A DNA stretch of 64,000 bases from an uncultured Alphaproteobacteria bacterium (GTDB taxonomy: Bacteria > Pseudomonadota > Alphaproteobacteria > Micropepsales > Micropepsaceae), in assembly GCA_902825865.1 (NCBI GenBank), contig CADECX010000007.1, positions 11,638-75,637 of the forward strand. The letters run 5' to 3'. The notes under the pieces were generated by a model, which was not told the origin of the DNA, did not search any database, and saw only the letters and a list, made by a program, of their open reading frames with translations. Below are positions 1 through 64,000 of the stretch, piece after piece (the stretch's first letter is position 1; every line of letters starts with the position of its first letter). The translations under genes were made by a program, and so were the position numbers.

Positions 1-147
1 CAAGAGAGCCCAACGCCTCTTGCACCCGCACTCTGCCCTAAAATGCTGAACCGGCCCCTAATTACACCGCCGACAGGGATAGGTGGATATACCGATATCC
101 GGTGCGCTAACGTACCGCGCATGCGCCATAGCGGCACAAGGACACCC

Positions 148-600
148 ATGCGGCGGGCACGAATTTCTATTCTGGTAAGCATGATCGCGCTGATGCCGCG
201 CGGCGCCCTTGCCGCCGATGCCACCACCTCCCTGTCCTGGACCGAGGTGGTGCGGATCAATGACACCAAATATGCCCGCACCGTTTTTGTGGCGCGCGAA
301 GGCGCGGTGGTGGACGGCTTCGCCAAATATTGGGGCCGGATGGTCTACACCACGCCCCATCCCGTCGGCGTCTATGACAATGCCCTGATCGCGCCGGAAA
401 ACAGCAAAGGCCAGACCCAGTTCATCGAAATGTGGACTCTGCATCTGATGGACTGCAACAAAAAGACGGTCGCCACCAGCAAGAGCGATTTCTATGACGC
501 CGGCGGCAAGATCGTCAGCCGCGGGCTTCTCAATCAAGGCCCCATAGCGGTCGAGCCCAAGTCACTGCATGCCCTGGCGGCGGAGATTGTATGTCATTGA
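148..600 (+). CDS. Exported hypothetical protein (surface-adhesin-E-like)
   Basis: The start at 148 is chosen because AAGGA lies about 7 nt upstream and the product then opens with a basic, hydrophobic signal peptide ending in ALAA-D. The mature part is about 130 residues with WTEVVRI near its start and two cysteines (MDCNK, EIVCH). The pattern of short beta strands and a W-x-L-x-x-MDC segment resembles small exported adhesin-E/CNP1-like proteins, but this is weak. The stop overlaps the start of the retropepsin-like gene by 10 nt, so the two are probably cotranscribed. Function unknown. Confidence 0.72.
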   Translation: MRRARISILVSMIALMPRGALAADATTSLSWTEVVRINDTKYARTVFVAREGAVVDGFAKYWGRMVYTTPHPVGVYDNALIAPENSKGQTQFIEMWTLHLMDCNKKTVATSKSDFYDAGGKIVSRGLLNQGPIAVEPKSLHALAAEIVCH

Positions 601-1481
601 GCATGCGTGCTGCCGTCCCGGCCGCCCTCACCGCCTGCCTCCTTCTCGCTGCCCCCGGCGCCCATGCCCAGGAATGCGCCGCGCTGGCCGACGTCAAAGG
701 CGGCCAATTGCCCGACGGCCGCCTGGTGCTTCCCGTCACCGTCGAAGGCCGCGCGCTGTATTTCCTGCTCGATACCGGCGGCATCGCCACCACCATCAAA
801 TGGGAGTTGGCGCGCGGGATGAATCTTCCCGCCACCCAGGCGGCGCGCCCACTCAATGGCGTGGGCGGCGCGGTGCTGAACTTTGTCGTCACCGGCGAGG
901 AATTCTCCATCGGCGGGCTCAAGGTGGAAAACAAGCCGATCTATCTGGAGACACGGCCGCTCAGGACCGACGGCACCCTCTCCGCCGACATACTCAACGC
1001 CTATGACGTGGAAATCGATCTGGCGCGCTATCGCGTGAAATTGATGGCCAGCGGAGATTGCGCCGCGCCCGACGGCGCCGACGCGGTGGCGATCGATATC
1101 GCGCCGGATGGCGCCCACAAGGGCCATGTGCGCTTTCCGGTCAAGATCGACGGCTTGACCGTGATGGCGACCTTGGATACCGGCGCCACCTCATCGGTGA
1201 TCGGCATGCGGGCCGCCGCCGCCCTCGGCGTCTATCCGGATTCGCCAAAGCTGGATTTGCGGCGCACGCGCGGCAACGACCGGCTCTACAGCTATCCCTT
1301 CCAAACGCTTCAGATCGGCGAGGTGACGGTGGAGCGCCCCCGCATCACCATCGCCAGCGACAATTTCCTGCCCGGCTCGAACAGTGATCTGATCCTGGGC
1401 ATCGACGCCCTGGCCGGGATGAAACTGACCATCGCCTATGGCCATAACCGGCTTTATTTAGAGAGCCAACAGCGCCCGTAG
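591..1481 (+). CDS. Exported retropepsin-like aspartic protease, tandem domains
   Basis: A 296-residue protein with a signal peptide (cleavage near AHAQ-E). Two aspartyl-protease-like motifs are visible: LLDTGG around residue 61 and LDTGATSS around residue 196. Each is followed by the hydrophobic strand typical of retropepsin/Asp_protease_2 folds. Both Asp-Thr-Gly triads sit in one chain, so it may work as a pseudo-dimer in the periplasm. A close paralog lies at 14916-15770. ATG at 591 overlaps the upstream stop; a second ATG at 603 is possible. The substrate is unknown. Confidence 0.85.
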   Translation: MSLSMRAAVPAALTACLLLAAPGAHAQECAALADVKGGQLPDGRLVLPVTVEGRALYFLLDTGGIATTIKWELARGMNLPATQAARPLNGVGGAVLNFVVTGEEFSIGGLKVENKPIYLETRPLRTDGTLSADILNAYDVEIDLARYRVKLMASGDCAAPDGADAVAIDIAPDGAHKGHVRFPVKIDGLTVMATLDTGATSSVIGMRAAAALGVYPDSPKLDLRRTRGNDRLYSYPFQTLQIGEVTVERPRITIASDNFLPGSNSDLILGIDALAGMKLTIAYGHNRLYLESQQRP

Positions 1482-1488
1482 GGCGCGA

Positions 1489-1507
1489 GCATGTCCAGTG
1501 GACATGC
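1489..1507. repeat. Dispersed palindrome, core GTCCA-N-TGGAC (copy 1)
   Basis: GCATGTCCA-G-TGGACATGC is a perfect 9-bp-arm palindrome between two convergent genes. Related copies lie at 9232-9250 and 23285-23305, with arm changes that preserve pairing. A second small hairpin (gcgccc TAC gggcgc) lies just upstream at about 1472-1486. Confidence 0.7.
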
Positions 1508-1576
1508 GAGAGTTGGCGAGCGCCGCGAGCTTGGGCGAGCGGCACGGAAGTCCCGCACAAAACATAGCAAGTCGTG

Positions 1577-2200
1577 CTAATTCGCCTTCCAGGTCACCAG
1601 CACGGCAGCGCGCGAAGTCCCGTCCTTGGTGGTGATCCGGGGCGCCACTTCCACAATCGCGGTGTAGTTCTGCGCGGCAAACGTGCGGGACACTTCCACG
1701 AAGACCTTGTCGTCATCCTCTTCGTCTTGATTGTCTCTGGCCGCACCATTCTTGGCGCTCTGCGGCCCCGACAGCGGACCGTTGTTTGATAAGTCGGCGG
1801 AAAAAGCCGCTTGCACCGCCCCGTTCGGCTTTCCATTGCGCAACACCTCCATCAACCGCGCCAGCGATTGCCGCCAATCGCTGCCGGTGGCGATCTTGCA
1901 CAGACGTGACGCCATATCGTCGGGAAGATTGGCGGGCACGATACCGCAATCGACATAGACCGCATGACCGGGGCGGAAGGTCATCCAGGCATCGGCCAGG
2001 CTGCCCGCCGCCAAATATTTGATGCCGCTCTCGCCCATCTTGTGCCAATTGCTGCCGTACAAGCGTTCGGCATCGGCCACGGTCGATTTCGGCGTCAGCC
2101 CGGCCACGGTCAGCATATCCTCCGCCGAAAAGGCAGGCGCTTGCGCGGCTGCGGGCGAAATCAACGCCAGCAATCCAGCAACAACGATGCACTTCATCAT
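1577..2200 (-). CDS. Exported hypothetical protein downstream of a PQQ dehydrogenase
   Basis: A 207-residue protein with a signal peptide (GLLALISPAAAQA). The centre has a VDCGIVPANL segment and a second Cys about 20 residues later. An acidic stretch (DEEDDD) precedes a beta-rich end. I recognise no family. It starts 8 nt after the stop of the PQQ dehydrogenase on the same strand, so it is probably an operon partner. An accessory or small-subunit role for the quinoprotein is inference only. Confidence 0.72.
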   Translation of the reverse strand: MMKCIVVAGLLALISPAAAQAPAFSAEDMLTVAGLTPKSTVADAERLYGSNWHKMGESGIKYLAAGSLADAWMTFRPGHAVYVDCGIVPANLPDDMASRLCKIATGSDWRQSLARLMEVLRNGKPNGAVQAAFSADLSNNGPLSGPQSAKNGAARDNQDEEDDDKVFVEVSRTFAAQNYTAIVEVAPRITTKDGTSRAAVLVTWKAN

Positions 2201-2208
2201 TTCGCGTC

Positions 2209-4038
2209 CTAGTCCGGTAACGCGAAAACATACACCATATTGGAACCGCTGGGCTGGTCGATCTCCGGGAACAGCCGCGGCGAGTTACCGCCGCCAAAGC
2301 CGCCGCCCGCACCGACCGCGATATATTGCTTGCCATTCCTGCTGAACGACACCGGGGCGCCGCTGACATGCGAACCCAGGCGGACCTGCCACAGGATCTT
2401 TCCGTCCTTGTCATCGAAGGCGCGGAAATAGCGGTCCAGCGCGCCGTTGAACACCAAGCCGCCCCCCGTCGCCAGAATGGGCGCGTAGTTGGTCGCCTTG
2501 TTTTCCCAGCTCCATACGGTCTTGCCGGTTTCCGCCGATACCGCATCGATGCGGCCGATGCCCGAATGGCCCGGCGAAATTTTCGCCGCGCCCAGCACAT
2601 TGTAGCCGTCGACCAGCCTGCTGGGGATATTGTCGGCCCGCACATGGATGTCGGTGCAGAGATTCTGCAGCTGCACGAATATCAGATTGCTCTGCGGGCT
2701 GTAGGCCGAGAAAGGCCAGTCGCGCCCGCCCGCGTGGGTCGGGCAGATGGCATAGGTCTTGTGGATGTCCGTCATCACCAGGTCCTGGTTGACGGTGACC
2801 TTGCCCTTATTGTCGATCTTGGTGATCAGATTCTGCACCGACGTCTGCTTGGCCCAGAGGAAGTCGCCCTTGGCGGCATCGAAGCTCCACACCAGGCCGG
2901 TCTTGCACGGCACACCGGTCAAGACCCGGCGGGTTGCGCCTTTCACGCGTCCCACCGCCAGCATGCCGTCCGCCTTGGGATCGGGATTGACTGCGGTGGT
3001 GACGGGGAACATCTCGAAGGTGCATTCCTGGTCCCAATTGTCCTGTGGCAGGACCTGGTGCCGCCAGACGATCTCGCCGGTCTTGGCTTTCACGGCAAAG
3101 CGTGTGTTGGTCCCCACCATGGTGGCGCCGAAATTGCCGCGCTGGCCTTCCGCCGCCGGGCCGACGCCGCTGGAGCCGTAGTAAACCAGATCCAATTGCG
3201 GATCATAGGTGATCGGTCCCCACACGCCGGTCATCCAGCGCTTGTCGAATGGCAGGTTGCCCCAGCTTTCATTGCCCGGCTCGCCCGGCTTGGGGATCAG
3301 ATAGTTGCGCCACAGCTCCTTGCCGGTTTGCGCATCATTGCCGGTGACGAAACAGCCGAACGGCGCATACTGGCAAGTGGAGCCCGCGATCACCACGCCG
3401 TTCACCACAATCGGGCCGGTGGTGTTGGTGACATACGTTTCCCCGCCCCGGTGCACCTGCCACAATTGCTTGCCGGTCTTGGCGTCCAGCGCGACCAGAA
3501 AATTGTCGCGCGTGGTGGTGTAGAGCTTGTCGCCATAAAGGAACACACTGCGTTTGCGCTGGCCCCAGTGACCGCTCATGATCGTCTTGATGTCCGGCAG
3601 GTTGCGCCGGTACTGCCACAAGAGTTCGCCCGAGACCGCGTCCAGGGCCTGGATGACGTCGTTGGGATTGCCCAAGAACATCACGCCGTCATGGATGATC
3701 GGGGTCGGCTGATTGAAACCCGTCTCCATGCCGCGCGACCAGACCAGTTGCAGATTCTTGATATTGGTCTTGTCGATCTGCCTCAGCGGGCTGTAGCCAT
3801 AGCCCTCGTAATTGCCGCGCATCATGATCCAGTCGTTGGGATCGGGATTGCGCAGCTTTTCGTCGGTCAGCGGGGCGTAGCTCGCAATCGGATTGGTCGC
3901 GACCGTGATATGGCCCGCGTCCCCCATCACCACCTCGCCGCCCGTAAAGCGAGGGGGCGGATAATTCTGCGCCGTTGCCAGGGTCGCCATCAGCACCATG
4001 CCGCCAACAACGGCCGATCCGCGAAGTCCGATCTTCAT
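2209..4038 (-). CDS. PQQ-dependent dehydrogenase (methanol/ethanol type propeller)
   Basis: A 609-residue periplasmic quinoprotein. ATG 4038 is preferred over a more distal start because a signal peptide (MKIGLRG...ATAQ) follows directly. Repeated propeller-docking motifs are visible (DAKTGKQLW, NDAQTGKELW, KAKTGEIVW, DKDGKILW). There is no CxxCH, so no fused cytochrome c. The vicinal Cys-Cys common in alcohol dehydrogenases is absent; instead a C-x6-C occurs (STCQYAPFGC). The putative catalytic region reads NWDQECTFE. It is divergent from a paralog at 4232. The substrate, probably an alcohol or aldehyde, is not determinable. Confidence 0.9.
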   Translation of the reverse strand: MKIGLRGSAVVGGMVLMATLATAQNYPPPRFTGGEVVMGDAGHITVATNPIASYAPLTDEKLRNPDPNDWIMMRGNYEGYGYSPLRQIDKTNIKNLQLVWSRGMETGFNQPTPIIHDGVMFLGNPNDVIQALDAVSGELLWQYRRNLPDIKTIMSGHWGQRKRSVFLYGDKLYTTTRDNFLVALDAKTGKQLWQVHRGGETYVTNTTGPIVVNGVVIAGSTCQYAPFGCFVTGNDAQTGKELWRNYLIPKPGEPGNESWGNLPFDKRWMTGVWGPITYDPQLDLVYYGSSGVGPAAEGQRGNFGATMVGTNTRFAVKAKTGEIVWRHQVLPQDNWDQECTFEMFPVTTAVNPDPKADGMLAVGRVKGATRRVLTGVPCKTGLVWSFDAAKGDFLWAKQTSVQNLITKIDNKGKVTVNQDLVMTDIHKTYAICPTHAGGRDWPFSAYSPQSNLIFVQLQNLCTDIHVRADNIPSRLVDGYNVLGAAKISPGHSGIGRIDAVSAETGKTVWSWENKATNYAPILATGGGLVFNGALDRYFRAFDDKDGKILWQVRLGSHVSGAPVSFSRNGKQYIAVGAGGGFGGGNSPRLFPEIDQPSGSNMVYVFALPD

Positions 4039-4231
4039 GTCAAACGCCCCTGGATGCTCAAACACACAACAGATGTATACGCGAGCCAGTCATGGCATAG
4101 AACGCGCAAACTGGAACAGCCTGGCCAGGCTTTGTGCAGGTGCAAAAAGCCAGATTTCGCCTTGGCCGCCCCGCCCGCCCCTCTCTAAACTGCCCGAAAG
4201 GCCCGATCAGGCCGCTGTCAGGGGATCCATC

Positions 4232-6091
4232 ATGGCTAAGGTTGCGCGCCGCAAGGCGCTGGTGTTTGGCATGTCCTGTGCGCTTCTGATCGGGGGCGCG
4301 GCGCTGGCTCAAAAACCCAATGCCCCGGGTGTGATTGAAGGCCTGATCCCCAAAAGCGGCGAGCCGGTGGTGGGCGAAGGCAAGCACCTGGTGACCACGC
4401 CGCACCCCATCGAAAATTACCAGCCTGTAACGGACGCCATTCTGCACAATCCCGATCCCAATGACTGGATCATGATGCGGGGCAATTACGAAGGCTATGG
4501 CCATTCCAAGCTCAAGCAGATCGACAAGAGCAACGTCAAGAATCTGCAACTGGTGTGGTCGCGCATCATGGAGACCGGGGTCAATGAGCCGACCCCCATC
4601 GTCTATAAAGGCGTGATGTTCCTGGGCAACCCTCGGGACGTGATCCAGGCCATCGACGCCGCGACGGGCGAACTGCTCTGGCAGTATCGGCGCGAGCTGC
4701 CGACCTTCGAGCAGATGCACAACAATCAATGGGGCCAGCGCAAGCGCAGCATCTTCCTGTACGAGGACAAGGTTTACACCGTGACCTGGGACAATTTCCT
4801 GGTCGCGCTGGACGCCAGGACCGGCAAGCAATTGTGGGAAGTGAACCGCGGCGGCAATTACTGGGCCACCAACACCACCGGCCCGATTGTGGTGAACGGC
4901 GTGGTGGTCGCCGGCTCAAGCTGCCAGATGGCGGCGTTCGGCTGTTTCGTCACCGGCAATGACGCCAGGACCGGCAAGGAATTGTGGCGCAACACCTTGA
5001 TCCCCAAGAAGGGCGAACCTGGTGACGAGACCTGGGGCAATCTTCCCTTCGAGAAACGCTGGATCGTCGGCGTCTGGGGCCCGATCATCTACGACCCCGT
5101 TCAGGACCTGCTGCATTACGGCTCCAGCGGCGTCGGCCCGGCGGCGGAAGGCCAGCGCGGCAATATCGGCGCCACCATGGCGGGCTCCAACACACGTTTT
5201 GCCGTTCGGCCAAAAACCGGCGAAGTCGTGTGGCGGCATCAAGTCATGCCGCGCGACAATTGGGACCAGGAATGCACCTTCGAGATGTTCCCCATCACCG
5301 CCGAAGTCGATCCCGATCCCAAGGCCGAAGGCATGATGGCGATCGGACGCAATGCCAAATCCAAGTCGCGCCGCACGCTGACCGGCGCGCCCTGCAAGAC
5401 CACCATTGTGTGGAGCTTCGACGCCGCCAAGGGCGACTTCCTCTGGGCCAAAAATCCCCTGACCGAACAGAACCTCACCAAGGCCATCAGCAATCGCGGA
5501 ATCGTGACCGTCAATGAAGAACAGGTGATGATGGACCTGAAGAAGGAATATCACCAATGCCCCACCCATTCGGGCGGCCGCGACTGGCCCTTCTCCTCCT
5601 ACAATCCCGAAAACAATGTGATGTATCTGGAGATCCAGAATCTCTGCACCGACATTGTGGTGCGCCATGACAATATCCCCAGCCCGGCGCGCGATACCTA
5701 CAACACCACGTCCAAATATGTGCTGGCCGACGGCAAAAAGGGCCTGGGCCGCATCGACGCGATTTCCGCTTCGACGGGGCGGACCTTGTGGAGCTGGGAG
5801 AACGAAGCCTCGAATTATTCCTCGGTGCTCTCGACCTCGGGCGGCTTGTTGTTCAACGGCAGCATGGACCGTTACTTCCGCGCCTTCGATTCCGAGAATG
5901 GCAAGGTGTTGTGGCAGACCCGCCTGGCCAGTTCGGTGGCGGGCACGCCGGTGACCTTTTCCGTCAAGGGCCGCCAGTATGTCGCCATCGCGGGCGGCAG
6001 CGGGCATCTGTCGCTGTTGACCCGCATCTTCCCCAAGATCGACCAGCCCGGCGCCGGCAATGCGCTTTATGTATTTGCGCTCCCGGAGTGA
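4232..6091 (+). CDS. PQQ-dependent dehydrogenase, paralog of the divergent neighbour
   Basis: A 619-residue quinoprotein beginning at ATG 4232 (AGGGGA about 7 nt upstream) with a signal peptide ending around GAALAQ. It is collinear with the 2209-4038 product: the same docking motifs (DARTGKQLW, NDARTGKELW, DSENGKVLW), the same C-x6-C (SSCQMAAFGC) and the same NWDQECTFE stretch, with no CxxCH. The two genes diverge from a 193-bp interval, suggesting an inverted duplication with shared or opposed regulation. The electron acceptor must be a separate cytochrome or quinone; none is encoded nearby. Confidence 0.9.
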   Translation: MAKVARRKALVFGMSCALLIGGAALAQKPNAPGVIEGLIPKSGEPVVGEGKHLVTTPHPIENYQPVTDAILHNPDPNDWIMMRGNYEGYGHSKLKQIDKSNVKNLQLVWSRIMETGVNEPTPIVYKGVMFLGNPRDVIQAIDAATGELLWQYRRELPTFEQMHNNQWGQRKRSIFLYEDKVYTVTWDNFLVALDARTGKQLWEVNRGGNYWATNTTGPIVVNGVVVAGSSCQMAAFGCFVTGNDARTGKELWRNTLIPKKGEPGDETWGNLPFEKRWIVGVWGPIIYDPVQDLLHYGSSGVGPAAEGQRGNIGATMAGSNTRFAVRPKTGEVVWRHQVMPRDNWDQECTFEMFPITAEVDPDPKAEGMMAIGRNAKSKSRRTLTGAPCKTTIVWSFDAAKGDFLWAKNPLTEQNLTKAISNRGIVTVNEEQVMMDLKKEYHQCPTHSGGRDWPFSSYNPENNVMYLEIQNLCTDIVVRHDNIPSPARDTYNTTSKYVLADGKKGLGRIDAISASTGRTLWSWENEASNYSSVLSTSGGLLFNGSMDRYFRAFDSENGKVLWQTRLASSVAGTPVTFSVKGRQYVAIAGGSGHLSLLTRIFPKIDQPGAGNALYVFALPE

Positions 6092-6157
6092 GCGCCGACA
6101 CAAGTAGGTGCGAGCATTTTCAGGGACATAGACGCCGGGCGGCGCAGCGGCGGATAC

Positions 6158-6174
6158 TGTATTCCCGGTTTACA
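6158..6174. promoter_or_regulatory. 17-bp dyad TGTA-N9-TACA, candidate enhancer site
   Basis: TGTATTCCCGGTTTACA, about 110 bp upstream of the sigma-54 element at 6285. It matches the 17-bp dyads placed before three other PEP-CTERM promoters (29810, 38967, 43130). This is the weakest and most distant of the four. Confidence 0.45.
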
Positions 6175-6284
6175 TCTTAACATGTTAGGCAGGGTCCCCG
6201 ATCACATCAGGATCTCGCCCTATAGGGTTTTTATTGTTTGAAACCAATGGCATGGTGGAAAACACACCGATCTAGTGATATTTC

Positions 6285-6301
6285 TGGTACGCTTCTTGCT
6301 A
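6285..6301 (+). promoter_or_regulatory. Sigma-54 (-24/-12) promoter of PEP-CTERM gene
   Basis: TGGTAC-GCTTC-TTGCTA has the invariant GG-N10-GC spacing and matches the RpoN consensus TGGCAC-N5-TTGC well. The predicted transcription start, near 6310, leaves room for the downstream ribosome-binding site. Confidence 0.7.
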
Positions 6302-6336
6302 CGTTACACCCAGATGTATTCATGGGAGTGCGTAAC

Positions 6337-7098
6337 GTGAGATTTCCGACCAAATCCGTAATGGGCCTTGTCGCCCTGCTCGGCGCCACCAGCGCCGCCA
6401 ATGCCGCCATCATCAATCCCGGTTTTGAAAACGGCACCACATCCAGCTGGACCACCATCGGCGACGTTATCGTCACGCCCAGCACCAACGTCCTGACCTT
6501 CAACGGCGTCAACTGGACCGTCAATGCCTTCGAAACCCAGATGGCCCAGCTGAATCCCGGCAATGCCAACGTCTCCACGATCGAGACAGCCCTGGGTCTT
6601 ACCCTCGGCACCTTGCAGAACCCCAATGCCAATGGCGGCGTCTTCACCGACGCCGCGGCGATCTACCAGACTTTTGCCGCCAATGCGGGTGACACCATCT
6701 CCGCCTGGTGGAACTATGTCGCGACCGACTATATCCCGTTCAATGATCCGGCCTTTGTGATCCTGAAGGACCCCAATGGCGCCTTCTTTGTCGACACCCT
6801 GGCCAGCATCCATGGCGACGGCATTGCCGTCGGCACCGCCGGCAATTCGGGCTGGCACCTGTTCAGCCAGACGGCCCTTCTGACCGGCGACTATACCCTC
6901 GCCTTCGTCACCACCAACGACAAGGACCAGATCCTTGACTCGGTGCTGTTCGTCGACAATGGCGAAGGCACCTGCGAACCGGTTTGCGTCGCCCTTCCCG
7001 ACCCCGAAACGGAAGTCCCGGAACCGGCGACCCTGTCGCTGCTCGGCCTGGGCGTGGCTGGTCTGGTGGCGGCCCGCCGCCGCCGCAAGTCGGCCTAA
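6337..7098 (+). CDS. PEP-CTERM sorting-domain surface protein
   Basis: An exported protein of about 253 residues. GTG 6337 is chosen because GGGAG lies 8 nt upstream and a signal peptide (VMGLVALLGATSAANA) follows at once; ATG 6322 is the alternative. The mature part begins INPGFENGTTSSW, a carbohydrate-binding-like jelly-roll opening. The C terminus is a complete PEP-CTERM tripartite signal: VPEPATLSLLGLG, a membrane segment, then RRRR. This signal is processed by an exosortase, which is not in this window. A sigma-54 element lies upstream and a strong terminator follows. Confidence 0.88.
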   Translation: MRFPTKSVMGLVALLGATSAANAAIINPGFENGTTSSWTTIGDVIVTPSTNVLTFNGVNWTVNAFETQMAQLNPGNANVSTIETALGLTLGTLQNPNANGGVFTDAAAIYQTFAANAGDTISAWWNYVATDYIPFNDPAFVILKDPNGAFFVDTLASIHGDGIAVGTAGNSGWHLFSQTALLTGDYTLAFVTTNDKDQILDSVLFVDNGEGTCEPVCVALPDPETEVPEPATLSLLGLGVAGLVAARRRRKSA

Positions 7099-7122
7099 TC
7101 CGGACTTTGCATCTGACTTAAG

Positions 7123-7150
7123 AAAACGGCGATCTTCGGATCGCCGTTTT
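7123..7150 (+). terminator. Intrinsic terminator
   Basis: AAAACGGCGATC-TTCG-GATCGCCGTTTT: a perfect 12-bp stem with a UUCG-type tetraloop and a T tract, directly after the PEP-CTERM gene. Confidence 0.93.
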
Positions 7151-7223
7151 CGTTTCTGCGCGACGGCCTTGACCGCCTCGATCCCCTGGGCTCTTTTTGA
7201 GCGATCCGGCGGGAGACTTGGCA

Positions 7224-7916
7224 ATGTCCAACGCGCCTTTGGGACAATTCCATCGCGGCGATGCGGAGCCCAGGGTGCCGCTGTCCAGCAAGCTGACGGC
7301 GATCGGCCTCACCGCCGGCGTCTATGCCCTCATCACGGTGATGGCGTCGCAGCACGGCGCCTATACACCGCCCCGCCGTCCGCAAGCCTCGCAGGTCCTG
7401 GGCGCCACGGCGCCGCTGCTCGCGCCGGACAAGACGGCCCGGCCCCGCCAGTCCTGGTTCCTGGTTGAACCGCCCGGCGAGACGCTTTCCTCTTCCGCGC
7501 CGTCTTCCGCCGCCATGACCGGCCCCACCATCGGCTTCACCTTCGGCTCCGGCTCCGGTTCCGGCAGTGTGGCGGGCGGATGCTATGACGCGGGTTGGGC
7601 CAAGGCGGTGAACGAGAAGGTCCGCAGCCGCATGCCGCCACAGATGCGAGACGGCGTGGCCTTTGTGCGTTTTGTCGCCCGCCGTGACGGGCGGCTGGAG
7701 CAGCTGGAGATCGTCAAATCGTCCGGCGACAAAATCCTGGACGATGCCGCTTATCAAATGGTGCACGATGCCCAGCCCCTGCCCCGCATTCCCCGCTGGA
7801 TGCAGCTGGAGCGAGTCGATGCCGTCTTGCCCATCGCCTTTGGCAAGATGTCCGGAAAATTCAAGCCCAGCGAGGGCAATTGCGCCCCCGATCCCGTGCT
7901 GAACCGCGAGACCTGA
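7224..7916 (+). CDS. TonB-like energy transducer
   Basis: A 230-residue protein starting at ATG 7224 (GGGAG 8 nt upstream). One membrane helix (around residues 25-45, LTAIGLTAGVYALITV) is followed by a low-complexity linker rich in Ser, Gly and Ala (GSGSGSG), rather than the usual Pro-rich spacer. A TonB_C-like domain forms the last about 90 residues (GVAFVRFVARRDGRLEQL, then LDDAAYQMV). It probably couples inner-membrane proton motive force to an outer-membrane receptor. No exbB/exbD lies nearby. Confidence 0.82.
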   Translation: MSNAPLGQFHRGDAEPRVPLSSKLTAIGLTAGVYALITVMASQHGAYTPPRRPQASQVLGATAPLLAPDKTARPRQSWFLVEPPGETLSSSAPSSAAMTGPTIGFTFGSGSGSGSVAGGCYDAGWAKAVNEKVRSRMPPQMRDGVAFVRFVARRDGRLEQLEIVKSSGDKILDDAAYQMVHDAQPLPRIPRWMQLERVDAVLPIAFGKMSGKFKPSEGNCAPDPVLNRET

Positions 7917-8032
7917 CCCTTCGCGTTTGAGAAAGTTCCCGCGTTCATCCGTACACGTTCGTACTGTTTGCGGATTAAGGACTCGTTTGGACCGTCGCCA
8001 TATAATTTGACCGATACACGAGTGAAACAGAC

Positions 8033-8161
8033 ATGGCGAAGTTCTGGATCGGGTTGCTTTCAGGCGTTCTGCTGACCTTGCTGTTCTTCGAAAATTTTCC
8101 CGGCGGTGCTGCGCAGGGAATCGCCACTGTTGAACAGACAGTGAGAACGTCCACGCCTTAG
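8033..8161 (+). CDS. 42-residue single-helix membrane mini-protein
   Basis: MAKFWIGLLSGVLLTLLFF opens a small protein with one N-terminal membrane helix and a short soluble tail. The start has no strong ribosome-binding site, but TATAAT occurs at 8001-8006. Support comes from a look-alike at 36155-36292, which opens with MGKFVGGLVIGLLIG, also has Glu-x-x-Phe-Pro after the helix, and has a similar length. Function unknown. Confidence 0.5.
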   Translation: MAKFWIGLLSGVLLTLLFFENFPGGAAQGIATVEQTVRTSTP

Positions 8162-8235
8162 GCTGGAAAAGTTTCTTCGGAACCCTTGAAAATTGCAGGT
8201 ATTTTTTCGCGCCACACAGCTATGCGTATCGCGAA

Positions 8236-8261
8236 GGAACTGCTTCCTGCGTCTGTTTGTT
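8236..8261 (+). promoter_or_regulatory. Possible EcfG-type general-stress promoter
   Basis: GGAAC (8236-8240) and TGTT (8258-8261) are separated by 17 bp, close to the alphaproteobacterial general-stress consensus GGAAC-N16/17-CGTT. It lies 36 bp before a CsbD-like gene, a usual member of that regulon. One mismatch in the -10. Confidence 0.4.
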
Positions 8262-8296
8262 TCCTCTCCAGTGTTTCATCCACCAAGGAGACGAAT

Positions 8297-8479
8297 ATGA
8301 GCATCAAGGGTCAAGTGAAGGAAGCCGCCGGTTTCATCAAGGAAGAAGCCTATGAACACGGCAAGTCGGCCGAGAGCAAGATCAAGGCCCAGGAAGGCCG
8401 CGAGTTGCGCAACGAAGGCCGGGTCGAAGACGGCAAGGCGCCGAAGACCACCCAGCCCGGCACCGCCGACAAGCACTAA
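8297..8479 (+). CDS. CsbD-like stress-response protein
   Basis: A 60-residue, highly charged protein starting at ATG 8297 with a strong AAGGAG 6 nt upstream. MSIKGQVKEAAGFIKEE and the G-K-x-E helical pattern fit the CsbD (UPF0337) family of abundant cytosolic stress proteins. It is followed by a strong terminator and preceded by a possible EcfG-type promoter. Confidence 0.78.
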   Translation: MSIKGQVKEAAGFIKEEAYEHGKSAESKIKAQEGRELRNEGRVEDGKAPKTTQPGTADKH

Positions 8480-8497
8480 ATTTTTCGGTTGCATGAC

Positions 8498-8532
8498 AAA
8501 GACCCGCCTGCGCCAAACGCAGGCGGGTCTTT
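8498..8532 (+). terminator. Intrinsic terminator of csbD-like gene
   Basis: GACCCGCCTGCG-CCAAA-CGCAGGCGGGTC, a 12-bp perfect stem flanked by AAA and TTTTATTTTT. Confidence 0.93.
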
Positions 8533-8664
8533 TATTTTTCGTCCCTCGCGCGCCAAGCTGCCTACGCTTTAGGCACCCGACAGCCACCATCGCGGCTTGA
8601 ACTCGGCACTTGTCTGATAAATAGTCATGGCTAGTCTTGCTTGCGACTCTGGGGGAGCACCACC

Positions 8665-8910
8665 ATGCGTTTGATTTCTTCCATTCTTGCCCTGGCTTTG
8701 ACGACAAGCGCGGCCCTGGCGGCTGACACCGGCCCGCTGACCCCGGGCGCTCCCGCCGGCGTGAAACACGCCCAAGAAGGGGGCGATGGCAAGCTCGTGG
8801 CTTTCGGGCTGGCCGCGCTGGCCCTTGGCGTGATCATTGTTGCCGTCACCCAGGATGACGAGCCCGCTCCGACACCGGCGCCTCCGGCGACGACGACGAG
8901 CACGGTCTAG
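8665..8910 (+). CDS. Small exported/membrane protein, PGxPAGxKxAQ family
   Basis: An 81-residue protein at ATG 8665 (GGGGGAG upstream). A signal peptide ending ALAA-D is followed by the motif LTPGAPAGVKHAQ, a hydrophobic segment (FGLAALALGVIIVAV), a DDE patch and a Pro/Thr tail (PTPAPPATTT). A paralog with the same order of parts lies at 43193-43465. Location is probably inner membrane or periplasm. Function unknown. Confidence 0.72.
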   Translation: MRLISSILALALTTSAALAADTGPLTPGAPAGVKHAQEGGDGKLVAFGLAALALGVIIVAVTQDDEPAPTPAPPATTTSTV

Positions 8911-9010
8911 GCCGTCCGCCGCGGACGCCACAAGCGCATGCCATAAGCGAGGGGTGACAAAACCCGCCCGCGCCGCCTATTGTTACGGGGCCTTGTCGAA
9001 GGAGCCGTGC

Positions 9011-9160
9011 ATGCCGGGCCGTGATCCCACCTCTCCCACCGACAGGCGCAAGAATCCGGCGCGCGTCAAGAAAACCGACCGGCGCAAAGGCCCTGAGGCG
9101 CAATTGGCCCAGCCCGATCCGGCACGCTCCCCGACCCGCCCCGGCAAACCGAAGCGCTAG
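9011..9160 (+). CDS. 49-residue basic, Pro-rich mini-protein
   Basis: ATG 9011 has AAGGAG 6 nt upstream. The product (MPGRDPTSPTDRRKNPAR...) is rich in Lys, Arg and Pro and probably disordered. The good ribosome-binding site is the main support. No family recognised. Confidence 0.42.
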   Translation: MPGRDPTSPTDRRKNPARVKKTDRRKGPEAQLAQPDPARSPTRPGKPKR

Positions 9161-9231
9161 GCGGGTTGCGCTGAGCCACCCCGGCCTCGCGTCGCGCTTG
9201 GCCGCGCGCCGCTGCGGCATTCGTCGCTTTC

Positions 9232-9250
9232 GCAGGTCCACTGGACCTGC
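9232..9250. repeat. Dispersed palindrome, core GTCCA-N-TGGAC (copy 2)
   Basis: GCAGGTCCA-C-TGGACCTGC, perfect 9-bp arms. It is preceded by a GC-rich segment also seen before copy 3 (CGCGCGCCGCTGCGGC) and followed by a second small hairpin (cccgc TAC gcggg). Confidence 0.75.
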
Positions 9251-9302
9251 TCACCCGCTACGCGGGCCGCTCCTCATGGCAGCGCTTGTCGTTGCGCCGC
9301 AG

Positions 9303-9339
9303 TACGAAAGTCTTCGTTGACTCTACGAACAGCTTCGTA
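9303..9339. promoter_or_regulatory. Tandem BlaI-type operators over the blaI promoter
   Basis: Two copies of the dyad TACGAA-N4-TTCGTA: 9303-9318 (TACGAAAGTCTTCGTT, one mismatch) and 9324-9339 (TACGAACAGCTTCGTA, perfect). Their centres are exactly 21 bp apart. A -35-like TTGACT (9317-9322) lies between and within them and a TATTAG-like -10 overlaps the second box. Bound repressor would therefore block the promoter 14 bp before the blaI start. Confidence 0.75.
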
Positions 9340-9352
9340 TTAGCCTTGGTCG

Positions 9353-9748
9353 ATGAAGAAACAGCCTCAGAAACCCACCGCCTCCGAACTGGAAATCCTG
9401 CATGTGCTGTGGGCCAAAGGCCCTTCCACGGTGCGCGAGGTCCACGACTCGCTCAGCGAAAAGAAAAGCATGGGCTATACCGGGGTGCTCAAGCTTTTGC
9501 AGATCATGACCGCCAAGGGCACGGTGCGCCGCGACGAAAGCCAGCGCGCCCATGTCTACACGTCTGTCCGCCCGGCGGAACAGACCAAGCGCCAGCTGGC
9601 CAGCGACATGCTGGAGCGGGTGTTCGAAGGCTCGGCCAGCCAGCTGATGATGCATGCGCTGTCGGGCCAGAAAACCTCACCCGAGGAAATCGAAGAACTG
9701 CATCGCATCCTGGAGGCTTATAAAGGGGGAAAGGATGGCAAGCCTTAG
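9353..9748 (+). CDS. blaI: BlaI/MecI-family transcriptional repressor
   Basis: A 131-residue winged-helix repressor. SELEILHVLWAKGPSTVREV and YTGVLKLLQIM form the DNA-binding domain, and the C terminus is a helical dimerisation region. The family binds dyads as dimers and is cleaved or released when its M56 partner senses a signal. The tandem operators directly upstream imply autorepression. Its 3' end overlaps the M56 peptidase start by 14 nt. The ribosome-binding site is weak. Confidence 0.93.
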   Translation: MKKQPQKPTASELEILHVLWAKGPSTVREVHDSLSEKKSMGYTGVLKLLQIMTAKGTVRRDESQRAHVYTSVRPAEQTKRQLASDMLERVFEGSASQLMMHALSGQKTSPEEIEELHRILEAYKGGKDGKP

Positions 9749-12026
9749 CAGCTGGCTTTCCCCTGTGGTGATGCGCGCATTGGGATGGGCGTTGATCCAT
9801 TCGCTGTGGCAATGCCTGGCCATCGCGGCCCTCGCCGCTTTGCTGATGGCTTTTTCCCGCCGCCCTCCCCTGCGCTACACGATTGCGGTGGGTGCACTGG
9901 CGCTGATGCTGGCGGCGCCCGTCATCACATTTTTGCTTCTGGTCCAGCCGTCTGTGCCCCAGAGCATTGTCCTCCAAGCCAGTCCGCTTGATCTTGCTCC
10001 GATTGCCGCCGCGCCAGGCGCCCGCGTGATCGCGGCCATACAGGACACGCCGCGCCTGATCCCGGCCCAGAGCATCCTGCCCTGGCTGGTGGCGGCCTGG
10101 CTCACCGGTGTCGTCTTCTTCAGCCTGCGCTTTTTCGGCGGCTTCCTGCTGTTGGAGCGCAAGCGCCGCCAGTCATTCGCGCCCGATGCGCGCATTCTGC
10201 ACCTGTGCCGCGAGATTCAAGCCCAGCTCGGCCTGACCCGCGCCATCCGCTATCTGGAATGCGGCTGGCTGCAAGCCCCCGCCGTGATCGGCTGGCTGAG
10301 GCCCATCGTCCTCATCCCCGTCACCGCGCTTACCGGACTGTCGGAGGCGCAATTGCGCGCCGTGATCGCCCATGAGCTGGCGCATATCCGCCGCTTCGAT
10401 GTTTTCGTGAATCTGTTCCAGATTTTTGCCGAGACCCTGCTCTTCTATCATCCCGCCACCTGGTGGCTGAACAGGCGCATCCGCGCCGAACGCGAATTGT
10501 GCTGCGATGAGATCGCGCTGTCGGTCGCCGGCGACCGTTTGGACTATGCCAGGGCGCTGACCCTGATGGCGCAATGGGAGGCGCCGCCGCGCCTGGCCAT
10601 GGCCGCCAACAGCGGCGTGCTCAGCGAACGCGTCTTTTATATTCTGGGGCGTCCGCCGTCCGGCGCGGGCCAGCGCATGATCGGGCTCACCGGCAGTGTG
10701 CTGTTTCTGGCCGCCGCGCTGGCCTGCGCCAATGCCTTGTTCGTGGTCGCCGCCCCGCCCATCGTCCAGGCCGGCGAGACGATGAAAATTGGCCTGCAAA
10801 CCGCTCTGTCCGCCGTCAGCGATCGCGCGCGGCAGATATTCCCCGAAAGCGAGCCGGCCGGAAAAGACGCGAACAAGACCGCTTCCATTTCCAAGGCCGA
10901 ACCGGCGAAAGAGGTGCCTGCCGCAACGCCGGTACCGCCGCCCGCCGACCTGTCGCAGTTCCTGCCCAAGCCGGCGCTTTCAACCCCGCCGCTGGCGCCG
11001 CGCACCATCACGGCATCCGCGCCGCCCGTTCCAGCCTCGTCGACCGCACCGCAGCCGGTGGCGCGTCCCTGCTACAACCGCAATGTCTATGGCCGGGTGG
11101 TGTCCGCTTCGGCGATCCAACTGCAAGGCTTCAACTGCCTTCTTTTTCCCAACACCCCGGTGGATATGACGCCGGCCCGCATTTCCTACGGCTCGTGCCC
11201 GGACTTGGGCACCAATCCCAACCGGTACGATCGCACCACCAACAACCGGCTCGGACGGGCCGCCTGCAAGTTTGACGTCACCATGGGCGTCAAGTTCGCC
11301 GACCCCGCCGATGCGCTCCTGATGCAGCCCGGCCAAATGGTGATGCTAACGGGGCGCTTTTTCCGCATTCCGGCGGGCTCCCGTGCCGACAGTCTTGCCG
11401 TGACCGATGCCAGGATCAGCGGAAGCGATCCCTCCTCGCGCCTGGCCAAGGGTGGGCCCGGGGAAAGTCCGGCAACTGTGATGGCGCAGGCAGACGCGCC
11501 GGCCTCGTCCGCCCCGCCCGCGCCGGCAGCGCTCATCATACCGCCCACCGAAATGAGCATCGTCCACTTCTGCCGCAATCGCAGCGTCTTCGGCCAGGTG
11601 ACGGCGCCAAACACCGTCGCCATTCAGGGCTTCACCTGTTTTGTGGATGGCGATCCCAGCGGCACGGTCTCGGCCCGCGATATCCCATTGGGCGACTGTC
11701 CGCTGGCCAGCACCACCACCGCCCACAAAAACAAGTGCAAGTTCGACGTGGTTTTGAATGTGCGTCTCGCCAATCCCGCCGAGGCCGCCAAAATGATACC
11801 GGGCAAGCTGGTGCGGCTGGGCGGCGATTTCCGTGTCTGGAAGGAAGACAAGCTCGACTATGTCGCCGTGGCCAATGCCAAAGTGTTGTTCACTGACTAT
11901 TACTGGTTCGGCGGAATCTCGAATCTCCCGCTGCCGATGGGCCCGCCACCTTCCGGTAGCAATTCGGGGACGTCGGACTACATCGCTCCCGCCATGATCG
12001 GAGGCGCCGTGTTCAACGGCCGGTAA
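9735..12026 (+). CDS. BlaR1-like M56 metallopeptidase with duplicated Cys-rich periplasmic region
   Basis: A 763-residue protein from ATG 9735 (GGGGGAAAGG upstream). About four membrane helices (near 15-40, 47-70, 115-140, 322-342) surround the zinc protease motif HELAH (213-217) and RELCCDE. A Pro/Ala-rich linker (about 370-440) leads to two homologous segments, about 445-563 and 612-720. Each carries four matching Cys and the pattern IQLQGFNC / IQGFTC ... CKFDV. This replaces the penicillin-binding sensor of classical BlaR1. It probably senses an envelope signal and inactivates BlaI. The ligand is unknown. Confidence 0.88.
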   Translation: MASLSSWLSPVVMRALGWALIHSLWQCLAIAALAALLMAFSRRPPLRYTIAVGALALMLAAPVITFLLLVQPSVPQSIVLQASPLDLAPIAAAPGARVIAAIQDTPRLIPAQSILPWLVAAWLTGVVFFSLRFFGGFLLLERKRRQSFAPDARILHLCREIQAQLGLTRAIRYLECGWLQAPAVIGWLRPIVLIPVTALTGLSEAQLRAVIAHELAHIRRFDVFVNLFQIFAETLLFYHPATWWLNRRIRAERELCCDEIALSVAGDRLDYARALTLMAQWEAPPRLAMAANSGVLSERVFYILGRPPSGAGQRMIGLTGSVLFLAAALACANALFVVAAPPIVQAGETMKIGLQTALSAVSDRARQIFPESEPAGKDANKTASISKAEPAKEVPAATPVPPPADLSQFLPKPALSTPPLAPRTITASAPPVPASSTAPQPVARPCYNRNVYGRVVSASAIQLQGFNCLLFPNTPVDMTPARISYGSCPDLGTNPNRYDRTTNNRLGRAACKFDVTMGVKFADPADALLMQPGQMVMLTGRFFRIPAGSRADSLAVTDARISGSDPSSRLAKGGPGESPATVMAQADAPASSAPPAPAALIIPPTEMSIVHFCRNRSVFGQVTAPNTVAIQGFTCFVDGDPSGTVSARDIPLGDCPLASTTTAHKNKCKFDVVLNVRLANPAEAAKMIPGKLVRLGGDFRVWKEDKLDYVAVANAKVLFTDYYWFGGISNLPLPMGPPPSGSNSGTSDYIAPAMIGGAVFNGR

Positions 12027-12058
12027 ACAGGATGACATTTCAAAGCAGGAAGAAAAAC

Positions 12059-13042
12059 ATGAAACCGATCGCAATCCTCACCGCGCTTGTTCTCGCCACG
12101 CCCGCTTTGGCGCAACCCCGCACCGTCGGCGGCCTGCCGGAAGAAAGCGTCACCGTGGTCGGCGTCAAGCCGTCGGAACAGACGATCCGCGATTTCGTGG
12201 AAACGCGGGTGGCGCGGTCGCGCACTCTGGGCAAGGTGGCGCGCTGGGACGCGCAGGTCTGCCCCTTGACGGTGGGACTGCGCGCCGACTACGCCAACTA
12301 TATCAGCCAGCGCATCCGCGAAGTCGCCGCCGCCGTCGGCGCGCCGGTCAATTCCGATCCCGACTGCCGCGCCAATATCGAAGTGGTCTTCACCGCCACG
12401 CCCCAGGACCTGATGGACAGTGTGCGCAAGAAACAGCCTTTGTTCATCGGCTATTTCCAGAATCTGGATGAAGCCAACCGGCTGGCCAAGGTCACCCATC
12501 CCCTGCAGGCCTGGTACACCACCCAGACCGCGGACTTCTACAACAACAAGGTAATCGACAATGGACGCTGCGGCCTGGGCGACACCACCAGCCTGAGCCC
12601 GGTGACGTCGCCGTCAACCACGGAAGTCACCGACATGTTCACCGCCCCCGGCGTCAAGTCGCCGTCGCTGCCCTGCGCGACGGTGGCGCATGTCAGCCAT
12701 TCGCGGCTCAACAACGGGCTCAACACCGCATTTTACAATGTGCTGGTGGTGGCCGAACCGGCCAAGCTGCTGGATCATGAGATCGGCAGCCTGGCCGATT
12801 ACATCGCCATGATGGCCTTGTCCCAGCCCGCCTCGCTGGACAGTTGCCAGGAACTGCCCAGCATTTCCAACATGCTGGCGCCGGGATGCGCCACGGTGCC
12901 CACCCGCATCACCGATGGCGATCTTGCCTATCTGCGCGCGCTCTACCGCACGGTGGACGGTTCGGCCTTTGTCACCCAACGCAATTATATGCGCGCCCAA
13001 ATGTACAAAACCCTGGTGACCGACAAGGGCGGCCCCGGTTAA
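12059..13042 (+). CDS. Exported protein, first of a tandem paralog pair
   Basis: 327 residues from ATG 12059 (AGGAAGA upstream), with a signal peptide ending ALAQP. Conserved stretches shared with the next gene are ESVTVVG near the start, ANIEVVFTATPQ, LQAWYTT and DYIAMMALSQP...DSCQELPSISN. Two Cys pairs are likely disulfides. No catalytic motif is recognised. It follows the BlaI-BlaR1 pair by 32 nt and could belong to the same regulated unit. Function unknown. Confidence 0.78.
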   Translation: MKPIAILTALVLATPALAQPRTVGGLPEESVTVVGVKPSEQTIRDFVETRVARSRTLGKVARWDAQVCPLTVGLRADYANYISQRIREVAAAVGAPVNSDPDCRANIEVVFTATPQDLMDSVRKKQPLFIGYFQNLDEANRLAKVTHPLQAWYTTQTADFYNNKVIDNGRCGLGDTTSLSPVTSPSTTEVTDMFTAPGVKSPSLPCATVAHVSHSRLNNGLNTAFYNVLVVAEPAKLLDHEIGSLADYIAMMALSQPASLDSCQELPSISNMLAPGCATVPTRITDGDLAYLRALYRTVDGSAFVTQRNYMRAQMYKTLVTDKGGPG

Positions 13043-13076
13043 TCGAAAATGTGTTAATCTGATTTGGGGGACTGAC

Positions 13077-14000
13077 ATGAAGCTCTTGCCCGCCTTTTGT
13101 TCGCTGCTTCTTCTGGCCGCGCCCGCCTTCGGACAAGAGGTCGACCTTTCGTCGCAAGCCGCCGAAAGCGTCACCGTGACCGCCACACCCCTGCCGGGCC
13201 GCTCGGCGGTGGACGAATTCATCTATTCCTATCCCAGGGTGTCACGCCGGTCCGAAAAGATCCCGCGCTGGAAGAACGGCATCTGCCCGGTGGTCGAGGG
13301 CCTGCCCCCCGACTTTGCCGCCTTCATCGCCACCCGGATCAAGGCGATCGCGCAAAAGGTGGGGGCACCGGTCAGTGCCGATCCCAAATGCCGGCATAAT
13401 ATCCAGATCCTCTTCACCGCCCGCCCGCAGGCTGTCGGCGACGCGCTGCGCAAGGGCAAGGCCTATTATCTGGGCTGGTTCGACAATCTGCATCAGGCCG
13501 ATGAATTGGCGACGGTGACGCACGACATCCAGGCCTGGTACACCACAGCGACGGTCAGTTATTCCGGCGGCTGGAGTGTCGATCTGCCCCGCGCCAATTT
13601 CTTCAACAGCAATTCCTATGGCTTCACCGGCGGCAATGCCGAAGACTTTCTCGGCGTCGGCAAGGTCGGCGGGCGGATCAACAACGGCATCGCCAGCTAT
13701 CTGCACAATGTGATCATCGTCGCCAACAGCAGCAAGCTCGGGGATTATGAGATGGGCGCGGTGGCCGATTATATCGCCATGCTGGCCTTGTCCCGGCCCA
13801 AGAGTTTCGACAGCTGCTGGGAAGTGCCCAGCATCACCAATCTTCTGGCCAAGGATTGCGAGAAGCTGCGCAAGACCGCCACCCTCAGCGACAATGACGA
13901 GGCCTTCCTGCACGGGCTCTACAAGATGAGCACGGGGGCCTCGGAATTTCAGCAGCGCTCCGAAATCCGCTATTTCGTGCAGAGGAATAAGGAGCGGTAG
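13077..14000 (+). CDS. Exported protein, second of a tandem paralog pair
   Basis: 307 residues with a signal peptide ending AFGQE. It is collinear with the 12059 product: ESVTVTATP, HNIQILFTARPQ, IQAWYTT, DYIAMLALSRP and DSCWEVPSITN. GGGG lies about 9 nt before the start. The pair clearly arose by tandem duplication and lies 34 nt apart. Both are probably periplasmic. No known domain identified. Confidence 0.78.
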   Translation: MKLLPAFCSLLLLAAPAFGQEVDLSSQAAESVTVTATPLPGRSAVDEFIYSYPRVSRRSEKIPRWKNGICPVVEGLPPDFAAFIATRIKAIAQKVGAPVSADPKCRHNIQILFTARPQAVGDALRKGKAYYLGWFDNLHQADELATVTHDIQAWYTTATVSYSGGWSVDLPRANFFNSNSYGFTGGNAEDFLGVGKVGGRINNGIASYLHNVIIVANSSKLGDYEMGAVADYIAMLALSRPKSFDSCWEVPSITNLLAKDCEKLRKTATLSDNDEAFLHGLYKMSTGASEFQQRSEIRYFVQRNKER

Positions 14001-14010
14001 TGGGCCCGTC

Positions 14011-14141
14011 TGTCATTCCCGGCGAGGCGCGCGATTAGCGCGCCGAGGGAAGGGAACCCAGGCCGGCAATATCGTCACGGTGGTTCTCACCTGGATCCCC
14101 TTCCCCTCGCGCCGCAATGCGGCGCTCGGCCGGGGATGACA
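14011..14141. repeat. 131-bp multi-arm palindromic intergenic element
   Basis: The outer arms TGTCATTCCCGGC and GCCGGGGATGACA pair with one mismatch. A middle pair (AAGGGAACCCAGG with CCTGGATCCCCTT) and inner hairpins (GGCGCGC/GCGCGCC and GCGCCGC/GCGGCGC) give a cloverleaf-like fold. This looks like a REP/MITE-type alphaproteobacterial repeat. Confidence 0.7.
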
Positions 14142-14227
14142 TTAGGGGATAGAGGTCCCAGAATTCCCCTTTGCCTTGGCTCCCAATTGGCCCATGCTGC
14201 GTCAAAAGACAGCACAGGGAGCGACCC

Positions 14228-14905
14228 ATGAAAGCAGTTCCGCTTGTAACAGCCTTTCTTCTCACCTTGGCCACCACCGCCTGGGCGCAAGAAAACAATG
14301 TCGCCCCCACCATCAACTCGAATTTCAAAAGCGCCGAGCTGGATGTGGAAAGCTGGGCCACCCGCTTCACCGGCGAAAGCCGCGAGGTCTTTCATGCCCG
14401 TCATGATGTGGTGAAGGCGCTGCAATTAAAGCCCGGCGAGGCCATCGCCGATATCGGCGCCGGCACCGGTCTTTACACCCGCCTGTTCGCTGGGGCCGTC
14501 GGTCCCACCGGCCATGTCTATGCCACCGACATCGCGCCGCCGTTCCTGGCCTATATCGCCGCCAATGCAAAAAAGGACGGCCTCAAGAATGTGACGACGA
14601 TCCAGGGCGGCGACCGCGACACCAATCTGAAGGAAGCTTCGGTGGATGTCGCTTTCAGCTCCGACGTCTATCACCATTTCGAATATCCCTTGACCATGAA
14701 CGCCTCGATCCGCCGCGCCCTGAAACCCAACGGCCGCCTTTATGTGCTGGAGATGGAAAAGTCCGGCTCGCAAACCGCCCATGTCCGCGCCCCCAAGCCG
14801 GACGTGATCGCGGAAATCGAGAAATCGGGCTTCAAGCTGGTAGAACAGGTCCCGGTGCCGGGCCTCAAGGACAATTATCTGTTGCAGTTCCGCAAGTCGT
14901 CCTAG
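14228..14905 (+). CDS. Class I SAM-dependent methyltransferase with signal peptide
   Basis: 225 residues from ATG 14228. Motif I is clear (IADIGAGTGLYTRLFA), followed by YATDIAPP and VDVAFSSDVYHHFEYP, a Rossmann-fold methyltransferase. The first 23 residues (MKAVPLVTAFLLTLATTAWAQ) are a textbook Sec signal peptide, which is odd for an enzyme needing cytosolic SAM. It is 10 nt upstream of a retropepsin-like gene and probably cotranscribed. Substrate unknown. Confidence 0.85.
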   Translation: MKAVPLVTAFLLTLATTAWAQENNVAPTINSNFKSAELDVESWATRFTGESREVFHARHDVVKALQLKPGEAIADIGAGTGLYTRLFAGAVGPTGHVYATDIAPPFLAYIAANAKKDGLKNVTTIQGGDRDTNLKEASVDVAFSSDVYHHFEYPLTMNASIRRALKPNGRLYVLEMEKSGSQTAHVRAPKPDVIAEIEKSGFKLVEQVPVPGLKDNYLLQFRKSS

Positions 14906-14915
14906 TATCGGCGCA

Positions 14916-15770
14916 ATGCGCGCCGCTTTTCTCTTCGGCCTTTTTTTCCTCGCCACCGGCGCGAACGCCCAAACATGTCCCCGGCTGGCCACGGTCGAGA
15001 CCAGCACTTTGCTCGACGGCCGCATCCTGGTGCCCGTGCTTGTGGAAGGACGCGGCCTTTCCTTGCTGCTGGATACCGGCGGCATCTCGACCACCATCAA
15101 ATGGGAACGGGTGCAGGATTTGGGCCTGCCGGCCCGGAAAACCATGCGCAAGCTTCGGGGCGCGGCGGGCACCGTGCTGAACAGCTACATCACCGGCGAG
15201 GATTTCCGGATCGGGAATTTGCGCGTCGAGAGCAAGCCGATGTATCTGGAAACCCGTCCCATATTCGGGGCCGACGGCACTTTGTCGCCCGATATTCTGC
15301 GCAACTATGACGTGGATATCGATCTCTCGCAGGACCGTTTCAGCCTGATGCCGCCCGGCGCCTGCGAACCGGATGACGCCATCGCGATCCCGATCCAAGT
15401 CACAAAGGGCGGGCAGGTGCGCTTTCCCGTCAAGGTCGACGGCAGGACCATCATGGCCACCCTGGACACCGGCACCATGACATCCCTGGTCAGCATCAAG
15501 ACGGCCAAGCAGCTTGGCATCTATCCCAATTCGTCGAAACTGAGCTTGACGCGCCGCTCCGGCTCCTTCCGCATCTATGATTATCCGTCTCAGAGTCTGG
15601 AGATCGGCGGCATAAAAATGCCCAATCCCAACATCAATGTCGCCAGCGAGAATTTCATTCCCGGCCCGGCGGGCGATCTGATCTTGGGCATCGGCGCCTT
15701 GCGCCAGATGCACATCACCATCGCCTATAGCCGGCACACACTCTATATCCGGCTGCCGCTGCGCAGTTGA
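14916..15770 (+). CDS. Exported retropepsin-like protein, paralog
   Basis: 284 residues with a signal peptide (GLFFLATGANAQ). Two Asp-Thr-Gly motifs occur, LLLDTGGIS near residue 53 and TLDTGTMTS near 190. Its layout matches the protein at 591-1481 throughout (STTIKWE, YLETRP, NYDVDIDL, GDLILGIGAL). It follows the exported methyltransferase by 10 nt. Probably periplasmic; substrate unknown. Confidence 0.85.
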   Translation: MRAAFLFGLFFLATGANAQTCPRLATVETSTLLDGRILVPVLVEGRGLSLLLDTGGISTTIKWERVQDLGLPARKTMRKLRGAAGTVLNSYITGEDFRIGNLRVESKPMYLETRPIFGADGTLSPDILRNYDVDIDLSQDRFSLMPPGACEPDDAIAIPIQVTKGGQVRFPVKVDGRTIMATLDTGTMTSLVSIKTAKQLGIYPNSSKLSLTRRSGSFRIYDYPSQSLEIGGIKMPNPNINVASENFIPGPAGDLILGIGALRQMHITIAYSRHTLYIRLPLRS

Positions 15771-16016
15771 TTTCGCGCAGCGTCGCGGCACGTTCACGCA
15801 GCGCCGACGCGCTGCGCGCCGATTGGTGTGATGATTGGCGGCGGCAAGGGATTCGCATCGCGCTCGCCAAATTTGATGTCGAAATTGCGGCAAGCCGGCG
15901 CGCGCAGCGGGAAAAATTCCCACACTTTGGCAGCGCTTGCCTAGGGCGCCTGAATTGTGGGGACACATTCTCACATAGTAAGAGTTGCAGCTAAGAACAA
16001 AAAAACGAGCCGCAAC

Positions 16017-16229
16017 ATGACCCTCAAACACCGGGCCACCAAAAGCGACCGCAACAGAAGGTTGATGGCGATGTTCGAAACCGGACACACCATCCCGGCC
16101 CTGATGCTCAAGTTCGGCCTGTCCAAGAACCGGGTGATGGCGATCCTGCGGGACGAACGCAACCGCCGCGCCGCCAGCCCCGATCCCTTCTACCGCAGCC
16201 TCCGCGCCGCCGGTCAGTCGGCCTATTGA
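16017..16229 (+). CDS. Small helix-turn-helix protein
   Basis: 70 residues, very basic. IPALMLKFGLSKNRVMAILR has the spacing of a helix-turn-helix (sigma-region-4/homeodomain-like resolvase helix). The start ATG 16017 is preceded by a lower-GC, A-rich leader. It is probably a DNA-binding mini-regulator; the target is unknown. Confidence 0.6.
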   Translation: MTLKHRATKSDRNRRLMAMFETGHTIPALMLKFGLSKNRVMAILRDERNRRAASPDPFYRSLRAAGQSAY

Positions 16230-16344
16230 AGCGCGGCGCCCACGCAACGAACGGCACCGTACGTCCCGTACCAAACCACCCCTCCGGAAAAGGTTGGCTG
16301 GAAATTCCCGCCCGGCAATGCCAAGTTGGCCCCCGGGAGCGTGC

Positions 16345-16860
16345 ATGCCGTCATTGGGAGAGTTCATCGCGTCGACACAGTCGGCGGCGTTGCAGGCGAT
16401 CATGCGTCATTGGCATGGGGCGCGCGGCGCCTGCCGCCTGCCCTCTTTCGAGCAGCTGCGGCTTTACGAGCTTTCCGGCGGCATCAACCGCATGTGGGTC
16501 TATCGCCATAACCGCAAGAACGGCAGTTTCACCGGCCTGTTGGCGGGCGATCAGATCAGCCAGGCCTTCGGCAAGGACTTCCGGGGCATGCCCCTGGAAG
16601 AGGCCCATTCCGCCAAGACCTATCTTTGGGTGCACCGCACCCTCACCCGCGTGGTCAGCGAGCCCGCTCTCTATCGCAGCGGCGGCAATCTCTACCTCCA
16701 GGCCGGGCAACTGATCGCCGGCGAGCGCATCGCCCTGCCCTTGGCCCAAGACGGCATCACGGCCGATAGCGTGCTGGGGGTGTCGGATTATGTTGATCCC
16801 AAGCTGAGCGGCCCGTTCGAACTGTTGAACGAAAAAGAGAGCTGGCTGTCGCTGCGCTGA
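16345..16860 (+). CDS. PAS_5-like domain protein
   Basis: 171 residues from ATG 16345 (GGGAG 6 nt upstream). After a helical start, RLPSFEQLRLYEL, GINRMWVYRHNRKNGSF and GKDFRGMPLEE match the single-PAS (PAS_5, formerly DUF1488-like/DUF) proteins common in alphaproteobacteria. No output domain, so it is probably a sensory or adaptor protein in the cytosol. Confidence 0.7.
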   Translation: MPSLGEFIASTQSAALQAIMRHWHGARGACRLPSFEQLRLYELSGGINRMWVYRHNRKNGSFTGLLAGDQISQAFGKDFRGMPLEEAHSAKTYLWVHRTLTRVVSEPALYRSGGNLYLQAGQLIAGERIALPLAQDGITADSVLGVSDYVDPKLSGPFELLNEKESWLSLR

Positions 16861-17047
16861 AGGTCCGGCATAAATCGCCGGTTATCGGGAAAAGTTCCCT
16901 TAATACACAAAACTGACACCCAATCAGCTTTTTGAAGAATTCTTCCCGATTCACCTACTGTAGTAGTTTTTTCTATTTACAGTCCGTAGATTCCTGCCAT
17001 TGTTATGCCAGGGCTGGATCAAGCCACGCACATAATGGAGGGTTTTC

Positions 17048-18217
17048 ATGTTGCCGGTTTTCACAAAGTCCAACGCAGCGGTAGCCGCGCTTTTGCTGCT
17101 CACCACCGCGCCCGCATCCGCCGCGCTGATTACCCAGACCAATCTGGTTTCCAATGTCCCGGGACTTGCGACCATCACCGATCCGCTGCTGGTCAACCCT
17201 TGGGGCTTTTCGCACAGCGCCACCAGTGCCTTCTGGACTTCGAACCAGGGCAGCAACAGCAGCACGCTTTACAACGTGACCGGCCCCACCGGCCTTAACG
17301 TGGTCAAGAACAATATCGCGCCCAATGGCTTTGTCGCGATCCCGACCATCCCCGGCGGTCCCAACGGACCTACGGGCCAGGTCTTCAATCCCAACGCCAC
17401 CGGCTTCCTGGTCGGCAATGGCGGCAACGGCAACAAATCCAACTTCATCTTCGCCAATCTGAACGGCACCATCTCGGCCTGGAATACCGGACCGACCGCC
17501 ATCGTCCAGGCCACGGTTCAGGGCGCGGTCTATACCTCGCTGGCGATCAACCAGGCCTCGACCCAACTCTTTGCCGCCAATGTCGCGACCGGGGCCATCG
17601 ACGTTTTCAACAGCTCCTTCGGCCAAGTGGCGGTCGCCCCCGGCGCCTTCGCCACCCCGCCCGCGATCAGCGCCTTGGGCCTGATACCGTTCAACACCCA
17701 GGACATCGGCGGCAAGCTGTATGTGACCTATGCCCCGCAAGGGCTCGCGGCCCAGCAAAACGCTGTCGGCGGCCAGGGCGCGATCGCCGTGTTCGATGAG
17801 ACGACCGGTGTTTTGCTGAACACCATCATCAACGGCCAGCTCGCTTCGCCCTGGGGCATCACCGTCGCGCCGGCGGGCTTCGGCAATTTCGGCGGCGCCT
17901 TGCTGGTGGGCAATTTCAGCTTCCTGGAAAGCGAGATCAACGCCTTTGACTCCGTCACCAACGCCTTCCTGGGCTCCATCCCGATCAATACCGGCAGCGC
18001 GAGTGCGGGCGGGTTGTGGGCAATCGGTTTCGGCACCGGCGGCAACAATGGCAGTCCCAACACGCTTTACTTCCTCGACGGCATCAATGGCGAAACCGGC
18101 GGCTTGTTCGGCGCCATCACCGCGGTGCCCGAGCCCGCTACGGTCGCGCTCTTCAGCATGGGCCTGATGGGCTTGGGCTTGATGATGGCGCGGAGACGTA
18201 AAACGAAGACACTCTAA
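17048..18217 (+). CDS. TIGR03118-like PEP-CTERM protein
   Basis: 389 residues with a signal peptide ending ASAALI. The body (TNLVSNVPGLATITDPLL, VNPWGFS, SNQGSNSSTLYN) matches the TIGR03118 family, a beta-propeller-like extracellular protein. The end carries VPEPATVALFSMG, a helix and RRRK, the exosortase sorting signal. GGAGGG precedes the start. Unlike the other four PEP-CTERM genes here, no convincing sigma-54 element lies upstream. Confidence 0.9.
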   Translation: MLPVFTKSNAAVAALLLLTTAPASAALITQTNLVSNVPGLATITDPLLVNPWGFSHSATSAFWTSNQGSNSSTLYNVTGPTGLNVVKNNIAPNGFVAIPTIPGGPNGPTGQVFNPNATGFLVGNGGNGNKSNFIFANLNGTISAWNTGPTAIVQATVQGAVYTSLAINQASTQLFAANVATGAIDVFNSSFGQVAVAPGAFATPPAISALGLIPFNTQDIGGKLYVTYAPQGLAAQQNAVGGQGAIAVFDETTGVLLNTIINGQLASPWGITVAPAGFGNFGGALLVGNFSFLESEINAFDSVTNAFLGSIPINTGSASAGGLWAIGFGTGGNNGSPNTLYFLDGINGETGGLFGAITAVPEPATVALFSMGLMGLGLMMARRRKTKTL

Positions 18218-18251
18218 AAGGCCGGGCCTCTCCCCTTACCTCCGGCTGAGA

Positions 18252-18288
18252 AACGGCGGTCCTTTGACTGGAAGGGCCGCCGTTTTTC
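18252..18288 (+). terminator. Intrinsic terminator
   Basis: ACGGCGGTCCTT ... AAGGGCCGCCGT with a short loop and TTTTTCTTTT, after the TIGR03118-like gene. It reaches to a few nt before the 3' end of the convergent FAD oxidoreductase. Confidence 0.88.
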
Positions 18289-18291
18289 TTT

Positions 18292-19518
18292 TCAGCGGAA
18301 CGCAAACAGATCCGCGTCCACTGGGTGCTTGCCGCGCAGGAAAGTGGGCATCATCTGCGCCGCGATCATCGCATAGATGGTGCCGTTGCCGCCAAACCCC
18401 ATCACCGCATGACAGTTGGGCATATCCGGAACCGGGCCGATGATCGGAAGCCCGTCACGGCTTTCGCCGAACGCGCCCGCCCAGCTGTGCGACCAATCGA
18501 TATCCAAGCCGGGAAGCAATTTTTCCGTCTTTTGCTTCAGCCGCCGCGCCTTGCGCGCCAAGGTGTCTGCGCGATAGCTGGGACTGTCCAGTTCGGCATC
18601 CTCGCCGCCCGCAATCAGCCTTCCGTCCGGCGTGGTGCGCAAATAGAGATACGGTTTGGACGCTTCCCAGATCAGCGTCCTGTCCAGCCACGCGGGATAG
18701 GCGGCATGCGGCGCGGTGGCGGCGGCCCAGCTGGACGTGATCTTGACGCCTCGCGCCGGAATGCCTTTCACCGTTTCATAGCCCATGCAGAACACCAACC
18801 GCCTGGCCTGGATGAAATGGGTCCCCGCATCGATCACCACACCATGCGCCGAGGCCATCACCTGCTTGACATCCACCGGACTATAGAGACGTGCGCCCCG
18901 CCGCATGGCGATCCTCAGCAGCCCGCGCGACAGCGCCACCGGATCGGCGGCGGCGGCGCCCGAGCTCAGGATCGCACCAGTGCGATCGATGCCGTAACGC
19001 GCCCGCAATTGATGGCCCGGAAGAAATTCGCAATCCAGCCCGGCGCGGTTTCTCGCCCGCGCTTCCTTCTCCAGCCCCCGCGCGCCCATCTCATTGCCCG
19101 CCAGATAAAGCGTATCGCGCCTGCCCAGGCCGCAGGCGATTTTCTCGCGCCGGACCAGACGGATCAAATCCTGTGTCGCACGCCAGGATCGCAGCCAGGC
19201 GCGGCGGGAGACGCTGAAGCTTCGCTGCTCCGCCAGCTCGGTCAGCGGCGTGTCGATCTCAAATTGCAGCATGGCGGTGGACGCGTGCGTACTGCCCAAT
19301 CCAGGCTCGCGCCTGTCCAGCACCACCACATCGTCGGAGATTCGTGACAAGGCATGCGCCATGAAAGCGCCGGAAATCCCCGCGCCGATAATGACGATGT
19401 CGGCCTTAAGGTCCTTTTCCAGCCTGTTCGCGCGCAGATGCGCGTGCTTGACCGCGCTCCAGACCGAGCGGCCGGTGCGCAAATTCTTCCGGGGACCGAG
19501 TTCAAGAAAGGCGGGCAT
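18292..19518 (-). CDS. FAD-dependent oxidoreductase (DAO family)
   Basis: 408 residues. The dinucleotide-binding motif DIVIIGAGISGAFMAHAL lies near residue 50 after a short basic N-terminal region, followed by VVVLDRREPG. The C-terminal WAGAFGESRDGLPIIG and GFGGNGTIYAMIA motifs are typical of glycine/D-amino-acid oxidase-like enzymes. ATG 19518 is a best guess, as no clear ribosome-binding site is seen. The frame stays open far upstream, but that part is antisense to the phosphoesterase gene. Probably cytosolic; substrate unknown. Confidence 0.85.
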   Translation of the reverse strand: MPAFLELGPRKNLRTGRSVWSAVKHAHLRANRLEKDLKADIVIIGAGISGAFMAHALSRISDDVVVLDRREPGLGSTHASTAMLQFEIDTPLTELAEQRSFSVSRRAWLRSWRATQDLIRLVRREKIACGLGRRDTLYLAGNEMGARGLEKEARARNRAGLDCEFLPGHQLRARYGIDRTGAILSSGAAAADPVALSRGLLRIAMRRGARLYSPVDVKQVMASAHGVVIDAGTHFIQARRLVFCMGYETVKGIPARGVKITSSWAAATAPHAAYPAWLDRTLIWEASKPYLYLRTTPDGRLIAGGEDAELDSPSYRADTLARKARRLKQKTEKLLPGLDIDWSHSWAGAFGESRDGLPIIGPVPDMPNCHAVMGFGGNGTIYAMIAAQMMPTFLRGKHPVDADLFAFR

Positions 19519-19635
19519 AATTGGGCAACGCGCAACCCGCCCCAATGGTCGCCTGCTCTGTCGCGCCGCGATGATTTCCAACATTGACTTGACCGTCACG
19601 CCCCTCGAAAGTCCTTCAAACGGCATGAGGGCGGA

Positions 19636-21240
19636 ATGAAAAGGCGGATAAAAGGAACGGTTCCCAACCGGCGGCAGGTGGTCGGCGCCCTGGCGGCCAC
19701 GGGTATCGCCCCCCAGGCGCTGGCGCAAAACCGCCGCCCGGCAGCCTCCAACGACAAGATCGACGCCTTTCTCGACCGCAACATCGACACAGTGGTGGTG
19801 ATCTATGCCGAGAACCGCAGCTTCAACAATCTTTTCCCCAATTTTCCCGGCTTGCAGCAGCCGCTTTCGCGCGTGCCGAAGGAAAGATTCCAGCAACGTG
19901 ACCGCGACGGCAGTTTGCTCAAGACCTTGCCGCCGATCTGGGGCGGGTTGATCCCCACCGAGCAATCGCTGGCGGGCAGACGCCACAAAATCGTGCAAGG
20001 CGCCATCACCGGGCTGGAAAACCGCCCCTTTGCGCTGCGCGATCTGGAGCATCAACTGTTGCCGCATGGGCTGATCACCCGCGACCTGATCCATGCCTTC
20101 TATCACAATCAGATGCAGATCAACGGCGGCAAGAATGACTGTTTCGTCGCCTGGGGCGACAGCGGCGCGCTGGTGATGGGCCATTATGCCGACACCGCCG
20201 CGCAAACCCGCATCGCATCCCTGGCGCGCGAATTCACCCTTTGCGATAATTTCTTCATGGGCGCCTTCGGCGGCTCGTTCCTCAATCACCAATATCTGAT
20301 CGCGGCGCGGCCGCCTTTTTATCCCAATGCCGATGCCGGTCCGGCGGCCGGGCTGATCGCCCAGATCGAAGGCGACGATCCCACCGGCATACGCCTCAAG
20401 CAGCTTGAGGGAACGCCCGCCAGCGCCATGACCGGGCCGCCCCGCTTCGGCTCCAATGCCTTGTCGCCGGATTTCTGGGCGATCAACACCATGATGCCGC
20501 CCTATCCGCCCACCACCCGCGACGAATCCAGTCCCCAGCGGCTTCCGCCCCAACTCCATCGCAATATCGGCGACATGCTGTCGGACAAAGGCGTGGACTG
20601 GGCCTGGTATGCCGGGGCCTGGCAGATGGCGATGGATGGCGAGACCGACCTGCGCCGCGGCTTTCCGCCCCGACCGAATTTCCAGGTCCACCACCAGCCG
20701 CTGAATTATTTCCTCAGCTTCGCGCCCGGCACCAAAAAGCGCGACCGTCATTTGCGCGACGGCGGCCTTGGCAGCATCGCCGAAAGCAACAAGGTGATCC
20801 AAGCGGCGCGGCGCGGCGCCCTGCCCGCCGTCAGCTTCTACAAGCCCGAAGGCGACCTCAACATGCATGCCGGCTATAGCAGCGTCGCCGAGGGCGATGC
20901 CCATATCGGCGCGGTGGTCGATGCCCTGCGCGCGGGGCCGCAATGGAAGAAGATGCTGATCGCGGTGACGTTCGACGAGAATGGCGGCTGGTGGGACCAT
21001 GTCGCCCCGCCCAAGGGCGACCGCTGGGGACCGGGCTCGCGCGTCCCCGCCATCCTGATCTCGCCGCATGTGAAAAAGGGCCATGTCGAGCATAGCGTCT
21101 ATGACACCGGCTCGATCATGCGCTTCCTCAACCGCCGCTTTAAGATGGACAGGCTGCCGGGGGTGGAGATGCGCGACCGCGCCATGCAGGTCCAGGAAGG
21201 CTTCAGCCCCGGCGACCTCACCGAGGCGTTGAACGTCTAG
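19636..21240 (+). CDS. Tat-exported phosphoesterase (acid phosphatase / phospholipase C family)
   Basis: 534 residues. The N terminus (NRRQVVGALAATGIAPQALA) resembles a Tat signal. VVVIYAENRSFNNLF and VTFDENGGWWDHVAPP are the conserved metal-binding and catalytic motifs of the AcpA/phospholipase C (PF04185) family. It probably hydrolyses phosphate esters or phospholipids in the periplasm. Its stop shares the CTAG tetranucleotide with the convergent symporter stop. Divergent from the FAD oxidoreductase. Confidence 0.88.
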   Translation: MKRRIKGTVPNRRQVVGALAATGIAPQALAQNRRPAASNDKIDAFLDRNIDTVVVIYAENRSFNNLFPNFPGLQQPLSRVPKERFQQRDRDGSLLKTLPPIWGGLIPTEQSLAGRRHKIVQGAITGLENRPFALRDLEHQLLPHGLITRDLIHAFYHNQMQINGGKNDCFVAWGDSGALVMGHYADTAAQTRIASLAREFTLCDNFFMGAFGGSFLNHQYLIAARPPFYPNADAGPAAGLIAQIEGDDPTGIRLKQLEGTPASAMTGPPRFGSNALSPDFWAINTMMPPYPPTTRDESSPQRLPPQLHRNIGDMLSDKGVDWAWYAGAWQMAMDGETDLRRGFPPRPNFQVHHQPLNYFLSFAPGTKKRDRHLRDGGLGSIAESNKVIQAARRGALPAVSFYKPEGDLNMHAGYSSVAEGDAHIGAVVDALRAGPQWKKMLIAVTFDENGGWWDHVAPPKGDRWGPGSRVPAILISPHVKKGHVEHSVYDTGSIMRFLNRRFKMDRLPGVEMRDRAMQVQEGFSPGDLTEALNV

Positions 21241-22490
21241 CCCGCCGGTACCGCAACGGGCTCCGTCTCTGCTTCGGTGCCCAGCTTCTTTTCCCACTTG
21301 CTGACGATCACCGCCGCCACCGAATTGCCCACCACATTGGTGGCGCTGCGGCCCATGTCCAGCAGATGATCGACGCCGATGATCAGCAGCAATCCCGCTT
21401 CCGGCAGATTGAACACCGGCAAGGTGGCGGCGATCACCACCAGCGAGGCGCGCGGCACACCGGCAATGCCCTTGGAGGTGATCATCAGCAGCGCCAGCAT
21501 GGCGATCTGCTGGGTGATGCTGAGTTCGATGCCGTAAGCCTGGGCGATGAACAGGCTGGCGAAAGTGCAATACATCATCGAGCCGTCGAGATTGAAGGAA
21601 TAGCCCAGCGGCAGGACAAAACTGACGATCCGGCGCGGCACACCGAATTTGGGCAGGCCGGACAGCAGATAAGGATAGGCGGCTTCCGATGTGGCGGTGG
21701 AAAAAGCCAGCAGGATGGGCTCGCGGATGGTCTTGAGCAGCGCCCCGATCCTTTGGCGCACCGCCAGCAGCGAGGCGGCGAGCAACACCACCCACAGCAG
21801 GCCCAGCGACAGATAAAAGCCGCCGATGAATTTGGCATAGACCACGACAATGCCAAGACCCGACGTGGCCACGGTGGACGCCAGGGCCGCGAACACCACC
21901 AGCGGCGCCAGCACCATCACATAGGAGGTGATCTTCAGCATCACCGCCGCGATCTGTTCGCAGGCCGTCAGCAGTTCAGGCGCCTTGCCGTCCAGCGCCG
22001 CCACCGCCGTGCCCACGAACACCGAAAACACCACGATCTGCAGGATCTCGTTCTTCGCCATGGCGTCGAAGATCGAGGCCGGCACCAGATGCGTAATAAA
22101 GTCCTTCAAGGTGAAAGCGCTGGTGGCCAAATGCGCCGTCTCGCTGGGCGGCGGCAGAGCCAGGCCCGCGCCCGGCTGCAACAGATGCACCATGATCAGG
22201 CCCAGGCTCAGCGAGACCAGCGAGGCCAGCATGAACCAGGCCAGGGTCTTGACCCCCACCCGGCCGATGGCGGCGGAGTCCTCCATATGGGCGATGCCCA
22301 CCACCAGGGTCGAGAATACCAGGGGCGCGATGATCATCTTGATCAGGCGCAGGAAGATGTCGGTGATGATGGACAGATGCCCCGCCGCCGCCTTGGCGCC
22401 TTCGGGCGAAAGCTGGGTATTGATCAGAAAGCCCACAAGCACGCCCAGAATCATCGCACTGGCGATCAGGGCCGGAAGATAGCGTTTCAA
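21237..22490 (-). CDS. Dicarboxylate/amino-acid:cation symporter (DAACS family)
   Basis: 417 residues with about eight membrane helices. Family motifs are visible: RLIKMIIAPLVFSTLVVGIA near residue 50, LPLGYSFNLDGSMMY, and GIAGVPRASLVVIAATL followed by GVDHLLDMGRSATNVVGN. This is the GltP/DctA fold, importing glutamate/aspartate or C4-dicarboxylates with protons or sodium. Convergent with the phosphoesterase, overlapping by 4 nt. Confidence 0.93.
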   Translation of the reverse strand: MKRYLPALIASAMILGVLVGFLINTQLSPEGAKAAAGHLSIITDIFLRLIKMIIAPLVFSTLVVGIAHMEDSAAIGRVGVKTLAWFMLASLVSLSLGLIMVHLLQPGAGLALPPPSETAHLATSAFTLKDFITHLVPASIFDAMAKNEILQIVVFSVFVGTAVAALDGKAPELLTACEQIAAVMLKITSYVMVLAPLVVFAALASTVATSGLGIVVVYAKFIGGFYLSLGLLWVVLLAASLLAVRQRIGALLKTIREPILLAFSTATSEAAYPYLLSGLPKFGVPRRIVSFVLPLGYSFNLDGSMMYCTFASLFIAQAYGIELSITQQIAMLALLMITSKGIAGVPRASLVVIAATLPVFNLPEAGLLLIIGVDHLLDMGRSATNVVGNSVAAVIVSKWEKKLGTEAETEPVAVPAG

Positions 22491-22644
22491 AGGGGCCCCG
22501 GGGGTGGTTGCAAAGCTATGACAGCATTAGTGGGAACGTAAGTCCATCATGGCCGTCTGTGGGTTCATTTGGCCTTGCGCGCGGGTTTTTTCTAGCGGGT
22601 CGGGGCGGCGAGCAACTGGTTCAGTTTGAGCTAGGGCTGTAGCC

Positions 22645-23007
22645 CTAATCTGAGGGTGGCGTCACTATTTTCGGGGCTTTCGACATGAGCCTGCCCAGCC
22701 TTTCAAAATACTCTCGGCGGCTAATGGAGCTGTCGGAATATAGATAGAATTGCTTGGCGTCGTTGTTGCTGTACCAGATGTTTTTGAAACTGGCTGGGTC
22801 GCTCCCAAAGATTACCGCTTGATCGATGTATTTGCCGTAGTTGACCCACTTGTCGGAGGTTTGCCCGAGCGGCTTGTAGTTGCGGTTTAACGGTAGGTAG
22901 ATGAATTTTCGGCCACGCGTTTCCAGATGCTGGAAACAATACGGCATCCAATAACGAAACCAGGTATTGCTGAACGCCAATCTTTGGGCGCTTGCTGTAT
23001 CAATCAT
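22645..23007 (-). CDS. Orphan hypothetical protein, low GC
   Basis: 120 residues, rich in aromatic residues (NTWFRYWMPYCFQHL, KQFYLYSDSS). Start ATG 23007 has GGGGGG about 6 nt upstream. The gene is visibly less GC-rich than its neighbours and uses different codons. It is flanked on its upstream side by the repeat cluster at 23134-23384. It may have been acquired by transfer. No family recognised. Confidence 0.65.
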   Translation of the reverse strand: MIDTASAQRLAFSNTWFRYWMPYCFQHLETRGRKFIYLPLNRNYKPLGQTSDKWVNYGKYIDQAVIFGSDPASFKNIWYSNNDAKQFYLYSDSSISRREYFERLGRLMSKAPKIVTPPSD

Positions 23008-23133
23008 TTCAGCCCCCCTAGGAAGCTGCAGCCAGCTCCCATGTCTCGGTCAGCTGCATGATATCACCGATATCTCAAAGACGCGCGTTCTGGGAATGAC
23101 GGGCTGTCAGCCATCCAAAAGGCCCGCGGCAGA

Positions 23134-23196
23134 CCGGCGAGGGTTCACCGGTCTGCCGGGCTGCAGAAGGCTGCAAAGAGGTATTTGCAACCTTTT
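23134..23196 (+). repeat. 63-bp direct repeat, copy 1
   Basis: Begins CCGGCGAGGGTTCACCGG and ends in an imperfect hairpin GGCTGCAAA-gaggta-TTTGCAACC followed by TTTT. About 60 of 63 bases match the copy 188 bp downstream. Confidence 0.85.
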
Positions 23197-23284
23197 CTGT
23201 GTTCACCCTGTCCTTCGCTTGCGCTCCGGGCTTCCCTGCCTGGCGGCCCGCTTGGTCGCGCGCCGCTGCGGCGTTCGCCGGGGC

Positions 23285-23305
23285 GAAAGGTCCACTGGAC
23301 CTTTC
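23285..23305. repeat. Dispersed palindrome, core GTCCA-N-TGGAC (copy 3)
   Basis: GAAAGGTCCA-C-TGGACCTTTC, perfect 10-bp arms, lying between the two 63-bp direct repeats. The preceding CGCGCGCCGCTGCGGC is shared with copy 2. Confidence 0.75.
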
Positions 23306-23321
23306 GCTGGTCCCGGCTCAC

Positions 23322-23384
23322 CCGGCGAGGGTTCACCGGCCTGTCGGGCTGCAGAAGGCTGCAAAGAGGTATTTGCAGCCTTTT
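23322..23384 (+). repeat. 63-bp direct repeat, copy 2, ending in a terminator hairpin
   Basis: Same unit as 23134-23196. Here the hairpin is perfect: GGCTGCAAA (23357-23365), GAGGTA, TTTGCAGCC (23372-23380), then TTTTT, so it could terminate plus-strand transcription. The whole 23008-23398 interval holds only these repeats and no convincing gene. Confidence 0.85.
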
Positions 23385-23398
23385 TCTAAGCGGGGCTG

Positions 23399-25732
23399 TT
23401 ACAGCCCGACCTTCACCTCAAGACCGAAGGTGCGCGGCATGTTGAAGTTGCCGTAATCGCCCAGGGTCGAGCGGTTGGCCGGATCGCGGCGGTAGACGAA
23501 GGTGTTGTCCGCCAGGTTGCGAACCCAGAAGCCGATATCCAAGGTCGTGCCGTCATGCCCCTGCAAGGCGATATCGGCCAGACCGACGCGGGCGTTCACC
23601 ACGAAGGACGCATCATTGGTGATGCTTTCCTGATCGAAGGTCTGGGTGGCGTCGGCATAGTTGGCGTCCAAATGCAGGCGGATCGCCGCGAAGTCCATCG
23701 GATAGGTATAATCGACGGCGGCGCTGTAGGCATTCCGCGGCGTGAAGACGATAAACACCGGCTGGATGATATTGTTGAAGGGGTTCAAGGTCGGCGGGAT
23801 CTTGGTGAAGGTATAAGCGTAAGAACCCGAGACATTCAGGCCGGGCGCCAGATTGGCTTCCGCTTCCAACTCCAAACCGGTGATCTTGGTCACGCCGGGC
23901 GCGTTGATGGCTTCCAGCGTGTTGCGGGTCGAACCATTGGGCTGCGGCGTCACCAGGTTGAAGTCGATCTGGCTGCCGGTGCGGTCCATGGTGTAGATCG
24001 CGCCGTTGACACGCAGCATGTCGAACCATTCGGTCTTGAAGCCGATTTCGTAGGAATCGACGTCTTCCGGACCGAAGGAGCGGAAGGTCAGCGAACGCGA
24101 GCTGGCGCCGCCGGCACGATAGCCCGAGGCATATTTGGCATAGACATTGATGGTATCGGTGACATCGGCCGCCAGGGTCACCATCGGATTGAAGCGGCTG
24201 TCCTTTTCCACAAACTGCAGATTGGTCACCGCATTGGACACTCTGTAGAGCGTTCCCTTCTTATTGTCGCTGGTGTAGCGCGCGCCGAAGGTCAGGTGGA
24301 ACATGTCATCCATGATTTCCGGCGTGTAGGTGAACTGGCCATAGACCGCCGAGCTTTTGGCAAAGGCGACGCTGGCGCGGTCGAGACTGCGGCGCCCCGG
24401 AATGGTCGGGGTGGGATCGTTGATGGTGTAACCCAGGCTGCTCGCGGTCGGAATGCCGGTCGCGCTCCAGGTGTTGGTGCTGGGAGTCGCGGCTTCTTCC
24501 TGAGCCTTTTCCTGGAAGTAATAGAGACCGGCGACATATTGCACGCGATTGTCGAACAGATCGCCCACGGCCTGCAATTCCTGGGTGAACTGATGCTGCC
24601 ACAGCTGCGAAAGGCTGTAGCGGCTGAAGGCGGTGTTGGTGGTGAAGGCCGGAACGCGGTGGGCGCCGCCGGCATTGTCCCACTGGTCGGTGAAGACATT
24701 GCGGTAGGCGCTGATCGAGCGGACCTGCATATTCTCCAGCGCGTCCCACTTGATGCTCAGCATATGGCCGCTGGTGATGTCGACGCTGGGCTGCTGCGGC
24801 ACGCCGATATCGGCGATGCTCATGCGCTCTGTGCCCTGCACTTGCACGATGGCCGGCAAGGGACGGATCTGACCGGCGGGCAAGGTGCCCGTGCCCGGGC
24901 CGATCACCCGGTTCTGCACATTGTAGTTCAACAGCTGGCTGTAAAAGGGCGTGTTTTCGTCATGGGCATAGTCGTAGGAATAATCGACCTGGACGCTGTC
25001 GACCGGATTCCAGCGATTGCTGATCTTGAAGCCCTTGCGGTTGTAAAAACCCCAGCCGGTGGAGCCCGGCAGCGGGTCCTTGGTGACGGGATTCTGGTGC
25101 TGGATCACGCCGTCGAGCTTGGTGGCGATGCCGAACACCGCCGGCAGGTCGAGATGGGCTTCGCTGTTATAGATGCCCAGATTGCCGGCGCCGGCCAGCA
25201 TGCGCAGGCCGAACTGGCCGGTGGGGGCGCGGGTGACGATGGAGAGCGCGCCGCCTTCGGTGTTGCGGCCGAACAATGTGCCTTGCGGGCCCTTCAGCAC
25301 TTCGATGCGTTCGATATCCAGAAGGGCGGCGTTGAGGCCCTGTTGGCGGGCGAGATAGACGCCGTCGATATAGACGCCGACGCCCTGCTCGCGGGCGGGC
25401 TGGTTGGCGTCCAAGGGAACGATGCCGCGGATGCCGATGGTGAGCGCGGACTGGCGCGCCTCGAAGGTGGCGACGCGAAGTCCCGGAATGGCGCCGTCAT
25501 TCAAATCCAGCAGGCTGGAGATATGGCGGTCTTCGATCATGGCGGGAGAGACGACCGAAATCGCGATCGGCGTCTTCTGCAGGTCGGTCTCGCGCTTTTC
25601 CGCGGTGACCGTAACGGCTTCCAGGCCGCCATCATTATTGGCTGCCAAGGTCTGGCCTTGCGCCCAGGCGTTGGACGCGAAAACCGACGTCAACGCGACA
25701 ATTGCCGCGCCGCAGCGAAGTGACATTTTCAT
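23399..25732 (-). CDS. TonB-dependent outer-membrane receptor
   Basis: 777 residues with a signal peptide (SVFASNAWAQG). A TonB box-like segment (LEAVTVTAEKRE) precedes the plug (IRGIVPLDANQPAREQGVGV, VYIDGVYLARQ, RIEVLKGPQGTLFGRNTEGG). A 22-strand-type barrel follows (GARYTSDNK, YASGYRAGG) and it ends in the aromatic-poor EVKVGL. It imports an unknown substrate (siderophore, vitamin or glycan) using TonB energy. The 5' region (25733-25953) contains no other gene. Confidence 0.94.
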   Translation of the reverse strand: MKMSLRCGAAIVALTSVFASNAWAQGQTLAANNDGGLEAVTVTAEKRETDLQKTPIAISVVSPAMIEDRHISSLLDLNDGAIPGLRVATFEARQSALTIGIRGIVPLDANQPAREQGVGVYIDGVYLARQQGLNAALLDIERIEVLKGPQGTLFGRNTEGGALSIVTRAPTGQFGLRMLAGAGNLGIYNSEAHLDLPAVFGIATKLDGVIQHQNPVTKDPLPGSTGWGFYNRKGFKISNRWNPVDSVQVDYSYDYAHDENTPFYSQLLNYNVQNRVIGPGTGTLPAGQIRPLPAIVQVQGTERMSIADIGVPQQPSVDITSGHMLSIKWDALENMQVRSISAYRNVFTDQWDNAGGAHRVPAFTTNTAFSRYSLSQLWQHQFTQELQAVGDLFDNRVQYVAGLYYFQEKAQEEAATPSTNTWSATGIPTASSLGYTINDPTPTIPGRRSLDRASVAFAKSSAVYGQFTYTPEIMDDMFHLTFGARYTSDNKKGTLYRVSNAVTNLQFVEKDSRFNPMVTLAADVTDTINVYAKYASGYRAGGASSRSLTFRSFGPEDVDSYEIGFKTEWFDMLRVNGAIYTMDRTGSQIDFNLVTPQPNGSTRNTLEAINAPGVTKITGLELEAEANLAPGLNVSGSYAYTFTKIPPTLNPFNNIIQPVFIVFTPRNAYSAAVDYTYPMDFAAIRLHLDANYADATQTFDQESITNDASFVVNARVGLADIALQGHDGTTLDIGFWVRNLADNTFVYRRDPANRSTLGDYGNFNMPRTFGLEVKVGL

Positions 25733-25953
25733 GAAGAAACCCTCTTATTGCGATGAAGCGGGTTTCACAGAGGCGTGTAACAAGACGGCTTCAGAAATGT
25801 GAAGTTTTTGTTATGGGTTAACAGCCACGTCGCAACTGCCGGCTGAAACCCCGGACTGCCTTCAATTTGGGCAAATGCCCGCGCGCTTTTTGCAGTGCAG
25901 ATCGGCGTGGAAACGATTGCGGCCCGGCAATGCGGCTGCTTAGAGTGCCGCCC

Positions 25954-26127
25954 ATGCAACAGCTCTTATCCATCCCGCCCTGGCTCGATCTGCTCAACGC
26001 CCTGCAAAAAGAATGGCGTGATTACGAAATCCAGTTCGGACGCAATCCCGACGGCTATATCGAACGGCTTTTGCGGGAAACCGGCAAATGGCCCTTGCCG
26101 GGCCAGGCCTCAAAGCATCGTCACTGA
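25954..26127 (+). CDS. 57-residue hypothetical protein
   Basis: MQQLLSIPPWLDLLNALQK followed by YIERLLRETGKWPLPG. Amphipathic and tryptophan-containing, it reads like a genuine small protein, but the start lacks a clear ribosome-binding site. It is convergent with the CYTH gene. Function unknown. Confidence 0.45.
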   Translation: MQQLLSIPPWLDLLNALQKEWRDYEIQFGRNPDGYIERLLRETGKWPLPGQASKHRH

Positions 26128-26145
26128 GCGCCGGACCAAGGTCAG

Positions 26146-26712
26146 TCAAAAACAATCTTCAGGCAGGCCGTTTTTGGCCAACTGGCCACCCGAAAAGCGG
26201 GGGTCATCCGTCACTTCGCGCGCGATGAAATCCGGCGCGGGGAATGCCGCCAACGCTTCGGCTGACTCAAATTCCGCCTCCGCCAGCACCAGCCCGCCAA
26301 GCGGGCCCTGAAACTCGTCAACTGATACCGGCACGCCCAAAAGCGGCTGCAACTTGTGACGCAGCTTCTTGATCGTGAACCCCTGGAACGATGCCCGGAC
26401 TGCGGCGAACTCTTCCTCCGGCAAGTATATGGTCGTGATAAGCCGCGTTTGTGCGTCAAGGTCGGCCTTGCGGCCCAGCTTGAAAAGGGGCGCCCCGCCA
26501 TTGCCCGGGCGCAACTCTCTCAGCCGCAGCCTCGCACCCGTGACGTAAAGGTCGGTGATGATGTCCGTTCGGACGATGCGCTCACGCGGCACTTCGCGGC
26601 ACAGCCAACGCCGCTCCCGCTCGACCGCCATATACTTTTGCTTGGGGAAACCCAGGCCGGTGGCAGTCTGTTGATCAATAGCCATCATTTGCGTTTGCAT
26701 GGGCGGCTCCAA
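26146..26712 (-). CDS. CYTH-like domain protein
   Basis: 188 residues. VERERRWLC near residue 31 corresponds to the ExExK-type entry motif of CYTH/triphosphate tunnel enzymes. RLRLREL, FKLGRKAD, DEFQGPLGGLVLAEAEFES and FIAREVTDD follow in the family order. Such proteins bind triphosphates (class IV cyclase, thiamine triphosphatase, inorganic triphosphatase). The last Lys of ExExK reads Arg here. It starts 4 nt after the XRE gene stop and is the third gene of that operon. Confidence 0.78.
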   Translation of the reverse strand: MEPPMQTQMMAIDQQTATGLGFPKQKYMAVERERRWLCREVPRERIVRTDIITDLYVTGARLRLRELRPGNGGAPLFKLGRKADLDAQTRLITTIYLPEEEFAAVRASFQGFTIKKLRHKLQPLLGVPVSVDEFQGPLGGLVLAEAEFESAEALAAFPAPDFIAREVTDDPRFSGGQLAKNGLPEDCF

Positions 26713-26716
26713 CCGT

Positions 26717-26956
26717 TCACGACTTCACCAGCCGCATCGCCGAACCCGGCCGGCTGGAATGGAATTCCAGTATGTCGCCGGGCTGGCAGTCGAGCGCCTC
26801 GCAGATAGCGGCCAGGGTTGAAAAGCGAATCGCCTTGGCCTTGCCGGTCTTGAGGATCGACAGATTGGCCAAGGTGATATCCACCTTCGCGGCCAAGTCC
26901 GTCAGCGTCATTCGTCGCATGTACAACAATTCGTCCAGCTTGACGGTGATCTCCAT
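26717..26956 (-). CDS. XRE-family (YozG-like) transcriptional regulator
   Basis: About 79 residues. LTDLAAKVDITLANLSILKT is the helix-turn-helix, followed by IRFSTLAAICEALDCQPGDI, typical of the short YozG/Cro-type regulators. The ATG at 26956 lies 3 nt after the upstream TGA; a GTG at 26962 overlapping it is an alternative. This type is regularly paired with a DUF2975 membrane protein, as here. Likely autoregulatory at the ATATCG-rich dyads upstream of the operon. Confidence 0.87.
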   Translation of the reverse strand: MEITVKLDELLYMRRMTLTDLAAKVDITLANLSILKTGKAKAIRFSTLAAICEALDCQPGDILEFHSSRPGSAMRLVKS

Positions 26957-26958
26957 GG

Positions 26959-27522
26959 TCACACCATGCCTTCAAGCTCGTCGCGCATCTTGGCGCCGTG
27001 CTTGAAGATGCGCGCCAGGACGAAGATCAAAAGGATCGCCAGCATGCCCACCGGATCGGGCTCGGAACCGCCGCTGATGTGGAAATGCGGATTGTCGACG
27101 CTCTCCGGCGCGATGCCGGTGACAAAGATCAAGGTCAAAAGCTGCACCGCCATGAGGCCCAGCAGCAGAAAGCCGATACGGTTCAGCCGATCGGCATTGC
27201 CGCCGACAAAGGGATCGCCGGCGATGGCGGTATCGACAATGCCGCTGGTGGCGCGGATCACGAACAGGATCAGAATGACGCTGATCAACCCGCCCCCCAC
27301 CGCGAACAGCGCAGCCGTCAGGGCCCGCACCATGGGCACCCCGTCCGCTTCCAGGGGTATGCCCATGTTCTGGATGATGGCCGGGGTGAACAGCAGCCCG
27401 CCCACCCCCAGGGTGCAGGCGACAAAGGCCAGCGCCAGGACGGCGGTGATTAAGACCGTGAACCAGGTCGCCGCCTTCAGCAGCCAGCTGGTGATCGCGA
27501 AAAGGTGCTGTTTGTCGGCCAT
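26959..27522 (-). CDS. DUF2975-like membrane protein
   Basis: 187 residues with four membrane helices (around 15-40, 65-90, 115-140, 150-170). The DPFVGGNADRLNRIGFLLL segment between helices two and three is the signature stretch of DUF2975 proteins. First gene of the DUF2975-XRE-CYTH operon. It may act as a membrane partner that controls the small regulator. Function not established. Confidence 0.83.
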   Translation of the reverse strand: MADKQHLFAITSWLLKAATWFTVLITAVLALAFVACTLGVGGLLFTPAIIQNMGIPLEADGVPMVRALTAALFAVGGGLISVILILFVIRATSGIVDTAIAGDPFVGGNADRLNRIGFLLLGLMAVQLLTLIFVTGIAPESVDNPHFHISGGSEPDPVGMLAILLIFVLARIFKHGAKMRDELEGMV

Positions 27523-27543
27523 TGGCCCCTCCCCAGATTACCC

Positions 27544-27604
27544 ATATCGGTATCCAATAACCGATATATCGAATTACGAGATTACATATATCGATTATCG
27601 ATAT
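27544..27604. promoter_or_regulatory. AT-rich cluster of CGATAT dyads, candidate operator array
   Basis: Three dyads within 61 bp: ATATCGGT-N8-ACCGATAT (27544-27567), CGATATATCG (27562-27571) and ATATCGAT-T-ATCGATAT (27588-27604, perfect). They lie 22-82 bp before the DUF2975-XRE-CYTH operon, where its promoter must be. They are the likely binding site of the operon's own XRE regulator. Confidence 0.6.
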
Positions 27605-27831
27605 GCATGTCAAGAGAGGTCTTGGGACCTGAAAAGGCCCTCCAACCACCTTGGGGCCCATCAGCCGGCCAAGGCGAGCGCTGTTGCTTTGGCTTGGTTC
27701 GAAGACGGCCCAACCCCATTTGGCCTGTTACAGCGCCAAACTGGCCTGTTAATCCAGATTGGTTCGCTAACGTCCCAATTCAGTTTCCCCGACGTGCCCC
27801 TTGCCGCCGCGCCGTCTAAGACAGGCCTGGG
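27605..27831. other. Intergenic region with a 10-bp tandem direct repeat
   Basis: No gene seen. TGGCCTGTTA occurs at 27721-27730 and again at 27742-27751, 21 bp apart (two helical turns), the arrangement of a direct-repeat regulator site. No promoter recognised. Confidence 0.4.
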
Positions 27832-29073
27832 CTAATCCGCCCCGCGCCAGCGCGCCGGAACAAGCGGTTGCACGCGATAGGCATGATGGCCATGGGCGAT
27901 CTCGCGCCAGATCCAAAGCGACGACAGGGCGGCGATCAGCAAAAGTCCCGTCATCGCCCCGGGCGCGGTACCCGTGTCGCGCGACATTAATTGCAGCGGC
28001 GCCAGCACAATGATCGCCAAGGCGTAGCCGAACTGCGCCACCCGCATGCCAAAGCGCAAGGCGGCGGGGAAATAGAGCAAGGGAAAAATCAGTGGCGCCA
28101 AAAAGGCGGGCGCAGGCATGGTGTCTCCCGCGATCTCCAGCACCAGGCGGAACAGGCTCAAGGACAGCCCTTGCACGCAAACCAGCAGCAGAACCAATAC
28201 AAAACTCAGCCGCGCGCCGCTCAGCGGCAGGGCGCGAAACACCCGCATGCCGGTGGTGAGATTGATCACCGCGACTTGCGCGCTCATCAAGCCGAAGATC
28301 CAGCCGAACAGCGCCAGATCGAAGCTGGGCATGAAATATTTGAGCGCCAGGCAGCCGAACGCCATCAGGCTCCACAGCCACAGCCAAACGCCGAGATTGG
28401 CCCGCAGCAGAACCGGCCATCCCGGGAAGCGCGACGGCGCCTTCCCTGCCGCGCCCGAGGGCGTTGCCCATATGGCGCTGGACTGCGGCAAGGGCCAGCG
28501 CCCCGCTAACGCATACAGAAGAATGGCGGCCAGGATGGCGGCGGGGATGGCCATCTCCAGGCTGGGCCTGAGATCGCCGCGTTCGCTGACCAGGAGGCGG
28601 AAATACAGCAGCAGCAAGGGCAGGACGATCAGCCCGCTCCAGCGCCCCCATTTGCGCCGCGCCAGGGGCATCACCATCCACACCAGGGCCATGATGACGC
28701 AAACCGCGCATTGCCCGCCCCAACTCAGGCCGATATCGCGCCACGACGCATTGCGCGTGCCCAGTGCCATCGCGATCAGGACAGAGGCCGCCATCAGAAA
28801 CCCCAGCAGCACAAAGGGTATGCCGACGCTGTGCCACCAGCGCGCCCGGTCGATGTCGCGCGCCGTCACCGGCAGCATGCGCCACACCGGAAGCTTGGGC
28901 GCGATCACCGAGCCATTGATCGCCAAAAGCACGCCAGGCATCAGCATGGGATTGCCGTAAGGATGGGTGATCCAGGAAAAATCCAGGATCAGGCCCAGCA
29001 CCGCCTGGAACAGAAGATAGGCCGCCATCAAGGGCGGTATGTCCCGCACCAGGCGGAGCACCGCCCCGCTCAT
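27832..29073 (-). CDS. ABC-2 type transporter permease
   Basis: 413 residues, about ten hydrophobic segments (GVLLAINGSVIA, IGIPFVLLGFLMAASVL-like, FVLVLLLVCVQGLSLSL), no ATPase motif. The start ATG 29073 overlaps the TGA of the ATP-binding gene (ATGA), so the two are translationally coupled. It probably forms an exporter of unknown cargo with that subunit. Confidence 0.83.
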   Translation of the reverse strand: MSGAVLRLVRDIPPLMAAYLLFQAVLGLILDFSWITHPYGNPMLMPGVLLAINGSVIAPKLPVWRMLPVTARDIDRARWWHSVGIPFVLLGFLMAASVLIAMALGTRNASWRDIGLSWGGQCAVCVIMALVWMVMPLARRKWGRWSGLIVLPLLLLYFRLLVSERGDLRPSLEMAIPAAILAAILLYALAGRWPLPQSSAIWATPSGAAGKAPSRFPGWPVLLRANLGVWLWLWSLMAFGCLALKYFMPSFDLALFGWIFGLMSAQVAVINLTTGMRVFRALPLSGARLSFVLVLLLVCVQGLSLSLFRLVLEIAGDTMPAPAFLAPLIFPLLYFPAALRFGMRVAQFGYALAIIVLAPLQLMSRDTGTAPGAMTGLLLIAALSSLWIWREIAHGHHAYRVQPLVPARWRGAD

Positions 29074-29783
29074 GCGCCGCCCGCGATCAGGCCGACGAAG
29101 ATTTCCTCCAAACTCTTGGGCGCATGGCGTTCCACCAGCTCCGCCATCGGGCCGGCGGCGATCAGCTTGCCCTTGTTCAGGATGGCGACATGATCGGCCA
29201 GCTTTTCCAGGTCGGACAATTGGTGGGAGGAAATCACCACCGTTCTGTCCGCTCTCTTGACGAAATCGCGTATCTCGCGGAACAGCAGCAGGCGGGCATT
29301 GACGTCCAGCCCCACCGTGGGTTCGTCCAGCAACAGCAGCTCGGCGTCGCGCGACAAGGCCATCACCAGCGACAGCTTGATCCGCGCCCCGAAGGATAGA
29401 GCGGCGACGCGCTCCTTGCGGGCGACGGAAAATTCCTCCAGCAGCCTGTCGCAGCGCGTGACGTCCCAATCGGGATAAAAGCCGCGCACGAAATCCAGCG
29501 CCCGCCCCACACTGCCCCAAGGCGTGAAATTCAAATCGGGGCTGACATAGGCGACCTTGCTTTTGATCGCCACCTGGTCCCGCGGCATGTGCTTGCCCAG
29601 CACGGCGATCTCGCCGCGATCCGCAGACCCCATGCCCATCAACAGGTCCAGGGTGGTGGTCTTGCCCGCGCCATTGGGGCCGACAAAGGCCAGCACCGCG
29701 CCGCGCGGCACGGTGAGATCCAGCGGCCCCAGGACAAAATCGCCCAGCCGCCGTTCCACGCCCTTCAAGGCAATCGCGTTCAT
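29070..29783 (-). CDS. ABC transporter ATP-binding protein
   Basis: 237 residues from ATG 29783 (AGGA upstream). Walker A FVGPNGAGKTTT (near 35), a divergent signature loop LSFGARIKL in place of LSGGQ, Walker B LLLLDEPTVGLD, and the H-loop SSHQLSDLE. The C terminus is short. Pairs with the ABC-2 permease immediately downstream. The variant signature is also seen in lantibiotic- and GntR-associated ABC pairs. Confidence 0.9.
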   Translation of the reverse strand: MNAIALKGVERRLGDFVLGPLDLTVPRGAVLAFVGPNGAGKTTTLDLLMGMGSADRGEIAVLGKHMPRDQVAIKSKVAYVSPDLNFTPWGSVGRALDFVRGFYPDWDVTRCDRLLEEFSVARKERVAALSFGARIKLSLVMALSRDAELLLLDEPTVGLDVNARLLLFREIRDFVKRADRTVVISSHQLSDLEKLADHVAILNKGKLIAAGPMAELVERHAPKSLEEIFVGLIAGGA

Positions 29784-29809
29784 CTCACAAGTCCTTTGGA
29801 CGCCTTCTC

Positions 29810-29826
29810 TGTAAGCGCAACTTACA
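29810..29826. promoter_or_regulatory. 17-bp dyad TGTAAG-N5-CTTACA, candidate enhancer site
   Basis: TGTAAGCGCAACTTACA, a perfect 6-bp-arm dyad 54 bp before the sigma-54 element at 29880. It also lies 26 bp upstream of the divergent ABC ATPase start. Best example of a motif shared by four PEP-CTERM loci in this window. Confidence 0.65.
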
Positions 29827-29879
29827 CATTCCGGGCCATTAACTTCTTCTTCAGTTTGTTTTTGCGCCCCCGCCTCCAA

Positions 29880-29896
29880 TGGCATAGCGCTTGCGA
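29880..29896 (+). promoter_or_regulatory. Sigma-54 (-24/-12) promoter of PEP-CTERM gene
   Basis: TGGCAT-AGCGC-TTGCGA, GG-N10-GC spacing, near-consensus RpoN site. Predicted transcript start near 29906, ahead of ATG 29932. Confidence 0.7.
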
Positions 29897-29931
29897 GGTT
29901 TTACGCAAGTCATTCATTGGGACGTATCAAA

Positions 29932-30600
29932 ATGAAACTGTTCAAGATTTTGCCCGTGGCGGCGCTCGCCTTCGCGGCTTCGTTATCGACCGCGGCTTTT
30001 GCCGGCCCGGTCTATACGTTCAACACCAGCACGGGCGTTCAGCCTTCCAATGTGGGCATCATCACGCTCACCCAGAACGGCGCCAACGCCGTTGACGTGA
30101 ACGTCGATCTGATCAACGCCACTTACGGCTTTCTCAATACCGGTGGTCCGCACACACCGTTCGCCTTCAACCTGGCGGGCGCGGGCGCCCTCGGCATCAC
30201 CTTCACCACGCCTGTCGCCGGCACCTTTGCTTTCGGCACGCTCAGCCTCAATACGGCCGGCGGCAGCAACACGCCCTATGGCGCCTATACGGTTGCCATT
30301 GACTCCTCGGCGGGCAATGGCTCGGGGAAGGCCTATTACGGCGATCTGCTCTTCACCCTGACCCGCGCCGGCGGCCTCAGCACCGACGATTTCATTGCCA
30401 ATGGTTCGGGCGCCTATTTCTCGGCGGACCTTACCGACGGCGCGAATACCGGTGCGCAGGCCTGGATGACCCGCAGCGAACCTTCGCTGACTGTCACGGC
30501 CTTGGATATTACGGAAGAAGTGCCGGAGCCGTTGACGCTCTCCCTGTTCGGCGCCGGTATCGCCGGAGCCGTGGCGCTTCGTCGCCGGAAAAAGGCCTAA
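29932..30600 (+). CDS. PEP-CTERM surface protein
   Basis: 222 residues from ATG 29932. A signal peptide (VAALAFAASLSTAAFAG) is followed by a small beta-rich body (VYTFNTSTGVQPSNVGI, ITFTTPVAGTFAFG), and the end is VPEPLTLSLFGAG, a membrane helix and RRRKK. Exported, then presumably anchored or released by an exosortase encoded elsewhere. Single gene between a sigma-54 promoter and a strong terminator. Confidence 0.87.
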   Translation: MKLFKILPVAALAFAASLSTAAFAGPVYTFNTSTGVQPSNVGIITLTQNGANAVDVNVDLINATYGFLNTGGPHTPFAFNLAGAGALGITFTTPVAGTFAFGTLSLNTAGGSNTPYGAYTVAIDSSAGNGSGKAYYGDLLFTLTRAGGLSTDDFIANGSGAYFSADLTDGANTGAQAWMTRSEPSLTVTALDITEEVPEPLTLSLFGAGIAGAVALRRRKKA

Positions 30601-30620
30601 CCGTCTCCTCCCCACAATAC

Positions 30621-30650
30621 AAAAACGGCGCCCGCAAGGGCGCCGTTTTT
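30621..30650 (+). terminator. Intrinsic terminator
   Basis: AAAAACGGCGCCC-GCAA-GGGCGCCGTTTTT, a perfect 13-bp stem with T tract. It is followed by the 3' end of a convergent gene and could serve both strands. Confidence 0.94.
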
Positions 30651-30688
30651 GCTTTTTCCTGTTCGCGCCGGGTCCGACTGAAGGGCGT

Positions 30689-31165
30689 TCAGTTCGCTGT
30701 GCCGGCGACCGGTGCCGGAACAATAGGCGCAGGCGCGGCCGTGGCCTGGGCCATGGGCAGCACCGGCGTCAGCGAGATGTTCACCACCGGATCATAGTGA
30801 TTGTCCGCGCCATTGGCGGAATCCACGATCGAGGAAATCCCCGCCGTCAACAGCAGGTCCACCGCCACATTGGCCGCCACCACCGAGGAAACCCCCGAAT
30901 GGTTGAGATAGGTGGACTGCTGATAACCTTCCTTGTCGCAGGTGATGGTGAGGTCATGCTTGCTCTTGCGCACCGACAAGATGCCGGGCGTGACCGCGAT
31001 GCTGCCCATCTCCTTGCCGTCCCCCTTGCGCAGGAAAGAGCAATGGGCCCCCGGCGGATTGGTGACCACCGTGATTTCCTGCGACGTGCCTTCGAACACG
31101 CTGACGCAACCCGCCAGGCAGAAGACAGAACAAAGGACGGCCGGCAACGCGGCGAACTTCCGCAT
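30689..31165 (-). CDS. Lipoprotein, PEGA-like, twin copy 2
   Basis: 158 residues. The lipobox CLAGC lies near residue 20. SVFEGTSQEITVVTNPPGAHC, KHDLTITCDKEGYQQSTYLNHSG and a Pro/Ala tail match the preceding twin. NPPGA and K-x-x-H-x-L/I-T-x-x-C are PEGA-like features. ATG 31165 lies one base after the stop of the upstream twin. Periplasmic face of a membrane; function unknown. Confidence 0.8.
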   Translation of the reverse strand: MRKFAALPAVLCSVFCLAGCVSVFEGTSQEITVVTNPPGAHCSFLRKGDGKEMGSIAVTPGILSVRKSKHDLTITCDKEGYQQSTYLNHSGVSSVVAANVAVDLLLTAGISSIVDSANGADNHYDPVVNISLTPVLPMAQATAAPAPIVPAPVAGTAN

Positions 31166-31166
31166 C

Positions 31167-31628
31167 CTAGCTGTTGGGCGCGAACGTCGCGGGCTTGACC
31201 GTTGGAGGCGGCGGCGCGGCAGCGGCAGCACCGGCACTCGCCGGCACCAAGGTCACATTCACTTCGCCGGTATATTTGTTGTCGGAGCCCGAGGCGCTGT
31301 CGATCGCCCAGCCGATGCCGCCGCCCAGGATGATATTGCCGAAGGTCGCGCCGTCGGCGCCGGAATGATTGAGGTAGGTGGCTTCCTGATAGCCCTCCTT
31401 GTTGCACTTCAAGGTGATGTCGTGCTTGGTCTTCTTGATTGTCACCCCGCCCGGCGTGTTGTTGACGCTGGCGATCACGGCGCCTTCGCGGACGAACTGG
31501 CAATTGGCGCCAGGAGGATTGGTGACGACTTTGATTTCCTGCGATGTGCCCGAAACGATGCTGGCGCATCCCGACAGGCAAACAGCGACGAACGAGACGG
31601 CCGCAGCCGCCCCCAATGAACGTTTCAT
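31167..31628 (-). CDS. Lipoprotein, PEGA-like, twin copy 1
   Basis: 153 residues, lipobox CLSGC near residue 21. SIVSGTSQEIKVVTNPPGANC, KHDITLKCNKEGYQEATYLNHSG and a glycine-rich stretch (NIILGGGIGWAID) follow. It is a tandem duplicate of the next gene and is transcribed first. The upstream region (31629-31856) has no gene but holds an inverted repeat, AACTGACA-N10-TGTCAGTT (31725-31750), a possible operator. Confidence 0.8.
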   Translation of the reverse strand: MKRSLGAAAAVSFVAVCLSGCASIVSGTSQEIKVVTNPPGANCQFVREGAVIASVNNTPGGVTIKKTKHDITLKCNKEGYQEATYLNHSGADGATFGNIILGGGIGWAIDSASGSDNKYTGEVNVTLVPASAGAAAAAPPPPTVKPATFAPNS

Positions 31629-31856
31629 GTGTTGAGGCTCCCCAGCCTTGTGAGCGAGGCGCGTGATATGCGCCCCGCGCGCAGACTATCAGCCTACGGA
31701 TATTCGCCAAGACAAACTGCGCTGAACTGACAGTCTGTCATATGTCAGTTTGACAACGTGTCATCAATCAAGCCCGGTTTCTCTGCGCAAATCTCAGAAT
31801 GATGCGCGTGTTCTTCCCGAGGCCAGCCCGTTGCCGATAAACGAACGCGTCGCGGA

Positions 31857-33836
31857 TCACGCCGCCTGTTGCAGCTTGCGGCGTTCCTGGCGGCGCGGCA
31901 GGGTGATGGTGACGGTGGTGCCCTCGTCCTCGCGGCTTTCCACCGCCATCTTGCCGCTATGCTCGCCTACCAGCGCCTTGACCAGCGACAGGCCCAACCC
32001 GGTGCCCTCGCGCGCCACATGCGGATTGTTGGTGGCCTGCTCGAAGGGCTGGCCGATGCGTTCCAGCACATCGGCGGGAATGCCCGCGCCCTCGTCCCGG
32101 ACCGCGAACTGCACCATCTCGCCCATATCCCTGAGACTGACGGTGATGACGCCCTTTTCCTCGGAGAACTTCACCGCATTGGAGAGAAGATTGATCAGTA
32201 TCTGCTTGCAGGCGCGGGCATCGGCCACCACCAGCACCGCGGCGCGGGGCATATCGGTCTCCAGCACGATCTCGCGCGCCGCCGCCTTTGACGCGATCAA
32301 GGGCAGGCAATCCTCGACGCAGCTTTTGAGGTCGAATTCGCGGAAGTCCGCCTGGAAGCGGCCGGCCTCGATCTTGGCCAGGTCCAGAATATCGGCCACC
32401 AGGCTGAGCAGATGGCTGCCGGAACTGTTGATCAGCTTGGCATATTCCAGATAGCGCTCCGACAGGGCGCCGAAGGTGCCGTGCATCATCATCTCGGAAA
32501 AGCCGATCACCGCGTTCAGCGGCGTGCGCAGCTCGTGGCTCATATTGGCGAGAAATTCCGACTTGACCTTGCTGGCGGCCTCGGCGGTCTGGCGCGCCAC
32601 CTGGTTCTGCAGCAGTTCGCGTTCCAGCCTCTGGCGGTCGTCGGACATTTTCCGGAACGTTTTCAACGCCTGGGCAAAGTGTCCGATCTCGTCGCCGCGC
32701 GCGCTGATCGCCAGCACCCGTTCGATATCGCCGTCCGAGTTGTGATTGATGGCGTGGGTGATCTGCTTCAAGGGCCGGATGACCCGCCACAGGACCAGGA
32801 AGGCGGTGAGCAGCGCCAGGCTGACGCAAATCGCCATCTGCGCCAGCGCCGCCTTGAGGTCGCGCCGCGCCTGGGCCAGATTTTCCATCGAGCGGGCCTC
32901 GGCCGCGGCCAGGCCGGCGCGGCTGACTTCCATCAAGCTGTTCAGCGCCGGGGTGGACAGGGTCAGCCATTGCGGTCCGCTGATGTTCAGGGTGCGGCCA
33001 TTTTCCATCGTATCCAGCACATAAGCGCGCAGCCGCGAATAGCGGCCGAAATATTCTTCATTGGCCCTGGCGATCGCCATTTTCAGCGGCGTCGCCATGC
33101 CGCCGGCCTGAACCGCTTTTTCGATCGACTGCCAGGGCGCCTCGGTGCGGCCGCGTGTCTTGATCAGCCCGTCGCGTTCTGCCTGGGTCGGCTTGTGCGG
33201 CCAGGAAATGAAATTGGCATATTCGCGGCGCTCGCCGCCGGCATCGACCCGGATGCGCCAGGCGATGTCGCTGATGCGCATCATCTCGCTCATATAGGGG
33301 CCGGTGGCCGCGATCTGGCGCGACAGGGTCATCGCCTGGCTGTCGATGCGGTCCAAGGTGGCATAGACGGAATTTTGCGGATCGACCAAGAGATGAGGCG
33401 GGCGCTGCTCGCGCGGCAGCACCGCGGCGGCCAGCACCGCCGGAAACAACTGGCGGTCGAAGACGCTCATGCCCTGCCTGATCTGGCGCGCCAGATCCGC
33501 CGGCACCTTGTCCTCGCCCAGCTCCGCGATTTCGTGCTGGATATGGCCCATCGCTTCCAAGGTGCGGCCATGCAGCAGCTTGAGCCGCGCCAAGGTGGCG
33601 GCGTCGGCAATAAAGGGTTCGGCTATGGTTGTATCGATCACGCCAAGTTCGGCGCGCATGGCTTCGCGGATCGACACGATATCGCGCGACACGCGTGCGC
33701 TGGCGGCGACATCGGCGCTGGCCTGTTCGCGGCGCCAGGCATTGTTGGCGGCGACAGCGAACACCGTCACCAGCACCACGACCATGGTGCCGGTGGCCAA
33801 CGACAACAATGTTGATACGGAATAAGTGCGCTTCAC
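31857..33836 (-). CDS. Membrane sensor histidine kinase (HAMP)
   Basis: 659 residues. GTG 33836 is favoured because GGGGGAG lies 5 nt upstream. Helix 1 (LLSLATGTMVVVLVTVFAVA), a long all-helical periplasmic domain of about 300 residues, helix 2 and a HAMP linker precede the H-box MSHELRTPLNAVIGF. The N-box (LINLLSNAVKFSE) and G-boxes (DEGAGIP, GTGLGLSLV) are intact. Sits 125 nt after a CheY-like/Hpt-like pair with a CtrA-type box in the gap. Signal unknown. Confidence 0.93.
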   Translation of the reverse strand: MKRTYSVSTLLSLATGTMVVVLVTVFAVAANNAWRREQASADVAASARVSRDIVSIREAMRAELGVIDTTIAEPFIADAATLARLKLLHGRTLEAMGHIQHEIAELGEDKVPADLARQIRQGMSVFDRQLFPAVLAAAVLPREQRPPHLLVDPQNSVYATLDRIDSQAMTLSRQIAATGPYMSEMMRISDIAWRIRVDAGGERREYANFISWPHKPTQAERDGLIKTRGRTEAPWQSIEKAVQAGGMATPLKMAIARANEEYFGRYSRLRAYVLDTMENGRTLNISGPQWLTLSTPALNSLMEVSRAGLAAAEARSMENLAQARRDLKAALAQMAICVSLALLTAFLVLWRVIRPLKQITHAINHNSDGDIERVLAISARGDEIGHFAQALKTFRKMSDDRQRLERELLQNQVARQTAEAASKVKSEFLANMSHELRTPLNAVIGFSEMMMHGTFGALSERYLEYAKLINSSGSHLLSLVADILDLAKIEAGRFQADFREFDLKSCVEDCLPLIASKAAAREIVLETDMPRAAVLVVADARACKQILINLLSNAVKFSEEKGVITVSLRDMGEMVQFAVRDEGAGIPADVLERIGQPFEQATNNPHVAREGTGLGLSLVKALVGEHSGKMAVESREDEGTTVTITLPRRQERRKLQQAA

Positions 33837-33950
33837 GCGCGCTCCCCCAGCACTCCCCGCCCACAGACTAGGCAAGAGACGTGGGGAAACCGTTAAGATG
33901 AATGTTCCATGACGATGGGTTGGAGCCGCTTAACCGCAAGGAATTGCAGG

Positions 33951-33965
33951 TTAAACGAAGCTTAA
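33951..33965 (-). promoter_or_regulatory. CtrA-type box upstream of the histidine kinase
   Basis: On the minus strand TTAA-GCTTCGT-TTAA followed by CC, matching TTAA-N7-TTAAC of the alphaproteobacterial cell-cycle regulator CtrA. It overlaps the 3' end of the Hpt-like gene and lies about 115 bp upstream of the kinase GTG. A further TTAACC...GGTTAA dyad surrounds 33930-33954. Confidence 0.45.
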
Positions 33966-34420
33966 AATCGGCGCGGAATGCGCGCCACGGCCTGGACAAG
34001 TTCTGCGGTCAGGCGCTTCGCCGCCGCCGGGCCCTCATGCCCGGACGACAAAAGCACCAGCGTGTCGACATGAGACGCCGCCACCTGGGCGGCGCGGGCA
34101 TCGCGCGCATGTTCCTTGAGCAGTGTTTCCAGGGACGTGCAGACTTCGCCCAAACCCTGCCGCCCCGCCATCGCCGCGCTGCCGCGCAAATCCACCACCA
34201 GGGAATAGAACTGATCCCACACCGCATCGGGGGCGCCCGAAAGCCTGTAGCGGACATCGGCCAGATCGCGCAGGCGCGTCCCCAGATAGTCGCCGAAACT
34301 TTCCTGCACCTTCTCGGCCGCCACTTCGCCTTTCTTGACCAGCGCGGTCAGCGGCACCGCATTGGGTCCCGATATTCTTTCCAGCAGGGAAGGCCTGTAT
34401 TCGACTTTGGCGTTACTCAA
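33962..34420 (-). CDS. Hpt-like protein lacking the phospho-accepting His
   Basis: 152 residues, mostly helical. The stretch LVVDLRGSAAMAG, followed by LGEVCTSLETLLKE, aligns with the Hpt core H-x-L-K-G-S-A, but Val occupies the His position. It overlaps the end of the CheY-like gene by 8 nt and precedes the kinase, so it belongs to the same signalling operon. It may bind but not relay phosphate. The domain match is by eye and moderate. Confidence 0.7.
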   Translation of the reverse strand: MSNAKVEYRPSLLERISGPNAVPLTALVKKGEVAAEKVQESFGDYLGTRLRDLADVRYRLSGAPDAVWDQFYSLVVDLRGSAAMAGRQGLGEVCTSLETLLKEHARDARAAQVAASHVDTLVLLSSGHEGPAAAKRLTAELVQAVARIPRRF

Positions 34421-34880
34421 CGGCCCACATCTCCCTGGGCTTGCTGTCGGAAGATGCGGGGGCCAAATGACCCTTGTCCTGCACGATCACCTTGATCAGG
34501 TGGTTCATCAAGGTTTCGCAAGAAAAGGGTTTGACGATATAGCTGTCGGCGCCCTCACCCAGCGCAAGCGTGACATCCTCATTGGCATTGTGGCCGGTGA
34601 CCATCACAAAGGGCACATAGGCCAGGCGCGTGTCGGTCATTTGGCGCAGGCGGCGCAACACCGAAAGCCCGTCGGTGGGATACATCTGCCAATCGCAGAA
34701 AATCACGTCGGGCGAGCGCGTTTCCATGCGCTGAAAAGCTTCCTCGGCGGTGGCGGCGGTCAAAACCTTGCCCACGCCGAAGCTGGCCAGCATTTCGGCC
34801 ATCAGCCGCACCATGAAGGGGCTGTCGTCGATCACCAAAATGGTCAGCGGGGAAAAATCCGCCTTGGTAACTGCCGTCAT
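34413..34880 (-). CDS. CheY-like response regulator
   Basis: 155 residues from ATG 34880. The receiver domain is complete: LVIDDSPFMVRL, phospho-Asp in VIFCDWQMYPTDG, VMVTGH, and K in SYIVKPF. There is no DNA-binding output; the tail is short and polar. First gene of a receiver / degenerate-Hpt / histidine-kinase operon. The 276-bp region upstream, shared with the divergent zinc-ribbon gene, holds no other convincing gene. Confidence 0.92.
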   Translation of the reverse strand: MTAVTKADFSPLTILVIDDSPFMVRLMAEMLASFGVGKVLTAATAEEAFQRMETRSPDVIFCDWQMYPTDGLSVLRRLRQMTDTRLAYVPFVMVTGHNANEDVTLALGEGADSYIVKPFSCETLMNHLIKVIVQDKGHLAPASSDSKPREMWAVE

Positions 34881-35156
34881 CTCGCGTCCCAAACCCGTGC
34901 GCCGAAACACGCACGCGCCAGGACGCACGGTTGCACACAACAGATAAACAAGCGCCCAAGCCCCCCTGGGCGCTCACGGCGACTCCACCGTTTGCGGCTA
35001 AAATTTCACACAATGAGAGGTCTTACAACCACCAGTGAATGCAAGCCCTTACCTGCCACCGCGCAAGCTGGGGACAAATCGGCCGCCAGGGACGCTGCCG
35101 TGCCCGATTCGGCGTGCTAGGCTGGCGCAGGGTCGCACCTTCAGCCTTGGAGCAGC

Positions 35157-35354
35157 ATGCCGAAATCCCCGATCCGCTCCCGCTCCGTCTGCCCCGATTG
35201 CGGCGCGCCGCTTTATTACGTGCGAACCTTTTTGTCCTTTATTACCGGGCGCAAGAAGCGGGTCTGCCTGGCGCGGGACTGCAAGTTCGAGGACCCCCGC
35301 CGCTTCCAGGTCAAAAGCCATGGCTATGGCCATGACCAGGACGGGCCCGGCTAG
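35157..35354 (+). CDS. Small zinc-ribbon protein
   Basis: 65 residues. CPDCGAPLYY and, about 25 residues later, CLARDC form a four-Cys metal site in a basic context (TGRKKR). GGAG lies just upstream of the ATG. The end is His/Gly-rich. Cytosolic; may bind nucleic acid. Function unknown. Confidence 0.65.
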   Translation: MPKSPIRSRSVCPDCGAPLYYVRTFLSFITGRKKRVCLARDCKFEDPRRFQVKSHGYGHDQDGPG

Positions 35355-35383
35355 GCGCAAAGCCCCGAACACAAGCCAGCTTG

Positions 35384-35412
35384 TTGACATTCTGCAAGTG
35401 TTCTTGTAGCGT
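35384..35412 (+). promoter_or_regulatory. Promoter of the Lar-like gene
   Basis: TTGACA (35384-35389), 17-bp spacer, TAGCGT (35407-35412). The predicted start falls at or just before ATG 35419, implying a leaderless or very short leader mRNA. Confidence 0.5.
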
Positions 35413-35418
35413 TCCGGC

Positions 35419-35637
35419 ATGAACATGCTTGAGGTCATCCGGCAGGGCGCCCATACCGCCCAACGCCCGAGGCCCAAGCATCTGCCCTGCCCTTTTTGCG
35501 GCGACGACCCGCCTCTGGCCGCCGAAATCGCCGGGCATTTCGTGGTCGCTTGCGAGAATGACGATTGCGCCGCCAATCCCCAGGTCGCGGGCCTCAGCCT
35601 GGCGCAAGCCTGGGAGCGCTGGAACAGAAGAGCTTAG
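35419..35637 (+). CDS. Lar-like (restriction-alleviation) zinc-finger protein
   Basis: 72 residues. LPCPFCGDDPP, then VACENDDC, and the closing W-x-x-WNRRA match the Lar/restriction-alleviation small zinc-finger family often found in phages and alphaproteobacterial chromosomes. No other phage gene is near, so it is probably a resident gene. No ribosome-binding site, consistent with the leaderless promoter. Confidence 0.75.
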   Translation: MNMLEVIRQGAHTAQRPRPKHLPCPFCGDDPPLAAEIAGHFVVACENDDCAANPQVAGLSLAQAWERWNRRA

Positions 35638-35693
35638 GCGTTGCCGCATGGTTTGGCAGTTTGCTCCGCACACTGCCGAAAATCGCGGCACTT

Positions 35694-35732
35694 ATTTAAT
35701 GGTCGCGCCGGCAGGCCCTCGTTCTTCGCTGT
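35694..35732 (+). repeat. Dispersed repeat family B, copy 1
   Basis: TTTAATGGTCGCGCCG followed by NNAGGCCCTCG, a 27-bp string repeated with two differences at 54445-54471. Lies in the gap between the Lar-like and usg genes. Confidence 0.65.
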
Positions 35733-35866
35733 CGCTCAGAACCGGTTGCCGGTCGCTCCAGAATTTCCGCCGTAACCTGCTGTCACAACATTTGCAGTGC
35801 CGGCGCGATACCGATCGTTAGCCTTTGGCTGTCAGAGTCGATGCGTGTTCAAAGGGGCGCTGTCTC

Positions 35867-36148
35867 ATGGGCATCAAGGCGGTCAGCAAGGATTTTATCC
35901 TCAAGCTTGAAGGCTACGGCCTGACCACGGCGGAGATCCACTACCACATCCCCGATCATCCCCGCCTGCTGCAGCAATTCATCTGGCAGGACTACGACAT
36001 CGCCCCGCTTTTTCCGCAGCTCAAGAAATTCCTGGATTTTTGGCAGCGCGAACTGGACGGCGCGCTGCACAGCGTGCGGGTGGCGCATGACCAGCTGCTC
36101 AAGCCTTCGGAATGGAAATCGGTGGACGGGCTGTTCCGCCTGAACTGA
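35867..36148 (+). CDS. usg: Usg family protein
   Basis: 93 residues from ATG 35867. KLEGYGLTTAEIHYHIPDHP, QQFIWQDYDIAPLFPQL, FLDFWQRELDGALHSVRVAH and the closing VDGLFRLN are the signature blocks of the alphaproteobacterial Usg family. Small, cytosolic, of unknown biochemical role. Convergent with a mini-protein gene 6 nt away. Confidence 0.92.
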   Translation: MGIKAVSKDFILKLEGYGLTTAEIHYHIPDHPRLLQQFIWQDYDIAPLFPQLKKFLDFWQRELDGALHSVRVAHDQLLKPSEWKSVDGLFRLN

Positions 36149-36154
36149 AGCGGT

Positions 36155-36292
36155 TCAGCGTCCAGGCACGCTGCTGCGTATGTCCTGGGCTTGATGTTCG
36201 ACCCAACTGTTGAACCCGTCGGGGAAAAGCGTCTCCGAAAAAATCAGCCCAATGAGCAGCCCGATCACCAACCCGCCGACAAACTTGCCCAT
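36155..36292 (-). CDS. 45-residue single-helix membrane mini-protein
   Basis: MGKFVGGLVIGLLIGLIFSE begins a small protein with one membrane helix and a soluble tail (PDGFNSWVEHQAQD). ATG 36292 has GGGAG 5 nt upstream. It resembles the 42-residue product at 8033-8161 in start, helix and post-helix Glu/Phe/Pro. Convergent with usg. Function unknown. Confidence 0.65.
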   Translation of the reverse strand: MGKFVGGLVIGLLIGLIFSETLFPDGFNSWVEHQAQDIRSSVPGR

Positions 36293-36452
36293 GCACGCTC
36301 CCGCAACAGCCCCCGCGCGGGGGCGAAGCACCCTTCCTGGGCGGGAGTCTGAGCCCGATAAGGGGGCTGAATCAACAGCCGGAACGTACGGACGGCATCA
36401 AACTTGCGTTTGAGGGGGGCTAAGTCTAATCAAATGCGCCCTTTTTGGGCGG

Positions 36453-36527
36453 GCCGGGTTAGCTCAGCGGTAGAGCAGCGGTTTTGTAAACCGAAGGTCG
36501 GGAGTTCAATCCTCTCACCCGGCACCA
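36453..36527 (+). tRNA. tRNA-Thr (TGT)
   Basis: Full cloverleaf: acceptor GCCGGGT/ACCCGGC, D-arm GCTC...GAGC, anticodon loop TTTGTAA (anticodon TGT at 34-36), T-arm GGGAG TTCAATC CTCTC, and encoded CCA. Base pair 27-43 is G-A, a mild irregularity. Confidence 0.96.
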
Positions 36528-36560
36528 TTCGATTACGCCGCGTCGCGGCGTAATCGAATG
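36526..36560. repeat. 35-bp perfect palindrome overlapping the tRNA CCA
   Basis: Arms of 17 bp (CATTCGATTACGCCGCG and its complement) around a single T at 36543. The left arm begins inside the tRNA's CCA. No T tract follows, so it is not a standard terminator. Confidence 0.85.
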
Positions 36561-36735
36561 ACAAGCGGCCCCGCACGACAGCGACTTGAGGGGGCCGCGC
36601 GTCAGGAAGTCCCGCTCAATCCATCCGTGCTGGCTACGCGCCCGTTCCGGGCGCGTATGAATGCCAAGGGCCGATCGGCCGCACTAGCGTCAGCGTAGTG
36701 TGCGGCCGTGAATCGGCCCGCGGCAGAGGAAAGCC
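36561..36735. repeat. Cluster of strong palindromes downstream of the tRNA
   Basis: No gene seen. At least three further hairpins: CGGCCCC...GGGGGCCG, GCGCCCG-TTC-CGGGCGC, and a nested pair in which GGGCCGAT...ATCGGCCC encloses CGGCCGCACTA...TAGTGTGCGGCCG. With the preceding palindrome these occupy nearly 200 bp. Confidence 0.65.
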
Positions 36736-36790
36736 TAGACCTCTCTGAATAAGCGATCCGCGGGCGTTCGAATGCCAAGCCCGCCGGCCG

Positions 36791-36928
36791 CTAATCTTCT
36801 TCTTTTCTTATTTCCGTGATGACCGTCTTTTCGGTCACGACTTTTTCCGTCTTCGGGGCTTCCTGCTTCACCACGATGACATCCGGCGCCTTTGGCTCGT
36901 CTTCGGTAATGATGATCTCGTCGCCCAT
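36791..36928 (-). CDS. 45-residue acidic/charged mini-protein
   Basis: MGDEIIITEDEPKAP, then alternating Val, Lys, Thr and Glu (KTEKVVTEKTVITE). ATG 36928 has GGAGG 7 nt upstream and follows the stop of the next upstream mini-gene by 9 nt, so the two form an operon. Probably soluble and disordered. Function unknown. Confidence 0.62.
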   Translation of the reverse strand: MGDEIIITEDEPKAPDVIVVKQEAPKTEKVVTEKTVITEIRKEED

Positions 36929-36937
36929 GAGCGCCTC

Positions 36938-37105
36938 CTATTTCGGCTGGGTGATGATGACGGCCTTGGGCGCGCCGCCGCTCTTGTAATTGTCCCACAT
37001 GAAAAAGCCGACGATGCCGGCCACCAGCATCACCGCGCCGAGAATGAAACCCAGAACGGCGCTGCCGCCGCTGCTGCCGCCGTCTTTGTTGATGATGACC
37101 GCCAT
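36938..37105 (-). CDS. 55-residue single-helix membrane mini-protein
   Basis: MAVIINKDGGSSGGSAV, then one hydrophobic helix (LGFILGAVMLVAGIVGFFM) and a short tail ending AVIITQPK. ATG 37105 has AGGAG 7 nt upstream. First gene of a two-gene mini-operon. The N terminus is probably cytosolic. Function unknown. Confidence 0.65.
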   Translation of the reverse strand: MAVIINKDGGSSGGSAVLGFILGAVMLVAGIVGFFMWDNYKSGGAPKAVIITQPK

Positions 37106-37264
37106 GGCGAACTCCTATTTGTTTGCACCGCTGTCGCTACGGACCGCGGGTGCTCCTGTGCGTCCCTCTGCCAAGCCAACGCCGCCTGTCCTCTATGGTT
37201 CCGGTCTCGGTTGATGCGGCGGGTGCATGCAACCAATTGGAGCACCTGGCGTTGTCATGCGGCT

Positions 37265-37501
37265 ATGTTCAAAGCTTCGCTTCTTTCCGCTTTCCTCACC
37301 GCCTTGATCGTCTTTTCGACGGCGGCGCTGGCGCAGACGGTTCAATTGGTCCCACCGTCGCCGGGAACCATCGAAGATCCCAGAATCCCCGTGAAGCTCG
37401 TGGCTGACGGCCCGCCGCGCCCGCTGATCCGCATGGATGCGCCCGACAAGCCCAAGACGTTGGCCGCCATCCAGGACACATCCGCCGGCGCAGCCCGCTA
37501 G
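37265..37501 (+). CDS. 78-residue exported protein
   Basis: A signal peptide (LLSAFLTALIVFSTAALAQ) precedes a short Pro-rich mature part (VPPSPGTIEDPRIP). ATG 37265 is chosen for the signal peptide; no strong ribosome-binding site. Convergent with the PilZ gene, overlapping by 4 nt. Unknown function. Confidence 0.55.
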   Translation: MFKASLLSAFLTALIVFSTAALAQTVQLVPPSPGTIEDPRIPVKLVADGPPRPLIRMDAPDKPKTLAAIQDTSAGAAR

Positions 37502-37854
37502 CTCGCCGCCTTGGCCAGCCACAATTTCTTGAGATAAGCGAGCGCGGGGTCGGTGACGGCGGACAGATTCACCGTCGCCTTGAACGCGACGCCGACCTCG
37601 CCGCCCTTGTTCCATACGACCTTGCAGTCATAGGCGACGCGCTCGCGGATATTGATCAGGAAGAATTCCGACGGGACATGCGTTTGCCTTCCCGTCGCCA
37701 CCCGCGCCCCGGTCTTGGAGATATTGCGAATGGTGCAATCGAAACTGTAGGAGCCGTCGCCATAAGCGATGATGCCCGACAGCAGCACCCGGCTGCGCGG
37801 TGCTGGCCGGCGCTCTGCTTCCGGCGGCGGCCCTGAACCATCTGCAGCTGTCAT
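37498..37854 (-). CDS. PilZ domain protein
   Basis: 118 residues from ATG 37854 (GGAG upstream). ERRPAPRSRVLLSG supplies the Arg-rich c-di-GMP motif and CTIRNISKTGARVATG the D/N-x-S-x-x-G motif. A single PilZ domain makes it a likely cytosolic c-di-GMP receptor/adaptor. Its first motif has spacing slightly different from the strict RxxxR. Confidence 0.83.
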   Translation of the reverse strand: MTAADGSGPPPEAERRPAPRSRVLLSGIIAYGDGSYSFDCTIRNISKTGARVATGRQTHVPSEFFLINIRERVAYDCKVVWNKGGEVGVAFKATVNLSAVTDPALAYLKKLWLAKAAS

Positions 37855-38039
37855 GCGCGGCTCCGCGGGCAGCGACAATGCAATCCGGCGCGTTCCGGCC
37901 GCGCTCTTTTCGTATTGGCCATGCCCCCCCGAATCGGCGCTCGATGACTATTTATCAGTCAGAATGGTTCTGACGTCCACATGGCAATTATTGAAATTTT
38001 ACAAGATGTTCCAGATCGGCGTGGCAACCGCTGCCAGAG

Positions 38040-38294
38040 TTATCCGGCCGGCAATCCGGTCGGCAAAGCCAAGCCCTTTTGCCTGCGCCAGGCCAGCGCT
38101 TGATCGCCATCCCAACCCGCAGGCCAGGCGATGTCGCTGCCGTTGGAAAGAATTTTTGGTTCGGTAAAGCGGTGGCAATCGCAAAAGACATCGACATAGA
38201 CATCGCCAGGATCTGCCGGCGGCAAAGCCGCGTCCTTGCGCATGCAACCGGGCTCGTGCGCGTCGATATCCCAATGGCGCAGTGGCGTTTCCAT
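38040..38294 (-). CDS. Hypothetical protein with Cys/His cluster
   Basis: About 84 residues from ATG 38294. VDVFCDCHRFTEPKIL and NGSDIAWPAGWDGDQALAWR are well-formed, but no family is recognised. Overlaps or abuts the end of the upstream gene (38300), so cotranscribed. CxCH could bind metal. Confidence 0.55.
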   Translation of the reverse strand: METPLRHWDIDAHEPGCMRKDAALPPADPGDVYVDVFCDCHRFTEPKILSNGSDIAWPAGWDGDQALAWRRQKGLALPTGLPAG

Positions 38295-38299
38295 GCCGG

Positions 38300-38557
38300 T
38301 CAATGTCCGTTCGGTTTCTTGCCGCCCGGAAAGGGGATCAGGTTGGGAAACAGCTCGTGCAGATCGTGGAGCTGGCTGTCATCGTCATAGATCAGCTGCG
38401 CGCGCCGCGTCTTGAGGTTGATCAGGACGTAACCGTTTTCGGCCGCCCTGATTTGAAAGTCCTCGGGCCGGGAATCCTTGTCCCACGCCTTGGCCCCGTC
38501 GATGCGGGCCATGATCTCTTTGTCGATATCCACGCCGGTGTTGATCCGTATACCCAT
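38300..38557 (-). CDS. Hypothetical protein, DFQxRxAxxGxxLxNLKTxRA family
   Basis: About 85 residues. DFQIRAAENGYVLINLKTRRAQLIYDDD is shared in pattern with the 43606-43800 product (DFQLRVARKGAILVNLKTHRA). The start is uncertain; ATG 38557 is used. Cytosolic. Second of three small genes on this strand. Confidence 0.6.
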   Translation of the reverse strand: MGIRINTGVDIDKEIMARIDGAKAWDKDSRPEDFQIRAAENGYVLINLKTRRAQLIYDDDSQLHDLHELFPNLIPFPGGKKPNGH

Positions 38558-38614
38558 CAACAGGGTAACGAAGTTCCGCCGCAAGCGATCCGAGGGCGAA
38601 AAACCGGCGCGCCT

Positions 38615-38734
38615 TCAGCGCACCGTCTGCTGCGCCGCATGAACCGGAGAAACAGGCTCGGCATGGGCGTAACGGTAGTATCCGACCCCCGTCAGGATCA
38701 GGATGCACCACAGGATCACTTTTATTGTCGCCAT
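38615..38734 (-). CDS. 39-residue single-helix mini-protein
   Basis: MATIKVILWCILILTGVGYY is one hydrophobic helix, followed by a short tail (HAEPVSPVHAAQQ). No strong ribosome-binding site. Could be a small membrane protein at the head of the 38040-38734 cluster. Confidence 0.4.
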   Translation of the reverse strand: MATIKVILWCILILTGVGYYRYAHAEPVSPVHAAQQTVR

Positions 38735-38966
38735 ATTGCACCAGCCAGCACAGTGGCATCCTAGCGTGGGGAAGGTTTTCACCGCGCTTTTCGGTTCGCT
38801 ACAATTTTAGGGTTTCGGCAAACGATGCGAGATCGCAAGACCACCGTCCAAAAGCGCGGCGATAAAGGAAGAGCGATGTTGCGCACGGTGAACCGGACCG
38901 CCAGCCGAGCATGGCGAATACGTTATTTCCAAACGGATATAACGAACTGAAAACGGCCTGTTCTTG

Positions 38967-38983
38967 TGTAAGCCCCGGTTACA
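38967..38983. promoter_or_regulatory. 17-bp dyad TGTAA-N7-TTACA, candidate enhancer site
   Basis: TGTAAGCCCCGGTTACA, 43 bp upstream of the sigma-54 element. Same length and arms as the dyads at 29810 and 43130. Confidence 0.65.
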
Positions 38984-39025
38984 AAAGGGCTTTGGGAACT
39001 TTCGAAAAGGCCGGGAATCCCGTAA

Positions 39026-39042
39026 CGGTACATTTCTTGCAG
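39026..39042 (+). promoter_or_regulatory. Sigma-54 (-24/-12) promoter of PEP-CTERM gene
   Basis: CGGTAC-ATTTC-TTGCAG, GG-N10-GC spacing. Predicted start near 39052, ahead of ATG 39084. Confidence 0.7.
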
Positions 39043-39083
39043 TTGTGTTAACCGTACTGTTGCTCGTTAACATTGGGAAAATC

Positions 39084-40160
39084 ATGAAACTCACATCCTG
39101 GCTGTGCCTTGCGGCGCCCGCGTTCGCCGCCGTCCTCGCAACCTCCGCCACCGCCGCGCCTCTTCCTGCGCCCAATTGCGGGCTTACGGCCGCCAACAAC
39201 TGCCTGTATTTCGATGACTTCACGGTCTATTCGCTGGCCCTGCTGAACTTCCAGGCCGGCGCCGGCGATGTGAACGGCAACGATCCCTTCAAGGTCGACA
39301 CCAACGGTACCGCGCTACAGAACGCGATCGTGGTCGCCACCGGCGTGAATGGTCAAGGCTCGGTAAACACCGACATCTCGGCGACCGGGATCGACCAGGC
39401 CCACGAAACTCCGACCGGCAATCTAGTCAACTTCCAGACCAGCTCCGCTAATGACGGCGCGGCCGGCGCCGGTATTGCCAACAACAGCACCGCGACCTGG
39501 GACATCAATGTCAACACGCTGAACGCCTTCCTGGCCGGCGGTCAGCTGGAGTTCTATTTCAACCTGAACCAGACCAACAGCCAGCAGAGCACCTATCTGG
39601 AAACGCCCCAGGATGCGCTGGGCTGGATGGCCGTGACCTTGACCGACGCCAATGGCGCCAACCTCAAGACTTTCTGGCTCGATGGCGATGCCTGCACCGG
39701 CCCGGCCGGCGGCCGTTGCGATCCCGGCCAGTCCGTCTCGCAGAGCCAATTCAACGACGGCGGCAATGCCGACCTGCTGGGCGACCAGACTGCCGCGCAC
39801 GACGAATGGGCCTATATCCATGGCGCGCTTTGCGTCGACCCCGCCGGCGCGGTGATTCACTTGGGCGCTTGCGGCCAGGGCGATCCCGCCAATGCTGAAT
39901 CGGTCAACCAGAATCTCGGCGCCAACGCCGCCGCCTTCGCGCTTGTCAGCGACCAGCTGAATTTCTGGCTGAACAGCGGCTTCTATGACGGCGGCAAGAT
40001 GTCGGTCGATCTGCGCATGGCCGCGCTGACCAACGGCTATGAGCAGCTGCTGATCCTGGCCGGCCCCGCCACCCAGATCCCCGAGCCGGTCACCATCGGC
40101 CTGTTCGGCGCCGGCCTCATCGGTGTGGGTCTGCTCCGCCGCCGCCGCAAGAAGGCCTAA
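39084..40160 (+). CDS. PEP-CTERM surface protein
   Basis: 358 residues from ATG 39084. Signal peptide (LAAPAFAAVLATSATAA), then a large beta-rich body with NCGLTAANNCLYFDDFTVY, several Asn/Gln-rich strands and paired Cys. The tail is IPEPVTIGLFGAG, a membrane helix and RRRRKK. Exosortase substrate. Single gene between a sigma-54 promoter and a strong terminator. No known ectodomain recognised. Confidence 0.87.
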   Translation: MKLTSWLCLAAPAFAAVLATSATAAPLPAPNCGLTAANNCLYFDDFTVYSLALLNFQAGAGDVNGNDPFKVDTNGTALQNAIVVATGVNGQGSVNTDISATGIDQAHETPTGNLVNFQTSSANDGAAGAGIANNSTATWDINVNTLNAFLAGGQLEFYFNLNQTNSQQSTYLETPQDALGWMAVTLTDANGANLKTFWLDGDACTGPAGGRCDPGQSVSQSQFNDGGNADLLGDQTAAHDEWAYIHGALCVDPAGAVIHLGACGQGDPANAESVNQNLGANAAAFALVSDQLNFWLNSGFYDGGKMSVDLRMAALTNGYEQLLILAGPATQIPEPVTIGLFGAGLIGVGLLRRRRKKA

Positions 40161-40182
40161 TCAACCACTGGCGATCTAAAAG

Positions 40183-40216
40183 AAAAGGCCGCAGGTTCAT
40201 CACCTGCGGCCTTTTT
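40183..40216 (+). terminator. Intrinsic terminator
   Basis: AAAAGGCCGCAGGT-TCATC-ACCTGCGGCCTTTT, a perfect 14-bp stem with T tract. Probably bidirectional with the convergent phosphofructokinase gene, whose stop is 9 nt away. Confidence 0.93.
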
Positions 40217-40225
40217 CTTTTGCAG

Positions 40226-41437
40226 CTAGCCTGGAATTTTCGCCACCGGATTGCGCCCAAGCCGGTAGGCCTGCGGCACATTTGATCCCAGCAAGGGCTT
40301 CAGATATTGGCGGAAGGCGTCGGTGACATCCGGCCCCTGGAGGAATTCGGGCGGCATGATGCGGGTCTTGCCCGCCACATCCTCCAGCGCGGAGAGCTCA
40401 TAGCGCGCCGCATAACCGCCGCTCTCTGTGCGATGGATGGTGACGGTGCCGTCGCGCTTTTCCTGCATGGCATAGCGCACGCCCTGCTCGCCCGCCGCCC
40501 GGGCCTCGCGCTGATCCACATCCGAGACGCAGCCGATGAAGCTGCGCTGGACATAGCCGAATGTGTCGCCGCGCACCCGCTTGTAGCCCAGCCTGTCCTT
40601 GATGGTGTCGCCCAGCATGTCGGCCAGGGCGCCGCCGCCCAGCTGGACATTGCCATGGGCGTCCTTTTCCACCGTCTTGGCCAGAGTGGTGGCGATGGCC
40701 TGATGCTTGGCGTCGGCGATGCCTTCGGACACCGCCACCACACAGCGGCCGTGCTTTTCCATCACCCGCTTCACATCGCCAAGAAAGGCATCGGTATCGA
40801 AAACCTGCTCGGGCACATAGACCAGATGCGGGCCGTCGCTCGCGTCCGAACGCGCCAAGGCTGCGGCGGCGGTCAGGAAACCGGCATGGCGGCCCATCAC
40901 CACCCCGATATAGACGCCGGGCAGCGAGATATTGTCGAGATTGGCGCCCATGAAGGCCTGGACCACGAAGCGCGCCGCCGAGGGAAAACCCGGCGTGTGG
41001 TCGTTGATGGTCAGGTCGTTGTCGATGGTCTTGGGAATATGGATACAGCGCAGCGGATAGTTCGCCTCTTGCGCCGCCTGTGAAACGATACGCACCGTGT
41101 CGGCGCTGTCATTGCCGCCGATATAGAAAAAGCCGGTGATGCCATGGGCGCGCACCGACTTGAAAATCTCCTGGCAATATTTGGCGTCCGGCTTGTCGCG
41201 GGTCGAGCCCAGGGCCGAGGACGGGGTCTGCGCCACCCGCTCCAGATTCTCCGCGCTTTCCCTGGTGAGATCGGCAAAGTTCTGATCGACGATGCCGCGC
41301 ACCCCATGATAGGCGCCATAGACCGCGCCGATATTGGGAAATTTGCGCGCTTCCAGTACCACCCCGGCCAGGGACTGGTTGATCACGGCGGTGGGACCGC
41401 CGCCTTGGGCGACCAGGATCTTTGTGGAATCGGACAC
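40226..41437 (-). CDS. pfp: 6-phosphofructokinase, PPi-dependent type
   Basis: 403 residues. AQGGGPTAVINQSL at the start, FYIGGNDSADT (Asn-Asp in place of the Gly-Asp-Gly of ATP enzymes), PKTIDNDLTINDHTPGF and MGRHAGFLT are the conserved blocks. The Lys of PKTIDND and the GGND motif favour pyrophosphate as phosphoryl donor, giving a reversible fructose-6-P/fructose-1,6-bisP step. Cytosolic. Monocistronic. Confidence 0.9.
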   Translation of the reverse strand: MSDSTKILVAQGGGPTAVINQSLAGVVLEARKFPNIGAVYGAYHGVRGIVDQNFADLTRESAENLERVAQTPSSALGSTRDKPDAKYCQEIFKSVRAHGITGFFYIGGNDSADTVRIVSQAAQEANYPLRCIHIPKTIDNDLTINDHTPGFPSAARFVVQAFMGANLDNISLPGVYIGVVMGRHAGFLTAAAALARSDASDGPHLVYVPEQVFDTDAFLGDVKRVMEKHGRCVVAVSEGIADAKHQAIATTLAKTVEKDAHGNVQLGGGALADMLGDTIKDRLGYKRVRGDTFGYVQRSFIGCVSDVDQREARAAGEQGVRYAMQEKRDGTVTIHRTESGGYAARYELSALEDVAGKTRIMPPEFLQGPDVTDAFRQYLKPLLGSNVPQAYRLGRNPVAKIPG

Positions 41438-41516
41438 TCTGTACCCCCATCAGAATTGAAGGGAGACTAGCAGCCGATGGCGTTCATGCCAGTTCTATAT
41501 GGGTTGGGGGAGCCGG

Positions 41517-41729
41517 TTATAACATCATCCGGCCGCCGTGACGGGCATTGAGCTTGTGGGCGAAACGCAGCTCGCCCTCGTCCGAAACCTGGTCGGCCAT
41601 CTCGAAATAGCGTTCCGCCAGTTCCAGCCACAGGGCCTTCAAGCCCTCGGTCGGCGCCTCGGCGGCTTTTTCCTGGGCCATCAAGCCGCGCTGACGGTAA
41701 GCATCGGCATCCTACTGCGTCTCGACCAT
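41517..41729 (-). pseudogene. Small alphaproteobacterial protein interrupted by in-frame TAG
   Basis: From ATG 41729 (GGGGG 4 nt upstream) the frame reads MVETQ, then TAG (41712-41714), then continues in the same frame as DADAYRQRGLMAQEKA ... ALWLELAERYFEMADQ ... LNARHGGRMML to TAA at 41517. The continuation looks like a real small helical protein. It could still be made from ATG 41681 (54 residues), or the gene may be broken. A sequencing error would also explain it. Confidence 0.55.
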
Positions 41730-41850
41730 TGGGCCCCCAATCGGCTGTCCGGCTTAAAGAACGCACAGCGGCAGGAAAGTTTCCGCAATGGATGGAACGA
41801 TTTTTTGCTGACACCGTTAACGGCCGGCGGAAACATTGGGCCTCCCCTTC

Positions 41851-42003
41851 ATGGCGGATACGAATTACGAGCGTGCCGAAAATAGCGGCGTGTTGAACAT
41901 AGCCGTGGCGGCCGTGATGCTGATCCTGGCCGGATTGAGTGTGATGGTCCTGGACGACAGCCTGGACATGATCGCCCCCGCCCAAGCCGTGCAACACCGC
42001 TAG
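41851..42003 (+). CDS. 50-residue single-helix membrane mini-protein
   Basis: MADTNYERAENSGVLNIAV followed by a membrane helix (AAVMLILAGLSVMVL) and an acidic end (DDSLDMIAP). Stops 3 nt before the next gene, with which it may be coupled. Weak ribosome-binding site. Confidence 0.5.
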   Translation: MADTNYERAENSGVLNIAVAAVMLILAGLSVMVLDDSLDMIAPAQAVQHR

Positions 42004-42006
42004 TCG

Positions 42007-42480
42007 ATGCTCTTTGTGCTGGAGACCGGCTTTCAGGACGGCGCGCCCCTGAGCCTGGCGCAATTCCAAACGCGCTTTCCCGACGACGCCGCCTGCCTGG
42101 AAGCCATGCTGCTGCGCGACTTCGGCGGCACCACCTTCCCCTGCCCGCGCTGCCGCGTCACGGCGCGGTTTCATGCCATGACCAAGCGGCGCGCCTATGC
42201 CTGCCAGGCCTGCGGCCATCACATCTATCCCTGCGCCGGCACGGTGCTGCACGGAACGCGCACGCCCCTGCCCCGCTGGTTCTTCGCCTTGCATCTGATG
42301 GCGGCTGAGCCCGCTTGCGCCGCGGCGGAGCTGGAGCGGCGCATCGGCTGCACCTACAAGACGGCGCTGCGCATGACGCGCGCCTTCCGCAAACTCAGCC
42401 TGGAAAAATCAGGCCCGCTGCCGCCTGCGCCGCAGCGCCGCCACGCCAACCAGGCCGGCGCCGAACAGCGACAGGCTTAG
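42007..42480 (+). CDS. IS1595-like zinc-ribbon protein without a transposase catalytic domain
   Basis: 157 residues. FQTRFPDDAACLEAML, FPCPRCRVTARF, YACQACGHHIYPCAGTVLH and LPRWFFALHLM match the N-terminal zinc-ribbon and helical region of IS1595-family transposases, including CxxC...CxxC. The DDE catalytic half is absent and no terminal repeats are seen. It is either a remnant or a domesticated DNA-binding protein. Its last 72 nt are antisense to the 3' end of the CHRD gene. Confidence 0.75.
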   Translation: MLFVLETGFQDGAPLSLAQFQTRFPDDAACLEAMLLRDFGGTTFPCPRCRVTARFHAMTKRRAYACQACGHHIYPCAGTVLHGTRTPLPRWFFALHLMAAEPACAAAELERRIGCTYKTALRMTRAFRKLSLEKSGPLPPAPQRRHANQAGAEQRQA

Positions 42481-42996
42481 CGGCTCGGGCACTTGCAGGA
42501 AGCCGCGAATTTCACCGGCGGTGAAATTCTGGCTGTGCACATTGAGATAGGCCGTTCCCGCCTGAAGGCCGTTATACAGCAGCGTCTCGGCCGCGGCGAT
42601 CGAGCCCGCGGCGGTGATGAAGCCGGCCCGGTAACTGCCGGCCAGGGTCATGTCGAAAATCTGGTCGTAGAAACCCGAGGTGCCTGTGGGAAAACCGGGA
42701 AAGGTCGGCGTGGTGGTGGCGACGCCGGCCGTCAGGGTTACGTCGAACGGCGTGGCGACGCAGCAATGAATATGCGCCGCGGTGGTGGGCGAGCTGAGGC
42801 CTTGGTAGCTCACAATCACGCGCATGGTATGCGCGGTGGGGTCGAAGAAGACATTGGCCCAGCCGCTGGCGGTGGAGGCGTTCGCGGGAAACTCATTGGC
42901 CCCGCTGAGACCGGTCTTGAAGAAGACCGGCACCGCCTGGGCGCTGGTGGCCGTCATAAGGACAAGGGCCGACACGGCGGCGGGGATCCTGAGCAT
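42409..42996 (-). CDS. CHRD-domain PEP-CTERM protein
   Basis: 195 residues from ATG 42996 (AGGGAG 7 nt upstream). After the signal peptide, LSGANEFPANASTASGWANV, AAHIHCC, and YLNVHSQNFTAGEIRGFL are the CHRD-domain blocks, known from chordin and bacterial surface proteins. The tail is VPEPLSLSLFGAG, a helix and RRRRQR. The 3' end overlaps the convergent IS1595-like gene by 72 nt. Driven by a sigma-54-type promoter that overlaps a CtrA-type box. Confidence 0.9.
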   Translation of the reverse strand: MLRIPAAVSALVLMTATSAQAVPVFFKTGLSGANEFPANASTASGWANVFFDPTAHTMRVIVSYQGLSSPTTAAHIHCCVATPFDVTLTAGVATTTPTFPGFPTGTSGFYDQIFDMTLAGSYRAGFITAAGSIAAAETLLYNGLQAGTAYLNVHSQNFTAGEIRGFLQVPEPLSLSLFGAGLVGVAALRRRRQRA

Positions 42997-43054
42997 CGAG
43001 AACTCCCTGATTGGTTTTTGCACGCAAACCGGCCCCTCTCACGGGGTCTGGGAT

Positions 43055-43070
43055 TTAACCATGCATTAAC
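43055..43070. promoter_or_regulatory. CtrA-type box overlapping the -12 of a sigma-54 promoter
   Basis: TTAACCATGCATTAAC matches both TTAACCAT and TTAA-N7-TTAAC. It overlaps the -12 half of the promoter at 43061-43077, so a bound regulator should interfere with it. Confidence 0.55.
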
Positions 43071-43077
43071 TGTACCA
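43061..43077 (-). promoter_or_regulatory. Sigma-54 (-24/-12) promoter of CHRD PEP-CTERM gene
   Basis: Minus strand TGGTAC-AGTTA-ATGCAT, GG-N10-GC spacing, predicted start near 43052. Confidence 0.62.
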
Positions 43078-43129
43078 GGGGGCTTTCGATAATGTTTTCA
43101 AGGACCGTCCAGCCGTCCGTATGCGGATT

Positions 43130-43146
43130 TGTCAATTCCGCTTACA
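43130..43146. promoter_or_regulatory. 17-bp dyad TGTAAG-N5-TTGACA, candidate enhancer site
   Basis: On the minus strand TGTAAGCGGAATTGACA, 53 bp upstream of the sigma-54 element. Same length and left arm (TGTAAGC) as the dyads at 29810 and 38967, with one arm mismatch. Confidence 0.58.
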
Positions 43147-43192
43147 GATGTAGGCATAAATTGGCCAACTGTAGGTGCCGCGCGGGCTTTGC

Positions 43193-43465
43193 TCAGGGCG
43201 CCGTGCTTGCCGTGGCGGAGGTCGTTGCCGGGGGTGTGGGGGTGGCCGGATCGCCGTCGTCCGCAACCGCCAGGGCGATGCCGATGCCTATGGCGGCGGC
43301 GCCCATCACCAGCAGCGGGGCGGCCGGGTCCTGATCCTGGGCCTTTTTGAGACCGGCGGGCTTGCCCGGCGCCAGCGCCGCGTCGGGCGCGGCAAAGGCC
43401 GGCACAGTGGGGGCAGCTGCTGCGATCACCAGGGACAAAAGCGGGGCAAGGGCAAGTTTGCGCAT
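43193..43465 (-). CDS. Small exported/membrane protein, PGxPAGxKxAQ family
   Basis: 90 residues from ATG 43465. Signal peptide (LVIAAAAPTVPAFAA), LAPGKPAGLKKAQDQD, a hydrophobic segment (MGAAAIGIGIALAVA), DDGDP, and a Pro/Thr/Ala tail (PTPPATTSATAS). Paralog of 8665-8910, with the same order of parts. Function unknown. Confidence 0.72.
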   Translation of the reverse strand: MRKLALAPLLSLVIAAAAPTVPAFAAPDAALAPGKPAGLKKAQDQDPAAPLLVMGAAAIGIGIALAVADDGDPATPTPPATTSATASTAP

Positions 43466-43605
43466 ACGGGCTCCTTCGGTTGGGGGTAAAGGGCCAACGT
43501 GAGGGGGCCGGTCGCGTTCCGGTTCCATCTCGCAATCGCGAAAGAATTAATCCCCATGCAATGCGCCGGAAAGACCGGAACTTGGAACCGGGTCGCGGGT
43601 CGCTG

Positions 43606-43800
43606 TTATTGCGCGATGCTGCTTTGCTCGAAGAAGGGATCTTCGCCTTCGTCGAACAGAAGTTCCGCGCGATGGGTTTTGAGATTGACGAGGATCGCGC
43701 CCTTGCGCGCCACGCGCAGCTGAAAGTCGGACACGCCGCTGGCATCGCCCACGCTTTGGGCTTGCCGGATATGAGAAGCGATTTGTTGCGTCAGACTCAT
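43606..43800 (-). CDS. Hypothetical protein, DFQxRxAxxGxxLxNLKTxRA family
   Basis: 64 residues from ATG 43800. MSLTQQIASHIRQAQSV, then DFQLRVARKGAILVNLKTH and an acidic end. Shares its central pattern with 38300-38557. Cytosolic. Function unknown. Confidence 0.6.
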   Translation of the reverse strand: MSLTQQIASHIRQAQSVGDASGVSDFQLRVARKGAILVNLKTHRAELLFDEGEDPFFEQSSIAQ

Positions 43801-43876
43801 GGCCGACCAAAAGTTAACGGCGGGTCTTGTCCTCCCGAGAGGGAGTCGTGTCAATGAGTCGTGAAACAGGCGGCAC

Positions 43877-43914
43877 AAAAAAAGAACCCCGCTGCATTCA
43901 TGCAACGGGGTTCT
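43877..43914 (-). terminator. Intrinsic terminator of the candidate RNA
   Basis: Minus strand AGAACCCCG...CGGGGTTCT with an inner GCAT/ATGC pair and TTTTTTT beyond. Confidence 0.88.
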
Positions 43915-44250
43915 GAAGCCAAAAGGCTTTCTCATCCAGTCCTGGGACCGGACGGTTGATGCGGACGAACGTCCGCGTTCACTGTCAACAATGTCTAGAA
44001 AGGCCAAACCGGCGCCTGGCGCCTGATGCTTGACCCTGGCTCGCGGCTAACGCGAGCCGCCCCGTATTTCGGGCGGAGTAACTTCCATGCGGAAACCTCC
44101 TTCTACAGATCCGCCGCTGTTTGTGCCCGCTTGGCGAAACCCGGTTCCTCGGTCACGTTTCCTGGTCCGTTACGGACCTCGAGCCTCTGCAAGCAGCAGG
44201 CCGATACGTCGAAAGAAGCGGTGCGTCGGAGCGAACTCCTTCACGGCAAC
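43877..44250 (-). ncRNA. Candidate structured RNA (promoter-to-terminator unit without a long ORF)
   Basis: A strong promoter and a strong terminator on the minus strand bound about 374 nt with no protein-like frame. Several hairpins are visible in the RNA sense: GGTCCG-TAA-CGGACC, GGCTCGCG...CGCGAGCC, and GCGGACG-TTCGTCCGC. One ribosome-binding site (GGAGG at about 44094) precedes a 13-codon ORF (MEVTPPEIRGGSR), which could be a leader peptide. It matches no RNA family I can recall; tmRNA, 6S, 4.5S and RNase P were considered and do not fit. Confidence 0.4.
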
Positions 44251-44256
44251 AGGTAA

Positions 44257-44285
44257 ATCATCCTCCCGCCCGCCGCCCAAGTCAA
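44257..44285 (-). promoter_or_regulatory. Sigma-70-type promoter of the candidate RNA
   Basis: Minus strand TTGACT (44285-44280), 17-bp spacer, GATGAT (44262-44257). Predicted start near 44250. Confidence 0.6.
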
Positions 44286-44412
44286 CAGCGCTGAAACGCC
44301 GGGAAAACAAGGATTTCCTGCGAAACAATCGTGCTGCGATTCCATCGCATCGCGGCAGCCGATTCAAAAAACCGCGCCGGCCGCTGCCATGAATTTAAAT
44401 TCTTCTCAGGCC

Positions 44413-44574
44413 TCACGCATGCGCCGTGCCCAGCGCGCCCAGCAGATACAGAACCAGGATCACGATCAGAATGGTGCCGACGATGCCGCTGCCGCCGGCC
44501 GCGCCAAAACGCGAATAGCCGAAGCCGCCGCCGGCCAGGAGAAGAACCAGGAGAACGATCAGAAGCAGAGACAT
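44413..44574 (-). CDS. DUF3309-like small membrane protein
   Basis: 53 residues. MSLLLIVLLVLLLAGGGFGY, a glycine turn, then IVGTILIVILVLYLLGAL: two hydrophobic segments, the layout of DUF3309 mini-proteins. ATG 44574 has GAGGAGG 5 nt upstream. Inner membrane. Function unknown. Confidence 0.72.
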   Translation of the reverse strand: MSLLLIVLLVLLLAGGGFGYSRFGAAGGSGIVGTILIVILVLYLLGALGTAHA

Positions 44575-44626
44575 GAGACCTCCTCAAAATCAAAAAGGCC
44601 CCATCAACACGCTTGGTTATAAACCG

Positions 44627-45181
44627 TCAGCCCGGCAAAAGTTCCCGCTGGCCGCCGCACAGAAGCGCCGCGAAACGCGCAAAGCCGTAACGCGCGCCTG
44701 CTTCCAGCGCCGCGATGTCGCCGCAGCTTTCCAGCGCGGCGCAGAGCATTTTCCAATGAAGCGCGTCATCCGCCGTCCCCTGAAAGAAGCCGCGCCCGCG
44801 CGCATCTGGCAGCAGCGCATCCAGCTGCCGGAAAATCACCTTGCCGCCCAGGGTCGAGCCCTGCACCGTATAAAGAAGACCGGCGCAGAAAGCCCTCTCA
44901 CCCGGCTCTTCCGCCACGGCCGGCGGCGCGGCCAGACCCAGATGCGCCAGATCACCCGCGAGCGCCACAATGCGCGCGGCATGGGCCTTGCCCAACATAT
45001 CGGCGCCCAGCGCCGCCGCGCCCGCCATGCACATGTCAAGCATCGCGGCGTGGAAGCGATAAAGCCCCAAAAGCGTCTGGCCATATCCGGCGAGCGTTTC
45101 GCGCCCGTCCGCGATGGCGGCAAAGGGCGCCGCGCGGTGTAGCGCCTGGTGGACGTCATCCGTCGCGGCGCGCAACTGCAT
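44627..45181 (-). CDS. bphO: Heme oxygenase (biliverdin-producing)
   Basis: 184 residues from ATG 45181. LRAATDDVHQALHRAAPFA carries the proximal His region; GLLYTVQGSTLGGKVIFRQL is the conserved distal-helix glycine segment of bacterial heme oxygenases. It cleaves heme to biliverdin, the chromophore of the bacteriophytochrome encoded just upstream on the same strand. The frame stays open upstream, but that part contains a repeat hairpin and is unlikely to be coding. Confidence 0.86.
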   Translation of the reverse strand: MQLRAATDDVHQALHRAAPFAAIADGRETLAGYGQTLLGLYRFHAAMLDMCMAGAAALGADMLGKAHAARIVALAGDLAHLGLAAPPAVAEEPGERAFCAGLLYTVQGSTLGGKVIFRQLDALLPDARGRGFFQGTADDALHWKMLCAALESCGDIAALEAGARYGFARFAALLCGGQRELLPG

Positions 45182-45213
45182 CCTTACCGATGGTCGTGCC
45201 AAGCACAGCCCCG

Positions 45214-45249
45214 CCTCCCCCTCTGCGCGAAGCGCACCAGAGGGGGAGG
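45214..45249. repeat. Strong hairpin between bphP and bphO
   Basis: CCTCCCCCTCTG and CAGAGGGGGAGG, 12-bp perfect arms around a 12-nt loop. Could attenuate transcription between the two genes or be a dispersed repeat. Confidence 0.7.
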
Positions 45250-45330
45250 TGGTTTCAGCGAGCGAGGGTAGCGGAGCGACCGAGTGGGTGAGGTTGGCGG
45301 CCAAGCCAACCGAACGAAATCCGGAGGGGG

Positions 45331-47883
45331 TCATTGAATACCCAGTTCCGCTACCGCTTTCGCGATCTCATTCAAGCCATAGGGTTTCTTGATCACCGGC
45401 ACACCGGAATGATCCTTGAGGAAGATGCTCCCGTCGCCATAACCGGTGGCGAAGATGAAATGCACCTTGCGCGCGGCAAGCGCGTCCGCCACCGCCACGC
45501 TGTTCTCCGTCCCCAGATTGACGTCCAGCAGGCCCAGGTCGAAGGGCGCGCTTTCCAGCAGGCGCAGGGCGCGATCGACGCCGGTAGCGGTGATAACGCT
45601 GCTCGCGCCCAGGTCCTTGAGCACATCCTCAGCGTCCAACGCGATAATCATGCTGTCTTCGACCAACAGCACGCGCTTGCCCTTGAGCGGCGTGGCGACG
45701 GCAACGGGCTTGGGCTGCAGGGTTTCGCTGGCGCCTGCGTCCGGCGCCTGGCCAGCGACATGGCGTGCCGGGATCACAAAACGGGCATGAAAGCCTTCCA
45801 GCCGGTATTCGATGGTGGCGTCGCCGCCCAGGTCGAACGGCACCGATTGCTCGATGATGGTGGAGCCGAAGCCACGCCTGGTGGGCGCCACCACCACCGG
45901 GCCGCCCGCCTCGCTCCATTCCAGGATCAGATTGCCGTTCGCCGCCACCTCCCATTTCACCTTGACCGCGCCATTGTCGGACAGCGCGCCGTATTTGGCG
46001 GCATTGGTCACCATCTCGTGGATCACCAGCGCCAGGCTGGTGAAGGCTGAAGGCTGGATCAGCGTGTTGGGGCCGTCTACCGCGACCCGGCTGCGCTTCT
46101 CGCCCAGATAGGCGCCGGCCTCGGTCTCGATCAATTCGCGCAACGAAGCGGGACCCCAGCGGTCGGCGGTGATCTGGTCATGCGCGCGCGCCATGGCGCG
46201 GATACGGTCGTCCAGGGTGGCGATGAAATCCTCCACCGACACGGCGCGGGTCTGGCGCGATTGGGAGATCAACCCCCGGATCAAGGCCAGGATATTGCGC
46301 ACCCGGTGGTTCAGTTCGGCGATCAAAAGCTCCTGGCGCTCATGGGCGCGGATGCGCTCTTTTTCGGCGGCGTCCGACAGCCGCATCAGCACTTCCAGCA
46401 TGCCGCTGCGCAGGCTTTCGGCGATGCGCCGTTCAGCCAAGGTGAAAGGCAGGGATTGGCCTTTCACCAGTTCGGACCACAATTCAAAACTCTTGCGCGG
46501 GGTCAGCCGGTCGCCATGTGGTCCGAGCTCCACCGATTTTTCCGGATTGCCCGCCCAGCGCACCGACCTCATTTGCTCGCTGCGGAACAGCACCACATAG
46601 TCTCCCGGCGTGCGCGACAAGGGAATGGCGATCAGGCCCGCGGCGCGGTCGGCATAGGAAGCGGCTTCCGGCAAAAGCGATTGCAACGAATTGATGGCGA
46701 AGACATCGCCGCCGGTCACCCCGTTCAGTTTCTCCACGATGGCGCCGAAAGCCTGGTGATCGGGCGTCAGCCCCGCCAGAGACACCGCGCCGTCCAGCCA
46801 CACGCCGACGCCGTCGGCGGGGATGGTGTCGAACACCATGTCGCCGATCCAGGCCGGATTCTCCAACAGCTTCTCGTCCTGCGCCACCGTGGCCATCAGG
46901 CGGTCGGACAGGGCCCGCGCCCTTGTCTCATACTCCGACGCCTCATGGCGCTCGCGGCTTTCCAGCATCAGCGAGAACATCTGGCCGAACAGTTCGGCGG
47001 CGGTGCGGTAGGCGAAGCTGGGCAGGCGGGGCGCATAGTGATGGCAGGCAAACAGGCCCCACAGCTTGCCGTTGACGATGATGGAAATGGAAAGCGACGC
47101 CGCCACCCCCATATTCTTGAGATACTCGATATGGATGGGCGAAACCGCGCGCAGCACCGACAGGGATTGGTCCAGCGCCTGGCCCTTTTCATCCACCGCG
47201 TGGGCAATCGGCACCGGCACCGCATTCACATCCTCGATCACCCGGAAGATGTTGCGCAGATAAAGCCTGCGCGCCTGGGCGGGAATGTCGCTGGCGGGAT
47301 AATGCAAGCCCAGAAAGGAGTCGGTGCCCGGCTTGAGGCTCTCGGCCACCACTTCGCCCGAGCCCTGCTCGTCGAAACGATAAACCATCACCCGGTCGAA
47401 CCCGGTCAGGGCGCGCACCTGGCGCGCGCCTTCGCGGAAATAAGCTGTCATGCCCTCGCTTTGGTTCAGCCGCGCCACCATGGCGCGCACCATGGCGCTG
47501 GCCTCTATCTCTTCCTGGGCCGAAGGCTCGGCCTCTATCACCACCTGGCCGCCGGAGAAATGCAGCGCCAGATCGAACAGCGGCCCCCCTTCTATCAGCG
47601 CGATATAGAACAGCCGCTCCACCGCATCGGGCCCGCGCAGCAGGGTGATGCGGTTGCGGATACTGTGCACCGCCTTTTCGCTGAACAGCTCCAGCAACGG
47701 CTGGCCGATGGCCTCGCCCGGCGCAACGCCGATGAACTGGTCCAGATTGATGCTGGCGCGCGTGACATGCCAGTCGGCGCCGACCGTGATCAAAAAACCG
47801 AAGGGCTGGATATTGCCCAGCACATGAATCGGCTCGCGGTCGCAGTTGGTGAGGTCGACCTTGAAAGCGCTGCTGTCGGTCAT
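45331..47883 (-). CDS. bphP: Bacteriophytochrome: PAS-GAF-PHY, HWE histidine kinase, receiver
   Basis: 850 residues. Chromophore Cys14 lies in LTNCDREPIHVLG. The GAF core has LHYPASDIPAQARRLY, and the PHY tongue has RWAGNPEKS and PRKSF. An HWE/HisKA_2 kinase follows (AELNHRVRNILALI, LEWSEAGG), and a C-terminal receiver with phospho-Asp in LLDVNLG. A hybrid red/far-red photosensor in the cytosol. ATG 47883 is chosen to place the Cys at the usual position. It is cotranscribed with bphO downstream. Confidence 0.95.
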   Translation of the reverse strand: MTDSSAFKVDLTNCDREPIHVLGNIQPFGFLITVGADWHVTRASINLDQFIGVAPGEAIGQPLLELFSEKAVHSIRNRITLLRGPDAVERLFYIALIEGGPLFDLALHFSGGQVVIEAEPSAQEEIEASAMVRAMVARLNQSEGMTAYFREGARQVRALTGFDRVMVYRFDEQGSGEVVAESLKPGTDSFLGLHYPASDIPAQARRLYLRNIFRVIEDVNAVPVPIAHAVDEKGQALDQSLSVLRAVSPIHIEYLKNMGVAASLSISIIVNGKLWGLFACHHYAPRLPSFAYRTAAELFGQMFSLMLESRERHEASEYETRARALSDRLMATVAQDEKLLENPAWIGDMVFDTIPADGVGVWLDGAVSLAGLTPDHQAFGAIVEKLNGVTGGDVFAINSLQSLLPEAASYADRAAGLIAIPLSRTPGDYVVLFRSEQMRSVRWAGNPEKSVELGPHGDRLTPRKSFELWSELVKGQSLPFTLAERRIAESLRSGMLEVLMRLSDAAEKERIRAHERQELLIAELNHRVRNILALIRGLISQSRQTRAVSVEDFIATLDDRIRAMARAHDQITADRWGPASLRELIETEAGAYLGEKRSRVAVDGPNTLIQPSAFTSLALVIHEMVTNAAKYGALSDNGAVKVKWEVAANGNLILEWSEAGGPVVVAPTRRGFGSTIIEQSVPFDLGGDATIEYRLEGFHARFVIPARHVAGQAPDAGASETLQPKPVAVATPLKGKRVLLVEDSMIIALDAEDVLKDLGASSVITATGVDRALRLLESAPFDLGLLDVNLGTENSVAVADALAARKVHFIFATGYGDGSIFLKDHSGVPVIKKPYGLNEIAKAVAELGIQ

Positions 47884-48097
47884 GCCGCCTGTGTTGACTG
47901 GGGAAACAACCCTCTTAACAGGCTGAAGCGATGGCGCAATCCACAACAGGCATCAAACGGGCTGACCGTACCAATTTTGCATCGCAAGGCGCGAAACTCT
48001 GCGACAAACCACAGCCGGTTACGCCTTTTGAGTAAGCAAAATCCGCCTCATTTGTTACGATCTGCCATCGATAATCAGGGGCAATCAGGGGGTCCTC

Positions 48098-49384
48098 ATG
48101 AAAGCGCTTTTGGTTCTGGCCATCACCGCCGCGACGGCGATTCCGGCATACGCCGCCGACTATGCCGGGCGCTGGGAAATATCGGGCCGCCAGTTCGGCA
48201 ACGTTCCCTCATTCCATCCCATCACCGATGGGCGGCTGGTGATCAGCGGCGGCGGCGGTACCTACACCGGCACCTATAACGCGCTGCGCTTTTCCGGCAG
48301 CGAACAAAAGGACGGGCTGCATCTGGATTGCACCAGTGACGGCAAGCCCTGCGGGACGCTGGTCCTGAACGAGGCCAAGGGCAAGTTGACCGGCAGCGCC
48401 ATCATGAGCGGCGAACGCATCGACATTACCGGCCAGCGCCCCGCCGCCAAACCGCCCCAAGCCACGGCGCATGAATTTGTCCCCAAGCGTTTTCACACCA
48501 ACTTCTCCGGCGACACCCCGCCTGCCCTGCGCATCTTTCCCGGCGACAGCGTGCACACCGAAACCGTCGACAATCGCGGTTATGACGGCAAGAACGTCCA
48601 GCGTTCGACGCGCGGCAATCCCTTGACCGGGCCCTTCTATGTTGAAGGCGCCATGCCGGGCGACACGCTGGTGGTGCATTTGAAGCGCGTGCGCCTCAAC
48701 CGCGATTACGCCCTCCAGGCCAGCTCCATCGCCGGCAATGCCTTCAATCCCGGTTATCTGCGCAACGAAGTGAAAGGCGACGGGGTGCCCAATACCTGGA
48801 AGCTGGATGCGACAAGCAATCTGGGGAGCCTGGCCAACCCGGGCGAACGGCTGCGCGATTATAAAGTGCCGCTGATGCCGATGCTCGGCTGTGTGGGTGT
48901 CGCCCCGCCGCGCCGGCAAGCCATCGCCAGCTCCAATCTCGGTCCCTGGGGCGGCAATCTGGACAGCCAGTCGGTGCGCGAAGGCACCACCGTCTATCTG
49001 CCCGTGTTCCAGCCCGGCGCACTCTTATATATAGGCGACACCCACGCCCAACAGGGCGATGGGGAACTTCCCGGCCAGGCGATGGAAACCAGCATGGACG
49101 TCACATTCAGTGTAGAAGTGATCGAGGGCAAGAATCTGGGCCAGACCTGGATCGATACCGGGGAAGAAATCGGCGTCATGGGCGTGGGCGGCAGCCTGGA
49201 TGAATCCCTGCGCGTCGCCACCACCGGCATGGCGCTGTGGCTGAACGACCGTTATGGGCTGAACCAGGGCGAGATCGCGGCGGTGCTGGGTACCGCCATG
49301 CGCTATGAAATCGCCGAAGTGGTCGATCCCCAGATCAACATCGTCGCAAAAATACGCAAGGACATGCTGGCGAAGATTCGCTAA
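48098..49384 (+). CDS. Exported acetamidase/formamidase family protein
   Basis: 428 residues. A signal peptide (AITAATAIPAYAA) and an extra N-terminal beta domain of about 100 residues precede the FmdA/AmdA fold (RIFPGDSVHTETVDNRGYD, PLTGPFYVEGAMPGDTLVVHL, PMLGCVGVAPP, NLGPWGGNLD, GDTHAQQGDGEL). It probably hydrolyses short amides in the periplasm. GGGGG precedes the start. Divergent from bphP by 214 bp, 32 nt before a PQQ dehydrogenase. Confidence 0.9.
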   Translation: MKALLVLAITAATAIPAYAADYAGRWEISGRQFGNVPSFHPITDGRLVISGGGGTYTGTYNALRFSGSEQKDGLHLDCTSDGKPCGTLVLNEAKGKLTGSAIMSGERIDITGQRPAAKPPQATAHEFVPKRFHTNFSGDTPPALRIFPGDSVHTETVDNRGYDGKNVQRSTRGNPLTGPFYVEGAMPGDTLVVHLKRVRLNRDYALQASSIAGNAFNPGYLRNEVKGDGVPNTWKLDATSNLGSLANPGERLRDYKVPLMPMLGCVGVAPPRRQAIASSNLGPWGGNLDSQSVREGTTVYLPVFQPGALLYIGDTHAQQGDGELPGQAMETSMDVTFSVEVIEGKNLGQTWIDTGEEIGVMGVGGSLDESLRVATTGMALWLNDRYGLNQGEIAAVLGTAMRYEIAEVVDPQINIVAKIRKDMLAKIR

Positions 49385-49416
49385 ATCGGTCTCTAGATAA
49401 CAATAAACGAGGAAAC

Positions 49417-51480
49417 ATGCTCCGGCCGTCCCGCAGAACGCTTCTGGCCACCTCGGCCGCCAGCTTCGCCGTCTCATCCCTGCCCGCCTGGTCGCAGAGC
49501 CGCCCGGCCGACACGGAATGGCGCTATTACGGCGGCAACCTGGCCAGCCAGCGCTATGCGCCGCTGGACCAGATCGACGCCTCCAATTTCAGCAAGCTGG
49601 AAGTGGCCTGGCGGTTCAAGCCGGATGCCTTGGGCCCGCGGCGGGAATTCCAATACGAGGCCACCCCGCTTTTGGTGAAGGGCGTGCTCTACACCACCGC
49701 CGGGTCGCGCCGCGACGTGGTCGCGCTGGATCCCCTGACCGGCGAGATGCTGTGGATGCACCGCTATGACGAAGGCGAGCGCGGCCGTCTTGCCCCGCGG
49801 CAATTGTCGGGCCATGGCGTGTCCTATTGGAGCGACGGCAACGAGGAACGCATCATCTTCGTCACCCCCGGCTATCGCATGATCGCGCTGGACGCCAAGA
49901 CCGGCCATCGCATTCAAAACTTCGGTACGGACGGCATCGTCGATCTCAGGCTTGACGACGATCAGGAAATGGATCTGGTCAAGGCCGATATCGGGCTGCA
50001 TTCCACGCCCATCATAAGCGGCGATGTGGTGATTGTCGGCGCCGCCCATGATTCCGGCAACGTCCCGCCATCGCGCAAGAATGTGAAAGGCTATGTGCGC
50101 GGCTTCGACGTTCGCACGGGCAAGCGCATCTGGATCTTCCACACCATCCCGATGAAAGGCGAGTTCGGTTATGACAGCTGGCTGATCCCCGGCCAGGCGG
50201 AGATGGCCGGCAATGCCGGTGTCTGGGCCCAGATGTCGCTCGACGAAGAGTTGGGTCTGGTCTATCTGCCGGTGGAATCGCCGACGGGCGACTACAACGG
50301 CCAATACCGCCACGGCAACGGCCTGTTCGCCGAAAGCATTGTCGCGGTCGAGATCAAGACCGGCAAGCGCCGCTGGCATTATCAGCTGATCCATCACGGC
50401 ATCTGGGACCGCGACATTCCCTGCGCCCCGATCCTGGTCGACATTCCGGTCAAGGGAAAAATCGTCAAGGCGCTGGCCCAGCCGACCAAGCAGGCTTTTC
50501 TCTATGTGCTGGACCGCGTCACCGGCAAGCCGGTCTGGCCGATCCCAGAAGTCAAAGTCGAAAAGGGCACTGTGCCCGGCGAATGGTATTCGCCGACCCA
50601 GCCGATCCCCAGCAAGCCGCCGACCTACGACATACAAGGCATTGCGACCGATGACCTGATCGATTTCACGCCCGCCCTGCGCGCCGACGCGGTCAAGCTT
50701 GTCTCCAACTGGAAGATCGGCCCACTGTTCACCCCGCCCGCGCTGAGCACCGCCGATGGGCCTTTGGGCACCTTGATCGCGCCCGGTATCAATGGGGGCA
50801 CCAACTGGCCCGGCGGCTGTTACGATCCGGAGACCTATACCGTCTATGTCTATTCCCAGACCGGGGCCGGTACGATCGGGATGATCAAGAATCCGGGACA
50901 GGAATTGTCCCGCTCCGATTTCGAATATCTGCGCGGCACCTATGGCAGCGTGCCGCGGCAGAACCCGCCCTCCGGTTCTTCGGCGCGCGAAGAAGCCTTC
51001 CGCCAACCCGATCCGCCTCCCCCACCCGGCCCGCGCCGCTCCACCGCCTTGACGGTCCAGGGACTGCCGCTGCTCAAGCCGCCTTATGGCCGCATCACCG
51101 CCATCGATCTGTCCAAGGGCGATATTGCCTGGCAGGTCGCGCATGGCGAGACTCCGGACGCGATCAAAAACCATCCCGCCTTGAAAGGCCTGAAAATTCC
51201 GCGCACCGGCCAGCCCGGAATTCTGGGTCCGACCGTCACCAAGAGCCTGGTGATCTGCGGCGAGAGTGCCTTCACCACCACCGCCTCCGGTGCGCGCGGC
51301 GCGATGCTGCGGGCCTATGACAAAAAGACCGGCGAGGAGCGCGGCGCGGTCTACATGCCCGCGCCGCAGACCGGCTCGCCCATGACCTATATGCTGGGCG
51401 GGGTGCAATATATCGTGGTGGCGATCGGCGGCGGCAATTACAGCGCCGAACTGCTGGCGTTTCGTTTGCCGCGCGCCTGA
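49417..51480 (+). CDS. Tat-exported PQQ-dependent dehydrogenase (glucose-dehydrogenase type)
   Basis: 687 residues. PSRRTLLATSAASFAV is a Tat-like twin-arginine signal. YYGGNLASQRYAPLDQI, DALTGEMLW-like propeller motifs and HHGIWDRDIPCAPIL (the active-site Asp region of membrane-type PQQ glucose dehydrogenases) follow, then TGKPVWPIPE. No membrane anchor and no cytochrome. GAGGAA precedes ATG 49417. It follows the amidase-like gene and is convergent with a paralog. Sugar or polyol oxidation is likely. Confidence 0.9.
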   Translation: MLRPSRRTLLATSAASFAVSSLPAWSQSRPADTEWRYYGGNLASQRYAPLDQIDASNFSKLEVAWRFKPDALGPRREFQYEATPLLVKGVLYTTAGSRRDVVALDPLTGEMLWMHRYDEGERGRLAPRQLSGHGVSYWSDGNEERIIFVTPGYRMIALDAKTGHRIQNFGTDGIVDLRLDDDQEMDLVKADIGLHSTPIISGDVVIVGAAHDSGNVPPSRKNVKGYVRGFDVRTGKRIWIFHTIPMKGEFGYDSWLIPGQAEMAGNAGVWAQMSLDEELGLVYLPVESPTGDYNGQYRHGNGLFAESIVAVEIKTGKRRWHYQLIHHGIWDRDIPCAPILVDIPVKGKIVKALAQPTKQAFLYVLDRVTGKPVWPIPEVKVEKGTVPGEWYSPTQPIPSKPPTYDIQGIATDDLIDFTPALRADAVKLVSNWKIGPLFTPPALSTADGPLGTLIAPGINGGTNWPGGCYDPETYTVYVYSQTGAGTIGMIKNPGQELSRSDFEYLRGTYGSVPRQNPPSGSSAREEAFRQPDPPPPPGPRRSTALTVQGLPLLKPPYGRITAIDLSKGDIAWQVAHGETPDAIKNHPALKGLKIPRTGQPGILGPTVTKSLVICGESAFTTTASGARGAMLRAYDKKTGEERGAVYMPAPQTGSPMTYMLGGVQYIVVAIGGGNYSAELLAFRLPRA

Positions 51481-51486
51481 CCCCCG

Positions 51487-53514
51487 TCAGGCCTCTCCGG
51501 GCAAACAATAAGCCACCAGCTCGGCGCCATAGTTACTGCCCTGGGCGCAGACCAGATACTGTTTGCCCTTGTGCATGTACGTCATGGTGGCGCCGGTCTG
51601 CGCCTTGTCCATGAACACCGCGCCCTTTTGCTCGCCGGTGAGCTTGTCGTATGCGCGCAAACGCCCACCCTTGCGTCCCGTCGCATCGGTGAACAGCCCG
51701 GCATCGCCGCAAATCACCAAAGTCTTTGTCGTCAGGGTTCCCAGAATGCCGGTCTGTCCGGTGCGGGGAATGGTGACGCCCTTGAGCAGGCGATGGTTCT
51801 TGATGTGGTCCGGCGTTTCGCCATGCACGATCTGCCAGGCCAAAGTGCCCTTGCTGAGATCCAGCGCGGTGATGGTGCCGTAAGGCGGCTTCATGATCGG
51901 AATGCTTTCGATCGAGATCATGCCCGGCACGATGGGATCATTGATGCCGTCGGGGCGGTAGCGGAACATGGGTGCGCCGCCGCCTTTCAAACTGGCCACG
52001 CCGCCGAACACGCCACCCTGCGGATCGGCGCTGCCGGGCGGCGGCGGACCGCCGGCCTGCACCACCTTGCCTTCCTTGGTCACGGTGGCGCCGATCACGC
52101 CCATCTGGTTCTTGGAAAAACAGTAAAGCATCTTGGTTTCGGGATCGTAGGACGCGCCCGGCCAGTTGATGCCGCCCTGCAGGCCCGGGACGCAGATCGA
52201 GCCGAACAGCTTGTCGCTGACCAGGGGCGGCGGATCCCAAAGCCCGCCCAGCTGATAATGGCTGGCAATCGCTTGCGCCCGCGCCTTGAGCTCCGGCGTC
52301 CAATCGATCAGATCGGCGGCGGTGATGCCCTGTTTGGTGAAGGGCGGCGGCGCGCTGGGCACCGGCTGGGTCGGAGAATACCATTCGCCCGGCACATTGC
52401 CCTTGGGCACTTTCACTTCGGGAATAGGCCAGACCGGTTTGCCGTTGGTGCGGTCCAGCACATAGACGTAACCCTGCTTGGTCGGCTGGGCGATGGCTTT
52501 GACCGTCTTGCCTTTATAAGGAATGTCGCAAATCACCCCGGCACAGGAAACGTCGCGGTCCCAGATGCCGTGATGGATCATCTGGTAATGCCATTTGCGC
52601 TGGCCGGTATCGATGTCCAGCGCCACCAGGCTTTCGGCAAACAGATGCGGGCCATGGCGGGTGACGCCGATCAGGTCGGTGGGCGGCGACTCGACGCCAA
52701 CATAGACCAGGTTCAACTCCGCATCGGCCGACATGGGACACCACACGCCCATATTGGCGCTGGCTTCGGCCTGGCCCGGCGTGGTCCAGGTCTCGTAACC
52801 GAACTCGCCCTTGCGCGGGATGGTGTGGAAAATCCACTTGCGCGTGCCGGTCTTGATATCAAAGCCGCGCACATAGCCGGTGGACTGATCGGTTGGCGCC
52901 GCGCCCACGATCACCGTGTCCTTGACCACGAATGGCGGCGCATGCAGCCCGACCACGCCCCGGACGAGATCCATATTCTGGTCATTGTTCAGGCGCAGAT
53001 CGACTCTGCCCTTGTCGCCGAAATTGGGATCGGCAAGGCCGGTCTTGGCGTCCAGCGAGAACATGTTGTAGCCGCGGGTGACATAGAGGATGCGTTCGTT
53101 GGTTCCGTCGGTCCAATAACCCACGCCAAGACCCGGACCGCCGCGCGAACCGATGCGCTCGCCTTCGTCAAAGGTGTGCATCCACAGGATTTCGCCGGTG
53201 CCGGCGTCCAGGCAGACGACATCGCGGCGGAAACCGGCGGTGACATAGATACGGCCCTTCACCACCAGCGGCGTGGATTGGTAATAGGCATCCAGGCGCG
53301 GGCCGAAGGAGTTGGTGCTGAATTTCCAGGCCAGCTCCAATTTGTCGAAGTTGGAGGCGCTGATCTGGTCCAGCGGCGAATAACGCGCGCTGGATATATC
53401 GTTGGCGTAACTCAGCCAGTCGGTGTCGCGCGGCGCATTCTGGGCATTGGCCGTGGCCGGCCCCAGCAATGCCAGGGCGGATGCGGTTGACAAAAAATCT
53501 CTGCGATCGATCAC
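51487..53514 (-). CDS. Tat-exported PQQ-dependent dehydrogenase, paralog
   Basis: 675 residues. DRRDFLSTASALALLG is the Tat signal. SYANDISSARYSPLDQI, LDAGTGEILW, HHGIWDRDVSCAGVI and TNGKPVWPIPEVKVPKG match the 49417 product throughout. The two genes converge with 6 bp between stops, so they probably arose by duplication with inversion. No cytochrome domain. Confidence 0.9.
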   Translation of the reverse strand: MIDRRDFLSTASALALLGPATANAQNAPRDTDWLSYANDISSARYSPLDQISASNFDKLELAWKFSTNSFGPRLDAYYQSTPLVVKGRIYVTAGFRRDVVCLDAGTGEILWMHTFDEGERIGSRGGPGLGVGYWTDGTNERILYVTRGYNMFSLDAKTGLADPNFGDKGRVDLRLNNDQNMDLVRGVVGLHAPPFVVKDTVIVGAAPTDQSTGYVRGFDIKTGTRKWIFHTIPRKGEFGYETWTTPGQAEASANMGVWCPMSADAELNLVYVGVESPPTDLIGVTRHGPHLFAESLVALDIDTGQRKWHYQMIHHGIWDRDVSCAGVICDIPYKGKTVKAIAQPTKQGYVYVLDRTNGKPVWPIPEVKVPKGNVPGEWYSPTQPVPSAPPPFTKQGITAADLIDWTPELKARAQAIASHYQLGGLWDPPPLVSDKLFGSICVPGLQGGINWPGASYDPETKMLYCFSKNQMGVIGATVTKEGKVVQAGGPPPPGSADPQGGVFGGVASLKGGGAPMFRYRPDGINDPIVPGMISIESIPIMKPPYGTITALDLSKGTLAWQIVHGETPDHIKNHRLLKGVTIPRTGQTGILGTLTTKTLVICGDAGLFTDATGRKGGRLRAYDKLTGEQKGAVFMDKAQTGATMTYMHKGKQYLVCAQGSNYGAELVAYCLPGEA

Positions 53515-53650
53515 GGATGCGTCCCCCCGTTTGCCGGTCCGTCATGATTGCGCGGACCGTGCCCCTGGTACGGCTATCATAACGATTCCGCGCCGCTAGG
53601 CTATCGTCAGGAACGGGTCATCTGATTCCGGGGGGTGGAATGAAACAGTG

Positions 53651-53920
53651 TTACAAATACTGGGAGACGGGCAAATAGCGGGAAATCGGGTTCGGCATTT
53701 TCCGCGCTGCAACAGAAAGGCCCCGGATAGACCGCCGCGCCCTCCCCCAGCTCCGGACAAGGCCGGTCCAGCGGACGGCGGCAAAAGTCATGACAAAGAA
53801 GACGCTGTAGGGCGCCAGCTGGGTCAGCTCCCTGGGGACCAGTCCCAGGCGCGCCAAGCCATCCAGGAAGCGATGAAGCTGCCCGGCAAGTCCCGCTGCA
53901 TCACGGACAAGGTCGTGCAT
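53651..53920 (-). CDS. Hypothetical protein with one membrane segment
   Basis: 89 residues. LVRDAAGLAGQLHRFL and a hydrophobic segment (APYSVFFVMTFAAV), basic C terminus. Starts 6 nt after the GFA gene stop, so cotranscribed. No family recognised; coding status moderately supported. Confidence 0.48.
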   Translation of the reverse strand: MHDLVRDAAGLAGQLHRFLDGLARLGLVPRELTQLAPYSVFFVMTFAAVRWTGLVRSWGRARRSIRGLSVAARKMPNPISRYLPVSQYL

Positions 53921-53926
53921 TTCCGA

Positions 53927-54391
53927 TTATCCCGTCACCAGCGCCCAATCGGTGCTGCGCTGTTCCGACAGCATCTGGCCCGAGCCGCCCATTTCGGCGG
54001 GGAAGTCCTTGAACTTGGGCAGTCCGTCGCGGATCGGCAGTACCGTCTGCTCATAATTGACATGCACGCCGGGCTTGAACGTCAGGCCCGGAATGGTGGC
54101 GGCATAGACATCCATCAAGCCGAAGGGCGGATGCCAGGTCATCAGATGGCCGCCGCATTTGGTGCAATATTGCCGCTCACTCATCGGGGTCTTGCGATAC
54201 ATGCCGATGAATTGCGCGCCCGCCAGCACCTTGACCGCGCCCGGCTTCCACAGGCTGAAGGCCGTGACCGGGGCGGCGGCCCAGGAGCGGCAGGAGGCGC
54301 AATGGCAATAGCCCATGGCCTCCGGCTCGCCGGTCACCGCGATATGGACCGTCCCGCAAAAGCACGATCCTTCATGGATTTTCTGCTGCAT
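53927..54391 (-). CDS. GFA-family (CENP-V-like) zinc protein
   Basis: 154 residues. HEGSCFCGTVHIAV, YCHCASCRSWAAAP, and YCTKCGGHLMTWHPP give the CxC, CxxC and CxxC metal motifs of GFA proteins, related to glutathione-dependent formaldehyde-activating enzyme. ATG 54391 used. The catalytic role in most family members is unproven. Confidence 0.9.
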   Translation of the reverse strand: MQQKIHEGSCFCGTVHIAVTGEPEAMGYCHCASCRSWAAAPVTAFSLWKPGAVKVLAGAQFIGMYRKTPMSERQYCTKCGGHLMTWHPPFGLMDVYAATIPGLTFKPGVHVNYEQTVLPIRDGLPKFKDFPAEMGGSGQMLSEQRSTDWALVTG

Positions 54392-54444
54392 GACTCTCAA
54401 AACCTTTCTTCCCGGGCTTTAAACCGCTACCTAGGGCCGCTCTT

Positions 54445-54490
54445 TTTAATGGTCGCGCCGCGAGGCCCTCGCTACGCTCGGGTTCACGAT
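54445..54490 (+). repeat. Dispersed repeat family B, copy 2
   Basis: TTTAATGGTCGCGCCG then NNAGGCCCTCG, as at 35694, here between the GFA and AraC genes. Confidence 0.65.
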
Positions 54491-54589
54491 CGCTCCGCTT
54501 CTCACGCATGGACATATGGCCCAGCCAACCACCACAAGAAATGACCGCTCCGCCGGGAGTCTTGTCCGATCGTCCAGGAGGGCTTGGCG

Positions 54590-55564
54590 GTGAGCCGCGA
54601 CACGCTGTCTGAAATTTTATCGGCGGTACGGCTCAAGGGCGCGGTGTTCTTCGACGTCGAAGCCTCGGCGCCCTGGGTGGCGGAAGCCCCGCCTTCCCGC
54701 CTGATCGCGCCCGTGCTGATGGCGCATGCCGAGCATGTGATGGAATATCACGTGATCACCAAGGGCTCCTGCTGGGCCCAGGTGGTCGGCCATGATCTTC
54801 CGCCGGTGGCGTTGCAAGCCGGCGATGTGATCGCCTTTCCGCAAGGCGATCCGCATATTCTCTCCAGCAAGCCCGGCATGCGCGGCGACATGGTGGGAAA
54901 TCCGAACTTCGAATTCCGCGACGGCTTGCCGGTCCCCATATCCATGGATTTGAATGGCGGCGGCGAGGAACGCGTCCATTTCATCTGCGGCTTTCTGGGC
55001 TGCGATCCCCACCCCTTCAACCCCCTGATCCAGGCCCTGCCGCCGATCCTGCATCTGCGCGCCGGCAGCGAAAATGCCTGGCTGGACGCCTTCATGAAAT
55101 TCGCCCTGAGCGAAGCGGGCGACAAGCGGCTGGGCGGCAGCCAGATCCTCTCCCGCCTGGGCGAGGTGATGTTCTCCGATCTGGTGCGCCGCTATGTCGA
55201 GTCGCTGCCGGAGGATAGCCGGGGCTGGCTGGGCGGCTTGCGAGACCGTCATGTCGGACGCGCGCTCAAGTTGCTGCATACCGAGCCTGCACGCGGCTGG
55301 ACCTTGGAAGAACTCGCCAAGCAAAGCGGAATGTCACGCTCCTCTTTCGCCGAGCGCTTCACCGAATTCGTCGGCACCCCGCCCATGCAATATCTCCAGC
55401 GCTGGCGCTTGCAGATGGCGGCGTCGAAATTGCTGGACGGCGCCACCTCCATCGCGGTGGTGGCGGCGCAGACCGGCTATGAATCCGAAGCCGCGTTCAG
55501 CCGCGCCTTCAAGCGTGTGCTGGGCGAGCCGCCGGCGGAATGGCGCGACAAGCGCCGCGCGTAA
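54590..55564 (+). CDS. AraC-family regulator with N-terminal cupin
   Basis: 324 residues. GTG 54590 is favoured because AGGAGG lies 8 nt upstream. The N-terminal cupin (AEHVMEYHVITKGSCWAQV, AGDVIAFPQGDPHIL) resembles AraC_N/cupin_6. The C terminus has two helix-turn-helix units (WTLEELAKQSGMSRSSFAERF, SIAVVAAQTGYESEAAFSRAF). Effector unknown. Confidence 0.92.
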   Translation: MSRDTLSEILSAVRLKGAVFFDVEASAPWVAEAPPSRLIAPVLMAHAEHVMEYHVITKGSCWAQVVGHDLPPVALQAGDVIAFPQGDPHILSSKPGMRGDMVGNPNFEFRDGLPVPISMDLNGGGEERVHFICGFLGCDPHPFNPLIQALPPILHLRAGSENAWLDAFMKFALSEAGDKRLGGSQILSRLGEVMFSDLVRRYVESLPEDSRGWLGGLRDRHVGRALKLLHTEPARGWTLEELAKQSGMSRSSFAERFTEFVGTPPMQYLQRWRLQMAASKLLDGATSIAVVAAQTGYESEAAFSRAFKRVLGEPPAEWRDKRRA

Positions 55565-55631
55565 TCGAATCGTCAAAGTTCCCGGAACGAAATTCTTTTT
55601 CGCCTGTTGTGCGAAGAAGAAGGGGAAGATC

Positions 55632-55985
55632 ATGTCGCGGAGCACGGCATTTACTTTCAACCAGCTGATTGTTCTGGGACTGCTGCAACACCGGGAGTTG
55701 TACGGACTCGAAATCGTTAAAGCCGCCGCCGCGACCACATCCCCCAATCAGGCCAGTGTCGGAACCATCTATCCGCTTCTTAAGGATTTGGTGCGGGATG
55801 GCTGGCTGTCCTGCCGAAAGGACCCCGACACCCATCGCACCTATTACCGGCTGACCGATGTCGGCCGCATGCAACTCTCCCGCATCACCGCCAAGTGGGA
55901 AGCGATCCACGACTCGCTCGACGAGATTCTGGGCTCAGCGGCGATGATGCCGCAGGCCCAGGAACGGCCATCCCGCCTCCAATAG
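55632..55985 (+). CDS. PadR-family transcriptional regulator
   Basis: 117 residues. FNQLIVLGLLQHRELYGLEIV and SVGTIYPLLKDLVRDGWL, then YYRLTDVGRMQL, are the PadR winged helix. GGGGAAG upstream of ATG 55632. 67 nt after the AraC gene, possibly same transcript. Target unknown. Confidence 0.9.
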   Translation: MSRSTAFTFNQLIVLGLLQHRELYGLEIVKAAAATTSPNQASVGTIYPLLKDLVRDGWLSCRKDPDTHRTYYRLTDVGRMQLSRITAKWEAIHDSLDEILGSAAMMPQAQERPSRLQ

Positions 55986-56013
55986 ATAGGAGCGCAGGCG
56001 CATCGCCTGATCC

Positions 56014-56053
56014 TTGACAGGCGATTATCTTTCCATAATACATGAACTATGGA
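56014..56053 (+). promoter_or_regulatory. ars promoter and ArsR operator
   Basis: TTGACA (56014-56019), 16-bp spacer, TAATAC (56036-56041). The dyad TCCATA-N10-TATGGA (56032-56053) covers the -10 and the start codon. Transcription should begin at or very near ATG 56049, giving a leaderless message. Confidence 0.65.
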
Positions 56054-56402
56054 TATAACAAACGCCTTGTCGGGATTGGCCGCCCTGGCCCATGAGGGCC
56101 GCCTTTGCGTGTTCCGCCTCCTGGTCAAAGCGGGTCCGGACGGTTTGGCGGCGGGCGAGATCGCCCGGAAGCTCGATACCCAGCCCAACACCATGTCGGC
56201 CCAGCTTCTGGTCCTGTCCAATGCCGGATTGATCGCCGCCCGGCGCGAGGGCCGCTCCATCATCTACGCCGCCGATTTCGAGAAGATGAGCGCGCTGCTG
56301 CAATTCCTCACCAAGGATTGCTGCGGCGGCCGTCCTGAAATTTGCGCCCCCCTCGCCGCCACCGTCAACGCCTGCTGCCCGCCCAAGAAACGCCGCGCAT
56401 GA
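56049..56402 (+). CDS. arsR: ArsR-family metalloregulator
   Basis: 117 residues. AALAHEGRLCVFRLLVKAG and TMSAQLLVLSNAGLIAARREGR form the ArsR winged helix. C-terminal Cys residues (DCCGG, EICAP, ACCPP) are plausible As(III) ligands, in place of the usual CVCDL helix. First gene of an ars operon; ATGA overlap with arsC. Probably represses its own promoter through the dyad at its start. Confidence 0.92.
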   Translation: MDITNALSGLAALAHEGRLCVFRLLVKAGPDGLAAGEIARKLDTQPNTMSAQLLVLSNAGLIAARREGRSIIYAADFEKMSALLQFLTKDCCGGRPEICAPLAATVNACCPPKKRRA

Positions 56403-56887
56403 GTTACAATGTTCTGTTCCTCTGCACCGGCAATTCGGCGCGTTCCATCCTGGCCGAAGCGATCCTGAACGAGATGGGCGCCGGGCGATTTACGGCCTAC
56501 TCGGCGGGCTCCTACCCCAAAGGCGCAGTCAATCCCTGCGCTCTGGATCTGCTGGGGCGGCTGGGCCATGACGTCAGCGTCTTCCGTTCCAAGTCCTGGG
56601 ACGAATTCGCCGGACCGGATTCCCCGCCGTTGGATTTCATCATCACCGTCTGCGACAGCGCGGCGGGCGAGGTCTGTCCCATCTGGCCGGGAAAGCCGAT
56701 GACCGCCCATTGGGGCCTGCCCGATCCCGCTGCCGTGGAAGGCACGCCGGCCGAGATTGCGCTGGCCTTTGCCGAAACTTACCGCGCCCTGTCCAACCGC
56801 ATCGCCGCCTTCGCCAATCTGAAAATTGCCGCACTGGACCGGCTGTCGCTGCAACAGCGGATGTCGGATATCGGCAAGCAAGAATGA
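56399..56887 (+). CDS. arsC: Arsenate reductase, low-molecular-weight phosphatase type
   Basis: 162 residues. LFLCTGNSARSILAEA is the C-x5-R loop of thioredoxin-type ArsC, FRSKSWDEF and FIITVCDSAAGEVCP carry further Cys. Reduces As(V) to As(III). Start codon overlaps the arsR stop, and its stop overlaps the channel gene, so the three are tightly coupled. Confidence 0.93.
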   Translation: MSYNVLFLCTGNSARSILAEAILNEMGAGRFTAYSAGSYPKGAVNPCALDLLGRLGHDVSVFRSKSWDEFAGPDSPPLDFIITVCDSAAGEVCPIWPGKPMTAHWGLPDPAAVEGTPAEIALAFAETYRALSNRIAAFANLKIAALDRLSLQQRMSDIGKQE

Positions 56888-57537
56888 GCCGTAAACTGGC
56901 CGCCGAATTTCTCGGCACCGCCTTGTTGCTGGTCGCCGTGGTCGGCTCCGGCATCATGGCCGAGCGGCTGGCGGACGGAAATCTGGCGGTGGCGCTGTTG
57001 GCCAATGCCCTGGCGACCGGCGCCGCCTTGGTGGTTCTGATCACCATATTCGGTCCGCTGTCCGGGGCGCATTTCAATCCTTGCGTTTCGCTCTATGCGG
57101 CGCTGCGCGGTGAAATGCCATGGCGCAGCGCGGCGCTTTACATGCCGGTGCAGTTTGCCGCGGCGGTATGCGGCGTGTGGCTTACCCATGCCATGTTCGC
57201 TTTGCCCATTCTGGAAACCTCCACCCATCTGCGCGACGGCCCGGCGCAATGGTTGGCCGAAGCCGTCGCCACATTCGGCCTGTTGCTCACCATCGCGGGC
57301 GCGGCGCGGTTCAAGCCCGAAGGCATAGCCGTGCTGGTGGGACTCTATATCACCGGCGCATACTGGTTCACCGCGTCAACCAGCTTTGCCAATCCGGCGG
57401 TGACGGTGGCGCGCATGCTGACCGACAGTTTCTCAGGGATCGCGCCGCACTCCGCGCCCGGTTTCATCGCCGCGCAACTGATCGCGACCTTGGCGGCGCT
57501 GCGCCTTTTGCCCTGGCTGTTCGGCACCAAAACTTAA
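56884..57537 (+). CDS. aqpS: Aquaglyceroporin of the ars operon
   Basis: 217 residues, six membrane helices. The two pore motifs are HFNPCVSL (NPC instead of NPA) and FANPAVTVAR. ATGA overlap with arsC. In ars operons such channels release As(III) after arsenate reduction, replacing ArsB (Sinorhizobium AqpS). The first NPC variant is also found in other alphaproteobacterial AqpS proteins. Confidence 0.9.
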   Translation: MSRKLAAEFLGTALLLVAVVGSGIMAERLADGNLAVALLANALATGAALVVLITIFGPLSGAHFNPCVSLYAALRGEMPWRSAALYMPVQFAAAVCGVWLTHAMFALPILETSTHLRDGPAQWLAEAVATFGLLLTIAGAARFKPEGIAVLVGLYITGAYWFTASTSFANPAVTVARMLTDSFSGIAPHSAPGFIAAQLIATLAALRLLPWLFGTKT

Positions 57538-57788
57538 GCTGCCTTGGCGAACATCCGCATGATGGAGATGAAGATCGCGGCGCCGAACACCGCGGTGATC
57601 AGCGAGGGCACCAGGTCATTGCCCACTTCCAGCCCAAGAACCTCGGCCAGCCAGCCGCCGATAAAGCCGCCCACAATGCCGATGATAATGTCGCCGGTCC
57701 GTCCATAGCCGCTGCCTTTGAGCACCAGCCCCGCCAACCAGCCCGCAAGGCCGCCGATGCCAATCCAAAGGACCTGCGCTTCGGTCAT
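57534..57788 (-). CDS. GlsB/YeaQ/YmgE family membrane protein
   Basis: 84 residues. LWIGIGGLAGWLAGLVLKGSGYG, IIIGIVGGFIGGWL and TAVFGAAIFI are the three hydrophobic blocks of the transglycosylase-associated/GlsB family. Convergent with aqpS, overlapping by 4 nt. Small stress-related inner-membrane protein. Confidence 0.9.
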   Translation of the reverse strand: MTEAQVLWIGIGGLAGWLAGLVLKGSGYGRTGDIIIGIVGGFIGGWLAEVLGLEVGNDLVPSLITAVFGAAIFISIMRMFAKAA

Positions 57789-57957
57789 TCACCCCTCATG
57801 CTCAATATATCCGTTCAGAACAGAACGGGTGAGAAACGGCCTGCCCAATAGGTCATGGGAAAGGGGCAGGCAAGCCAGAAGCTGATTCCGGCATGGTTAC
57901 GATGCTGTCCAACATATGGGGCAGGAAAATGCGTCGAATGTGGCTTTTCTGCGTAAT

Positions 57958-58641
57958 TTACCGTTTGGCCGCGGCCACTTCCCGGGCAAAGTCGATATCG
58001 GCGGAATTTCCGCTCACAAAACGCCCGCCCACGATATAGGCCGGGGTCTGAAACACCCTTATTCCCCGCGCCAGATTAAAATTCGCGATAATTTCTTCGT
58101 TTATGTCCGGCGCTGTCATGTCGCGGCGCAAGCGGCCCACATTCAGCCCCACCGCGCGCGCCGTCTCGAAAATCCCCGCCTCGTCCAAGGCGCCCTCGCG
58201 GCGCATCATGGCCATGTGAAAGGCGCGATACTTGCCCTGCTTGTTGGCGGCCAGGGCGGCGCGCGCCGCAATGGCGGACGCTTTGGTGAGGATGGGAAAT
58301 TCCTTCATCACCAGCTTGATGCGCTTGTCCTGGTCCACCAGCCGCATCAGGCGCGGCTCGACCGCCTTGCAATAGGGACAGGTGTAATCGAAGAACGCGA
58401 CAATGGTGATGAAGCCTTGGGGATTGGCCAGCACCGGCGAAGCAGGATTGTTTTCCAGCGCATCCAGCCGTGCGGTAATGCGTTCGGCGCGGTCCTTGTC
58501 CTGTTCGGCCTGTTGCAGGCGCAGATAATCCTGAACCGCCTTGGCCGCGCGCGGATCGGCGGGCAATGGCGGCGCGGCGGCGGCGGGCGCGCTCAAAGCC
58601 GCGACAAGCAAAGAAGCGATCCAGATTTTGCGAAACATCAT
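57958..58641 (-). CDS. DsbA-family thiol oxidoreductase
   Basis: 227 residues. Signal peptide (SLLVAALSAPAAAA), helical linker, then VAFFDYTCPYCKAVEP with the CPYC active site, and TPAYIVGG (cis-Pro loop). Periplasmic disulfide oxidase/isomerase of the Com1/ScsC-like group. Its ATG overlaps the stop of the upstream enzyme gene (ATGATG), so the two are coupled. Confidence 0.92.
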   Translation of the reverse strand: MMFRKIWIASLLVAALSAPAAAAPPLPADPRAAKAVQDYLRLQQAEQDKDRAERITARLDALENNPASPVLANPQGFITIVAFFDYTCPYCKAVEPRLMRLVDQDKRIKLVMKEFPILTKASAIAARAALAANKQGKYRAFHMAMMRREGALDEAGIFETARAVGLNVGRLRRDMTAPDINEEIIANFNLARGIRVFQTPAYIVGGRFVSGNSADIDFAREVAAAKR

Positions 58642-59792
58642 GTCCCCCGCATCAGCAATGCCGCCTGCAGCATGGCCCGTGTATAGGCGGCGTGGAAGGA
58701 CCAGGCGGCATAGGAATTGAGATTGGGATCTTCGTCCGCCGCCAGCTTGGTGCCGCGCTCCCCCGCCGGATCGCGCAGCTTCTCCACCACATTGTCGTTC
58801 ACATTCAACCCGCGCGCATGTTCGGGATGCACCATGCGGGGATACTTCTGGCGCACCAGCTCGCGCATCACCGCCAGCATGTCGACCATGCCGTTGTCGG
58901 GCCACACTTCGGTATAATCCTCGCGCTCCCGGCGCACCACCACATTGCGGTAATGGACATGCTGGATGCGGTCGCGCTCGCCCAGCCAGCGCGCCACTGC
59001 CACCGGGTCCTCGCCGATCTCGCGGCTGACGCCGCAGTCATAAGTCATGCCGTTGCTGGGAGAATCCACCAGCCCGACCAATCTTTTCCAATCGGCGAAG
59101 GTGGTCATGATCTGCTGGCTGCCCCGGCTGATCGCGGGAGGCGGATCGTTGGGATGCAGCGACAGCCGCACCTTGGCGGCTTCCGCCACCGGCACCACTT
59201 CCTTCAGGAAATATTCCAGATTGGCCCATAGCACATCGACCTTCTGCGCCCCGGTCTCGGGCAAGGGCGGCAGGTCGCGCACCCGGTCATAATGAAAAGA
59301 CTCCACCACCGCGCCGCCGCGCGTGGGATCGGGGGCGTGGAAATAGCCTTCCTCCAGCCGGTGGGCGTAGAAATTATATTCGACCACCGGAATGCCGGCG
59401 GCGCCCGCCGCCCGGATCGCCGACTTTACGACTTCAATCGCCTGCGGCCGCCCGGGGCGCCCCAATATAATGTCGCGCATGGTTTCGCGCGCCGGTCCGA
59501 CATAGGGCAGCACGATATCGCCCACCGTCAGGCCATTCTCTTTCAACAATTGCACCTTGGCCTTGAGCATGTCGGCGCTCCAGGGAAAACCGGAATTGCC
59601 CAGGATCACATGGGTGATGCCGATCTGGCGGAAGCGCTTGCAGCCGCGCACATTCATTTCCGTATCCACCATCGGCCCCAGGCAGATTTTCGGCGTATCC
59701 GGCCCCTCGCCCGGCATGTAGGCCTGAGCGGGCATCGCGAAGGCAGCGCCCGAGGCCGCCAAAAATGTGCGGCGGCGCAAATAAGTCGTCAC
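58638..59792 (-). CDS. Tat-exported TIM-barrel enzyme, mannonate-dehydratase-like
   Basis: 384 residues. RRRTFLAASGAAFAMPAQA is a Tat signal. PVVEYNFYAHRLEEG, VRLSLHPNDPPP, MTYDCGVSREIGEDP and HVHYRNVVVRRE resemble UxuA/xylose-isomerase-like metal-binding barrels. UxuA is normally cytosolic, so export is unusual. Cotranscribed with a DsbA-like protein, which may help fold it. Substrate probably a uronate or related sugar acid; unproven. Confidence 0.85.
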   Translation of the reverse strand: MTTYLRRRTFLAASGAAFAMPAQAYMPGEGPDTPKICLGPMVDTEMNVRGCKRFRQIGITHVILGNSGFPWSADMLKAKVQLLKENGLTVGDIVLPYVGPARETMRDIILGRPGRPQAIEVVKSAIRAAGAAGIPVVEYNFYAHRLEEGYFHAPDPTRGGAVVESFHYDRVRDLPPLPETGAQKVDVLWANLEYFLKEVVPVAEAAKVRLSLHPNDPPPAISRGSQQIMTTFADWKRLVGLVDSPSNGMTYDCGVSREIGEDPVAVARWLGERDRIQHVHYRNVVVRREREDYTEVWPDNGMVDMLAVMRELVRQKYPRMVHPEHARGLNVNDNVVEKLRDPAGERGTKLAADEDPNLNSYAAWSFHAAYTRAMLQAALLMRGT

Positions 59793-59899
59793 GGACTTGA
59801 TCTCCCCTGTTCTTCTTGGCTTTCAGCCTATCACGCCGGTTGATGCTGCGTCATGCCGGACAGTTTGGGGTGCAGCGGACGGTGCGCGGATTGCGTTGA

Positions 59900-60634
59900 T
59901 CAGCGATCCAGGCCCTTTGTGTTCCAGACCTTGTACGCCTCGGGACGCATCACGAATGCGATAAAGGCCTTGGCGTCCGCGACGTTTGCCGCCTTGGACG
60001 AAAGCGCCAGCGAAATATCCATATGGGCTTTCAGTTCGTCCGGCAGCTTGCCCACCAACTCCACTTCCTTGCGCGGCAGGATCTCGCTGATCAATTGCAG
60101 CGCCATATCGCCTTCGCCATTGACCAGGCCGGAAACGCCATTGCCCTTGCTGCTGATCACGCCATGCACCCCGGCGAAATCGGGCCGCTGCATCATGGCA
60201 TGCGCCATCTTGGCGACCATGCTGCCGCGCACCGGATCGGGATTGGAATAGGTCACGCCTTTCGCGCTTTTCAGCACGGCGATGAATCTGGGCAAAGTGG
60301 AAATATCGGGATGGGGGGCGCCCGCTTTGACCGCCAGGCCGATATGCACCCGCCCCAGATGCGCCGGCGCCCCCCCCATGCTGCCGGGCGCCAGCTTGCC
60401 CATCAGATCGCTTTCCAGGAAAAATAGATCGGTGGCCTCGTTATGCACCCGCTCCGGTATCTTGAGCATCTCTCCCACAATAAGCGTCACCTTGGTGCCG
60501 GTCTTTTGCTGGAACTCCTCCACCAATTCGTGCAAACCCGCATGCTCGACCACGGGCGGCGTCAAAATCTTCAGCTCCGCCGCCTGCACAGGCGCCGCCA
60601 GCAAAAACAAACCCAAGGCGAGACGGCGCATCAT
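59900..60634 (-). CDS. ModA-like periplasmic solute-binding protein
   Basis: 244 residues. Signal peptide (LGLFLLAAPVQAA). LKILTPPVVEHAGLHELVEEF, LFFLESDLM, GVTYSNPDPVRGSMVAKM and GEGDMALQLISEILP fit the extracellular binding protein (SBP_bac_11/ModA-like) fold. No permease or ATPase nearby, so it may work alone or be a scavenging protein. Overlaps the cupin gene by 4 nt. Confidence 0.87.
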   Translation of the reverse strand: MMRRLALGLFLLAAPVQAAELKILTPPVVEHAGLHELVEEFQQKTGTKVTLIVGEMLKIPERVHNEATDLFFLESDLMGKLAPGSMGGAPAHLGRVHIGLAVKAGAPHPDISTLPRFIAVLKSAKGVTYSNPDPVRGSMVAKMAHAMMQRPDFAGVHGVISSKGNGVSGLVNGEGDMALQLISEILPRKEVELVGKLPDELKAHMDISLALSSKAANVADAKAFIAFVMRPEAYKVWNTKGLDR

Positions 60635-61029
60635 TGCTGCGGCGCGGGCACCAGCAGCGGCACCCCCTTATCGACCGTCCAGGTGTTGATCAGTTTCACC
60701 GGCTCATTGCCCAAAAGCACCGAGCGATGCACCGCCCCGCGCGGCACCATGAAGCTGTCGCCCGGTCCCAAGTCCCGCGAAGCCTGGCCCTTCACTTCCA
60801 GCCGGATACGGCCCTGCGCCACATAACCGATTTCGCTGCCGTTATGGGTGTGGAAGGCATTGCCGCTGCCGGGCGCGATCTCGACGGTGCCGAACAGGGT
60901 TTCCTGCGCCGGCGACGCCGCGACATCGGCGGTCTGCAGGATGGTGCGCTTCGGCGCCGGCTGGGCTGGAGGTTGCGCCGCCGCCGCGCCGGTCATCAAA
61001 GCCAGCAAAATCATGCTGCGATACAGCAT
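60631..61029 (-). CDS. Exported single-domain cupin
   Basis: 132 residues. ATG 61029 preferred (GGGAG 6 nt upstream). Signal peptide, then AFHTHNGSEIGYVAQGRI (the HxH...E metal motif) and GDSFMVPRGAVHRSV. Periplasmic. Coupled to the ModA-like gene. Substrate unknown. Confidence 0.88.
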   Translation of the reverse strand: MLYRSMILLALMTGAAAAQPPAQPAPKRTILQTADVAASPAQETLFGTVEIAPGSGNAFHTHNGSEIGYVAQGRIRLEVKGQASRDLGPGDSFMVPRGAVHRSVLLGNEPVKLINTWTVDKGVPLLVPAPQQ

Positions 61030-61106
61030 ATGCATCTCCCTTTTTGCGCACTATAGCGGGCCCCGTGGCGGAGGCTATAGTAGGGCGCTCCCTGCTCCTT
61101 CGAAAA

Positions 61107-62243
61107 ATGAACCGCAAACAGCGCCGCGCAGAAAAGACAGCTCCCGCCGACGCCCTCGCCTTGCATGAAGAGGGCGTGAAAAGCTTTCTCGCCGGACATT
61201 CGGAAAAAGGCGCCAGCCTGATCGCCCAGGCCATCGCCGCCGACGGGCAGAAGCCGGATTTCCACTACAATCTGGCAATCATACTCAAGGCCCAAGGCAA
61301 GCTGAAACAGGCGGCGGCGAGCTATCAACGCGCCGTCGCGCTCAAGCCCGACTATGCCGATGCCCACAACAATCTGGGCAACATCTGGAAGGAGTTGGGC
61401 GAGACCGGCAAAGCCCGCGCCAGTTTTCAGCGCGCGTTGGAGATCAAGCCCGGCAATCCCGGCACCCATTACAGCCTGGGCCTGCTTTTCAGCGATGCGG
61501 GAGAAGAGGACGAGGCCGTGCGTCATCTTCAGCTTTGCCTGGCGAGCGACCTCGAAGATTCGCGCGGCGCGCGCCATTTGCTGGCGCGCATGGGGCGGGC
61601 GCTCGCCCCCGAACAAACCTCACCGGCGCAAGTGCTGAAAATCTATGACGTCCGTTCCCGCTTCTGGGATCAGGAGAGCAGTTACTTCGCCCATGCCCTG
61701 GTGGCGGACGCGTTGCGCGCGCATGCGCCCCAAACAGGTCTAAATATTCTGGACATCGGCTGCGGCACCGGCCTGGTGGGCGCTGCCGTGCGCGATTTGG
61801 CGCGGCGGCTGGACGGCGTCGATCTGTCACCCGCCATGCTGGAGAAAGCCAAGGCCAAGGGAATTTACGGCCGGCTGGAGCAAGCCGACATCATCGCTTT
61901 TCTTGCCGCCCATCGCCAAAGCTATGACGCGGTCCTGGGCGCCGCGGCCCTGATCCATTTCGGCAGCCTGGAGGGCGTGCTTAAGGCGGCGGCGCACGCC
62001 TTGCGCGAAAACGGCTTGTTTATCTTCACCCTCTTTGCCGGCGAGCCGGAGGATTTCACCGCCGCCGCCAACCAACGCCTGGCGCAAAGCGGCTGCTACA
62101 CCCACCGCGCCGCCTATATCGAACATCTGGCGCCGCGATGCGGATTTTCCGTGCTGGAATTGAAACAGGTGGTTCACGAACAGGACCAGGACGGCAATCC
62201 CGTGCCCGGTCTTGTGGCCGTGCTGCGGCGCGAAACGGTCTAG
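61107..62243 (+). CDS. TPR protein with C-terminal SAM methyltransferase
   Basis: 378 residues from ATG 61107. The first about 160 residues hold three TPR units (AQGKLKQAAASYQRAVALKP, LGETGKARASFQRALEIKP). Then LNILDIGCGTGLVGAAV is motif I of a class I methyltransferase. TPR-methyltransferase fusions often modify proteins or surface glycans. Cytosolic. Divergent from the cupin. Specificity unknown. Confidence 0.9.
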   Translation: MNRKQRRAEKTAPADALALHEEGVKSFLAGHSEKGASLIAQAIAADGQKPDFHYNLAIILKAQGKLKQAAASYQRAVALKPDYADAHNNLGNIWKELGETGKARASFQRALEIKPGNPGTHYSLGLLFSDAGEEDEAVRHLQLCLASDLEDSRGARHLLARMGRALAPEQTSPAQVLKIYDVRSRFWDQESSYFAHALVADALRAHAPQTGLNILDIGCGTGLVGAAVRDLARRLDGVDLSPAMLEKAKAKGIYGRLEQADIIAFLAAHRQSYDAVLGAAALIHFGSLEGVLKAAAHALRENGLFIFTLFAGEPEDFTAAANQRLAQSGCYTHRAAYIEHLAPRCGFSVLELKQVVHEQDQDGNPVPGLVAVLRRETV

Positions 62244-62308
62244 CGGACAGTGGGCGTGTGGGCGCTACCATGCTATGAATGCGTCCATAATAATCTCGGG
62301 GAGCCTTC

Positions 62309-63217
62309 ATGAAACGCCTTGTCCTTGCCGCCACCCTGCTCGTCTGCGCCCCGCTTGCCGCCCAGGCGCAAACTCTGGCCTCCAAGATCACCCATTACTC
62401 CATGAGCATGACCCGCCCCCTCAAGGCGGTGCATGCCGGGGCGGGCACGATGAATTTCGGCGCCCTGATGACCGACAAGACCCTATCGACCAATTTGATC
62501 TTCCTGCATCGCGGCGTGCTGCATCCCGGCGGCGGCATCGGCCAGCATTTCCACAATCACTGCGAAGAGATGTTCGTGATCTTCGACGGCGAGGCGGAAT
62601 TCACCGTCAATGGCCGCACCTCGCTGCTCAAGGGCTCGGTGGGCGCCCCCGACCGCATGGGCTCCAGCCATGCCATCTACAATCCCACCAACCGCGACGT
62701 GGAATGGATGAACATCAATGTCGGCAGTTCCAAGGTCTATGACGCATTCGACCTGGGCGACGACCGGGTCGGCGCGCCCAAGGACGCGATTCCGCAATTC
62801 GTCACCATGCGGCTGGAAAAATCGCTGCTGAAGCCCGCCCCGGATGGCGGCAAGGTGCAGCGCCGCCGCGCGCTGAGCCCCAGCGTGTTCTATACCGCCT
62901 GGTCCTATGTCGATCATGAGCTGATCCAGCCCGGCGGCGACACCGGCACGTCGCAAACGCCCGACATGAGCGAAGCCTATTATGTGATTTCCGGCGAAGG
63001 CACGGTCACGGTGAATGGCGAAACCGCCGCCATCAAGAAAGGCGACGCCATTCCGGTGGATCTGAACCAGGCCAAGAGCTTCAAGGCCGGATCGCAGCCG
63101 CTGGAATTGATGATCATCGGCGTGGCCAAGGACATGGCGGCCAAGATCGCCTTTGCCGCCAATCCCGCCAATGAAAACCGGGAACCGCTGCTGGCGACGA
63201 TCAACAAGCCGCGCTGA
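62309..63217 (+). CDS. Exported double cupin
   Basis: 302 residues. Signal peptide (LLVCAPLAAQAQ). Cupin 1: IGQHFHNHCEEMFVIFDGEAEFTV; cupin 2: SEAYYVISGEGTVTVNG with the metal His less clear. 26 nt upstream of a PQQ sugar dehydrogenase and on the same strand, so probably one operon for periplasmic sugar-acid metabolism. Substrate unknown. Confidence 0.87.
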   Translation: MKRLVLAATLLVCAPLAAQAQTLASKITHYSMSMTRPLKAVHAGAGTMNFGALMTDKTLSTNLIFLHRGVLHPGGGIGQHFHNHCEEMFVIFDGEAEFTVNGRTSLLKGSVGAPDRMGSSHAIYNPTNRDVEWMNINVGSSKVYDAFDLGDDRVGAPKDAIPQFVTMRLEKSLLKPAPDGGKVQRRRALSPSVFYTAWSYVDHELIQPGGDTGTSQTPDMSEAYYVISGEGTVTVNGETAAIKKGDAIPVDLNQAKSFKAGSQPLELMIIGVAKDMAAKIAFAANPANENREPLLATINKPR

Positions 63218-63242
63218 TCAACTGTCCAAGAAGGGGTCGCAC

Positions 63243-64000
63243 ATGAACCGCCGTCTCACCGTCCTTGCCGCCTGCCTGCTCGCCAGCTCCGCCTTTGCGC
63301 AGACGCCCCCGGCCCCCACCGTTCCGCCGCCGCCCACCGTGCCCATGAATCCGGACTATGCGAATCTGGTGGAAGGAAAGCCGGTCGACAACCGCCAGAA
63401 CGAGAACAAGGACGACAAGCCGCTCTTCCCCGAACAGACCCGCGCCCCCTATCACAAGACCGCGCCCTACAAGCTGACCGAGATCACCGGCGCGCTTGAG
63501 GCGCCCTGGGCGCTGGCCTTCCTGCCCGACGGCAAATTCCTGGTCACCGAAAGACTGCCCGGCAAGCTGCGGGTGATCTCGCCCGACGGCACCATCGCGC
63601 CGCCCGTTACGGGCCTTGAGGCGCTGGGTACCGGCTGGGCCCAGACCGGATTGTTCGATCCGGCGCTGGACCCCAGATTCAATTCCAATCGCCGCATCTT
63701 CTTCACCTTCTTCGGCTTCGACCGCGGCGAGATCAGCGGCATCCGCGTGGCGCGCGCCACCTTCAACCAGGCCGCCAACAGCCTCAGCGATGTGAAGGTG
63801 ATTTTCCAAGCCCGGCCGCAGACACCCAATGACAGCCGTACGGGCGTGGGCTCGCGCAGCGGCGGCAGGATGGCCATCGGCAAGGACGGCTACATCTACA
63901 TCACCATCGGCGACCGCGACACCGGCGGCCAGCGCGCCTGGCGGGTGGCGCAGACGCTCGACACCCATCTGGGCAAGATCCTGCGCATCACCCAGGACGG
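63243..64000 (+). CDS. Soluble PQQ-dependent sugar dehydrogenase, N-terminal part (runs off the window)
   Basis: The first 252 residues. Signal peptide (VLAACLLASSAFAQ), a Pro-rich linker, then the propeller: ITGALEAPWALAFLPDGKFL, VTERLPGKLRVIS, and GGRMAIGKDGYIYITIGD. This is the Asd/YliI/soluble-GDH family. The family catalytic His (HxxxR) reads Arg here (R-S-G-G-R). AAGGGG precedes ATG 63243. The 3' end is beyond the window. Confidence 0.88.
   Translation, partial: MNRRLTVLAACLLASSAFAQTPPAPTVPPPPTVPMNPDYANLVEGKPVDNRQNENKDDKPLFPEQTRAPYHKTAPYKLTEITGALEAPWALAFLPDGKFLVTERLPGKLRVISPDGTIAPPVTGLEALGTGWAQTGLFDPALDPRFNSNRRIFFTFFGFDRGEISGIRVARATFNQAANSLSDVKVIFQARPQTPNDSRTGVGSRSGGRMAIGKDGYIYITIGDRDTGGQRAWRVAQTLDTHLGKILRITQD

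Follow-up and report, generated by a model that had tools for sequence, protein, structure and literature searches.

A probable BlaI/M56 operon with a tandem four-cysteine module instead of a recognisable beta-lactam sensor, and sensor exchange among its relatives

The DNA analysed here is a stretch of 64,000 nucleotides (the window) that carries a BlaI-type repressor gene, an M56 protease gene and two genes for exported proteins. We read these, with a probability of roughly 60%, as an autoregulated BlaI/M56 operon whose tandem C-terminal module responds to some envelope signal that is not a beta-lactam, and whose sensor is exchangeable. Our case is built from sequence, namely from the gene layout, the catalytic motifs, the repeat, the missing penicillin-binding motifs, the operator, the exchange of sensors and the linkage of the genes. 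The results support an earlier proposal, based on a sequence-only reading of the window, that BlaI/M56 logic has been reused here with a sensor for a non-beta-lactam envelope signal.

According to the mechanism that we propose, the BlaI repressor would sit on a double dyad overlapping its own promoter. In the membrane-spanning M56 protein, the zinc protease would face the cytoplasm, and two tandem modules of the disulfide type, with a probable OB fold, would be exposed to the periplasm. Once the tandem module has read the signal (a ligand or partner other than a beta-lactam), the activated M56 protease would bring about cleavage of BlaI, and the loss of BlaI would derepress blaI, the M56 gene and the genes of two exported proteins of a family named ES here, after its ESVTV motif. 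Several modules would be interchangeable at the sensor position, each of them taken over from an exported protein of this lineage. As a tethered copy, the sensor may report on the state of its free exported relative or on what this relative binds. Coordinates of all features are given in Table 1.

Table 1. Features of the operon and of related genes in the window
Feature	Position	Strand	Basis or remark
TonB-like gene	7197-7916		1.4 kb before blaI; 45% identical to the TonB-like gene following a free-standing module
Candidate double-dyad operator TACGAA-N4-TTCGTTGACTCTACGAA-N4-TTCGTA	9303..9339	+	13 bp before blaI
BlaI/MecI-type winged-helix repressor, 131 aa	9353..9748	+	Pfam Penicillinase_R, 5.6e-28
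M56 protease-sensor ORF, BlaR1-type	9735..12026	+	763 aa, ATG at 9735
M56 membrane/protease core, residues 21-301	9795..10637	+	Pfam Peptidase_M56, E 2.7e-31
HELAH zinc-protease motif, residues 213-217	10371-10385	+	motif scan
ELCCD motif, residues 254-258	10494-10508	+	motif scan
Last hydrophobic segment, residues about 314-347	10674..10775	+	Kyte-Doolittle scan
Module a, residues about 445-563, Cys 446/468/488/511	11067..11423	+	self-alignment
Module b, residues about 612-720, Cys 613/635/655/668	11568..11894	+	self-alignment; modelled
ES-family exported protein 1 (ES1), signal peptide MKPIAILTALVLATPALA	12059..13042	+	32 bp past the M56 stop
ES-family exported protein 2 (ES2), 39% identical to ES1	13077..14000	+	34 bp downstream of ES1
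Exported protein with two retropepsin-like domains	14916..15770	+	Pfam Asp_protease_2, two stretches, 3.6e-21

Repressor and operator

The repressor scores 98 bits against the BlaI/MecI family PF03965 (cut-off 22.6), and its gene is paired with that of the M56 protein. Just ahead of blaI, two dyads (TACGAA-N4-TTCGTT at 9303-9318 and TACGAA-N4-TTCGTA at 9324-9339) flank a -35-like TTGACT hexamer. Judged by its letters, this is a dyad operator at the repressor's own promoter, as is typical for BlaI/MecI, and BlaI would be expected to bind it. Scanning the 3.77-Mb genome for the dyad with at most one mismatch yields two matches, both within the candidate operator, against four for a backwards control pattern. 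In a search of 96 family genomes that tolerated three mismatches at most, the composite operator is found in four, each time as a single site with no mismatch, and the control pattern gives no match. Each of these four sites directly precedes a blaI-M56 pair, and the specified positions are identical in the four species.

Other operator types are seen as well. A second BlaI clade of the genus (including L108, L109, L114, L117, L118, L120-L124, L128 and others) has a conserved promoter-proximal dyad of the GCCAA-TTTTT-GGC type directly before the gene, and its M56 partners have Ala/Glu-rich C-termini. In a third BlaI group (L096-L098) two ATACA-N2-TGTAT-like dyads are placed around TTGACT in a layout like that of the window operator; these dyads are nearer to the classical BlaI box than the window operator is.

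The M56 protease

The M56 gene, which shares its first 14 bp with the end of blaI, has no internal stops, and its frame and coordinates check out. Its product scores 109.3 bits for Peptidase M56 (PF05569, cut-off 31). The zinc motifs of S. aureus BlaR1 are H201EXXH and E242XXXD (PMC9834060), and the spacing of 41 residues between H213ELAH and E254LCCD in the window protein is equal to theirs. The Pfam match, the two motifs and the intact reading frame agree with the earlier description of the membrane-protease half as classical. Hydrophobic segments are found at residues ~18-42, 45-75, 113-141 and 314-347, and a weaker one (181-202) falls within the M56 core. As expected, this layout matches the BlaR1 plan, and the last segment is predicted to lead to the extracytoplasmic side. 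For the S. aureus autocleavage site (Ser283-Phe284) and the BlaI cleavage residues no confident equivalents can be assigned in the window proteins.

Against the NCBIfam BlaR1 equivalog (NF000326) the whole protein scores 79.6 bits, which is below the cut-off of 400. Given this score and the missing penicillin-binding set described below, it is no BlaR1 in the strict sense, though its working is probably BlaR1-like.

The tandem module

The two modules are 31% identical over 124 aligned columns (blastp E 8e-20). Their Smith-Waterman score of 188 far exceeds those of 2000 shuffles (31 +/- 5, maximum 58), so the repeat is not a matter of chance. All four Cys are in register between the copies, which also have QGF-x-C and CKFDV in common. 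A duplicated four-Cys module with aligned Cys and shared motifs had been described from the letters alone; the copies do align, yet only Cys1 and Cys2 are ancestral. These two are invariant in all eight modules compared, M56-borne and free-standing, whereas Cys3 and Cys4 sit in an insert between strands 2 and 3 that occurs only in M56-borne copies. Because of this restriction, the duplication probably came after the fusion to M56. The Cys pairs of the modules would be expected to form disulfides.

Searches of the modules against Pfam, NCBIfam, PDB sequences and PADLOC give no family match, and thus no beta-lactam- or peptidoglycan-binding family. SxN, YxN and KTG-type motifs are absent from the window M56 protein, and its sole SxxK is an SISK at residue 384, in the linker; the class-D-like penicillin-binding sensor of BlaR1 (SxxK/SxN/KTG) is therefore not found. 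The earlier statement that no penicillin-binding Ser-x-x-Lys motif is apparent holds for the modules. That the modules stand in place of a beta-lactam sensor is correct insofar as there is no such sensor, but 'instead of' is the better wording: among 54 M56 proteins compared, the C-terminus is generally something other than a beta-lactam sensor.

Given no input alignment beyond that of the two window copies, AlphaFold models module b in the order beta-beta-beta-alpha-beta-beta, which is that of an OB fold (mean pLDDT 64, core strands near 80). In a Foldseek search with this model the best E is 0.03 and no match is significant; the top list consists mostly of OB folds (SSB, PriB, RPA, RMI, CST and potempin C). 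As a lead from the model, the module is a probable OB fold.

Exchange of the sensor

Surveying M56 C-termini and linked genes, we find other modules on closely related cores, and the family downstream of the window protein recurring beside M56 genes. The four M56 proteins that share the operator differ in their C-termini: the window protein has the OB-like pair, L102 two retropepsin-like domains, L090 an ES domain and L088 a two-Cys module, here CR. In the tree of M56 cores, the window protein, L102 and L090 make up a starred set of three (SH-aLRT 96), and the window core is 69% identical to its nearest relative, L102. A larger starred set, of six, also takes in L088, L076 (TonB_C type, from the same genome as the window) and the incomplete L115. 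Along the M56 proteins, similarity extends beyond the last hydrophobic segment, reaches into the linker and is lost from there on. Because the cores cluster and the operator is identical while the C-terminal modules are unrelated, we conclude from sequence comparison that the outer module has been exchanged on an unchanged core and operator. These same-operator relatives with other C-terminal modules bear out the earlier suggestion that BlaI/M56 logic was reused. We found no account of M56 sensor exchange in the literature, our coverage of which is incomplete.

The OB-like, CR, ES and retropepsin-like domains are each known both as exported free protein and as M56 C-terminus, and for every sensor type seen in the clade there are free-standing exported proteins that consist of it or contain it. 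Genes of the CR, ES and retropepsin families moreover recur within the M56 loci themselves. The retropepsin-like gene at 14916..15770 is probably transcribed separately from the operon; members of its family are again met next to M56 genes and as C-termini of M56 proteins.

Several further architectures may be mentioned. L102 and L104, which lie apart from each other in the M56 tree, have retropepsin-like C-termini and so combine a metalloprotease with an aspartic-protease-like sensor within a single polypeptide. An M56 protein with a C-terminal Peptidase_M23 domain (L126, G021:C6; 1.8e-28) is possibly a peptidoglycan-reading version. Small exported CR proteins (CRxPQ-LPGSR-GPxVC-W) adjoin M56 genes at L074, L080, L084, L086-L089 and L105, and nearly all M56 proteins next to CR genes end in the same CR module. 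Retropepsin-like exported proteins are common in the genus and elsewhere recur between M56 and ES genes; the window holds a second protein with paired domains (about 624-1463, + strand), which is 53% identical to the one listed in Table 1.

The downstream ES genes

No family is found for the ES proteins in Pfam, PDB or PADLOC, and their AlphaFold model (pLDDT 37.6) is too low for use. Kinship to DUF2927 was considered and is unsupported (hhalign probability 5%, E 0.0074 over 62 columns). From the gene order, the operon probably consists of blaI, the M56 gene, ES1 and ES2; we let it end after ES2 because a G+C-rich inverted repeat stands between 14000 and the next gene.

ES genes are present in 21 of the 96 family genomes, with 70 matches counted and up to 17 copies per genome, and for 26 of the 70 an M56 gene is at most 10 kb away. 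Conversely, 15 of the 32 M56 genes of ES-bearing genomes are within 10 kb of an ES gene, against 0.96 expected at random in a placement simulation with rounded genome sizes and contig counts. The paralogs noticed downstream in the sequence-only reading belong to this family, which recurs next to M56 genes. The ES loci that were read in other families of the class show no M56 or BlaI gene nearby, and for this reason the ES family is probably older than its regulation by M56/BlaI.

At L083 (G025:C195) an array of seven ES genes follows a single blaI-M56 pair, and a retropepsin-like gene stands in between. The single real M56-ES fusion is L090; another candidate, G047:C113 (L093), turned out to be an over-extended ES reading frame.

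Free-standing relatives and the nature of the signal

Searches with single modules gave few matches, and a profile was needed to find relatives. By profile search the module is present in seven of the 96 family genomes, all of one genus, and in none beyond these seven in a class-wide sample of 385 genomes. One further profile match, L031 (E 0.001), was discarded as a transporter-like false positive. Outside the window gene the module is always borne by a free-standing protein; in most of these, a segment resembling a signal peptide can be seen at the N-terminus. Such proteins are encoded at G000:C43 (the same genome as the window) and in six other genomes, with profile E down to about 1e-57; they have one copy each, keep the first Cys pair and lack the Cys3/Cys4 insert. 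The architecture of two modules on an M56 core is seen in one genome only (0 of the 95 other family genomes, and none in the rest of the class-wide sample), and a contig search with the full-length window protein returned M56-core relatives only. No M56 or BlaI gene is found beside the genes of free-standing modules; the one of this genome lies on a different contig with no M56 gene nearby. Since the M56-borne modules are only ~24-33% identical to these relatives, a 'tethered copy' would not be a recent duplication.

The main rivals to our reading of the signal are a link to TonB and a redox signal. The tandem module might sense the TonB system, which energises the outer membrane, or a ligand that depends on TonB. 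In all five loci with sequence available, the next gene after the free-standing module is TonB-like; the window holds a related gene before blaI (Table 1), and other M56 proteins of the genus end in TonB_C. Nonetheless, the adjacency in the window is a single case that could be due to chance, small unrelated ORFs intervene and no receptor gene is linked, which makes this explanation unlikely.

Rather improbable, too, is a sensor of redox or disulfide stress, in which a reversible Cys3/Cys4 disulfide would report periplasmic oxidation or failed disulfide formation. The confinement of the Cys3/Cys4 insert to M56-borne modules, beside an invariant Cys1/Cys2, would fit such a role, and conserved Cys are also present in ES and CR proteins. 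As a rule, however, Cys pairs of exported domains serve a structural purpose, and the retropepsin, ES and TonB_C sensors of the same clade are without such a pair, which argues against a clade-wide redox signal.

A conventional BlaR1, still responsive to beta-lactams or muropeptides via an unrecognised site, would agree with the classical BlaI/M56 pairing and with the action that peptidoglycan fragments reportedly can have on the B. licheniformis BlaI system (PMC3305447), but it is very improbable given modules without the SxxK/SxN/KTG set, a window M56 protein with no transpeptidase, PASTA, LysM or SPOR match, and an operon without a beta-lactamase or PBP gene. We also reject a CopY-type metal sensor with modules binding zinc or copper: despite four Cys per module and some kinship between CopY and BlaI (TIGR02698, E 9e-14), the repressor contains no Cys and reaches 51.8 bits against a cut-off of 121.95, Cys3 and Cys4 are not kept in the free-standing relatives, and the operon contains no metal transport gene.

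Under our main reading, the occurrence of the same domains in exported proteins and as M56 C-termini suggests that the sensor controls the protein class of which it is a tethered copy. BlaR1 would be in keeping with this: its sensor resembles class-D beta-lactamases (PMC7593790), and its cargo is a beta-lactamase. Extended to the whole genus, M56/BlaI might form a chassis for plug-in sensors, each of them copied from a family of exported effectors (OB-like module, ES, retropepsin-like, CR or TonB) and tethered to the protease, which would monitor the state of this effector class outside and tune its supply. We regard this extension as tentative and somewhat doubtful; if true, BlaR1 would be one case of a general rule by which the sensor is a copy of the cargo.

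Comparison with known systems

What is known of BlaR1 concerns almost exclusively its role as the receptor for beta-lactams in inducible staphylococcal resistance. A common operator, cores about 70% identical and unrelated outer modules would make M56/BlaI a general route from envelope to transcription. The operator-sharing proteins amount to natural sensor swaps, with one core and operator and different inputs, and the ES family, so far without annotation, provides definite target genes in need of an explanation. The M56/BlaI logic itself is already known. In the literature, again with incomplete coverage, we did not find described a tandem OB-like sensor, a conserved double-dyad operator with exchanged sensors, or an ES regulon.

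CopY and TcrY copper repressors belong to the same superfamily as the window BlaI, which falls under their cut-off, has no Cys and is partnered with an M56 protease. The M56 proteins of the same genus (TonB_C, M23, retropepsin-like, CR and ES types) have the same core and repressor pairing with sensors unrelated in sequence, and three of those with other C-termini share the exact operator of the window.

With the BlaR1-BlaI and MecR1-MecI systems of S. aureus and B. licheniformis (PMC9834060) the window operon shares an M56 protease with HExxH and ExxxD motifs, an adjacent gene for a BlaI-type repressor, a C-terminal domain past the last hydrophobic segment that is extracytoplasmic (by prediction in the window protein), and a dyad operator before the regulators. 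It differs in having a tandem four-Cys, OB-like module and no class-D beta-lactamase-like sensor. The classical BlaI operator is of the TACA/TGTA type, whereas that of the window is TACGAA-N4-TTCGTA; and the cargo of BlaR1 is a beta-lactamase, whereas the window operon carries exported proteins of the ES family.
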